DNA of 42,292 bases, taken from positions 1 to 42,292 of the forward strand of contig ONSU01000034.1 of NCBI GenBank assembly GCA_900320545.1, read 5' to 3'. The notes under the pieces were generated by a model that ran no database searches, was not told the DNA's origin, and saw only the letters and a list, made by a program, of their open reading frames with translations. The translations under genes and the position numbers were made by a program. Shown here piece by piece: positions 1 to 42,292 of the stretch. Source of the DNA: an uncultured Bacteroidales bacterium (GTDB taxonomy: Bacteria; Bacteroidota; Bacteroidia; Bacteroidales; UBA932). Positions within the stretch are counted from its first letter, which is position 1; every line of letters begins with the position of its first letter.

Positions 1-215
1 AGGAACTCTTTGATGTCCCGGGGCTTGAGATTGTGCTCGATACGGCCGCCTTCCGTCGATGCGGGCGGGGCGTCCAGTTCCTGCAGATATTCGTTGGCAA
101 GATGCACGCAGTCGCTGCAGATGTATCCCTCCTGTCCCTTGAGCATAAAGGGAACTTCGTACTCCGCGCGCCCGCAGAACATACAATGGGGCGTATCCTT
201 CTTCTTTCCTGCCAT
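1..215 (-). CDS. clpX: ClpX, N-terminal part (cut by window edge)
   Basis: The first 71 codons of the ATPase and unfoldase subunit of the ClpXP protease; the rest lies beyond base 1. The visible part is the zinc-binding domain that dimerises and recognises adaptors and substrates. Two CxxC pairs are seen, C11/C14 and C33/C36, the ClpX treble-clef arrangement, followed by the linker that leads to the AAA+ domain. The ATG at 215-213 shares its A with the TAA stop of clpP (TAATG), so translation is probably coupled. The clpP-clpX order is typical of bacteria. The assignment is firm from the Cys pattern and position, although no Walker motif is included. Confidence 0.93.
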   Translation of the reverse strand, partial: MAGKKKDTPHCMFCGRAEYEVPFMLKGQEGYICSDCVHLANEYLQELDAPPASTEGGRIEHNLKPRDIKEF

Positions 216-883
216 TATTTCTTTCTCTTGACGAGGATTTCGTCCACCATACCGTAATCAAGCGCTTCCTGTGCGGTCATCCAGTAGTCGCGCTCTCCGT
301 CGGCGGCCACCTTTTCGACGCTCTGGCCGGAATGGGAGGCGATGATGCTGAAGAGTTCCGTACGGGTCTTCTCGATCTCCTTGGCCGCGATGAGGATGTC
401 GGTCGCCTGCCCCTGCGCACCGCCGAGGGGCTGATGGATCAGCACCCGCGAGTGCGGAAGGGCGGAGCGCTTGCCGGGAGCGCCGGCGCAGAGCAGCACG
501 GAGCCCATCGAAGCGGCCATGCCGGTGCAGATCGTCGCCACGTCCGGGTCGACAAGCTGCATCGTGTCGTAGATTCCGAGGCCGGAACTCACCTGACCGC
601 CGGGGGTATTGAGATACAGCGAGATATCCGCATTGCTGTCGGTCGAGGCGAGGAACAGCAGCTGGGCCTGGACGATGTTGGCGACGTCGTCGTCGATCGG
701 CACGCCGAGGAAGATGATGCGGTCCATCATCAGGCGGCTGAAGACATCCATCGAGGCGACGTTGAGTTTGCGCTCCTCGATGATGGTCGGGTTGATGTAG
801 GCGTCGTACGCAGCGCTGTAACGGTGAAAGGTCATCGGGGAAATCCCCTGCCCTTTCGATGCAAATTTCTCGAATTCGGACAT
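215..883 (-). CDS. clpP: ATP-dependent Clp protease proteolytic subunit
   Basis: Cytoplasmic serine peptidase that forms a double heptameric barrel and degrades substrates fed in by ClpX. The protein has 222 residues, close to the Bacteroidota family length; about 30 N-terminal residues precede the conserved core and may be partly processed. The triad is visible: S125 in the GMAASMG motif, H150 in the IHQP motif, D199 in GERD. ATG at 883 lies one base after the stop of tig, and the stop overlaps clpX by one base. The tig-clpP-clpX order is the classical bacterial arrangement, here at the end of a longer cotranscribed run. Confidence 0.97.
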   Translation of the reverse strand: MSEFEKFASKGQGISPMTFHRYSAAYDAYINPTIIEERKLNVASMDVFSRLMMDRIIFLGVPIDDDVANIVQAQLLFLASTDSNADISLYLNTPGGQVSSGLGIYDTMQLVDPDVATICTGMAASMGSVLLCAGAPGKRSALPHSRVLIHQPLGGAQGQATDILIAAKEIEKTRTELFSIIASHSGQSVEKVAADGERDYWMTAQEALDYGMVDEILVKRKK

Positions 884-884
884 A

Positions 885-2201
885 TTACTTCAGTTCACGG
901 AATTTTTCTTCGGAGATCTTCTTGTTCTGGAGCGTTACGTTCTCGCGGACGGCCTGGAAGGCCTTGTTGTCCTCGACCTGCTCCTCGAGGCGGCGGCGCT
1001 GGTTCTCGTCGGAGAGCATGCGCTTCGCGGCGTCATTGAGGATTTCGGCGGGGACATTGCCCATACCGTACATCGCATACTGATAGGCGGCATAGTTGAC
1101 GGCCGCTTCCTCGACATCCTTCTCTTCCACCTTGAGGTCGAACAGGCGGAGGATATGGCCGCGGGTCAGCTGCCAGCGGAAATCCGCGAGGAAGGACTCG
1201 AATTCGGCGTCGACCTGCTCGGCGGTGTACTTGCCTTCGTTGACGTAGATGAGCCAGCGACGGAGGAAGGCCTCGGGAAGCTGAATGTCAGCCTTTTTCA
1301 GGAAGTAGTCGCGTGCGTCCTTGGAGAAACGGTAGTTGGCCTGCTGGAGATAGTCGGCGCCCAGGCGCTCGGCGATCTTCGCGTCGAACTCTTCGGCGCT
1401 CTTCACGGCACCTTCACCGAAGATCTTGTCCCATCCCTCCTGCGTATCCTCGGCGGGAACGTAGGTCTTGACATTGATGACGGTGACCTTGAAGGACGGA
1501 TCGAGTCCGGCGAGTTTGTCCTTGGAGACCTTGAGCATCGCGGCCCGGTCGGTCTCGTTCTCGAACGCGGCGTTGACGTCCACGGTGAACTCGTCACCGG
1601 CCTTGCGGGCAAGGAACTGGCTGCGGGAACCCTCCGCAACGCTGCGGAGCGAAATATACGCGCCGTCCACCTTGTGGGTGCCGTTGTCGAGATCGGCGAC
1701 GATATAATCCTCTTCGCCGGCGGCCTCGGCCTCCTGCATCGAGCCGTACTGGTTCAGCAGGTTCTTCTTCATCGCGGCCTTGGCCTCCTTGGTCACATTG
1801 ATCTGGTAAAAAGGAATCTTGTCCTCCTTGTCGACGGTGAAAGTCACCTCCGGCGTCTGGGCGATGTCGAAATGGAATTCGAAATCCTTGCCGGAAGTCC
1901 AGTCCAGCTGGGGCTGGTTCTCGCTGGGGAGCGGCTCTCCGACGATGCGGATCTTGTTCTCTTTGATAAAGCCGTCGATCGCCTCGGCGACGACAGCGTT
2001 GACGCTTTCGTAAAGCACCTGTCCGCCGTAAAGACGCTGAATCAGGGATGCGGGCGCCATGCCCTTGCGGAATCCCTTCAGTTCGGCCTTGCGGCGGATT
2101 TCCGAGATTTTCTTTTTCTCGGCCTCTGCATAATCGGCCGCTTCAATCTTCAGCACAACCTCGAAATTGAGGTCATCAATCTGGTTTTTGGTAATGTTCA
2201 T
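885..2201 (-). CDS. tig: Trigger factor chaperone
   Basis: Ribosome-associated chaperone that binds nascent chains at the exit tunnel. The 438 residues match the family length in Bacteroidota. The ribosome-binding signature GFRKG is at residues 43-47, within an N-terminal ribosome-binding domain (about 1-145). A divergent middle region follows in the position of the peptidyl-prolyl isomerase domain, then a long helical C-terminal substrate-binding region rich in Glu and Lys. The middle domain is poorly conserved in Bacteroidota, so isomerase activity is uncertain. The gene starts 6 bases after the HD-domain gene and ends 1 base before clpP. Confidence 0.95.
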   Translation of the reverse strand: MNITKNQIDDLNFEVVLKIEAADYAEAEKKKISEIRRKAELKGFRKGMAPASLIQRLYGGQVLYESVNAVVAEAIDGFIKENKIRIVGEPLPSENQPQLDWTSGKDFEFHFDIAQTPEVTFTVDKEDKIPFYQINVTKEAKAAMKKNLLNQYGSMQEAEAAGEEDYIVADLDNGTHKVDGAYISLRSVAEGSRSQFLARKAGDEFTVDVNAAFENETDRAAMLKVSKDKLAGLDPSFKVTVINVKTYVPAEDTQEGWDKIFGEGAVKSAEEFDAKIAERLGADYLQQANYRFSKDARDYFLKKADIQLPEAFLRRWLIYVNEGKYTAEQVDAEFESFLADFRWQLTRGHILRLFDLKVEEKDVEEAAVNYAAYQYAMYGMGNVPAEILNDAAKRMLSDENQRRRLEEQVEDNKAFQAVRENVTLQNKKISEEKFRELK

Positions 2202-2207
2202 AATGAT

Positions 2208-4241
2208 TTATTGTTGATTATTTGTTTCTTCCTTGGGATATTCGATCCGCTCGTGGTAAACGCCGGCCAGGTGGGCCTTGAGCGTCTCCTTGACCGTTCT
2301 GAGGTCGCGGATGGAAATGTCGGCGTCGCTCAGCTGCCCCTCCCGGATCTTGCCTTCGACAATGCCTTCCACAAACTGGGAGACGGTTTCGGGAGAATGG
2401 TCGCGGAGCGTACGCGAAGCGGCTTCGACGCTGTCGCAGATCATCAGCAGGACCTGTTCGACAGTGGAAGGTTTCCTGCCGGGATAGAAGAAATCCGCGG
2501 CGTCTGCGGGATCTCCGCCCGCTTCGATATACTGATTGTAGAAATAACGGGTACACGAGGTACCGTGATGGGTCTGGATAAAGTCCGCGACGACGGTGGG
2601 AAGGCCCCAGGCCTTCGCGAGTTCCATACCGTCCGTCACATGGCGGACAATCGCACGGCCGCTCTCCTTCGGGGAAAGATGGTCGTGGTAGTGGTATTCG
2701 GCGGACGGCGGCTCGTTCTCGATGAAGCAGAGCGGATTGCGCATCTTGCCGATATCGTGGTAGAGGGCGCCGGCACGCACCAGGAGCACGTCGGCCCTGA
2801 TGCTGCGGGCGGCATCCTCCGCCATCGAAGCGACCTGCAGACTATGCTGGAAGGTGCCGGGGGCCTTCTGCTGCAGTTCGCGGATATGCTTGTTGTTGGT
2901 GTCGCCGAGTTCGCGGAGGCGGTTGCCGGAGACAAGGTTGAAAATGCGCTCGAAGAGGAAGATGACGGGATAGACCGCCACCTGCAGGAGCGAGCCGACC
3001 AGCAGGTAGATGACCGTCCGGCCGATGTTTCCGGCCGTCGCCGTATCGATCAGGCGGAAGCCGAAATACACGAAGAGCATCGCGACGAAGACAATGAGCG
3101 CGGCGATGAACTGATGCCAGCCCTTGCTGAAGTAGTTGAAGGCGTACAGGGCGACGGCGCCGCCGAAGAGGAACATCACGAAGAGTTCCACGCCGTTAGC
3201 GGAGAAAACAAGCAGCGGCAGCAGGCATACCGTATACACCGGGAACACCACCTGCTTCTTGAAGAAGGCGCGCAGGTAGAGCGCCGACACGGGGAACGGC
3301 ACGAGATACATCAGCGACGGGTAGAGCCGTTCCAGGAGGAAGGCGGTCAGCGACGCGATGAGGAAGACGGTGATGAGGTAGTAGTAGCGGTTCCTGTCCT
3401 CGAAGACGGACGCGTTGGTGTAATAGACCGTCAGGTAGAGGATGACGACGAGGATGAGCGCGATGAGGATGTTGCCGAGCCAGAGGAGGATCCGCGGGCC
3501 GTTGTAGCCGAAGAGGGCGTTGAACTCCGCCTTGTACGAATCCAGCATCCGGACGATCTCGTCGGTGACGATCTCCCCTTTGGAGACGATCTTCTGCTCG
3601 GCCCGGACATAGCCCTCGGTCGGGGAAACGACATCCGTCGTCTCGGAATGGATCAGTTCCGTAAGGGCGCGGTCGTAGACGAGATTCGGGATCAGGAGAT
3701 TGTAAATACCCGATTTGGTGAGAATGGAATCCAGCGGGAAGTCGGCGAATCGGAGCGTCGCATCCGAAAGGAGCCGGGACCGCGCCTCGGAAACTTTGTA
3801 CAGTTCCGAGACCGGATAATTGTTGGCTGTCTTCCCTTTCTGGACCATCACGACGCTCTCGGAGACCTGGCCGTATACGCCGGAAACCTTCACCCGGGCA
3901 TCGGAGAGGACGCCTTTCCCGTAAATGTCCCGCAGGGAATTCAGCAGGGTCGGCTTCAGGCGGGCATATTTCCCGAAATCCACCGCATCCACCGCCTTGA
4001 TGGCCGAAGTATAGGCGTCTTCCGTCCATCTGTAGCACGGGATGACTTCCCCGCCGATGCGGGCTTTTTCCTCCGCGATCTGCGCTTCCGACTTGAGTAG
4101 CGGAAAGTCGAAGGGGGCGATCAGGGTCTCGTAAGGCCAGGGTGTCCCCTTCTTGTAGTCATAGTTGAACTTGGCGGACCTCGGCATCAGGAGCACGAGG
4201 ACCGCAACGGCAAACAGAAGCGGAAGGAATTTTTTCATCAT
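2208..4241 (-). CDS. 7TM-HD family membrane phosphodiesterase (PgpH-like)
   Basis: Membrane protein of 677 residues with the PgpH layout: an N-terminal membrane anchor (about 5-20), a large extracytoplasmic region (about 25-265), a block of roughly seven hydrophobic helices (about 270-445), then a cytoplasmic HD domain. Metal ligands are visible as H466 and the H495-D496 pair in YHDIGK, followed by further conserved His residues in HYHDHLSP and THHGT. In Firmicutes this family hydrolyses cyclic di-AMP; the same substrate here is inferred. There are two adjacent ATG codons (4241 and 4238) and the choice changes one residue. The gene begins 4 bases after the SDR stop and is probably cotranscribed with it. 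Confidence 0.88.
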   Translation of the reverse strand: MMKKFLPLLFAVAVLVLLMPRSAKFNYDYKKGTPWPYETLIAPFDFPLLKSEAQIAEEKARIGGEVIPCYRWTEDAYTSAIKAVDAVDFGKYARLKPTLLNSLRDIYGKGVLSDARVKVSGVYGQVSESVVMVQKGKTANNYPVSELYKVSEARSRLLSDATLRFADFPLDSILTKSGIYNLLIPNLVYDRALTELIHSETTDVVSPTEGYVRAEQKIVSKGEIVTDEIVRMLDSYKAEFNALFGYNGPRILLWLGNILIALILVVILYLTVYYTNASVFEDRNRYYYLITVFLIASLTAFLLERLYPSLMYLVPFPVSALYLRAFFKKQVVFPVYTVCLLPLLVFSANGVELFVMFLFGGAVALYAFNYFSKGWHQFIAALIVFVAMLFVYFGFRLIDTATAGNIGRTVIYLLVGSLLQVAVYPVIFLFERIFNLVSGNRLRELGDTNNKHIRELQQKAPGTFQHSLQVASMAEDAARSIRADVLLVRAGALYHDIGKMRNPLCFIENEPPSAEYHYHDHLSPKESGRAIVRHVTDGMELAKAWGLPTVVADFIQTHHGTSCTRYFYNQYIEAGGDPADAADFFYPGRKPSTVEQVLLMICDSVEAASRTLRDHSPETVSQFVEGIVEGKIREGQLSDADISIRDLRTVKETLKAHLAGVYHERIEYPKEETNNQQ

Positions 4242-4245
4242 CTAT

Positions 4246-5058
4246 CTATTTGAACGGGCTGTCGGCCTCGCGGGCGATAAAACGATACGTGAGCCAGTCC
4301 ACGAACCAGGGGAATACTTTCCGTACCGCCACCGTGATCCTCCCCAGCGGGGACAGGATCATTTCGCTACGGCGCAGACGGAGGCCGCGGGCCAGATTCT
4401 TGGCGCAGCGCTCCGCACTCATCAGTTTCTCCTCGTTGAGGGGCGTCTTGCCCTGGGCGGATCCGTCCGCCGTGAGGGCGGCGTTCCGCACATTCGACTC
4501 GGTATAGCCGGGCGCGAAGACGAGCACGCCGAGACCGTCCTTGAGGTGTTCGATCCGGATCGTATCCAGGAAGCCGCGGATGGCGAACTTCGAGGCGGAA
4601 TACCCCGTCCGGGCGGGCAGGGCGCTGTAACCGGCAATCGAGATCACCCCGACCACCTGCCCCTTGCTCTCCAGCAGATAAGGAAGCGCGTATTTCGTGC
4701 AGTAGACCGTGCCCCAGAAGTTGACGTCCATCAGGCGCCGGATGACCTTGAGGTCCAGATCCTTGAACATCGCCCGCATCGACAGGCCGGCGTTGTTGAC
4801 GAGGATATCGATCCGTCCGAAACGCGCGACCGTCTCCTCGACGAGCCTGCGGCAATCCTCCTCGAGGGAGACATCCGTCCTGACACAGAGGACATTGTCG
4901 TTTCCGGCCGCCTCCGCCTCCATTTTCTCCAGACTGCGGGCAGCCATCACGACCCTGGCGCCGTAGGATATGAACAATCGGGCGGAAGCGAGTCCGATTC
5001 CGGAACTCGCCCCCGTCACGATGATTACCTTGTCTTTGAAGTAAGCGGCGTTATTCAT
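4246..5058 (-). CDS. SDR-family oxidoreductase, possible 3-ketosphinganine reductase
   Basis: Short-chain dehydrogenase of 270 residues. The NAD(P)-binding motif TGxxxGIG is at 15-22, NNAG at 88-91, and the catalytic residues are S140, Y153 and K157 (YSASK). The R41 following the second strand suggests NADPH preference. It starts 9 bases after the serine palmitoyltransferase stop. That enzyme makes 3-ketosphinganine, whose ketone must be reduced to sphinganine, so reduction of 3-ketosphinganine is the best guess. This rests on gene context; SDR sequences alone do not fix the substrate. The basic, hydrophobic tail (VFPWFVDWL) would fit membrane association. Confidence 0.85.
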   Translation of the reverse strand: MNNAAYFKDKVIIVTGASSGIGLASARLFISYGARVVMAARSLEKMEAEAAGNDNVLCVRTDVSLEEDCRRLVEETVARFGRIDILVNNAGLSMRAMFKDLDLKVIRRLMDVNFWGTVYCTKYALPYLLESKGQVVGVISIAGYSALPARTGYSASKFAIRGFLDTIRIEHLKDGLGVLVFAPGYTESNVRNAALTADGSAQGKTPLNEEKLMSAERCAKNLARGLRLRRSEMILSPLGRITVAVRKVFPWFVDWLTYRFIAREADSPFK

Positions 5059-5067
5059 AAAAAAGAT

Positions 5068-6333
5068 TTATTCGACCTTCATCGCGGCGATGTCGTCGCC
5101 GTCGTACAGACCGGCGTCGAGTTTGGCCTTGATCTCCTTGAAAGCGTTGAGCGTGTACTCGACGTCCTCCATCGTATGGGAGGCGGTGGAGACGATGCGG
5201 AAGATGATCATTCCCTTCGGGATCACCGGATAGATGACCATCGAGCAGAAGATCTTGTAATTCTCCCGGAGATCCTTGGCGATCTTGGTCGCCTGGGCGA
5301 TGCCGCCACCGTCGATGTGGATCGGGGTGACGCAGGCCTCTGCCTCGCCGATGTCGAATCCTTGCTCGCGGAAGCCTTTCTGCAGGGCGTGGGTGATCTC
5401 CATGCACTTTTTGCGGCGCTCGTCGCCCTCGGGGGACATGATGATTTCAAGACGCTTGATGTTGGAGATGACGAACGGGAGCGGCTGGCTCTTGGCGTAC
5501 ATCTGGGAACGCATGTTGAGGCGCAGATAGTTGATGATCTTGCGCGGGCCGGCGACGAAGCCGCCGATCGAGGCCATGCTCTTGGCGAAGGCGCCGATGT
5601 AGATGTCCACGCCGTCCATCACGCCGAAATGCTCGGAAGTACCGCGGCCGTGCGCCCCCATCAGGCCGAAGCCGTGGGCGTCGTCGATGAGGATGCGGAA
5701 GGAGTATTTCTTCTTGAGGGCCACGATCTCGTCGAGCTTGCCGAGGGCGCCGGTCATGCCGTAGACGCCTTCCGTGATGAGCAGGACGCCGCCGCCGTTC
5801 TCGTCGGCCTCCTTGCAGGCGCGGGCGAGGACACGGTCGCAGTCGGCCATGTCGTTGTGGCGGTATTTGTACTTGCTGCCGATGTGGAGGCGGATGCCGT
5901 CCAGCAGGCAGGCGTGGGCCTCGTTGTCATAGACGATGACGTCGTGACGCGCGACGAGGCAGTCGATCGTGGAGACGATGCCCTGATAGCCGAAATTGAA
6001 GAGGAAGGCGTCTTCCTTCTGCTCGAAGTCGGCGAACATCTTCTCGAGTTTTTCGTGGTATTTGGTGTGACCGGAGAGCATCCGGCTGCCCATCGGGTAC
6101 GAGAGGCCCCAGTCGGCGGTGGCCTGCGTCTCCACCTTGCGGATCTCGGGATGGTTCGCCAGCCCGAGGTAGTTGTTGAGGCTCCAGTTCAGCACCGGCA
6201 TGCCGTTGAAAAACATATGGGGGCCGAGTTCTCCCTCCAGACGGGGGTACATATAATAGCCGAAGCCCTGCTCGAAATACTGGCCGATCGGGCCGCCCGT
6301 GTCACGGGATATTCTGTCAAAAATGTCTAACAT
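5068..6333 (-). CDS. spt: Serine palmitoyltransferase-like alpha-oxoamine synthase
   Basis: PLP enzyme of fold type I, 421 residues, from the alpha-oxoamine synthase family that condenses an amino acid with an acyl-CoA. The PLP lysine is K251 in GAFAKSMASIGG. D217 and H220 (DDAHGFG) contact the cofactor and H140 (NEAH) should stack on it. The N-terminus (FGYYMYPRLEGELGP) resembles the Bacteroides sphingolipid enzyme more than KBL or BioF, and the adjacent SDR supports sphingolipid synthesis. 2-amino-3-ketobutyrate CoA ligase is the main alternative, but KBL is normally paired with threonine dehydrogenase, which is absent. It starts 11 bases after gyrB. Confidence 0.88.
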   Translation of the reverse strand: MLDIFDRISRDTGGPIGQYFEQGFGYYMYPRLEGELGPHMFFNGMPVLNWSLNNYLGLANHPEIRKVETQATADWGLSYPMGSRMLSGHTKYHEKLEKMFADFEQKEDAFLFNFGYQGIVSTIDCLVARHDVIVYDNEAHACLLDGIRLHIGSKYKYRHNDMADCDRVLARACKEADENGGGVLLITEGVYGMTGALGKLDEIVALKKKYSFRILIDDAHGFGLMGAHGRGTSEHFGVMDGVDIYIGAFAKSMASIGGFVAGPRKIINYLRLNMRSQMYAKSQPLPFVISNIKRLEIIMSPEGDERRKKCMEITHALQKGFREQGFDIGEAEACVTPIHIDGGGIAQATKIAKDLRENYKIFCSMVIYPVIPKGMIIFRIVSTASHTMEDVEYTLNAFKEIKAKLDAGLYDGDDIAAMKVE

Positions 6334-6344
6334 ATCTTTTGGTT

Positions 6345-8372
<2,028 letters not shown>

Positions 8373-8393
8373 TTAATTTTCCTATAAAACGTG

Positions 8394-8424
8394 CAAATTT
8401 ACGAAAAAAATGTCAGAAAGTCAA
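8394..8424 (-). promoter_or_regulatory. Promoter in front of gyrB
   Basis: On the minus strand, TAAATTTG (8401-8394) matches the Bacteroidota -7 consensus TAnnTTTG. TTG at 8424-8422 lies 20 bases upstream, as expected for the -33 element. The -33 element falls inside the last codons of the outer-membrane barrel gene, so promoter and coding sequence overlap. No other match of this quality is seen before the spt-to-clpX genes. Confidence 0.6.
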
Positions 8425-10137
8425 GACCACGCCGGCCGTGAAATAAATCCCGCTCGCGGTGTACAGCGGGAGCGCCTGATTGGTCGAATGCAGGAGGTTG
8501 CCGCCCTTGAGCCAGACGCCGACGAGCCGGTTGATCTGATACTCCCCGAACACGCCCAGATCGGCATATCCCGGGATCTTGTACCAGTGATCCGCCGCGA
8601 ACGGCGACCGGCGGCTCGTGGAAAAGTCGACGGAAAGCCCTACGGTGAGGGCCTTGTTCCAGATATAGCCGCCCTTGACCGATCCGGAAAGGAGTGCCGG
8701 CAGGAAGAACGGGGCTGTGCCGGTGCCGTGGGATTTCAGCGGGAAGGCGCCGTCCAGTTTCAGGTGCGCGTCCGCCTTGACGTGATCGGAAATCCAGCCG
8801 AAGTCGAGATCGGCGAAAGCCAGGTGGAAGGAGGCGTAACCCGTGGCCGGCATCGGACCGGCGAAAGGATTGCCGAGCGGGTCCTCCAGGACCATCGCAT
8901 CCAGACGGCCGTTGCCGATGAGCGCATAACCGCCGCGGATGTCATAGTAGAACCTGTGGGAGACATTCCCGCGCAGACCGACGGTCGCGCGGATCCGTTC
9001 GACGCTGTTGTCGAGGAGTCTGCCGCCGGGGATGATATAGCGGTTCGGGCTGAAAACGTGCGTGGCGGAGACGATGTCGCCGTATGCATTGAGCCGGCTG
9101 CCGCCCGTCGCGGAGGCGTAGACCGTCATATCGATGGAGGAAATGTTGTAGCTGACGAAGACGGCGGGATAAACGTGCTGCAGTTTATAGCGTTCACGCT
9201 CCCCCACGAATCCGTCCACGCGGACGCCCAGGTCGAAGAACCAGTCCCCTTTGGAGAACCGGTAGCCGGGCGTTGCCGCAAGGATCATCCCGGACTCGTC
9301 AATGCTTTTCTTCAGCGATTCGAGCGAGAAGTCCACTTTGGTATAGATTTCACCGAGGGACAGCGGAAAAGCCACGTCGCCGCGGAGATCGAAGCGGTTC
9401 TCGACGACGTGGTAGTGATCCGTTTCCTCATTGAAACGTCCCCAGTCGCTGCCGTACCGCCAGAGGGCCGATACGGCGTAGCGGACTTTTTCCGTGCCGA
9501 TGCTGCGGACCGTCGCGCCGATGCGGGCGCCGTTGAGGGAACGCGTGATCATATAATCCTTGCCGGAGAGGTTGGTGTAGGCGGCCGTCGCCGTCACCTC
9601 CCCTTTCTTCCAGGCCCAGGAGGCCTTGGCACCGACATCCGTCAGGGCGTCATAACCGAAAGAGAGGGTTTTGTCCCAGATCATCCGGGTCACGTCCCGC
9701 TTGCCGTCATTCAACGTCACCCCCTTCAGGCCGCGGTAATTGCCGAAGAAAGACTGATGGCGGGCGAATGCGTCCAGACGGACGCCGTGTTTGAATTCCG
9801 GCGACCAGACGGCCTCAAATTCGGGATGGAGGGAATAGCCGATCCCGGCGCGGAGGTAGAACTGCTTCCGGTCGACGGGCCGGGCCGCGGGGCCGTCCGC
9901 CGTGGAGTACGGAGTGAATTCATAAGCGCCCTTATAGGGGCTGTCAAAGACGGAATAGTCCAGTTTCAGGTTGAAGGTGGTCACGGAATCGGGAACGGCC
10001 ATCTCCTGAACGGGCTTGCCGATATCCTTCGCGCTGGAAGAATAGACATTGGTCACCTCGACGGTCGGGTTGAGGTTCTGGGCGGAGAGGGCGGCCGTCG
10101 TCAGCAGGGCCGCCGCCGCTATAGGGAATCTTTTCAT
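8413..10137 (-). CDS. Outer-membrane beta-barrel protein (plug-less TonB-receptor-like)
   Basis: A 574-residue protein with a signal peptide (residues 1-19, ending LSAQ), alternating amphipathic strands throughout, and a C-terminal Phe, the signature of outer-membrane barrels handled by BAM. The strands resemble the barrel of TonB-dependent receptors, but no plug domain or TonB box is visible. The start overlaps the stop of the TPR protein by 4 bases (ATGA), so the two are probably made together and may form one envelope complex. The substrate is unknown. Confidence 0.8.
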   Translation of the reverse strand: MKRFPIAAAALLTTAALSAQNLNPTVEVTNVYSSSAKDIGKPVQEMAVPDSVTTFNLKLDYSVFDSPYKGAYEFTPYSTADGPAARPVDRKQFYLRAGIGYSLHPEFEAVWSPEFKHGVRLDAFARHQSFFGNYRGLKGVTLNDGKRDVTRMIWDKTLSFGYDALTDVGAKASWAWKKGEVTATAAYTNLSGKDYMITRSLNGARIGATVRSIGTEKVRYAVSALWRYGSDWGRFNEETDHYHVVENRFDLRGDVAFPLSLGEIYTKVDFSLESLKKSIDESGMILAATPGYRFSKGDWFFDLGVRVDGFVGERERYKLQHVYPAVFVSYNISSIDMTVYASATGGSRLNAYGDIVSATHVFSPNRYIIPGGRLLDNSVERIRATVGLRGNVSHRFYYDIRGGYALIGNGRLDAMVLEDPLGNPFAGPMPATGYASFHLAFADLDFGWISDHVKADAHLKLDGAFPLKSHGTGTAPFFLPALLSGSVKGGYIWNKALTVGLSVDFSTSRRSPFAADHWYKIPGYADLGVFGEYQINRLVGVWLKGGNLLHSTNQALPLYTASGIYFTAGVVLTF

Positions 10138-13070
10138 AATCTTTCCAATCTGATCTTTACCTGGTCGAGCACGTCGTCGTCCATTCCCTCCCGCGGCGTG
10201 TAGCCGGAGAGGATGCTCTCGAAAGTCGTGCGGGCCTGCGCCCGGTTGCCGAGTTCGACGAAACTGTCTCCGAGGGTGATGTAGGCCTTGGCGAGCCAGT
10301 AGTTCTGGCCGGCCGCCTTCCCGGCGAATTCATATACTTTGTCGCTGACGGAGGCGAATTCGCCCCGGTCGTAGAGATCCTGGATGACGAGGTACATCGC
10401 CTCTGCGCCCTCGTTGTCGGACGGCTTGGCGGAGAGATCCTTCAGGATCGGCATCGCCTCGGCGCGGCGGCTCGTCGCGAGATAAGATTTCGCAAGGATG
10501 TATTTCGCTTCGCGTGTATCCAGCTGAGACGCCGCCTTGACGGCCTCGGCATACTTCCTGCCGCGATAGGCCGAACGCATCATCCCCTCCAGGGCGGCGG
10601 TGCGGTTCTCCTGCATCCCGGTCTTCTCGGACAGCGTGCGGAATCCCTTGTAGGCGTCATCATAATGGCCCAGCGAATAGGACAGCAGCGACCAGCGGAG
10701 AATCGCGCTCTCCAGATAGGCCTTGCCCTCCCCTTCCTCGATGGCGAGGGAATAGTAGTCGCAGGCTTTCTCGCCGCGGCTCAGCATCCGGCAGCATTCG
10801 CCCAGGTAGAACAGGGCCTCGCCGCGATGGGCGCCCTGCGGATATTTCTGCATATAGGCCTCCAGGCCCGAAAGCGCCTTCTCATAGGATCCGCCGAGGT
10901 ACATCTGCTCGACGGTATTGAAATAGACGTCCTCCTTGCGGTCCTCGCCGAGTCCATACTCCTTTCCGAGCGAATTGACGTAGGCGAGATATCCGTCGGG
11001 ATCCTCCCTCCTGCGGTAAATGTTCTCGATGGCCAGCAGGGCGCTTTCCGCATAGTCGGAACCGGCCATCGAAGAGACGACCTGATGGTAGTAGGAAAGG
11101 GCGGTGTCGTCGTTGCCGTTGTTGCCCTCGATCATACCGAGCTCGATCAGCGAACGGGCCACGTAGGTAGGATCATTGGTGCCGCCCTTCAGGGTTTTGA
11201 AGGTACGCGCCGCCGAGATGTCGTCGTTCGCCGCCACGTAGGCGCGGCCGAGTTCGTACATCGCCTCATCCCAGTATTTCACGCCGGGAGAGGCGGTCTG
11301 CACGCGCTCGAGGAAGGCGATTTTCTGTTTGGTATTGCCCAGCAGGCCGCTGGCGACGGAGGCGCGGTAGGCGGGGTAGATGTCGTCCGGATCGGGGTAA
11401 TCGGCCATCCTGCGCTCGTAAGCGGCGATGGCGCTGCGGTAATCCCGCGAATAGAAATAACAGTCGCCGATCCGCGTTTCGGCGTCGGCCCCGAAAGTAT
11501 CGGTCTCCGCCTGGAGGTATTTGTTGAACCAGCGGAGCGCGTCGTCGTATTTCTCCTCCTTGAAGTAGTTGTATGCCATGTTATAGGCGATCAGGTCCCC
11601 TTCCGTCTGGCCGTCGAGGGCGGAGAGGTTGTACAGGTCGGTCAGCACCTCCCGGGCGTCGCCATAGCGCTCGTCCCGGTAGAACGACTCGGCCAGCCAG
11701 TAGCGGGACATCTGGTTGAAGGGATTATCCTTCGGGCTGTAGTACGCCGCCACCTTCAGCAGCGGAATAGCGTCCCGGTACGAGCCCTTCGCGATGAGCT
11801 GCGCGGCCCGGAGGTAATAGGCCTTCATATAGTTGCTCTTCATATCCTCGTCCAGCAGGTCGATCTGGTCGTACGCCCGGACCGCCGCCTCATAGTCGTG
11901 CTCGTAGAGGGCGGCCATCGCCATGTAGCTGTAGATCTGGTCATTCTTCTCCCGGCTGGGATAACGGGCCATGTAGGAATTGAAGACGGAGCCGTCCTTG
12001 TTGATGTCGAAGGCGAGTTTGGCCCAGTTGAACCAGGCGTCTTCCTGGATGGCCTTGTCGTAAGTCTGAGACGCGGCGTCGCGGAAAGCGCCGAGCGCCG
12101 ACACCTTGTCCTTGAGCTGTACCTGGCTGAATCCGAGATGGTAATTGGCGATCTGCCCGATCGAATCGGCGCGGTTCTCCATCCGCGAATAATTCTCCAC
12201 GGCGCCCTTGTAATTCCTGAGCGCATACAGCAACGAACCGGCGTAGAAATAATCGGAACGGTTCTTCGGCTCCTTGCCGGCGAGATCCTGCTCGTAGTAG
12301 CGGCTCGCCCCCTCCACGTCGCCGAGAATCAGATAGGACTCCGACAGGATGCGCCCCAGCCGGGGCTTCCGCTCGTCGGGCGTATCGGGATAGATCTTCG
12401 CTCCTTGCCGGACCACATACGGGTAGTCCTTCTGCATGAAATGGCATTCGAGCAGATAGTAGGCCGCATTGTCGGCATAGCGGGCATCCTTCGCCGCCGC
12501 CTCCAGATGCGGAACCGCACCGGCGAAATCGCCTTTCTCGTAGGCGATCAGGCCCAGTGCATATTCCGCGGCGGCCTTAACCTCCGCATCCCCTGCGGAA
12601 GAGGCCTTCTCGAAGCCCTGCGCCGCCTCGTCAGCCCGTCCAAGCGCATACTGACACCAGGCCTTGCGGTAATGAAACTCCGGCCGCTCCCGCTTGTAGA
12701 GCGAAGTCACGGGCACAAGATTGTACGCCACAAGCGCATCGCCGTAGTCACCCTCTTCGAAAAGAAGGTCGCCCCGCGCCTGCTGCACCCTGGGCGCCAG
12801 CACCGACTCCGGGCAGGCGGCCAGATAGCCCTCAAGCCGCGCCCGGCTGCCTTCCTCCCCGAGCGACGCGGCACAGAGCGCCGCATAGCCGTCCGCGAGC
12901 GGATCGCCTTTCATTGCCTCGAACAGATTTTTCGCCTCGCTGTAAAATCCTCTCTGATAAAGACTTACCGCACGGCGCATCTCCCCGGGAGACGCGGCCG
13001 CCCCGGTCTCCGCCGTCCCTGCCGTCAGCAGGGCCAGGCACATCGTACAAAACAGGATTCCAAGTCGCAT
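10134..13070 (-). CDS. Large periplasmic tetratricopeptide-repeat protein
   Basis: A 978-residue protein with a signal peptide (about 1-26) followed almost entirely by TPR-type helical pairs, for example AEYALGLIAYEKGDFAGAV and EALFYLGECCRML. Such solenoids scaffold protein-protein contacts; no catalytic domain is seen. The gene overlaps the following barrel gene by 4 bases, suggesting the TPR protein lies in the periplasm and serves that barrel. ATG at 13070 was chosen because it is immediately followed by the signal peptide. A -7 box lies about 100 bases upstream, giving a long leader. Confidence 0.82.
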   Translation of the reverse strand: MRLGILFCTMCLALLTAGTAETGAAASPGEMRRAVSLYQRGFYSEAKNLFEAMKGDPLADGYAALCAASLGEEGSRARLEGYLAACPESVLAPRVQQARGDLLFEEGDYGDALVAYNLVPVTSLYKRERPEFHYRKAWCQYALGRADEAAQGFEKASSAGDAEVKAAAEYALGLIAYEKGDFAGAVPHLEAAAKDARYADNAAYYLLECHFMQKDYPYVVRQGAKIYPDTPDERKPRLGRILSESYLILGDVEGASRYYEQDLAGKEPKNRSDYFYAGSLLYALRNYKGAVENYSRMENRADSIGQIANYHLGFSQVQLKDKVSALGAFRDAASQTYDKAIQEDAWFNWAKLAFDINKDGSVFNSYMARYPSREKNDQIYSYMAMAALYEHDYEAAVRAYDQIDLLDEDMKSNYMKAYYLRAAQLIAKGSYRDAIPLLKVAAYYSPKDNPFNQMSRYWLAESFYRDERYGDAREVLTDLYNLSALDGQTEGDLIAYNMAYNYFKEEKYDDALRWFNKYLQAETDTFGADAETRIGDCYFYSRDYRSAIAAYERRMADYPDPDDIYPAYRASVASGLLGNTKQKIAFLERVQTASPGVKYWDEAMYELGRAYVAANDDISAARTFKTLKGGTNDPTYVARSLIELGMIEGNNGNDDTALSYYHQVVSSMAGSDYAESALLAIENIYRRREDPDGYLAYVNSLGKEYGLGEDRKEDVYFNTVEQMYLGGSYEKALSGLEAYMQKYPQGAHRGEALFYLGECCRMLSRGEKACDYYSLAIEEGEGKAYLESAILRWSLLSYSLGHYDDAYKGFRTLSEKTGMQENRTAALEGMMRSAYRGRKYAEAVKAASQLDTREAKYILAKSYLATSRRAEAMPILKDLSAKPSDNEGAEAMYLVIQDLYDRGEFASVSDKVYEFAGKAAGQNYWLAKAYITLGDSFVELGNRAQARTTFESILSGYTPREGMDDDVLDQVKIRLERL

Positions 13071-13102
13071 ATCTTATTTCAATTATTTCGTCTCACTTGC
13101 CT

Positions 13103-13132
13103 CCTTGCGCCTCCGCAACGCTTTGCGCAAGG
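13103..13132 (-). promoter_or_regulatory. Hairpin in the leader of the TPR gene
   Basis: A perfect 8-base inverted repeat, CCTTGCGC (13103-13110) and GCGCAAGG (13125-13132), with a 14-base loop. It lies between the predicted start of transcription and the TPR start codon, 33 bases from the ATG. It could form in the mRNA leader. Read on the plus strand it is followed by a short T run and could instead act as a weak terminator, though no plus-strand gene precedes it. Confidence 0.4.
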
Positions 13133-13172
13133 CCTTTTTATGCATATATACAACCTAAGTTATAATATCTTT

Positions 13173-13203
13173 CAAAGATAGTAATTTTTCCCTAATTCTG
13201 CAA
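13173..13203 (-). promoter_or_regulatory. Promoter in front of the TPR gene
   Basis: The minus strand carries TATCTTTG (13180-13173), a match to TAnnTTTG, with TTG (13203-13201) 20 bases upstream at the -33 position. Transcription would begin near 13166, giving a leader of about 95 bases that includes the hairpin. Confidence 0.55.
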
Positions 13204-13378
13204 GACGAATTGAAACACATGCCTCCCCCGACGCAAAAAACCGCACTCCGTACACAAAAATGTTTCCCCAAGTCTGTGCACATCTCCATCACCGCACCCG
13301 GCCGTGCACAAAAGGCCCCAAAACGAGCACGGTGCCGCCACCGAACCCTGCACAGTGTACGACGACATCAACAGCAGG
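13204..13378. other. Non-coding stretch with decayed repeat-like phrases
   Basis: Gene-free sequence between the TPR promoter and the 52-bp array. I see no credible gene. Related phrases beginning ACCGCAC or ACCGAAC and running into TGCACA or TACACA start at 13240, 13291 and 13340, spaced 51 and 49 bases. They may be degenerate relatives of the adjacent 52-bp array, but the resemblance is weak. Confidence 0.3.
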
Positions 13379-13710
13379 AACCGTATGGCAGCGTTTTGGG
13401 GGCAAAATGTTACTTAACCCATCCTGCAGGAACCGTATGGAAGCGTTTTGAGGGCAAAATGCTACTTAACCCCTCCTACAGGTACCGTATGGCAGCGTTT
13501 TGGGGGCAAAATGCTACTTAACCCTTCCTGCAGGAACCGTATGGCAGCGTTTTGGGGGCAAAATGCTACTTAACCCTTCCTGCAGGTGCCGTATGGCAGC
13601 GTTTTGGGGGCAAAATGCTACTTAACCCTTCATGCAGGAACCATATGGCAGCGTTTTGGGGGCAAAATGTTACTTAACCCATCCTGCAGGTGCCGTCTGG
13701 AAGCGTTTTG
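13379..13710. repeat. Six-copy 52-bp tandem repeat array plus a partial copy
   Basis: Units start at 13379, 13431, 13483, 13535, 13587 and 13639, each exactly 52 bases. A seventh copy from 13691 matches for about 20 bases and then diverges. Copies differ mainly at a few positions: AACC, TACC or TGCC at the start, and TGTTAC versus TGCTAC in the middle. Each unit carries an inverted repeat, GCGTTTTG and CAAAATGC around GGGG, able to form an 8-pair hairpin with one G-T pair, and a CCTGCAGG-like palindrome at the unit boundary. There are no unique spacers, so this is not CRISPR. Since 52 is not a multiple of three, no protein is encoded through it. The array ends 11 bases before the methyltransferase stop codon. 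Confidence 0.95.
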
Positions 13711-13720
13711 CGAAGTGGAA

Positions 13721-15340
13721 TCAGATAGAAAATGGAACTGTGACGAGCAGAAGATTCTGTCCGGATACATCGCAATGCACCCCCCATAGATGCACCGGCA
13801 GGTCATTCCAGGCACATGGCATATCCTTCGGGACACCGGCGAAGTCATTCCGGGCATCAGCGACGTCTTGTTCCGGAATCTTCCCGGCGGTCTTCTTCGA
13901 GGCCTTCTTCAGGCGGGCGGCAAGGTCGTCCGAAGTGAGCGGAACGCCGCGGGCCGTGACGTCCGCCCCCGGATACTTCGACCCGGCTGCTACGATGCCC
14001 CGCTTATCGAGCGGGAGCAACTCCAGAACCCGGAACCACTTGCCCGGAAGCGGGACCCTTTCGGCGTCCTCACAGCACCCGGTTCCCGCATTCGCGTGCA
14101 CGGACGGGCACGTTTCCGCCAAATACAGATGCGTATTGCGGCCGAGCTTCCGAAGTCCGAAACGCTCCGAAATCAGATTGAAACATCCGGCTTTCGACAG
14201 GGACTTTCCGGACTCGAAGAGCCAATTCCCGACTTCCGGTACTCCGAACTGCGGCACGGCATCCGCCTCCTCCCCTCTCCGGAACCGGATCGCCACCACG
14301 TGATGCGGGAGCACCTTGTCTTTCCCGACAGCGGCCGCGTCACTTCGCACCGCCACAACGTCATTCGGGAGCACCTTGTCTTTCCCGGCAGCGGCCGCGT
14401 CACTTCGCACTGCCACAACGTCATTCGGGAGCACCTTGCCATTCCGGACAGTCCCCTCGTCATTCCGGATCCGTTCCGGAATCTCTACGGCGACGATTTC
14501 CGGCTCGCAATCGAAACGCCTGTCCAGAAGCAGGAGCAATTCCTTGCACTCCCCTCCCACGGCCACGACATGGACCTCCCTGACATGCTGGAGGCGCGAG
14601 AGAAGCATCGAGACGTCCGCCATCGGAGAAAGTTTCAGTAACACATACGGTGCGGCGGCAAGCAGTTCGGGGAGCAGTCGTGTCACGTCGGGAGAGCAGT
14701 CCTCCAGCAGGAATACTTTTCGTCCGCCGGATCCCCTTCGTGCGGGATCCAGATAGATGACATCCGGGCGGAAATCCCCGAGCAGAGCGGCAACCGGGAT
14801 GCTCTCAGGATCAGGCGTCGCAGTGTTATATCCTCCGCCGATCCGATGGCTGCAGACCCGGATATTTCCGGCCCCGAGCGCATAAAAATTTCGCCGGGCC
14901 GCATCAGCCAGCTCCGGAAGCATCTCATTGTAAAGCACTTCCGAAAACACTTCGCTGAACGCCCAGCTATCCACACCAAGCCCACCGGTCAGATCCGCCA
15001 GCCGCCCGTTACAGGAGGGAGAAGGCCTGGAACCGCCTGAAGCAGTAAGAGCGGACTGCGGCGGGAGGTCGGAATGCGGCAAAAGCGGCAGGAGAGAGGC
15101 CGCCAGGCGGGCCTTGTAGCGAGCTGTAGCGGAGGAACTGCACTGCTCGGCGGAGAGCCGGATCGGAAATACAAGTTCCGGACGGGCGTACCACTCGGGA
15201 ACCTTTTCCCGAAGCCGACGCCGGCACTCGATGGTCGCCGCAGCCAATGCGACGTCGACGCCGGGATATTTGTCCCGTGCCAGAACCAGCCGCGTCAGGT
15301 CGTCCCCCTCGTGCTGCAATATAAAGTCCGGCCATTCCAT
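13721..15340 (-). CDS. Class I SAM-dependent methyltransferase with THUMP-like domain, repeat-expanded
   Basis: A 539-residue protein recognisable as the Bacteroidota methyltransferase with a C-terminal THUMP-like domain, probably acting on RNA, although the substrate is not established. The SAM motif DLTGG is at 116-120 and the catalytic-type LDPARR at 197-202; KLSPMAD (236-242) and ECKELLL (264-270) are family hallmarks. As I recall, relatives are about 390 residues long. The surplus lies in three blocks: near 88-112, a repeat block near 291-362 (units of KVLPNDVVAVRSDAAA), and near 500-525. All keep the reading frame. ATG at 15340 is preceded by only 4 bases and then a TAAATTTG box. The gene diverges from the mutase. 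Confidence 0.8.
   Translation of the reverse strand: MEWPDFILQHEGDDLTRLVLARDKYPGVDVALAAATIECRRRLREKVPEWYARPELVFPIRLSAEQCSSSATARYKARLAASLLPLLPHSDLPPQSALTASGGSRPSPSCNGRLADLTGGLGVDSWAFSEVFSEVLYNEMLPELADAARRNFYALGAGNIRVCSHRIGGGYNTATPDPESIPVAALLGDFRPDVIYLDPARRGSGGRKVFLLEDCSPDVTRLLPELLAAAPYVLLKLSPMADVSMLLSRLQHVREVHVVAVGGECKELLLLLDRRFDCEPEIVAVEIPERIRNDEGTVRNGKVLPNDVVAVRSDAAAAGKDKVLPNDVVAVRSDAAAVGKDKVLPHHVVAIRFRRGEEADAVPQFGVPEVGNWLFESGKSLSKAGCFNLISERFGLRKLGRNTHLYLAETCPSVHANAGTGCCEDAERVPLPGKWFRVLELLPLDKRGIVAAGSKYPGADVTARGVPLTSDDLAARLKKASKKTAGKIPEQDVADARNDFAGVPKDMPCAWNDLPVHLWGVHCDVSGQNLLLVTVPFSI
13802..13855. repeat. Paired GTCATTCC motif inside the methyltransferase 3' end
   Basis: GTCATTCCAGGC at 13802-13813 and GTCATTCCGGGC at 13844-13855 lie 42 bases apart, in frame within the extra block near the methyltransferase C-terminus. 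The motif resembles copies at 14359, 14419 and 14458, and two copies at 30148 and 30169 at the end of the DUF5606 gene. They may be remnants of one dispersed repeat. Confidence 0.5.
14291..14442. repeat. In-frame 60-bp tandem repeat within the methyltransferase gene
   Basis: Units start at 14291, 14351 and 14411, with the third truncated after about 30 bases. Units one and two are nearly identical and share GCACCTTGTCTTTCCCG and GCGGCCGCGTCACTTCGCAC. Because 60 is a multiple of three, the repeat adds about 20 residues per copy without breaking the frame, giving the repeated KVLPNDVVAVRSDAAA peptide on the minus strand. Confidence 0.9.
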
Positions 15341-15344
15341 AACG

Positions 15345-15352
15345 CAAATTTA
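15345..15352 (-). promoter_or_regulatory. Candidate -7 box for the methyltransferase gene
   Basis: The minus strand has TAAATTTG, a full match to TAnnTTTG, only 4 bases before the ATG at 15340. If real, transcription would start at or inside the start codon. No convincing -33 element is seen at the expected spacing. Confidence 0.35.
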
Positions 15353-15458
15353 CAAAGAATTAAGATATGGTGAGCAGTGCTGCTAGCAAATCGCTCACGG
15401 AGAGGGATGCATGCGGAGCGATACTCGCAGAAGAAAGATTAAAATCAAAAAAAATTCT

Positions 15459-15466
15459 TACATTTG
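15459..15466 (+). promoter_or_regulatory. Candidate -7 box for the phosphohexomutase gene
   Basis: TACATTTG matches TAnnTTTG and lies 25 bases before the ATG at 15492. The box sits inside a palindromic CTTACATTTGTAAG, which could also be an operator. No clear -33 TTG is found 19-21 bases upstream. Confidence 0.4.
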
Positions 15467-15491
15467 TAAGTCGACTAAAACAAGAACCGAT

Positions 15492-17150
15492 ATGGACTTC
15501 AACGAGAACGTACAGAAATGGCTTACCGGGAGTTTCGATCCCGAGACCAAAACCCAGATCCTCCTGCTCCGCAACTCCGATCCCGCCGCCCTGGAGGACG
15601 CCTTCTACAAGAACCTCGAATTCGGCACCGGCGGCCTGCGCGGCATCATGGGACCCGGCACCAACCGGATGAACCGATACACCGTCGGGATGGCCACCCA
15701 GGGGCTTGCCAACTATATCAACTCCCACGTCGAGGGCGACAAGAGCGTGTGCATCAGTTTCGACAGCCGCAACAACAGCAAGCTCTTCGCAAAGATTTCC
15801 GCCGACGTCCTCTCCAACAACGGCATCCGCGTCTGGCTCTTCGACAACATCCGTCCGACCCCCGAGCTCAGCTATTCCATCCGCCTCAAGAAGGCCACGG
15901 CCGGCATCATGATTACCGCCAGTCACAATCCCAAGGAATACAACGGATATAAAGTATTCTGGGCGGACGGCGGCCAAATTACCGCGCCCGTCGACAAGGA
16001 AATCGTCGAGGAGGTCGCCAGAATCACCGATCCGGGTGAAGTCCGCTTCGAACCCGACGGACCCGTCGGCGGCATCGACATCATGGGCCGCGACGTCGAC
16101 GAGGCCTATCTCCGCGATATCCTCTCCCTGATGCTCTCGCCCGAATCCCGCGAGCGCAACGCCGACAAGATCAAGATCGTCTACACCCCGCTCCACGGCT
16201 GCGGCGTCCGCCTGATGCCCGAAGCCCTGCAGCGGATCGGCTTCAAGCACATCTACCACATCCCCGAGCAGGACGTCTCCGACGGAGACTTCCCGACCGT
16301 CGAATCCCCCAACCCTGAGGAGCCCGCCGCCCTCAAGATGGCCCTCGAGAAGGCCGACAAAGTCGGTGCCGACCTCGTCCTCGCCACCGATCCCGACGCC
16401 GACCGCCTCGGCATCGCCATCCGTGACGCCGACGGCAAGATGCTCCGTCTCAACGGCAACCAGACCGCATCCATCCTGACCTATTACATCCTTACCCGCT
16501 GGGAAGAGCTCGGCAAACTCGACGGTACCAAATACTGCGTCAAGACCATCGTCACCACCGAACTCCTCGCCGACATCTGCCAGGGTTTCGGCGTCCCCTG
16601 CTACAACGTGCTCACCGGATTCAAATACATCGCCGAGGTCGTCAAGCGCCATGAGGCCGACGGAGAATTCATATGCGGCGGCGAAGAAAGTTACGGATTC
16701 AATGCCGGGCAGTTTGTCCGCGACAAGTGCGCGCAGGTCAGCGGCTGCCTCGTCGCCGAGTGCGCCGCCTGGGCCGCCGACCGGGGCAAGACCCTCTACG
16801 ACATCCTCCAGGAAGTGTACGAAAAATTCGGCTACCGGCTCGAGGAAATGGTCTACATCGTCCGCAAAGGCAAATCCGGCGCCGAGGAAATCGCCCGCAT
16901 CATGTCAGACTACCGGTTCTCTCCGCCGGAGACCATCGCCGGCATCCCGGTCGTCAAAGTCGTCGACTACATGCATCCCGAGAAGACCGGCCTGCCCAAG
17001 TCCAACGTCCTCCAGTTCTTCAACCAGGAGGGCGACGTCGTCACGGTAAGGCCCTCCGGCACCGAGCCCAAGATCAAGTTCTATTTCGGAGCGAAGGGAG
17101 AAGGAGCGGCCCGCAAGATCTCCCTCCTGAAGGAAGAGTTTATATCGTAA
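15492..17150 (+). CDS. Phospho-sugar mutase (phosphoglucomutase/phosphomannomutase)
   Basis: Interconverts hexose 1- and 6-phosphates through a phosphoserine. The catalytic serine is S144 in TASHNP, the metal loop is DPDADR beginning at D300, the sugar-specificity loop GGEESYG lies near 395-401, and the phosphate-binding RPSGTEPK is near the end. FGTGG at 44-48 is typical of the 550-580 residue alpha-D-phosphohexomutase subgroup; this protein has 552. ATG at 15492 was chosen because the family N-terminus begins here; an in-frame upstream extension to 15411 lacks family character and would cross the -7 box. The stop overlaps the convergent ftsE-like gene by 11 bases. Glucose versus mannose preference cannot be read. 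Confidence 0.92.
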   Translation: MDFNENVQKWLTGSFDPETKTQILLLRNSDPAALEDAFYKNLEFGTGGLRGIMGPGTNRMNRYTVGMATQGLANYINSHVEGDKSVCISFDSRNNSKLFAKISADVLSNNGIRVWLFDNIRPTPELSYSIRLKKATAGIMITASHNPKEYNGYKVFWADGGQITAPVDKEIVEEVARITDPGEVRFEPDGPVGGIDIMGRDVDEAYLRDILSLMLSPESRERNADKIKIVYTPLHGCGVRLMPEALQRIGFKHIYHIPEQDVSDGDFPTVESPNPEEPAALKMALEKADKVGADLVLATDPDADRLGIAIRDADGKMLRLNGNQTASILTYYILTRWEELGKLDGTKYCVKTIVTTELLADICQGFGVPCYNVLTGFKYIAEVVKRHEADGEFICGGEESYGFNAGQFVRDKCAQVSGCLVAECAAWAADRGKTLYDILQEVYEKFGYRLEEMVYIVRKGKSGAEEIARIMSDYRFSPPETIAGIPVVKVVDYMHPEKTGLPKSNVLQFFNQEGDVVTVRPSGTEPKIKFYFGAKGEGAARKISLLKEEFIS

Positions 17151-17847
17151 GGTCGAGTCCGACCGCCTCTTTTTCCTTCTCTTCGTAACACGATTCATCG
17201 CGGCAGACCATCACCCTGCCGCGATATTTTTCGAATATCCGGCGGTTGTGGGTCACGATGACGACCGCAGTCTTCTTCTCGGCATTGATCCCGCACAGCA
17301 ATTCCATAATGCCGTCCGCTGTCTCGGCGTCGAGGTTGCCGGTCGGCTCGTCCGCCAGGATGACCTCGGGGCTGTTGAGCAGGGCGCGCGCGATGGCGAT
17401 GCGCTGCTGCTCGCCGCCGGAGAGCTGCCAGGGCATCTTGTGGGCCTTGTTCTGCATCCCGACGGCCTCCAGCACCTCGTCGATCCGTTTCTCGCGGTCC
17501 AGCAGCTTTTTCCACCCCGTCGCCTGCAGCACGAACTCCAGGTTGGAGAAGACGGTCCGGTCCATCAGCAGCTGGAAATCCTGGAATACGACACCGAGTT
17601 TCCGCCTCAGATACGGGATATCCCGCTTGCGGAGTTTCTCGAGATGATACCCGCAGACGACACCCTCCCCCTTCTTGAGCGGATTCTCGGCCGTCATGGT
17701 CCGGATGATGGAGGTCTTCCCCGTTCCGACCTTGCCGACGATGTAGACGAAATCGCCCGGGTTGATATCCATATTGAGGTCGTAGACGACGACACTCTCG
17801 CCGTTCAGGATGTCGGCGTGCTTGAAGGAAATAATGGGTTCTGTCAT
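17140..17847 (-). CDS. ftsE: FtsE-like ABC transporter ATP-binding protein
   Basis: ATPase of 235 residues. Walker A GKVGTGKTS is at 38-46, the signature LSGGE at 142-146, Walker B with DEPTGN at 166-171, and the switch His H200. The FQDFQLL Q-loop region and the size match FtsE, which with FtsX controls cell-wall hydrolases at division. No ftsX lies in the window, so a LolD- or MacB-type partner cannot be excluded. ATG at 17847 was chosen because it overlaps the nth stop in the ATGA pattern used throughout this operon; upstream in-frame codons lie inside nth. Confidence 0.85.
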   Translation of the reverse strand: MTEPIISFKHADILNGESVVVYDLNMDINPGDFVYIVGKVGTGKTSIIRTMTAENPLKKGEGVVCGYHLEKLRKRDIPYLRRKLGVVFQDFQLLMDRTVFSNLEFVLQATGWKKLLDREKRIDEVLEAVGMQNKAHKMPWQLSGGEQQRIAIARALLNSPEVILADEPTGNLDAETADGIMELLCGINAEKKTAVVIVTHNRRIFEKYRGRVMVCRDESCYEEKEKEAVGLDLTI

Positions 17848-18488
17848 AACTGGATGTTTTTGAGGGTATATTCGCGGCACCAGTCGGTAAGGGGGCATCC
17901 GGTGCACTTGGGGGCACGGGCGGTGCAGGTGTAGCGCCCGTGGAGAATGAGCCAGTGGTGGGAGATGGCCCGTTTTTCGACGGGAATGTGGCGTTCGAGG
18001 TCGCGCTCGACGGCTTCGGGCGTCTTGCCGTCGGAGAGGCCTAGGCGGCGGGAGACGCGCATCACATGCGTATCGACCGCGATGACGGGTTTGTCATACA
18101 CCACCGAAGCGATCACGTTTGCGGTCTTGCGCCCAACGCCGGGAAGCGACATCAGGGCGTCGATATCCGACGGCACTTCCCCGCCGAAATCGGAAAGAAG
18201 TTTCTGCGCCATCGCGATGAGGTGGCGGGTCTTGCTGTTGGGGTAACTGACGGAGCGGACATACGGATAGAGCTCGTCGAACGAAGCGGCCGCAAGGGTT
18301 TCCGGATCCGGATACGCCTCGAACAGTGGCGGCGTCACGATATTGACCCGCCGGTCGGTGCATTGCGCGCTGAGGATCACAGCCACAAGCAGCTGGAAAC
18401 TGTTCCCGTAGTGGAGTTCAGTCTCCGCCACGGGCACGTTCTCAGCGAACCAGCCGATAATTCTGTCATATCTTTCTTTCCGTGTCAT
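17844..18488 (-). CDS. nth: Endonuclease III
   Basis: DNA glycosylase and AP lyase that removes oxidised pyrimidines. The protein has 214 residues. The helix-hairpin-helix LPGVGRKTA carries the catalytic lysine K121, the aspartate is D139 (VDTHVMRV), and the 4Fe-4S cluster ligands C188, C195, C198 and C204 follow the C-x6-C-x2-C-x5-C spacing. Both ends overlap neighbouring genes by 4 bases. All key residues are present. Confidence 0.96.
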   Translation of the reverse strand: MTRKERYDRIIGWFAENVPVAETELHYGNSFQLLVAVILSAQCTDRRVNIVTPPLFEAYPDPETLAAASFDELYPYVRSVSYPNSKTRHLIAMAQKLLSDFGGEVPSDIDALMSLPGVGRKTANVIASVVYDKPVIAVDTHVMRVSRRLGLSDGKTPEAVERDLERHIPVEKRAISHHWLILHGRYTCTARAPKCTGCPLTDWCREYTLKNIQL

Positions 18489-20503
18489 TCCAGCAGATAT
18501 TTTTTCCAGAAGATCAGATCGGTGAGGACGGAATGGGAGCCCTGATAGCCGCGGTAGCCGTGCATTCCGTCGGGATAGACCATCAGGTCGAATTCCACGC
18601 CCGCTTCCTGCAGGGCGTCCACCAGCAGGAGGGTGTTCTGGAAGTGGACGTTGTCGTCGCCCGTGCCGTGGGTAAGTTTCAGCCGGGAACGGCCGCTCGC
18701 GCCGCGGGCATAATCGATCACGCGCGAAGCCCAGTATCCCTCCGGATTGTCTTCGGGCGTAGACATGAACCGCTCGGTGTAATGCGAATCGTAGAGCATC
18801 CAGTCATACACCCCGCCGCCGGCGATGCCGCAGCAGAACACCTGAGGGGCTTTCAGGAGCAGGGCCGCCGTCATCGTCCCGCCGAAGGAGAAGCCCTCCA
18901 CGCCGATTCGGTCCGCCTTTACGTACGGCAGACCCTGGAAATACTTACCCCATTCGACAAAATCCTTCAACTCGACGGTATTGAGGTGTTTATAGATCTG
19001 GTCAAGTCCCTCGCGTCCGTTGTGGCCCGAGGCTCGGTTGTCGATGCGCGCGGCGATGATGCCGTTTTCGTAGAACCAGTTGTCTTCAAAGCCGGGCGTA
19101 CGCCACGTATCGCTCACGACGGGCGTGTCCGGTCCGCCGTACAGATAGATGTGGACCGGATACCTCTTCTCGGGATCAAAACCTTTCGGGAAGGTGACGG
19201 TGCCGGGAATTTCAAGGCCGTCGACAGAAATGGAGACCAGCTTCGTGACGGGATAGTCGTCCGCCTTGTATCGAGGTCCCTTCATATCGCAGAGAAGGCG
19301 CGGGAACGGGGATTTTTTCTTTTTCGGAGCGGTCTCTCCCAGCACGATCGTGACGGGCTCGGACAGCGAGGACAGCGAAGCGATGTAGTATTTACCGTCG
19401 GGGGAAATCTCGCAGCGTCCGACATTCAGGGCGGGATCGGTCAGCACCGTCACGACGCCTTTCGGGCTGACCTTGCAGAGGGACTTCCGCACCTGGGAAT
19501 CGCGGTTCGCCAGGAAGAAGACATTCCCCGCGGCATCCGCCTTGAGGAGTTTGACATTCCAGTTGGTCCCGTCCGTAAGACGCTTCAGGGTACCGTCGTA
19601 ACCCAGGAAATAGATCTGCTGCCAGCCGCTCTCGAAATCACGTACGATATAAAGGCCTTTGTCGGTGAAGAGCGGGCCGTCAATCCAGTCGAGCCAGGTC
19701 GCAACCTGCTCCCGATATACGGAAGTCTTGCTTCCGGTAGATGCGTCTACGGCAAAGAGTTCCAGCGTATTCTGGATCCGCGGCTCGCGCGGGATAAAGA
19801 ACCGCTTCCCGTCCGGCGCCCAGAAGGGTTTCCCGAAATACTGATCCTGCGACGGATCGAAATCCGCCCACACGACCTTCGGCGCCCTTCCAGTGAAAAG
19901 TCCGTCCAGCGCGACAAATCCGATCTGTACCTTCGGGTTGGGATCGCCCGCCTTGGGATAATGCGTCACGCGCAAGGTTCCGCCCTTCTCCCCTTTCGGA
20001 GAATAGATGGGGAATTCGGGGACATCGGTTTCGTCGAATCGGTAGAATGCCAGCGTCCGCGAATCCGGCGCCCACCAGAAGGCCCGGTAATTGGATTTCC
20101 GGCCGAAGATCTCCTCGTAATAGACCCATGCCGCATAGCCGTTGTACACGACGTCGCTGCCGTCCGAGGTCAGTTGAACGACCTTTCCGGAAGCCTCCTC
20201 CCGGACGAACAGGTTCCCGGCGCGGGTATAGGCCGTCAGCGAGCGGTCCGGCGAGAGCGTCGGATTCTCCAGTCCGGGTTCGGATCCGGCCTTGGGCGTC
20301 CGGAGTCCGGCGGGAATGCCGAAACGCTTATTTCCTTCCAGATCGCAGATAAAAGCCCCCGCGTCGCCATACGTCCCGTCAAAGGTGAACGCCGCCTCCG
20401 TCGGCGAAATCCATTTCCACTCCGACGGCACCCGGTTCAGCCCTTCCTGCGCCGCCGCCATTACCGGCAGCAGCAACGACAATATGAATAATTTAACCCT
20501 CAT
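18485..20503 (-). CDS. Dipeptidyl peptidase IV family serine peptidase (S9)
   Basis: Predicted exported peptidase removing N-terminal X-Pro or related dipeptides. It has 672 residues with a signal peptide (1-19, ending MAAAQ). An N-terminal beta-propeller region contains WVYYEEIFGR, the DPP-IV glutamate motif that holds the substrate N-terminus. The alpha/beta-hydrolase domain has the triad S539 (GFSFGG), D616 (GTGDDNVHFQ) and H648 (DGMHGY). ATG at 20503 was chosen because it begins the signal peptide; a further in-frame extension lies inside the helicase gene. It follows the helicase by 2 bases and overlaps nth by 4. Confidence 0.93.
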   Translation of the reverse strand: MRVKLFILSLLLPVMAAAQEGLNRVPSEWKWISPTEAAFTFDGTYGDAGAFICDLEGNKRFGIPAGLRTPKAGSEPGLENPTLSPDRSLTAYTRAGNLFVREEASGKVVQLTSDGSDVVYNGYAAWVYYEEIFGRKSNYRAFWWAPDSRTLAFYRFDETDVPEFPIYSPKGEKGGTLRVTHYPKAGDPNPKVQIGFVALDGLFTGRAPKVVWADFDPSQDQYFGKPFWAPDGKRFFIPREPRIQNTLELFAVDASTGSKTSVYREQVATWLDWIDGPLFTDKGLYIVRDFESGWQQIYFLGYDGTLKRLTDGTNWNVKLLKADAAGNVFFLANRDSQVRKSLCKVSPKGVVTVLTDPALNVGRCEISPDGKYYIASLSSLSEPVTIVLGETAPKKKKSPFPRLLCDMKGPRYKADDYPVTKLVSISVDGLEIPGTVTFPKGFDPEKRYPVHIYLYGGPDTPVVSDTWRTPGFEDNWFYENGIIAARIDNRASGHNGREGLDQIYKHLNTVELKDFVEWGKYFQGLPYVKADRIGVEGFSFGGTMTAALLLKAPQVFCCGIAGGGVYDWMLYDSHYTERFMSTPEDNPEGYWASRVIDYARGASGRSRLKLTHGTGDDNVHFQNTLLLVDALQEAGVEFDLMVYPDGMHGYRGYQGSHSVLTDLIFWKKYLLE

Positions 20504-20505
20504 AA

Positions 20506-22053
20506 TTATTTTCGTTGCCTGGTTAACTCCAAGAGCAGGGTTTGAGAAACTTCCGGAGCTTCGCTCCTCCATCCCTCCCACAAGTCTGTGACTTGCGGGC
20601 CCCTCCCGTTCACGAGGCCACGGGCGGCCACGGTTTTATTAATTAAATATACCTTTTTCACGCCGCGGGTAAGGGCGGTGTAGAGCCATTTGAGATCGTC
20701 GGTTGTAAGGACGTCCTGCCAGAAGGGATTGTCGATGAATACGCAGTCCCACTGGCCGCCCTGGGATTTGTGGCAGGTAACCGCTTCCGCATACTTGAGC
20801 TGGAGGGCGTTGTAGTACGGATCCTCCCGGACCGCGTCATAACGCTTCTTCTTGGAAGCGATGTGCGCATAATCCGCTGACACCCCCTGATACAGGGCGT
20901 TCGACTGCTCGTATGTGATGGTGGCGCTTTCCGACTCCAGCGTATCCAGCAGCACCTTGGCGTCCACTTCCGCGTCGTCATAATCCGGGAACGACAGTAC
21001 CGCGTCGGCGAAATGCAGGCCGTAGCGATCCTCGAAATGCGAGATCTTCACCAGCGAGGCCATATCCCCGTTGGCGATGTAATCCAGCTCCGGCAGATTC
21101 TCCACGAACTGATAGCAGTTCTTGACGATCATCAGGCGGTCGCCCCGCACCAGCCGTTCCTCCTTGAAGAGCACCTGGGCGCGGATTCCGGCGTTGTAGC
21201 GGTTGGCCCGCTTGTTGGACCGGCAGAGCACGATCGTCCGGTCCTCGCCGTATTTTCCGTAGGCGTCCGAGAGTGTTTCCAGCAGTTCTCCCCCGCTGAT
21301 CCGCGCGATGTCGTCGAACGGCTCCACCTCCAGCCGGAGTTCGTCCAGCGGGATATCAACCTCGGCGAAACCGCCCTCCAGAAGTCCTCTGATGCGGGTG
21401 GCATTGTACAGAATCCCGGAGGCCTTTTCCTGGCGGACAACCTCCGTCAGCGTCCCGAACCGCACGCCGCCGAAGCCCTCCATATATTCTTCCGAAAGGG
21501 CCGGCGAGGCATCCAGGCCGACGGGGGGAAGCTGCGCGCTGTCCCCTACCAGCAGCAGGCGGCAGTCCGCCCCGCGGCGGACAAATTCCACCAGGTCGCC
21601 GAGCAGGTTGCCGCTGCCGAAGGACGCCGTCGAGGCGCCGTTCCCGGACTCGATGCCCATCAGGGACGCCTCGTCCACGATGAAGAGCGTCGTCTTCGCC
21701 TTGTTGGGAGCCAGGGAGAACTGCCCAAAGCCATCGTCGCCGTGCGATTTCTGCCGATAAATATGCTTGTGGATGGTGTAGGCCTGCTTCCCGGCGTAGG
21801 ACGCCAGCACCTTGGCGGAGCGCCCGGTCGGCGCCAGGAGCACCGTGGCGATATTCAGCGAACGCATCGTATCCACCACGGCGGCGACCGCCGTCGTCTT
21901 GCCGGTGCCCGCATAGCCGTTCAGCACGAAGATATCGCCGTCGTCCGAAGTCAGAAACGCAGCGAAATCCGTAAAGAAACGGTCCTGGGACGGCGTTGCG
22001 TCGTATCCCAGGTTCGAAAGGAACTGCCTGTATAGGACGGTGTCGCGGCTCAT
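20506..22053 (-). CDS. RecD-like superfamily 1 DNA helicase
   Basis: Helicase of 515 residues. Walker A GYAGTGKT is at 46-53, Walker B DEAS at 127-130, motif III is GDSAQLPPV, and the C-terminal motifs CHKSQGGQWD and YTALTRG are those of the UvrD-like C-terminal domain. It resembles the short RecD/AAA ATPases common in Bacteroidota rather than full RecD2, lacking a long N-terminal region. The role in DNA repair is inferred; nth in the same operon fits. Its start overlaps the trkH stop (ATGA). Confidence 0.88.
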   Translation of the reverse strand: MSRDTVLYRQFLSNLGYDATPSQDRFFTDFAAFLTSDDGDIFVLNGYAGTGKTTAVAAVVDTMRSLNIATVLLAPTGRSAKVLASYAGKQAYTIHKHIYRQKSHGDDGFGQFSLAPNKAKTTLFIVDEASLMGIESGNGASTASFGSGNLLGDLVEFVRRGADCRLLLVGDSAQLPPVGLDASPALSEEYMEGFGGVRFGTLTEVVRQEKASGILYNATRIRGLLEGGFAEVDIPLDELRLEVEPFDDIARISGGELLETLSDAYGKYGEDRTIVLCRSNKRANRYNAGIRAQVLFKEERLVRGDRLMIVKNCYQFVENLPELDYIANGDMASLVKISHFEDRYGLHFADAVLSFPDYDDAEVDAKVLLDTLESESATITYEQSNALYQGVSADYAHIASKKKRYDAVREDPYYNALQLKYAEAVTCHKSQGGQWDCVFIDNPFWQDVLTTDDLKWLYTALTRGVKKVYLINKTVAARGLVNGRGPQVTDLWEGWRSEAPEVSQTLLLELTRQRK

Positions 22054-23431
22054 ACCCTGCCTTTCCTGCGGAAAATCATCGAAACAACCGCGAGGACCGG
22101 ATAGATCTCCACGCGGCCGAGGAACATGTCCAGCGAGAAAATAAGTTTCATCGCCGTGGGCTGGGAGTTGTAATTGCCCAGCGACCCGATCCGCTCCCCG
22201 ATCGACGGTCCCACGTTGCAGAGACTGGAAATCGTCCCGCAGACGGCGTCAAGATCCTTCGCGCCGGCGATGTAGGACAGGACGATCGAGACCAGGGCGA
22301 ACAGAATGAAGATCGACAGATAGAGGATATGCGGATACACATCCTCGTCCCGGAGCAGGCGCTTCCCCATCTTGATGCCGCCGATGGAGGAAGGATGGAT
22401 GCTGGCGCGGATCTGCCGTCCGATCGCCTTGACGAGTACGAGGACGCGATCGGCCTTGACGCCGCCGGTCGTGGAGCCCGCGCAGCCGCAGATGAATCCG
22501 ACCAGCAGCAGGAGGAATCCCGAGAACATCGGCCAGGTCGAATTGTCGGAAATGGCGAATCCGGTCGTCGAAGCATAGCTGACCGTCATGAACGAACCCT
22601 CCAGAATGGCCTTGCCCCAGGTCATGTCCGGCACCTGCAGGCGGAGGTCCAGCGTGATCATCACGATGACGACCACCAGGTAGGAGAGGTAGATATTATC
22701 ATAAAGACCATCGTGACGATATCGACGGCGATGGAATGGAAGGCCCCGATGGAGGCCGTCCTCGTGGAGAATCCGCCCGTGGCGCTGACGCTGAACGCGT
22801 GGCAGACGGCGTCGAATACGGACATCCCGCAGAGCAGATAGGCCACGAACGCGGCCGCGACGATGGTAAGATATACGTAGGCGAAAATGGAAACGGTCCT
22901 GTTGGCCCGGGTGCTGTAAGCGTCTTTCGACAGCGAGGAGAGTTCCATATTGGTCAGGCGGAGCCGGACCGGCGAGGAATTCGGGATGATCAGCAGAAGG
23001 AAGACGACGACGCCCAAGCCGCCGATGAAATGGGTCGAGGCCCGCCAGAAGAGCAGGCTCTTCGGCAGTTCTTCCACATTCTCCAGGATGGAGGCGCCCG
23101 TCGCCGTGAAGCCCGATACGCTCTCGAACCAGGCGTTGTCGAGCGTGAACGGACCGCCCCAGAGGGCGTACGGCAGCATGCCGAAGACAAAGGAAAGGAT
23201 CCACGACAGGACGATGATCATATACCCGTCCGTAAGGGTGATATTCTCGGTGCGCCGGACAAAGATGAACGGAAAGATACCGACGATGAACGTCAGGGAG
23301 AAACTGATCAGCAGGGCCGCCAGCGCGCTGTCGTTTCCGTTTGCGAGCGACACGATGACCGACAGCAGCATGAACAGCGCGCTCACCAGGAGGGCGAGGC
23401 CGATGTTTCTCGATATGACCTTCAGATTCAT
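22050..23431 (-). pseudogene. trkH: TrkH-type potassium uptake channel subunit, frameshifted with an internal gap
   Basis: Inner-membrane K+ channel subunit split between two frames. The first frame (ATG at 23431) gives about 246 TrkH-like residues, including selectivity loops GFTATGAS and SVSATGGFS, then runs to an early stop near 22661. The rest continues in another frame from about 22697, with the third and fourth loops (ASTTGFA and LCNVGPS) and a normal C-terminus at 22050. Joining the parts gives about 460 residues, roughly 25 short of the usual length. The missing stretch is the end of the second repeat's last helix and the linker to the third repeat. Both a frame change and a deletion are therefore needed to explain it. 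Either a real lesion or an assembly error is possible. No trkA is visible. Confidence 0.85.
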
Positions 23432-24258
23432 CCTTCCTCAGATTCTTTGTATTCCCGGACCTTGCGGCGGAGCTGCCGGTTCTCCTCGATGAGTTCCGAA
23501 ACGTGGGTGTTCAGCGAGGAGAGCTGGTCGTCGCCCTCGAAGGTGTAGGTGTACTTGCGGTTATAGTCGCGGTAATTGTCGAGGCCGTCCAGCATCTTGT
23601 AGACGGGATTGACATAGTATGCGATGATGAAGAACATCAGCAGGAGCACCAGGACGATGCCCACGCCCACCGCCACGGCCCCCGGGATGATGCTGCGGTA
23701 GAAGCCGCGCTCGAAGGTCTCGGAGTGGGCCTGGAGGTCGGCGTAGATGCCGGTGTTGAGGTTGTCGATATCGGAACGGAGATGATTGAAGGCGGGCTGG
23801 AGGCGGCCGAAATACCACGAACGCGAGTCGATGAAGGTCGACTGGATGACGCTCTCAAGCTCGAGCGAGGTGAGCATGTAGGCCTGGTAGGAATAGAGGA
23901 CCGAGTCGGCCAGGGGAAGGAGTTTGGATCCGGCGATGGAGGCCTTGAGCGAATCGCAGGAGGCGACGAAACGCCGCTGGTCGAAGTCCGGCAGGCGCGT
24001 CACGGACGAGTCGCCGATGGCCGTCAGGACCTGGAGGTTATAGCCGTCCAGCAGGGTGGAAATCTTCTGCGAGACGTTGATGCTGTAGATATCGTCGGCG
24101 ATGAGTTCGGACACGTAGCTGCTCATCCGGCTGTATTCCATAATGGAGATGATGCTCGAGATGAGCAGGACCACCGCGATGGAACTGAAACTCAGCAGCA
24201 GTTTGGTCCGGAGCGAAAGGTGCACCTCGCGGATGCGGTTTCTCAATTTCCTGAACAT
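23428..24258 (-). CDS. Two-helix membrane protein with HAMP-like linker and coiled coil, no output domain
   Basis: A 276-residue protein with a sensor-receptor layout. There is a transmembrane helix at about 18-40, an extracytoplasmic helical domain (about 45-185), a second transmembrane helix at about 192-215, a HAMP-like segment with the usual proline (NPVYKML, about 217), and a Glu/Arg-rich coiled coil at about 245-272. It ends where a histidine kinase or chemoreceptor output domain would normally follow. The stop overlaps the trkH start (ATGA), so a link to K+ uptake is possible. The function is unknown. Confidence 0.75.
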   Translation of the reverse strand: MFRKLRNRIREVHLSLRTKLLLSFSSIAVVLLISSIISIMEYSRMSSYVSELIADDIYSINVSQKISTLLDGYNLQVLTAIGDSSVTRLPDFDQRRFVASCDSLKASIAGSKLLPLADSVLYSYQAYMLTSLELESVIQSTFIDSRSWYFGRLQPAFNHLRSDIDNLNTGIYADLQAHSETFERGFYRSIIPGAVAVGVGIVLVLLLMFFIIAYYVNPVYKMLDGLDNYRDYNRKYTYTFEGDDQLSSLNTHVSELIEENRQLRRKVREYKESEEG

Positions 24259-24279
24259 AACGTATGACCTTCAATCTTA

Positions 24280-24287
24280 CAAAAATA
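24280..24287 (-). promoter_or_regulatory. Candidate -7 box for the operon starting at 24258
   Basis: The minus strand has TATTTTTG, matching TAnnTTTG, 21 bases before the ATG at 24258. No clear -33 TTG is seen at the usual spacing. The box would drive the six-gene run ending with the ftsE-like gene. Confidence 0.4.
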
Positions 24288-24336
24288 CGCATAATATTCC
24301 AAAATCACGCTATATTTTAGAAATTTTAAAAAACTC

Positions 24337-24367
24337 TTGTTTTGTCAAAAAATTATTTATAAATTTG
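24337..24367 (+). promoter_or_regulatory. Promoter in front of the ROK-family regulator
   Basis: TAAATTTG (24360-24367) is a full match to the -7 consensus, with TTG (24337-24339) 20 bases upstream. The start codon at 24392 lies 24 bases beyond the box. The surrounding DNA is very AT-rich compared with the rest of the window. The region is shared with the divergent membrane-protein operon, so the regulator may control both. Confidence 0.6.
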
Positions 24368-24391
24368 TCCGTATTCTTAAAAAACACCGCA

Positions 24392-25594
24392 ATGCGACAG
24401 ACATTCCTTGGCCAGAAAGACAACAAGAACACCCTGTTGAAGAAAATGATCCTCCGCCTCTGCATCCGGGACGGGGAATACAGCATCGCCGACCTGAGCA
24501 CCAAACTCAACACCAGCGTTCCCACGGTCACGAAACTCCTCGGCGAACTCATCGACGAGGGATTCATCGTCGACCTCGGCAAACAGGGCACTACCGGCGG
24601 CCGCCGTCCCAGCATCTACGGGCTCAACCCCGACGCGGGCTATTTCGCCGGCATCGACATCGGACACCACCATATCCACCTCTCCGTCACCGACTTCAAG
24701 GGCAATATCATCCGCTACAAGGATGACATCCCTTTCACGATGGAGCCCAAGGAAGAATGCATCCACGCCATCTGCCGTTCCCTCAAGATGTTCTTCATCG
24801 AAGAGAGCATCGACTGGAGCCGGGTGCTCGGCTGCGGCATCAGTCTCACCGGCCGCGTCAACCCCACCACCGGCTACAGCTACACCTATTCCACCGACGA
24901 GGACAATTCGCTGGACAAGATTTTCCAGGAAGACCTCGGCGTTCCGGTCAACATCGAGAACGACTCCCGTGCGATGACCTACGGGGAATACGTCTCCAGT
25001 TCGACGCACAAAGAGCGCAACATCCTGTTTATCAATGTCAACTGGGGTCTTGGAATGGGTATGGTCCTGGACGGAAAACTCTACTACGGCAAGTCCGGCT
25101 TCTCCGGTGAGATCGGGCACTTCCCGCTCCTCCAGAACGACATCATCTGCCGCTGCGGCAAAGTGGGCTGCCTCGAGACCGGCGCCTCCGGATCGGCCCT
25201 CCACCGGATGATCCTGAAACAGCTGGCCGCCGGCCGCGCCTCGTCCCTGACGAAGCAGTACAAGCAGACGGGTGACATCTCGCTCGACGATATCTTCGCC
25301 GCCATCAAGGAAGAGGATGTGCTCGCCATCGAGGTCGTGGAGGAGATCGGCGCCACGCTCGGCCGCGGCATCGCCGGCCTCATCAACGTCTTCAATCCCG
25401 AACTCGTCATCATCGGCGGCAAGCTCGCAATGGCGGGAGACTACCTGATGCTCCCGCTGCGCAGCAACGTCAAGAAACTGGCGCAGAACATCGTCAACCG
25501 CGACACGACCATCAAGTTCTCCAAACTCGGCCGTCAGGCCGCCTGCGTCGGCGACTGTATGCTTTCCAGGAGCAAGCTCCTCGGCGTCCTCTAA
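24392..25594 (+). CDS. ROK-family transcriptional regulator (NagC/Mlc type)
   Basis: A 400-residue protein. The N-terminal winged helix (about 12-75) contains the helix-turn-helix STKLNTSVPTVTKLLGEL and the wing GTTGGRRPS. The ROK fold follows with an ATPase-type phosphate loop (GIDIGHHH at 87-94), the ROK signature GISLTGRV (149-156), and the zinc site H243 with C253, C255 and C260 (CxCGxxGC). This is a sugar-responsive repressor by family; the ligand is unknown. ATG at 24392 was chosen because it follows a good promoter and starts the winged helix. The stop overlaps the convergent lipoprotein gene by 3 bases. Confidence 0.9.
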   Translation: MRQTFLGQKDNKNTLLKKMILRLCIRDGEYSIADLSTKLNTSVPTVTKLLGELIDEGFIVDLGKQGTTGGRRPSIYGLNPDAGYFAGIDIGHHHIHLSVTDFKGNIIRYKDDIPFTMEPKEECIHAICRSLKMFFIEESIDWSRVLGCGISLTGRVNPTTGYSYTYSTDEDNSLDKIFQEDLGVPVNIENDSRAMTYGEYVSSSTHKERNILFINVNWGLGMGMVLDGKLYYGKSGFSGEIGHFPLLQNDIICRCGKVGCLETGASGSALHRMILKQLAAGRASSLTKQYKQTGDISLDDIFAAIKEEDVLAIEVVEEIGATLGRGIAGLINVFNPELVIIGGKLAMAGDYLMLPLRSNVKKLAQNIVNRDTTIKFSKLGRQAACVGDCMLSRSKLLGVL

Positions 25595-26679
25595 TTCCTG
25601 CGGGCCACCATCACGGGCGGAACCCCGTTGTACCCGAACCGGAAATCGACCGGTCCGGCGCAGGACTTCTTATAGGCCTCGGCCAGATCGGCCTGATAGA
25701 CTTCGCTGCCGAACACGGCCAGCGGATGACGGTATTCGCCGTATAACTTCACCGAAAAGCCCTTCTCCTGCAACACCTTGAGCCGCGCGCCGGTATCGTC
25801 CTGCACGATGGCGAAACTGTGGTCCAGGACATAGTCGCGCACCTCGCTGAACTTCCTCTCATGCATACAGTAGGAGCAGGATTTGAACATCCCGACGGTC
25901 GTGGCGGGATCCAGGGAAGAAAGCATCTTGCGGAACGCCTCCGGCATCTTGCCGTTGAGAAGATTGACGTTGTAGTAGCGGAGTTCTTTCGCGTGGTTCT
26001 CCCCCCGCTGGAAATAGCGGATCTTCACGAGCGACGGCTCGCCGAACTCGATGGAGAGAATCTCGCAGTCCAGCCGGGCGAGGAAAAACTCAAAGACGGG
26101 CGTCACGCCGCCGAGTCCCGCCGTGCCGAGGTCGTCCTTCATGCTCTTGGTGATGAAATAGCTCGAATGCATCAGCGTCGAGAGGGCCGGGGTGGCGTTG
26201 AAGTAGGTCTTCTTGCCCAGATCCTTCGCCTGAAGGACCTTTCCGAGCGGCTCCAGGGCCGCCATGATGATGGTGTCCGCCTCGGGGAAAAGCACCGCCG
26301 GATAGACGAAATCGGGACCGCTGAATGTGTAGAGCACCGTCTTTGCCTTCGCGCGTATATCGGCGAGAGAGTCGCGGGAGAATGCGGCGACCTTGTCAAG
26401 ACCTTCCCGGCAGGGTTTCCAGCGCTTGCCGATCACCTCGCTGTGACTCTTCCAGACGGCCGATTTCGTCTCGGCGAAAAGGGCCGAGGTGCTGTCAACC
26501 GGCAGGCCCGAGAAGAGCGCCGCCACGTCATTGAGACTGTCCGGGCCGTGCAGCGGTTCTTCCGGCACAAGGGTCTCTTCGGACACGGGCTCGGGTTCCG
26601 GGGCGGGATTTTTCGAAGGGCGTCCACCGCAGGACAGCATCAGCGCCGCAAGGGCGGCGGCGAATAAGATCTTGTTCAT
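25591..26679 (-). CDS. Lipoprotein of unknown function
   Basis: A 362-residue protein with a lipoprotein signal peptide and lipobox LMLSC, lipidated at C17, then a Pro/Glu-rich tether (about 20-45) and a mixed domain. A CxxC pair lies in FKSCSYCMHE. I do not recognise the fold or family. ATG at 26679 was chosen because it begins the signal peptide and overlaps the permease stop (ATGA). It is the last gene of a five-gene run. The stop TAG at 25593-25591 overlaps the ROK gene. Confidence 0.75.
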   Translation of the reverse strand: MNKILFAAALAALMLSCGGRPSKNPAPEPEPVSEETLVPEEPLHGPDSLNDVAALFSGLPVDSTSALFAETKSAVWKSHSEVIGKRWKPCREGLDKVAAFSRDSLADIRAKAKTVLYTFSGPDFVYPAVLFPEADTIIMAALEPLGKVLQAKDLGKKTYFNATPALSTLMHSSYFITKSMKDDLGTAGLGGVTPVFEFFLARLDCEILSIEFGEPSLVKIRYFQRGENHAKELRYYNVNLLNGKMPEAFRKMLSSLDPATTVGMFKSCSYCMHERKFSEVRDYVLDHSFAIVQDDTGARLKVLQEKGFSVKLYGEYRHPLAVFGSEVYQADLAEAYKKSCAGPVDFRFGYNGVPPVMVARRN

Positions 26680-27980
26680 CGCTTGAAGAATTTTTGTTCG
26701 ATATAGTAGAATAGGACTCCTCCGCAAAGGGTTCCGGCGCTCACCGCCGCCACCTTCCAGTCTTCCGCCACGGCATACACGATCGACACCAGCATCAGCA
26801 GGATAAACAGGACCTGCGGTACCGGGAAAAGCGGCGAGCGGAAAGGACGCTGCCATTTCTTTCGCGTAAACCGGCAGACGATGACGCCCGCCACCGCCAT
26901 CATCGAGCACAGCGACAGCAGGACGCCCGTATAGCGGGTCACCAGCGAGAAACTGCCCGTCAGGATCATGATGACCGACAGGGCATACTGGAAAATCAGA
27001 CCGGCCCATGGAATGCCGGCGCGGGTCTTCACCCGGAGGAAGCGGAGCATCGGATGCTCCTCCCCCATCGCCTGCGAGATCCGCGGGCCGATAAACACCA
27101 TCGAACTGATGGACGAGAAAAGCATAAAGGCGATGACGAGGCCCATCGCCATCCCCATCCGGGGACCGAGGATGTGACCCGCCGAAATGAGGCCGACTTC
27201 CACCTGGCCTTTCATTTCCGCGACGGGAGCCGTCAGCAGAAACACCAGATTCAGAAGCATATAGATGACCGTAACGCCGAGCGTACTGAGCAGAAGCGAC
27301 ACCGGAAGCGTTTTCTGCGGACGGGCGATGTCGTTAGCGATGTAGGCCGAGGCGTTCCATCCGGAATAGGCGTAGTAGACCCAGATGATGGAGACGGCGA
27401 ACGGCGCGCTGAAGAGAACCTTCCAGTCGAAGCCCGTCACCGAGGGGCGGATGCTCTCGAGGTGGTCGGGCAGGGTAAAGCCGAGAATGATGAAGACCAG
27501 GATGACCGCGACCTTCAGCCAGGTCAGGAAATTCTGCGCGATGCCGCTGACTTTCAGGGTAAATGCGTGCACGACCGTGATGAGCGTCAGTACGCCGATG
27601 GAAATCGCCTCCGGCGGAACGGAAGGAAGAAGGTCATCCACATAGGACGCCAGGGCCATGCAGGCAAGGGCCACCGGGGCGGCGAACCCCACCACGAGCG
27701 AAACCCATCCCGCCAGGAATCCCACGAGCGGACTGTAAATGTGGCTCAGATAGAAATACTCGCCGCCGGAATGCGGAAACAGCGATCCGAGTTCGCCGTA
27801 ACTGACCGCCCCGCAAAGGGCGATAATGCCGCCGACGGCCCAGAGGACCAGAATGGCGATGAAATTGTCGGTCGCTTCGAGCTGGAAGCCGAGAGAAGTG
27901 AAAACGCCCGTCCCGATCATATTCGCCACCACGAAAGCGGAGGCGGTCCAGAGGCCGTATTTCTTCTTCCCGGCAGTCAT
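26676..27980 (-). CDS. APC-family amino-acid permease
   Basis: Inner-membrane transporter of 434 residues with about 12 hydrophobic helices. The first helix carries the APC substrate-binding motif GTGVF, and helix 6 has the YYAYSGWNA unwound segment, together giving the LeuT-type core. It resembles the L-type amino-acid exchangers (SLC7-like). The amino acid cannot be named from the sequence. ATG at 27980 shares a base with the preceding stop (TGATG); a GTG at 27983 would add one residue. Confidence 0.88.
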   Translation of the reverse strand: MTAGKKKYGLWTASAFVVANMIGTGVFTSLGFQLEATDNFIAILVLWAVGGIIALCGAVSYGELGSLFPHSGGEYFYLSHIYSPLVGFLAGWVSLVVGFAAPVALACMALASYVDDLLPSVPPEAISIGVLTLITVVHAFTLKVSGIAQNFLTWLKVAVILVFIILGFTLPDHLESIRPSVTGFDWKVLFSAPFAVSIIWVYYAYSGWNASAYIANDIARPQKTLPVSLLLSTLGVTVIYMLLNLVFLLTAPVAEMKGQVEVGLISAGHILGPRMGMAMGLVIAFMLFSSISSMVFIGPRISQAMGEEHPMLRFLRVKTRAGIPWAGLIFQYALSVIMILTGSFSLVTRYTGVLLSLCSMMAVAGVIVCRFTRKKWQRPFRSPLFPVPQVLFILLMLVSIVYAVAEDWKVAAVSAGTLCGGVLFYYIEQKFFKR

Positions 27981-28834
27981 CACTTCTTCTGCGGCTCCAG
28001 TTTTTTACGAAGAACGGCGCTCTGGGAGAGCGGATAGTCCCGGTCGGCGCGGTCCAGCCACTTGAGGGCAAGCGCGCTCTGGCCCGACATAAAGCATCCC
28101 AGGGCGATATTGTATTCGGCGCAGGCCTTTTTCTCGCGGTTCTTCGTATCCAGGAGGGTCAGCCATTCGGTAATGGCCTCCTTCCATTTGAATTCCGACG
28201 CATACCTGGCACCGGAAAGCCACCCGTCCCGGAAGGAATCATAGTAATAGATGCCGTAGGTCTCCGGCTTCCAGGTACTGAGGAAAGACGACGCGGCACG
28301 GGTGCCGAGATCCGGGGCTTCGGAATCGACGACCGGACGCCAGGCGGCCTCGTCGAGGGTGCCGACCCGGGAGACTTTGACCGAACCGTTGAAGTTACGG
28401 ACCTTGTCCTTCTCCCCGGAGAGGGCGTCGTAGGCAAGCATCTTGACGCCGACCACGGCGGTCGTGAGGCCTTCCTCGTGCCTGACCGGCCCGATTTCGG
28501 GTTCCTGAACGAAGAAGACGACATCGGCGTCAGTCTGCATTATGAGACTGACCATCGAATCGCGCGAGGTGTAGTCCTCATCCTCGACGGTAAACAGGCC
28601 GACGACTTCTTCCCCGTTGAAATAATCCTTTTCCAGCGCCTTGGCGAAGCCTTCGGCGAAGGCGAGCTTGAAGGCGGCCCGTTCGCTGCGCTCGGCGTAG
28701 ACGACGGCCATCGTCTTGCCGGCAAGGTCGATCCCGGACTTGGACGGCTGCCGCCCTTCGACGCTGATCTGGTAGACAGACGGGGCGCAGGCGACGAGAC
28801 CGAGCAACAGGAATAATGTACTAATCCTCTTCAT
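27980..28834 (-). CDS. DUF6340-type lipoprotein
   Basis: A 284-residue lipoprotein with lipobox LVACA, lipidated at C16. An N-terminal alpha/beta region (KTMAVVYAERSER) is followed by a C-terminal helical part resembling one or two TPR units (YNIALGCFMSGQSALALKWL). It matches my memory of a Bacteroidales family annotated as DUF6340, whose function is not known. ATG at 28834 was chosen over an in-frame TTG at 28840. It overlaps the rimO end by 14 bases in another frame. Confidence 0.75.
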   Translation of the reverse strand: MKRISTLFLLLGLVACAPSVYQISVEGRQPSKSGIDLAGKTMAVVYAERSERAAFKLAFAEGFAKALEKDYFNGEEVVGLFTVEDEDYTSRDSMVSLIMQTDADVVFFVQEPEIGPVRHEEGLTTAVVGVKMLAYDALSGEKDKVRNFNGSVKVSRVGTLDEAAWRPVVDSEAPDLGTRAASSFLSTWKPETYGIYYYDSFRDGWLSGARYASEFKWKEAITEWLTLLDTKNREKKACAEYNIALGCFMSGQSALALKWLDRADRDYPLSQSAVLRKKLEPQKK

Positions 28835-30128
28835 AGTCAATAAATTCTGCAGTCATATCATATTCGGAAGCCCCGTCGATGCGGACCTTGAAAAAGGTAC
28901 CGACCAGACTGTAGGGATCGACGTCTCCGAACGTCTGACGACGCAGCGGAACGATGATCTCCCCGTCGACTTCGGGGCTTTCGAATTCACTTCTGCAAAC
29001 ATAATACCCGTCCACGAAATCGTCGGCGAGGACAAGAGTCTCCTCTCCGATGCGGGCACGGTTGGCCTCCAGGGAAATCTGCTGCTGGAGGGCCATCAGA
29101 CGGTCGAGACGCCGCGCCTTGGTGCGCTTGTCGACGCTGTCGCGGAGATGCTCCGCCCCGAAAGTCCCCTCCTCTTCGCTGTAGGCGAAGGCTCCAAGGC
29201 GCTCGAAGCGGGCCTCCCGGACGAAATCCAGCAGTTCCTTGAATTCTTTCCGTCCCTCCCCCGGATGCCCGACCATCATCGTCGTGCGGAGAACGACGCC
29301 GGGGACCCGTTCCCGCATCCGCCGGATGAGGGCGCGGGTGGCGGCCCCGTCGATCCCCCGGTGCATCGCCTCGAGGACGGGATCCGCGATATGCTGAAGC
29401 GGAATGTCCATATAGCGGCAGACCTTCGGATCGGTCGCCATCACGTCCAGGACGTCCTCCGGGAAGGAAGACGGATAGCTGTAATGGAGTCGGATCCAGC
29501 GGATGCCTTCCACCTTGGACAGGGCGGTCAGCAGGTCTGCAAGGGCACGTTTCTTATAAAGGTCCAGTCCGTACCAGGTCGTGTCCTGGGCGATGACGAC
29601 CAGTTCGCGGATGCCTTGCCGGGCCAGGTCCTCCGCCTCGGCGACGAGCGTCTCTATCGGGACGGAGCGGTGCGCGCCGCGGATCAGCGGGATGGCGCAG
29701 TAGGAGCATCGACGGTCGCATCCCTCGGAAATCTTGAGGAAGGCGTACGGACGGCCGGGACTCGTAAGGACACGGCCGGGCGCAGGCTGCGGCTCGCAAC
29801 CGAGCGCCCTTACCAGGGCGTCCTGCTCCCGGGCGCCGAACCAGCCGTCCACTTCGGGAATCAGTCCGGGCATCTCCTTGGGATAGCGCTGCGACAGGCA
29901 GCCGAAGACATAGATTTTCTTCGCCGCTTTCGCTTCCACCGCCTCCAGGATGGTCTGAATAGACTCCTCCTTGGCGTCCCCGATAAACCCGCAGGTATTG
30001 ATCAGCAGGACATCCGCCGGCGCGTCATTTTCCACCACGGTATACCGATCCTGCACCTGACTCAGCAGGTGCTCGGTATCCACGGTGTTCTTCGAACAGC
30101 CCAGCGTGATGACCCGCAGCGTCGGCAT
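28821..30128 (-). CDS. rimO: Ribosomal protein S12 methylthiotransferase
   Basis: Radical SAM enzyme that methylthiolates an aspartate of ribosomal protein S12. It has 435 residues. The N-terminal UPF0004 domain provides cluster ligands C11, C46 and C77. The radical-SAM cluster ligands are C137, C141 and C144 (CxxxCxxC), and a TRAM domain ends the protein (about 365-435). The LGCSKNTVD and HYSYPSSFP sequences separate RimO from MiaB. It starts 14 bases after the DUF5606 gene. Confidence 0.95.
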   Translation of the reverse strand: MPTLRVITLGCSKNTVDTEHLLSQVQDRYTVVENDAPADVLLINTCGFIGDAKEESIQTILEAVEAKAAKKIYVFGCLSQRYPKEMPGLIPEVDGWFGAREQDALVRALGCEPQPAPGRVLTSPGRPYAFLKISEGCDRRCSYCAIPLIRGAHRSVPIETLVAEAEDLARQGIRELVVIAQDTTWYGLDLYKKRALADLLTALSKVEGIRWIRLHYSYPSSFPEDVLDVMATDPKVCRYMDIPLQHIADPVLEAMHRGIDGAATRALIRRMRERVPGVVLRTTMMVGHPGEGRKEFKELLDFVREARFERLGAFAYSEEEGTFGAEHLRDSVDKRTKARRLDRLMALQQQISLEANRARIGEETLVLADDFVDGYYVCRSEFESPEVDGEIIVPLRRQTFGDVDPYSLVGTFFKVRIDGASEYDMTAEFIDYEED

Positions 30129-30142
30129 GCTACCTCCCGGTT

Positions 30143-30583
30143 CTACTCGTCATTCCCGGCCGCCTCTTCGTCATTCCCGGGCTCGTCCTCCTCCTCGAAA
30201 TCGAACGACGCGTACTTCAGGATCTCATTGTACCACTGGGCGATCTTCTTCATGTGCGAGACATAGAAACGGTCGCCGTCATAGTCGGGAACGGCCTTCT
30301 CGAAAAGTGCCTTGAACTCGTCCGGAGCGGCCTTGGGGCCCGGTGCCTCGGCGTCGCCGAGAACCTCCTTCAGCTTGAGAAGGACTTCCTTGAGTTTGAG
30401 TTCGCCTTCGGCGGTATAGATGGAAATGTCCGCGAGGGACGTGATCCGGCTGCGGAGATCGAAGTTCTTGCGCTCCTTGCTGGCAAGAGATTCGACGATG
30501 GCGCCCGTACGGGACTGCGCCAGATACTGATAAAGGCCCGGCTGGCCGGACACGGCGAGAATCTTGGAAAGATCTGTCTTCAT
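30143..30583 (-). CDS. DUF5606-domain protein
   Basis: A 146-residue cytoplasmic protein of the Bacteroidota family DUF5606. It is recognised from the N-terminal SGQPGLYQYLAQSRTGAIVESL, the RITSLADISIYT segment and the C-terminal MKKIAQWYNEIL. The function is unknown. The acidic tail contains a duplicated GNDE encoded by two CGTCATTCCCGG motifs, so the end of the gene may have been extended by repeat sequence. It is the first gene of a five-gene run. Confidence 0.88.
   Translation of the reverse strand: MKTDLSKILAVSGQPGLYQYLAQSRTGAIVESLASKERKNFDLRSRITSLADISIYTAEGELKLKEVLLKLKEVLGDAEAPGPKAAPDEFKALFEKAVPDYDGDRFYVSHMKKIAQWYNEILKYASFDFEEEDEPGNDEEAAGNDE
30148..30181. repeat. Two CGTCATTCCCGG motifs at the end of the DUF5606 gene
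   Basis: CGTCATTCCCGGC (30148-30160) and CGTCATTCCCGGG (30169-30181) lie 21 bases apart, in frame, encoding the duplicated GNDE of the acidic tail. The same motif, slightly changed, recurs in the methyltransferase gene. Confidence 0.6.
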
Positions 30584-30605
30584 AATATCTTATAATTTAA
30601 TTCTA

Positions 30606-30613
30606 CAAAGATA
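30606..30613 (-). promoter_or_regulatory. Candidate -7 box for the DUF5606-rimO operon
   Basis: The minus strand has TATCTTTG, matching TAnnTTTG, 22 bases before the ATG at 30583. The -33 position would fall in the first unit of the adjacent repeat array and shows no clear TTG. Confidence 0.4.
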
Positions 30614-30630
30614 ACAATTTTTTCGAGGAC

Positions 30631-30786
30631 GCGCAGAATTCGCCCTATTTTCCGGCAGATCATATACTCGCAAGACCAGGAAGCGCAGAAAATCGCCTGT
30701 TTTTCGACACATCCTATACTCGCAACCCGAGGAAGCGCAGAAAATCGCTTGTTTTTTGACACTTCCTATAGATGCGAGAGTAGCTG
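30631..30786. repeat. Three-copy tandem repeat array, 52-bp period
   Basis: Units begin with GCGCAGAA at 30631, 30683 and 30735, again exactly 52 bases apart. Unit two shares GAAGCGCAGAAAATCGC with unit three, then a T-rich run, GACAC and TCCTATA. Unit one is more diverged. The third copy runs into the end of the glycerate kinase gene and its CTATA contains that gene's stop codon. The sequence differs from the array at 13379, but period and position just 3' of a gene are the same. Confidence 0.85.
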
Positions 30787-31794
30787 GGCGGTGGCGGCGG
30801 CGATGTTTTCGGCCGCGACGGACGGGCGGAGGAGGACGGAGAGGGGCAGATCCCGGGGAGAGGCCTCCAGGAGCACGCGGAAACCGGCGGCGGAAAGGGC
30901 GTCGCGATCGTCGATGCGGCCGGAGAGAAGGGCGACCGGGATCGTGCCGGCGCGGTGCAGGACACCCAGCGGCACCTTTCCCTGCAGGGTCTGCCGGTCG
31001 GAGCGGCCTTCCCCGGTGATCACGAGATCCGCCCCGGAGAGCGCATCGTCGAAGCCGGCCAGATCCAGAATCCGATCGATGCCGCTTACCCTCCGGGCGC
31101 CGAAACAGGCCGTCAGGGCTCCGCCGAGGCCGCCCGCGGCACCGGCTCCGGGAAGATCGGACACGTCCGTTCCGGTCCGCTGCCGGAGATAATCCGCCAT
31201 CCGCATCATCCGCGCTTCCAGCAATTCCACTTCCTCCGGAGTGGCGCCCTTTTGCGGCGCGAAGATCCGGGCCGCACCACACGGTCCCACGAAGGGCGCA
31301 TCCACGTCGCACAGCAATTCGACAAGGCATCCCTCCAGTGCCTCGGAGAGGCCGGGCACCTCCAGCATCCCCGCTCCCCCGTCGCAGGTTGCGCTGCCGC
31401 CGAGTCCCGCGAGGATATGCCTGCACCCCTGTCGGGAGACCTCCAGAAGGAGTTCCCCGACGCCATAGGTGGAGGTTTTCAGCGGATTGCGTTCGGAGGG
31501 GGCGAGCAGCGTCAGGCCGGCCGCCTGCGCCGTTTCGACAACGGCCAGGTCCCCGAGCCGGCCCCACCGGGCCGTGACGGGTCTTCCGAGCGGGTCCGAC
31601 ACCCGCGCTGTCCGTTCCTCCGCACCAAGTGCGGCCAGGAGTACGTCCAGCATCCCCTCTCCTCCGTCCGACAGCGGGATTGTAACGATCTCAGCATCAG
31701 GAAAGACGCTCCGCACACCCGCGGCCATCGCCTCCGCCACCCGGGGCGAAGACAGGCACTCCTTGTAGGAATCCGGTGCGATCACGATTTTCAT
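30766..31794 (-). CDS. glxK: Glycerate kinase, type I (GarK/GlxK)
   Basis: Phosphorylates D-glycerate, yielding 2-phosphoglycerate in the GarK/GlxK family. It has 342 residues, slightly short of the usual 370-380. Motifs are the N-terminal IAPDSYKECLSS, the glycine-rich GLGGSATCDGGAGM, GAGAAGGLGGAL and the ITGEGRSDRQTLQGK loop near the C-terminus. ATG at 31794 was chosen because the family begins MKIVIAPDSYK. It is a single-gene unit, divergent from the NRPS, with a repeat array at its end. Confidence 0.93.
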   Translation of the reverse strand: MKIVIAPDSYKECLSSPRVAEAMAAGVRSVFPDAEIVTIPLSDGGEGMLDVLLAALGAEERTARVSDPLGRPVTARWGRLGDLAVVETAQAAGLTLLAPSERNPLKTSTYGVGELLLEVSRQGCRHILAGLGGSATCDGGAGMLEVPGLSEALEGCLVELLCDVDAPFVGPCGAARIFAPQKGATPEEVELLEARMMRMADYLRQRTGTDVSDLPGAGAAGGLGGALTACFGARRVSGIDRILDLAGFDDALSGADLVITGEGRSDRQTLQGKVPLGVLHRAGTIPVALLSGRIDDRDALSAAGFRVLLEASPRDLPLSVLLRPSVAAENIAAATAQLLSHL

Positions 31795-31799
31795 AATTA

Positions 31800-31807
31800 C
31801 GAAGATA
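31800..31807 (-). promoter_or_regulatory. Possible -7 box for glycerate kinase
   Basis: The minus strand has TATCTTCG, one base away from TAnnTTTG, 5 bases before the ATG at 31794. The match is weak and there is no clear -33 element. Confidence 0.2.
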
Positions 31808-31815
31808 ATCATTTT

Positions 31816-31842
31816 TTTGTCCACGGAAAAATTCTAAATTTG
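31816..31842 (+). promoter_or_regulatory. Candidate promoter of the NRPS operon
   Basis: TAAATTTG (31835-31842) is a full match to the -7 consensus, 19 bases before the NRPS ATG at 31862. TTTG at 31816-31819 lies upstream, but the gap is 15 bases rather than the usual 19-21. The 67-base divergent region is AT-rich. Confidence 0.45.
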
Positions 31843-31861
31843 TGAAAAAATATAATCGAAG

Positions 31862-34800
31862 ATGATCTCACCCCTTTCCCAAGCCCAGCTCGGCATCTAT
31901 CTGGCATGCCAGGGATTAAAAGAAAACGAAGGAAATTATCAGATTGCAATGCTGTTCAGATTGCCGGAGGAGATTGACCCGGACCGCCTGAAGCAAGCGT
32001 TGGAAAAGACGCTGCTGGCGCACCCGTACCTGCTTTCCCGCCTGGTGTTGCAGGACGGAGAAGTCCGCGTGGAGACCCCGGATCAGCCGGAGGCGGCCGT
32101 CCCCGTGTTCAAAACCCTCGACAGAAGCACGCTGGGCCGTACCATGCCGCTGGACATAAACAATGCGGAGGGGAAGACGCAGCAGCTCTCGAGGACGGAA
32201 ATTTACGAAACCCCGGAAGGAAATTTTTTTTATTTCGACGCCCACCACATTCTCTTCGACGGGGCGTCCACCCATCTTTTCCTGAAATCCCTGGACGAGG
32301 CGTACACCGGGAAAGAGCTGGAAAAAGAGAAAGTCAGCGGCGCCGACGTCGCCCTCAGGGAGCAGGAACTCCGCGACTCCGAGGCCTTCGGCGAAGCCAG
32401 GGAATGGTATGCCCGGACCTTCGGCCCCGGGGCGGAGACGCAGTCCCGCATCATTCCGGACAAATACGAAGAAGACAGTCCCTATAAGGAACTTTTCCTC
32501 GACCTCGATCTCGACAGGCAGAAGATGCAGGCCGTGACGGAGCGGTACCGCTATGCGGACAGCGTCCTCTTCACGGCCGCGTTCGGCCTCACGCTCGCCG
32601 CCTGGAACGCCGAAGAGAAGGCCTTCTTCACCAGCATATGGAACGGCCGCAAGGGACTTTCCGGCGGCATCGGGATGCAGGTGCACACTATTCCCGTCTA
32701 TGTGGATGCGCCCTCCGGAAGACCCGTTTCGGAAATCCTCGACGCGATGAAAGAGCAGACCCTGGGCATCCGCGCCAGGGGCTTCTACTCCTTCGCCGAC
32801 TGCGCGAAAGACCTGGGGCTCGGAAACGGCATCAATTTCGGCTTCCAGGGACAGTTCGTCGGGGACAAACCCCGGCTGGTCATCGACGGGAAGGTGATCG
32901 AGGGCGAAGACCTCCGGACCAATCCGCCGGGCATCGGCCTCTCCATCGAATTCTTCACGGCCGCGGATGGACCGTACAAAATGCGGATCTGGTACCGGAG
33001 CGGGCTGTATTCCGAGTCCCTTCTCCGCAGTTTCGCAGACAGTTACACCGCCACGGTGCTGTCCCTCGCGACAGCGGAGACCGTCAGGGACCTGCAGTAT
33101 GCCAATGCCGCGCAGCTCAAGCTCCTGGACACCTTCCAGGGGGAAGAAAATCCTTCGGATCCCGCAACGACCATCCTCGACCTTTTCAAGAAGCAGAATC
33201 CCGGGAATACGGCGATCGTTTACAGAGACACCCGCCTCACATACGGAGAAGTGGACGAACTGTCGGACCGCCTGGCCGCCTGGATCGAAAAGAATGTCGG
33301 CCCCGGGAAGGTGGTATCCATCATGCTGGGACGCAACGAGTACAATATGATCGCTCCGCTCGGCGCCGTCAAGGCCGGATGCGCCTATCAGCCCCTGGAT
33401 CCGTCCTATCCGGCAGACCGCCTGCAGTTTATGGTGCAGGACGCGCAGAGCGCCCTTCTCATCGCCGACGACGGCCTGGACGTGGAGGGTTTCGAGGGTC
33501 CCCGGCTTCGCACGGCCGACATTCCCGGCCTCCCGCAGGGGCATCCCGAATCCCGGCCCGGGGCGGACGACCTCTTCGTTCTCCTCTACACTTCCGGCAC
33601 CACCGGCACGCCCAAGGGCTGTATGCTGCCGCACCGGAGCGTCGCGCTTTTTTCGCAGCTCAACGCGGCGATCCTGGGCCTGGACGGCGACAGCCGGATG
33701 ACGGCCTACGCCAGTTTCGGTTTCGACGCCTTCGTGAGCGACCTTTTCACGGCCCTTTCCAGCGGCGCCGCCCTTTACATTATCCCGGAAGAGCTCCGGC
33801 TCGACCTCCCCGCCCTGCACGCCTATTTCGAGGAGAACGGCATCACTCACTCCTTTATGACCACCCAGGTGGCCACCCAGTTCGCGCTGAATTTCCCGGC
33901 CTGCAAAGGACTCAGGGCCCTGTACACCGGCGGAGAGAAACTGTCCTCCTTCCCGCTCCCCGAGTACCGTCTGTTCAACTGCTACGGTCCCACGGAGAGC
34001 CTCGCGTACGTCATTTATAAAGAGGTAAAGGAAGAGGCGGAAATTCCTATCGGGCGCCCCGTTCCCGGCATCCACGCCTACATCGTGGCAAAGGGCGGCC
34101 AGCGCCTCCCCGTCGGCGCGGCCGGCGAACTCCTGGAGGCGGGCGAACAGGTGGGCGACGGCTATCTGGGCCGTCCCGACAAGACGGCGGAAGTATTCTC
34201 CGACAATCCGTACGAAAGCGATCCGGCCTATCGGCGGATGTACCGTACCGGCGACGTCGTCCGCTACCGCGTCGACGGTGACATCGAATATATCGGCCGG
34301 AAAGATTCCCAGGTGAAGATCCGCGGTTTCCGTATCGAACTGAAGGAAGTCGAAAGCGTCATCCGCGAATACGAGGGGATCAGGGACGTGACCGTGCAGG
34401 CCTTCGACGAGAAGGGCGCCGGTGCTGGGAAATTCATCGCGGCCTATATCGTCGCGGACTCCCCTGTCGACATCGCGGCCCTCAACGCCTTTATCGCATC
34501 CCGGAAGCCCCCGTACATGGTGCCTGCCGTCACGATGCAGATCGACGCCATCCCGCTGAACGTCAACCAGAAAGTAGATCGGAAGGCCCTGCCCGAGCCG
34601 GTACGGGAGCAGGCGGCGAAACGGGCCGAAAACGCCCCGCTGAACATCCTGGAAGAGGAAATCGCCGGAATCATCCGCGAGACCGCCCACATCGACGGAT
34701 TCGGCCTTACCGATCCGCTCCTCTACTACGGGCTGAGTTCCCTGAGCGCGCTCCGGCTCGCCACGGAACTGTACAAGAAATATGGTCTGCAGGCCGATAT

Positions 34801-37800
34801 GGCCAGTTTCGCGCAGACCGCCACCCTCCAGACCATCGAGAACGAAGTCCTGAAAGTCCTGATGGCGGGCGACAGGAAGTCATCGGGTGCGGAGACCGCG
34901 GCGGCGGACAACGAGCCGCGGGAACTCTCCTTCCAGCAGGAGGGCGTATATTACGACTGCATGAAGGCCCCGGAAGAGACGCAGTACAACATTCCGACGC
35001 TGTGGCGCTTCCCCTCCGGGACACAGGCGGAGACGGTCAGGGATGCGGTACTCGACGTGCTGAAGGCCCATCCCGGGCTCAACGTGTATTTCGAGCAGCG
35101 CGAGGGGAAGGTCTTTGCGGTTCCCGCGGATGTCACCCCGTCCGTCAGCATCGAGAAGACGGAGGACCGCATCACCGCAGAATCGTACAAAGACGCGTTC
35201 GTCAAGCCCTTCAACCTGCAGGAAGCGCCCCTGTACCGGCTAAAGGTGCTCGATACGCCGGAAGGCGTCGTCCTCGCCGCCGACTTCCATCACCTGATCT
35301 TCGACGGCGCTTCCTACGATATCTTCGGGAAAGAACTTTCCGCAGCGCTCCGGGGAGAAAAACCGGAGCGGGAATCCTATTCCTATTCCCAATACGTGCT
35401 CGACCAGCAGGCCGGCGTGGACACCCCGGAATTCCAGGAGGCGGGCGCCTTCTTCGGGAAGCAGCTGGAGGCGCTGGAAGAGGCGTCGGAGATCCTTCCG
35501 GATCTTCCCCTGCAGCAAGGCAAGGGCCGGGAACTCTATGTCCAGGAAGCGGTCGGCGCCGAGGTCGCGCCGCGGTGCAAGGAGCTCGGGATCACTCCCG
35601 CAAGTTTCTTCCTTTCAGCTACTTACCTGGCCGTATCCGCCTTTGCGGGAAGGCCGGACGTGTACATCTGCACCGTATCCGGCGGGCGCAGCAATCTCAG
35701 GACTTCCGGGACGCTGGGTATGTTCGTCAATACCCTGGCGCTCCACGGCAATGCGGCGCCCGCGCCCGTCGACGAATTCCTGAAAAAGGTCCACGCCGAT
35801 TTCGCCGAAACGTTGCGACATGAGAATTATCCTTTCTCGAAGGTGGCGGCGGCGTACGGCTTCCAGCCCCGGATCATGCTGGCCTATGAAGTGGGCGTCG
35901 TCGAGAAAGATTCCGGAGTGCAAAGCGAAGTGCTGGAAACGGGCTATCCCAAGTTCCCCGTCAGCATCTTTGTCGACGGAGAAGAGGGTCACGAGCGCTT
36001 TGTGGTGGCTTATGACAGCCACCTGTACAGCCGGGAGATCATGCAGCGGTTCGCCCAGACGCTCGCCTGCGTGGTCAAGGGCCTGCTGAGGGCCGGCAAT
36101 ACAGCCGAGGTTCCCTTCGTGGACGCCCCCCGGATCGACGAACTCGACGGATTCAACCATTACAAGGCCCCGCTGAATCCCGACGAAAGCATCGTCTCCC
36201 TCTTCCGGAAACAGGCGGCGGCCACACCCGGCAATGCAGCCGTTTCCGCTGGCGGCAAGACCTGGTCCTATGAAGAGACCGACCGCCTTACCGACCGTCT
36301 GGCGGCCTATATCGCTTCTCTGGGCCTTGGCCGGGAGAACGTCGTTTCGGTGCTGATCGGACGCAATGAATGGATGGCGCTCGCCTCGCTGGGCATCCTC
36401 AAGGCCGGCTGCGCCTACCAGCCGCTGGATCCTTCCTATCCCGCGGAACGCCTCGGCTTCATGATCAAGGATGCCGCGGCAGGCCTGCTGATCGCCGACG
36501 AAGACCTGACCGGCCTTCTGCCGGACTATGCCGGTCCCGTGCTCAAGACCTCCGACATCGGGGCGCTGCCTCAGGGGAAATGCCCGGAGGGACCCGCACC
36601 CGAAGACCTGTTCATCCTCCTGTATACTTCCGGTTCCACGGGCGTTCCCAAGGGCGTGATGCTGGAGCACCGCAACCTCGTCAATTTCTGCGGCTGGTAC
36701 CGCAGCTATTACGGCCTCAAGGCCGGTGACAAGGTCGCCGCTTATGCCAGTTACGGCTTCGACGCCTGCATGATGGATATGTATCCCGCGCTTACGACGG
36801 GCGCCTGCGTGTACATTATTCCGGAAGACACCCGCCACGATATGATGGCGCTGGACCGCTTCATCACCGAAAACGGCATCACGCACAGTTTCATGACCAC
36901 GCAGGTGGGCGTGATGTTCGAGAAGAATTTCCCCGACAACATGAGTCTCCGGCACCTTTCCGTGGGCGGAGAAAAACTCGTGTCCGTCGATCCCCCGTCC
37001 TATGCCTTCCACAACGGCTACGGCCCCACGGAATGCACCATTTTCTCCACCGTCTTCGAGGTGAAGCGGCGGGAAGACAACATCCCCATCGGCCATCCGC
37101 TCGACAATGTATATCTGTATGTCGTCGACGCGCAGGGCCGCCGGCTTCCCGTCGGGGCGCCCGGCGAGCTGATCATCGCCGGAGAAGGCGTCGGCAGAGG
37201 GTATCTCAATCAGCCGGAAAAGACGGCGGAGGCATTCATCGACAATCCTTTCATCAAGGGAATGCGCGCCTATCGATCCGGAGACATCGTCCGCTACAGG
37301 GAGGACGGAAACATCGAATTCGTCGGCCGCCGCGACTCCCAGGTCAAGATCCGCGGATTCCGGATCGAACTCAAGGAGGTGGAAACCGTCCTGCGGGAAA
37401 TGCCCCTCGTGAAGGACGTTACCGTGCAGGCATTCGACAAGCCCTCCGGCGGCAAGTTCCTGGCGGCGTATGTGGTGTACGACGGCACACTTGACGCGAA
37501 AGAGGTCGCCGCGTTCATCCGCGAACGCAAGCCGCCCTATATGGTTCCGGAAAGCATCACCCAGCTCGACCGCATCCCGCTGAACGTCAACCAGAAAGTC
37601 GACCGGAAGGCCCTGCCCGCCCCGGTTCCGCGCTCCGGCGAGGACTATGTCGCCCCGGAGACGCCCGTGGAGAAGACGCTGTGCGAAATTTTCGCCGCCG
37701 TGCTCGAAATGGACAAGGTAAGCGTCACCGACAATTTCTTCGACCTCGGCGGTACTTCGCTGGTCGTCACGAACGTGCTGGTGGCGGCCCAGAAGGCCGG

Positions 37801-39103
37801 CCTCAATTTCGCCTACGCCGATGTGTTCTCGCATCCCACCGCGCGGAGTCTCGCGGCCTTCCTGGGCGGAGGGGCGGAAACGGGCGCGAACGAGGAAAGC
37901 ATCGAGGACTACGACTATTCCGCCATTGACAAACTCCTGTCCGGAAACACCCTGGAAGCATACCTGCAGGGAGAACCGCAGCCCCTTGGCCAGAACATCC
38001 TCCTGACCGGCGTCACGGGATTCCTGGGCATCCACATCCTAAGGGAGATGATCAGCAACACGCCCGAGGATACCATCCTCTGGTGCCTTGTGCGCGGGCA
38101 TAAGGACCGTTCCGCCCTAGACAATCTCAAGGCGATGGTGGCGTACTACTTCCCGGAGGGTTTCACCGAGCCGGAATGGAAACGGATCCGCATCGTCCAG
38201 GGAGACATCACCGGGATGTCCGCCTTCCAGGCGATGGCCGCCTCCGGCACGCCGGTCGACCTCGTGATCAACAGCGCCGCCAACGTGAAGCATTTCTCGA
38301 AGGGGACCGATATCGAAGAGGTAAACTACGGCGGCGTCAAGAACATTGTCGCATTCTGCGAAATGTGCGGCGCGCGGCTGGTGCAGATTTCGACCGAGAG
38401 CGTGGGCGGAACCACCAAGGGATTCCGTCCCGCCGTCTTCAACGAGCAGCACCTTTACTTCGGCCAGCAGACCGGCAATCAGTACGTCCACTCCAAGTTC
38501 CTGGCGGAACGTTACATCCTGGAGCACATCACGAAGGGGACGCTCAACGCCAAGATCCTCCGGGCCGGCAACCTTTCGCCCCGGTCTTCCGATGGTGAAT
38601 TCCAGAAGAACATGACCACGAACGCCGCGATGGGTCGACTCCGGGCCTGCAAACTGCTGGGAGTCGTGCCGTATATGAGCGCGACCGCCCGCGTGGAACT
38701 GACCCCGATCGACGAAGCGGCCCGTGCGGTCCGCCTGCTGAGCGCAACGCCCAGGGAGAACTGCGTCCTGCACATCTCCAACAACCACCTCATCCCAATG
38801 GAAGACGTGATGGGACGACTCTCGCTGGTGGACGGAAAACCCCTTCGCTACGTGGAAGCGGACGAATTCTCCGTGATTCTCGCCAAAGCGATGGAAGACC
38901 CCGCCCTCGCCCCCTGCCTCTCCCCTCTCATCGCCTACAACCAGGCGCCGGGGAAAGATCCGGAGGTCGTCAACTGGCCCTCCACCAGTTTCACCGTTCA
39001 GATCCTCCTCCGCAACGGCTTCCACTGGTGTCCCACTTCCGCCGACTACCTCGACCAGATGTTCGAGCAGCTGCGGGAACTGCATTTCTTCGAGGTGGAC
39101 TGA
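31862..39103 (+). CDS. Two-module non-ribosomal peptide synthetase with terminal reductase (C-A-T-C-A-T-R)
   Basis: A 2,413-residue assembly line. C1 (about 1-425) has active-site HHILFDG at 128-134. A1 (about 440-925) has YTSGTTGTPKG at 576-586 and catalytic K904. T1 has its phosphopantetheine serine probably at S960 in the unusual YYGLSSLSAL. C2 (about 1030-1440) has HHLIFDG at 1143-1149. A2 has YTSGSTGVPKG at 1588-1598 and K1912. T2 has LGGTSL with S1966. The reductase R has the NADPH motif TGVTGFLG at 2049-2056 and Y2208/K2212. C1 has no carrier before it, so it is probably a lipoinitiation (starter) domain. R should release the dipeptide as an aldehyde, which may stay linear or cyclise. 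Aligning by eye to GrsA gives pocket residues DASFYGCAY (A1) and DAMFSGGIF (A2), plus Lys; I cannot name the amino acids. No phosphopantetheinyl transferase lies in the window. Confidence 0.95.
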   Translation: MISPLSQAQLGIYLACQGLKENEGNYQIAMLFRLPEEIDPDRLKQALEKTLLAHPYLLSRLVLQDGEVRVETPDQPEAAVPVFKTLDRSTLGRTMPLDINNAEGKTQQLSRTEIYETPEGNFFYFDAHHILFDGASTHLFLKSLDEAYTGKELEKEKVSGADVALREQELRDSEAFGEAREWYARTFGPGAETQSRIIPDKYEEDSPYKELFLDLDLDRQKMQAVTERYRYADSVLFTAAFGLTLAAWNAEEKAFFTSIWNGRKGLSGGIGMQVHTIPVYVDAPSGRPVSEILDAMKEQTLGIRARGFYSFADCAKDLGLGNGINFGFQGQFVGDKPRLVIDGKVIEGEDLRTNPPGIGLSIEFFTAADGPYKMRIWYRSGLYSESLLRSFADSYTATVLSLATAETVRDLQYANAAQLKLLDTFQGEENPSDPATTILDLFKKQNPGNTAIVYRDTRLTYGEVDELSDRLAAWIEKNVGPGKVVSIMLGRNEYNMIAPLGAVKAGCAYQPLDPSYPADRLQFMVQDAQSALLIADDGLDVEGFEGPRLRTADIPGLPQGHPESRPGADDLFVLLYTSGTTGTPKGCMLPHRSVALFSQLNAAILGLDGDSRMTAYASFGFDAFVSDLFTALSSGAALYIIPEELRLDLPALHAYFEENGITHSFMTTQVATQFALNFPACKGLRALYTGGEKLSSFPLPEYRLFNCYGPTESLAYVIYKEVKEEAEIPIGRPVPGIHAYIVAKGGQRLPVGAAGELLEAGEQVGDGYLGRPDKTAEVFSDNPYESDPAYRRMYRTGDVVRYRVDGDIEYIGRKDSQVKIRGFRIELKEVESVIREYEGIRDVTVQAFDEKGAGAGKFIAAYIVADSPVDIAALNAFIASRKPPYMVPAVTMQIDAIPLNVNQKVDRKALPEPVREQAAKRAENAPLNILEEEIAGIIRETAHIDGFGLTDPLLYYGLSSLSALRLATELYKKYGLQADMASFAQTATLQTIENEVLKVLMAGDRKSSGAETAAADNEPRELSFQQEGVYYDCMKAPEETQYNIPTLWRFPSGTQAETVRDAVLDVLKAHPGLNVYFEQREGKVFAVPADVTPSVSIEKTEDRITAESYKDAFVKPFNLQEAPLYRLKVLDTPEGVVLAADFHHLIFDGASYDIFGKELSAALRGEKPERESYSYSQYVLDQQAGVDTPEFQEAGAFFGKQLEALEEASEILPDLPLQQGKGRELYVQEAVGAEVAPRCKELGITPASFFLSATYLAVSAFAGRPDVYICTVSGGRSNLRTSGTLGMFVNTLALHGNAAPAPVDEFLKKVHADFAETLRHENYPFSKVAAAYGFQPRIMLAYEVGVVEKDSGVQSEVLETGYPKFPVSIFVDGEEGHERFVVAYDSHLYSREIMQRFAQTLACVVKGLLRAGNTAEVPFVDAPRIDELDGFNHYKAPLNPDESIVSLFRKQAAATPGNAAVSAGGKTWSYEETDRLTDRLAAYIASLGLGRENVVSVLIGRNEWMALASLGILKAGCAYQPLDPSYPAERLGFMIKDAAAGLLIADEDLTGLLPDYAGPVLKTSDIGALPQGKCPEGPAPEDLFILLYTSGSTGVPKGVMLEHRNLVNFCGWYRSYYGLKAGDKVAAYASYGFDACMMDMYPALTTGACVYIIPEDTRHDMMALDRFITENGITHSFMTTQVGVMFEKNFPDNMSLRHLSVGGEKLVSVDPPSYAFHNGYGPTECTIFSTVFEVKRREDNIPIGHPLDNVYLYVVDAQGRRLPVGAPGELIIAGEGVGRGYLNQPEKTAEAFIDNPFIKGMRAYRSGDIVRYREDGNIEFVGRRDSQVKIRGFRIELKEVETVLREMPLVKDVTVQAFDKPSGGKFLAAYVVYDGTLDAKEVAAFIRERKPPYMVPESITQLDRIPLNVNQKVDRKALPAPVPRSGEDYVAPETPVEKTLCEIFAAVLEMDKVSVTDNFFDLGGTSLVVTNVLVAAQKAGLNFAYADVFSHPTARSLAAFLGGGAETGANEESIEDYDYSAIDKLLSGNTLEAYLQGEPQPLGQNILLTGVTGFLGIHILREMISNTPEDTILWCLVRGHKDRSALDNLKAMVAYYFPEGFTEPEWKRIRIVQGDITGMSAFQAMAASGTPVDLVINSAANVKHFSKGTDIEEVNYGGVKNIVAFCEMCGARLVQISTESVGGTTKGFRPAVFNEQHLYFGQQTGNQYVHSKFLAERYILEHITKGTLNAKILRAGNLSPRSSDGEFQKNMTTNAAMGRLRACKLLGVVPYMSATARVELTPIDEAARAVRLLSATPRENCVLHISNNHLIPMEDVMGRLSLVDGKPLRYVEADEFSVILAKAMEDPALAPCLSPLIAYNQAPGKDPEVVNWPSTSFTVQILLRNGFHWCPTSADYLDQMFEQLRELHFFEVD

Positions 39104-39104
39104 T

Positions 39105-40229
39105 ATGCGCTGTCGCCTGCTGCCCATACTGACCATCTTGTCGCTGGCGGCCTGCCAAGGCCTTCAGTCGGGCAGCGGGGACTTCGTCGCACCCAAAATC
39201 GAGAGCGCCGACGCCTCGTTCAACGTCTGGGGCATCGTTCTGCAATGCCATGTCGATATCCCCCGGGTGGACCGGTGCGGTTTCCTGGTCGGCCCTGTCG
39301 GAGAAACCAAGTCGGACTATCCCGCCGTCCTTTCGGGGAATACTTTCTCCGTCACCTTGCACGACCTTGCGCCCGAGCGGACCTATGAATGGGAAGGATA
39401 TATCGAAGCCGGGAAGCAGAGGATCCTCTCGAAAAGCGCCACCTTCAAGACGCCGGGGCCGCCCCCGGCGGATTATGTCAACTGTTCCTTCAAGGACTAC
39501 ATCCCGCAGTACGACCTGAACGAAGACGGATATCTCTCCGAAACGGAGCTCTCCTCCATCACGACGCTGACGGTTCCGACCGACCACCTGCAGGACATGA
39601 AAGGGCTGGAGTATTGCGTCAACCTGGAAAGCCTTACCTGTACGGGTTCCCCCGGCGGACTGACGTGGCTGGACGTGACGATGCTTCCCCGTCTGACCTA
39701 TCTCAACTGTGACGGAAACAAATTCGGAATAGTCAGTGGAGACGAAATCAGCGATGAAGGCCTGATGCTGGTCAAATATAATTCCTATGTAATAACGGAA
39801 TCCCATCTTCAGACACTCAGCTGCAATAATGCCGGGCTCCGGAAGTTCTATGTCGGCTATGCCTGCGAGCTCCGGGATGTCTCCATTTCCGGCAACCAGA
39901 TTACATATCTGGATCTGATGTCCGCCTATTCACGTATCGAGAAACTGGACTGCAGCGACAATCTCCTGACCGACATCAATCTCGAGATCTCCCCCCTGAA
40001 GGAACTGGACTGCAGCCGCAACCGGCTGAAAAGCCTGCGGATCAGTGAATTCCAGCATCTGACGATGCTAAAGTGCGCTCCGATGAATGACGAGAAAGGC
40101 AACAACCTGCTCGAAGTTCTCTATCTGCCGAAGGGGACGCACATCCCTCACATCACGGAGAACCGGAGCGAAGAATACATTCCTGCCGAAACCCGGATTG
40201 AATTCTACGACACCATCTGGTCTAATTGA
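39105..40229 (+). CDS. Leucine-rich-repeat lipoprotein coupled to the NRPS
   Basis: A 374-residue surface lipoprotein. The signal peptide has lipobox LAAC (C17). A fibronectin-type-III-like domain (about 28-117) ends in ATFKTP, followed by an EF-hand or dockerin-like calcium loop (DLNEDGYLSETEL, 137-149). Cys-containing leucine-rich repeats of the BspA type (about 165-345) follow, such as LDCSDNLLTDINL and LDCSRNRLKSL. ATG comes one base after the NRPS stop, so cotranscription is likely, but no catalytic domain links it to peptide synthesis. The DNA near 39710-39980 is visibly lower in GC than its neighbours. The stop overlaps the convergent kinase gene by 8 bases. Confidence 0.82.
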   Translation: MRCRLLPILTILSLAACQGLQSGSGDFVAPKIESADASFNVWGIVLQCHVDIPRVDRCGFLVGPVGETKSDYPAVLSGNTFSVTLHDLAPERTYEWEGYIEAGKQRILSKSATFKTPGPPPADYVNCSFKDYIPQYDLNEDGYLSETELSSITTLTVPTDHLQDMKGLEYCVNLESLTCTGSPGGLTWLDVTMLPRLTYLNCDGNKFGIVSGDEISDEGLMLVKYNSYVITESHLQTLSCNNAGLRKFYVGYACELRDVSISGNQITYLDLMSAYSRIEKLDCSDNLLTDINLEISPLKELDCSRNRLKSLRISEFQHLTMLKCAPMNDEKGNNLLEVLYLPKGTHIPHITENRSEEYIPAETRIEFYDTIWSN

Positions 40230-41277
40230 ACAGCTCGGTCGCCTGGTGGAAGATCTCATCGACCACGCCGGAGTCGACCCGGGAAGGGCTTGGCGCGGGT
40301 TTTTCGGGCCGGGGTGCGACAGGTTTTTCAGGCCTGGTGGCAGAGGGCTTTTGCGGGGACGCGGGAGCGGACGGAACGGGAACGGGGACCTCTTGCAGAA
40401 GGATGACCGTATCTCGCTGCGGCGCGGGCGCCCCGGCCTGCGAATCCGCATCCCGCTTTTGAAGGAAAAAGCTCAACGCCAATAAAATAACGAAAAGAAC
40501 GATCCACAGCATCCAGCCCCTGCGCTTATGTATCGCATCCCTGACCTCCGAGACGGAGGCATAGCGGGCGGAAGGGTTCTCGGCACAGCACCGACGTACC
40601 ACGGAGCGGTGGCGCCTTCCCCCGGTGATCAGGCCGATCAGCACGCCGAGCGACCAGATTTCGCTGCGGATATCCGCATCCCGGCCGTTCAGCACCTCCG
40701 GTGCCGTGAAACTCCGCGTTCCGGCAGGGGTTTTGAGCATCGAGAATTCATCCGAATCCGAGAATCCGAAATCGATCAGTTTGACATTGTTGCCGGAAGC
40801 CGTGAGCATCACGTTCGATGGGGTCAGGTCGCGGTGCAGAATCTGCCGCGAATGCAGGAATGACAGGGCCTCGCAGAGTTCTTCGATAATGCGGTCTCCC
40901 TCCGCCCGGCTGAAGGCGCTTTTTTTCAAGGCCTGCCCAAGGGTACGCCCGTGCACCCATTCCATCTCGATGCAGTTTCCCAGATCGTCGAGCTGCGTGA
41001 AAGAATAATAACGGCAGATATTGGGATGATCCAGCGAACTGCCGATCTCGAACTCCTTCCGGAGCAGGCCTACGTAGAGAGCGTCGCCGCGGTACTCTTC
41101 CTTAAGGCATTTAAGCACACGGAATTTTCCTTGCCGCTCTATGCGAAAGAGGCAGAACGCCCCGCCGGAAGAGGTATGGATCAGCATCCGGGAGGAAATC
41201 TCCCCGGATTCCGGTGCTGACGGGTTCGAAAAAAAGCCGGAAGTCTCTTCCACGTTCAGTAAATCCCTAATATTCAC
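40222..41277 (-). CDS. Membrane-anchored Ser/Thr protein kinase
   Basis: Hanks-type kinase of 351 residues. The N-lobe has K56 (VLKCLK) and E75. The catalytic loop HRDLTPSNV has D150 and N155, DFG is at 169-171 and APE at 192-194. The glycine loop is degenerate, and the aspartate usual in the D-WSLG motif is a glutamate (E206). The C-lobe is short and ends at about 250. One transmembrane helix (about 254-272) is followed by a Pro/Lys/Ser-rich tail (about 283-335), probably outside the cytoplasm. The start is uncertain: GTG at 41277 lies one base from a TAAATTTG box; ATG at 41187 is the alternative and would begin at the glycine loop. It diverges from the barrel gene. Confidence 0.87.
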   Translation of the reverse strand: MNIRDLLNVEETSGFFSNPSAPESGEISSRMLIHTSSGGAFCLFRIERQGKFRVLKCLKEEYRGDALYVGLLRKEFEIGSSLDHPNICRYYSFTQLDDLGNCIEMEWVHGRTLGQALKKSAFSRAEGDRIIEELCEALSFLHSRQILHRDLTPSNVMLTASGNNVKLIDFGFSDSDEFSMLKTPAGTRSFTAPEVLNGRDADIRSEIWSLGVLIGLITGGRRHRSVVRRCCAENPSARYASVSEVRDAIHKRRGWMLWIVLFVILLALSFFLQKRDADSQAGAPAPQRDTVILLQEVPVPVPSAPASPQKPSATRPEKPVAPRPEKPAPSPSRVDSGVVDEIFHQATELFN

Positions 41278-41278
41278 T

Positions 41279-41307
41279 CAAATTTACGAATTATTTTGCT
41301 ATTTTTG
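41279..41307. promoter_or_regulatory. Divergent candidate -7 boxes between the kinase and barrel genes
   Basis: TAAATTTG on the minus strand (41286-41279) and TATTTTTG on the plus strand (41300-41307) both match TAnnTTTG. They lie 1 and 5 bases from the respective start codons in a 35-base intergenic space. No clear -33 elements are seen. If used, both transcripts would be nearly leaderless. Confidence 0.35.
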
Positions 41308-41312
41308 TATGA

Positions 41313-42203
41313 ATGGGCACAAGAATTCTCACATACGCGGCGATTCTCATTCTTCTGCTGGGAGAAATCGTCCTCTCTGCGCAGAATGTGCAGGACCTGG
41401 ACGCGGCCCTCGACTACTACGAAGACATCTGCAACCAGTGCTTCGACCTGCGGGCCCGGATGCGGTCCGGCGAGCAGATTGCCGCGGAGGCTGTCACTCC
41501 CCTGCTGGAGCGCCTTACCGGGCTCCGCGAGAGGCTCGGCAGCTCCAAAGGCGAAATGAGCTTCGAGCAATTGCGGCGATTCGAGAGCATCCGGGAGCGC
41601 TATGCCCGCGCCTTCAATCCGACGCTCCTGCCCGGCACCTCCGTTCCGGTCTCGGATGATGTCGCCGCTTCGCTCGATCCGGCCCGCGGCCCGTCCGTCC
41701 CCACTTCTCCGGAGAGCATCGTTGACAGCGGATTCCATTCCCCCTGGTATGTCGGGATTCTCGCCTTTGCCGGATTTCCGTTCTTCGCCCCGGGGCTGAT
41801 GCTGACGGCCGACACCCCTCACTGGGGTCTCTACGCCAAAGGATATGTCGGCGTGCGATGGGTTTCCCCGGCGTATTCCGGCCTTTCGGACGGCACCTCG
41901 GAGCAGGGCACGCTGTGGACGACGGGCAAAGAACGCCGCTCCCGCTTCGGCATATCCGCCGGCGGATCCTGGTTCCCGCTCAAATACCTCGGCATCTACG
42001 CCGGGGCGGGATACGGCCAGGAAAAGATTTACTGGGAAGACACCAATCACGAATGGGTGGCGATAACGGACCTGACCCGGCGCGGAATCCAGGCGGACGC
42101 CGGACTGCTTTTCAGATGGAGGTGGCTGACCGCCTTCGCCGGTGTCACCACCGTCACCTTCCGGACCATCCGGGTCGAAACCGGCCTCGGCGTGCGGTTC
42201 TAG
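41313..42203 (+). CDS. Outer-membrane beta-barrel protein with N-terminal helical region
   Basis: A 296-residue protein with a signal peptide (about 1-23, ending LSAQ), a helical, charged segment (about 26-103), a Pro/Ser-rich linker (about 105-138), and a small barrel (about 140-296) with alternating Gly and aromatic strands and a C-terminal Phe. I do not recognise the family. ATG at 41313 is required because it begins the signal peptide. It is divergent from the Ser/Thr kinase and may be co-regulated with it. The stop overlaps the next convergent gene by 4 bases. Confidence 0.72.
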   Translation: MGTRILTYAAILILLLGEIVLSAQNVQDLDAALDYYEDICNQCFDLRARMRSGEQIAAEAVTPLLERLTGLRERLGSSKGEMSFEQLRRFESIRERYARAFNPTLLPGTSVPVSDDVAASLDPARGPSVPTSPESIVDSGFHSPWYVGILAFAGFPFFAPGLMLTADTPHWGLYAKGYVGVRWVSPAYSGLSDGTSEQGTLWTTGKERRSRFGISAGGSWFPLKYLGIYAGAGYGQEKIYWEDTNHEWVAITDLTRRGIQADAGLLFRWRWLTAFAGVTTVTFRTIRVETGLGVRF

Positions 42204-42292
42204 AGGCGCCGAAGCGTCAACAGTCCGCCGGTCTTTCCGGCCACATAGGAGGGCGTGTGCTTACCGTCCCGCTCGATATGGTCGATATAGAG
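42200..42292 (-). CDS. C-terminal end of an unidentified protein (cut by window edge)
   Basis: An open frame entering from the right edge gives 30 residues, LYIDHIERDG through GGLLTLRRL, ending in TAG at 42202-42200. Codon use and the coherent peptide suggest a real gene end, and the stop overlaps the barrel gene as at the other convergent junctions here. Too little is visible to name it. Confidence 0.6.
   Translation of the reverse strand, partial: LYIDHIERDGKHTPSYVAGKTGGLLTLRRL

Follow-up and report, generated by a model that had tools for sequence, protein, structure and literature searches.

Gut NRPSs that make dipeptide aldehydes and pyrazinones have been described (Guo et al. 2017; ruminopeptin, R. 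bromii), and in passages of two papers some of their products are N-acylated (PMC8210680, PMC12327764). The first of these passages, citing Guo 2017, reports an N-acyl tail on gut dipeptide aldehydes, and the second identifies ruminopeptin as a dipeptide aldehyde. With the enzyme analyzed here, these NRPSs share two A-T modules and reductive release. The relatives treated below differ from those of Guo et al. 2017 in that they make up a family within Bacteroidales whose A2 code hardly varies, and the two sets are likened by description, not by sequence. AusA/PznA, the aureusimine NRPS (NF047350), has the A-T-C-A-T-R core in common with our enzyme and a similar R domain (4f6c). Unlike it, the NRPS of the window (the whole 42,292-nt stretch of Bacteroidales DNA that was analyzed) has a complete N-terminal condensation domain, C1, with the HHxxxDG motif, carries other pocket codes, and scores 981.7 bits against the curated cut-off of 2500. 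Among solved structures, the R domain is closest to 6vtj (217.6 bits; residues 2-397 of 399 matched), which we take to be the PCP-R didomain of an archaeal NRPS, that of Methanobrevibacter ruminantium (Deshpande 2021).

The NRPS gene, its domains and its downstream neighbors lie as follows:

31862..39103, forward strand: NRPS gene, C-A-T-C-A-T-R, 2413 aa (ORF scan, Pfam domain order)
31868..33070, forward strand: C1, N-terminal condensation domain (PF00668, 101.3 bits; AlphaFold2 model, pLDDT 87.2)
32243..32263, forward strand: C1 active-site motif HHILFDG, residues 128-134 (motif alignment)
33191..34168, forward strand: A1 adenylation domain, code DASFYGCAY (profile match and motif alignment)
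34658..34840, forward strand: T1 carrier domain, Ser960 in GLSSL (profile match)
34922..36094, forward strand: C2 condensation domain, HHLIFDG, LCL by position (profile match and motif alignment)
36203..37207, forward strand: A2 adenylation domain, code DAMFSGGIF (profile match and motif alignment)
37676..37864, forward strand: T2 carrier domain, Ser1966 in GGTSL (profile match)
38003..38731, forward strand: R, terminal reductase (PF07993, residues 2048-2290), LTGVTGFLG and YVHSK
39105..40229, forward strand: LRR lipoprotein-like gene, starting 1 base after the NRPS stop
40222-41277, reverse strand: Hanks-type Ser/Thr kinase with a C-terminal hydrophobic stretch and a Pro-rich tail, two genes past the NRPS

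The reading frame of the NRPS has an ATG start and 0 internal stops across 2413 aa. Pfam finds in it 2 Condensation, 2 AMP-binding, 2 PP-binding and 1 NAD_binding_4 domains, in the C-A-T-C-A-T-R order that a preliminary description of this DNA had given. That description had also claimed an intact NADPH motif and Y/K pair in the reductase, and both are present: the R domain keeps the glycine motif LTGVTGFLG, and its YVHSK motif supplies Y2208 and K2212 (NAD_binding_4 match of 113.5 bits against a Pfam cut-off of 20.1). The gene thus displays two traits of gut R-terminated dipeptide-aldehyde NRPSs, namely, two A-T modules bridged by a single C domain (C2, whose motif HHLIFDG occupies residues 1143-1149) and a terminal reductase with a Rossmann glycine motif and Thr-Tyr-Lys. 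Within the gene, neither an A domain nor a carrier lies upstream of C1, which was therefore correctly described as having no donor carrier ahead of it. The best NCBIfam model is that of AusA, below its cut-off. The GC content of the gene (∼0.62, with flanks of 0.58-0.61) gives no sign of recent foreign insertion. Judged by its sequence, the NRPS gene is real and intact, beyond chance, and is a further member of the known dipeptide-aldehyde NRPS family; its predicted two-residue assembly and reductive release are well supported and already known from AusA and the published gut NRPSs.

We suggest that C1 is an LCL-type domain that was left without its loading module and has since come to use an acyl donor, the product being an N-acyl dipeptide aldehyde, and we give this reading a probability of roughly 0.55. 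The ancestor would have been a longer line with an internal LCL-type domain, which became N-terminal when the loading A-T module was lost. In the present enzyme, A1 and A2 would each load one amino acid, onto T1 and T2, and C2 would couple the two residues. C1 would cap residue 1 with an acyl group that general metabolism supplies as acyl-ACP or acyl-CoA, and R, with NADPH, would reduce the T2 thioester and free the dipeptide aldehyde. The N-acyl cap would block cyclization to a pyrazinone, and the N-acyl dipeptide aldehyde would act as an inhibitor of Cys or Ser proteases. The sequence itself shows the order of the domains, their motifs, the descent of C1 and the lack of a donor module, whereas the acyl donor, the residues, the aldehyde as end product and its target are what we infer within this explanation.

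Reductive release as a dipeptide aldehyde had been claimed before, and the intact R motifs together with the structural matches of the domain support that prediction: searched against the PDB, its best matches are NRPS reductases, with 6vtj at E 2.7e-63 and AusA-R 4f6c at E 2.6e-25. Four-electron reduction is performed by some NRPS reductases. If R acted in this way the product would be a dipeptide alcohol, and MxaA-R 4u7w does match the R domain, though more weakly (59.6 bits); given that 6vtj and AusA-R are closer matches, and that AusA-R is a two-electron enzyme according to a passage of PMC8210680, we consider the alcohol improbable.

The pocket codes of the preliminary description, DASFYGCAY and DAMFSGGIF, were both reproduced by motif alignment at nine positions. 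Across the family the A1 code is the more variable of the two. Of the 36 family rows in which the A2 code is complete, 25 read DAMFSGGIF, four read DCMFTAGIL and seven others differ, so that DAMFSGGIF is standard as an A2 code within this NRPS family. The first A domain of LgrA activates valine. At the nine positions it has D-G-L-Y-I-G-G-I-M (read by eye from the alignment), and the likeness of the A2 code to it suggests a hydrophobic residue, nothing further. Both pockets, A1 as well as A2, would appear to be hydrophobic.

The preliminary description had attributed acylation of residue 1 to a starter-type C1. In a FastTree phylogeny of 246 C domains, C1 is placed among the C domains found at the N terminus in related genes (clades of 14 and 18 tips, support 1.0 each). 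At the next node out, which holds 39 tips (0.935), six internal domains located behind A-T modules join, followed by the gut C2 domains (93 tips, 1.0), and the Starter domains CDA-Cs and RzmA-Cs are found elsewhere with two other domains (0.998). IQ-TREE (LG+C20, quick; 84 rows) recovered a group of 18 N-terminal gut C domains including C1 (82), joined by five internal ones (SH-aLRT 96), within a gut clade of 42 (99) and apart from seven Starters (100); in this tree, the N-terminal gut C domains of two loci (L063, L078) fall on the C2 side, outside the C1 clade. Forcing the 18 N-terminal gut and 7 Starter domains together costs 45.7 log units in the AU test, with a p-AU of 0.000486 that is indicative, the groups having been picked after the first tree was seen and some branches being long. 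The union of C1 with CDA-Cs (4jn3) and RzmA-Cs (7c1k, an R148A mutant chain, which represents RzmA in the trees) is thus rejected, and FastTree, IQ-TREE and the AU test agree in rejecting a classical Starter origin of C1. Among the features of the Starter C subtype (Rausch 2007), C1 has the position as first domain of the line and the HHxxxDG motif, and lacks the placement in the Starter clade. Because it lies outside that clade, acylation cannot be deduced from clade membership. The nesting suggests instead that longer lines, such as the A-T-C-A-T-C-A-T-R of L061, lost their loading module, a direction that depends on the E-domain root of the tree.

Structure and profile comparisons were less discriminating. 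The predicted C1 has a normal C fold (pLDDT 87.2), equally near LCL and Starter structures, with scores of 33.4 for AmbB, 33.1 for LgrA, 33.1 for SrfA-C and 31.8 for RzmA-Cs, the top rows being tied. A C1 profile run against PDB chains scored highest with BacC (168.6), TycC (160.8), PvdL (157.2), LgrA (120.7) and Txo1 (112.4), and lower with SrfA-C (73.8), RzmA-Cs (64.4) and CDA (60.4 for 5du9, 59.7 for 4jn3), a ranking that is suggestive only, since SrfA-C, an LCL, scores near the Starters. No clear Starter-like signal was seen in the residues after the HHxxxDG of C1 or in the W182 column. For an LCL C domain, a change of donor has a precedent: a passage of PMC11142918 reports that the C domain of SrfA-C was reprogrammed to a fatty acid donor, and that donor classes go without discernibly different pockets. 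Conversion of C1 to the use of an acyl donor would thus be feasible.

What stands of the acylation claim is its logic of elimination, which needs the rest of the genome. The assembly, in which the window is contig 49, comprises 2,546,607 bases and is 93.3% complete, so that a gene may be absent from it. A profile search of this 93.3%-complete assembly gave two condensation-domain matches, both inside this NRPS. Carrier-domain matches number two in the NRPS, one in a 91-aa ACP frame (contig C25) and three on contig C21, the weakest of the latter at 21.4 bits. Eight AMP-binding matches were obtained, two in the NRPS, two that are pieces of a C21 ligase, and four in other frames of 553-643 aa, each without a carrier match. 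No A-T loading or donor protein for C1 was thus found among the carrier and AMP-binding matches of this genome. The C21 stretch, with two ketosynthase-type (KS) genes, two carrier proteins, an MMPL exporter, a LolA-like protein, acyltransferases and the AMP-ligase, reads as a probable lipid or aryl-polyene-like cluster. One Sfp-like PPTase gene was found. Among the neighbors of family NRPS genes, which were identified in part, neither a fatty-acyl ligase nor a dedicated ACP is conserved.

These searches also bear on whether C1 could be an ordinary LCL domain that receives an aminoacyl or peptidyl donor in trans from a second NRPS, so that the aldehyde would contain three or more residues. Apart from N-terminal domains, the closest kin of C1 are indeed internal domains that follow A-T modules, L061 being an example; but the genome yielded neither a further C domain nor an A-T protein, and C1 begins at residue 1-2 of the NRPS, so that a docking domain would have no space ahead of it. 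We hold this arrangement to be very unlikely. Of the two observations that the preliminary description had set jointly against acylation, one was made, C1 lying outside the Starter clade, and the other was not, no partner NRPS with a donor carrier having been found in the genome.

We surveyed 299 genomes of the window's family, all counts including its own genome unless stated. A best match of at least 500 bits is present in 44, and 15 (14 others) have a one-piece match extending from residue 4 or earlier to at least residue 2410; the best full-length relatives are 58-61% identical to the NRPS. C1 is whole in most relatives. In three (L044, L046, L048), its first 160-178 residues are gone, motif included, and no displaced N-terminal half was found within their 19.5-kb loci; in four others it is absent (one L033 gene, 11885-17914; L049, 7294-13281; L050; L051). 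A-T-C-A-T-R is intact in all seven, and C1 can thus be lost while the remaining domains persist. Whole, half and absent forms at times coexist in a single genome (G200, G247, G269). In G269, two NRPS genes stand in tandem (L033, 4634-17914), with the C1-less A-T-C-A-T-R directly upstream of a C-A-T-C-A-T-R.

Such losses favor the main alternative to a C1 that acylates, namely, that C1 is catalytically silent and serves as a structural lead-in to A1, in an AusA-like enzyme whose free dipeptide aldehyde would go on to a dihydropyrazinone or pyrazinone. Descent from an internal domain whose donor was lost points the same way, as does the match to the AusA model, whose profile likewise has ∼340 positions ahead of A1. 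Against a silent C1, the window's catalytic motif is intact, as it is in 47 of the 49 N-terminal C domains (those of the loci up to L098 plus L102, L106, L122, L124 and L140), the exceptions being L122 (first gene) and L078. Moreover, C1 is as conserved as C2: across 13 full-length relatives, identity to the window is 44-53% for C1 and 46-51% for C2, with 65-72% for A1 and 70-74% for A2. Purifying selection is also similar in the two domains (dN/dS for the five closest relative pairs: 0.15, 0.04, 0.10, 0.10 and 0.12 for C1; 0.11, 0.14, 0.11, 0.12 and 0.09 for C2), as measured among relatives and not along the window's own branch. A structural role of C1 could account for this selection. Pairs with the half-C1 gene L048 give high values (0.48-0.75), but at dS >1. 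On balance, a silent C1 seems to us possible but doubtful, and we retain acylation by C1 as the preferred reading.

The same domain order occurs at named loci from Bacteroidales, Prevotellaceae and Clostridia MAGs, the named relatives being mostly rumen or gut MAGs. The earlier view that such an NRPS is notable in Bacteroidales is weakened, carriers not being rare there: besides the 44 family genomes, many of the named loci with equal order are from Bacteroidales or Prevotellaceae, and 934 Bacteroidaceae NRPS clusters, with archaeal ones too, have been published from rumen genomes (in a passage of PMC8241843). R-terminated lines, C-A-T-C-A-T-R or longer, also lie on contigs labeled Methanobrevibacter and Methanosphaera (L092, L110). 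In L062, the R motifs are not recognizable at the aligned positions. A Paenibacillus polymyxa plasmid match was discarded as a free-standing C-A-T-C-A-T-R gene, the annotated gene being longer (158514-172301). The copy closest in sequence where aligned, in G295 (L052, 4742-9591; 63-85% identity by piece), has several broken frames, which suggests recent loss in a sister species.

Downstream in the window, the LRR lipoprotein-like gene is possibly co-transcribed with the NRPS; no counterpart was found next to the relatives' NRPS genes. A 258-aa ORF (41274-42050, reverse strand) matches nothing in Pfam or NCBIfam and was rejected as a gene; the opposite strand holds a likelier ORF of 296 aa. Elsewhere in the window lies a serine palmitoyltransferase-like gene, which fits Bacteroidota, as do the named relatives.

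What is unexpected in the NRPS itself is the descent of C1; a broader surprise comes from the regulatory and export genes around its relatives. We examined 66 loci whose NRPS ends in T-R and whose summed flank is at least 4 kb, the window and truncated loci included. Within 5 kb of the NRPS, a SpoIIE domain gene occurs in 36, a STAS gene in 39 and both in 31 (examples within L033-L140 are L035, 15238-16856, and L081, 2109-4313), versus 1 of 32 in each case for control loci with other NRPSs. A Pfam check of examples confirmed SpoIIE in 3/3 and STAS in 2/2. As to background frequency, at least one SpoIIE match occurs in 173 of the 299 genomes of the family, with one to three in most rows listed. 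A MATE exporter lies within 5 kb in 17 of the 66 loci; these hold 18 MATE genes in that range, 12 of which extend into a C-terminal tail of at least 100 aa. Tailed MATE genes adjoin R-terminated NRPSs in L061, L083, L090, L093, L095 and others, the tail being read as HATPase_c_2 (RsbW-like). At L092, the Methanobrevibacter-labeled contig, SpoIIE, STAS and a tailed MATE all stand beside the NRPS. Tested in Pfam, seven tailed MATE proteins (L096 among them, though not among the 12) match HATPase_c_2, four above and three below the cut-off; an eighth, L083, matches MatE alone (E 0.001). These tails suggest an RsbW-like kinase tethered to a MATE exporter. The window's own NRPS has none of these neighbors (SpoIIE, STAS, MATE) in 5 kb of upstream and 3.2 kb of downstream sequence (all that is available downstream), and the single SpoIIE gene of its genome lies on another contig (C18). 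We found no paper linking SpoIIE, STAS and a nonribosomal peptide, and none on kinase-tailed MATE exporters among the matches listed, which in neither case proves novelty.

Taking the descent of C1 and this context together, we tentatively raise a broader possibility: the gut C-A-T-C-A-T-R lines may be a second class of lipo-initiating NRPSs, one that arose independently. They would derive from a trimodular aldehyde line that shed its loading A-T module, with the orphaned LCL domain converted to acyl donors and protease-inhibiting N-acyl dipeptide aldehydes as products. In many lineages, synthesis or export might be under a dedicated SpoIIE/STAS partner switch, with the kinase domain fused to the MATE exporter.

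For genome mining, a rule that equates an N-terminal C domain with a Starter, and hence with a lipopeptide, could hold in this case only on grounds besides clade membership, if it holds at all. The relatives with a whole, half or no C1 make the role of this domain directly testable. If it is made, the capped aldehyde would give a Bacteroidales lineage, with related genes in 44 of the 299 sampled genomes, a stable inhibitor of proteases.
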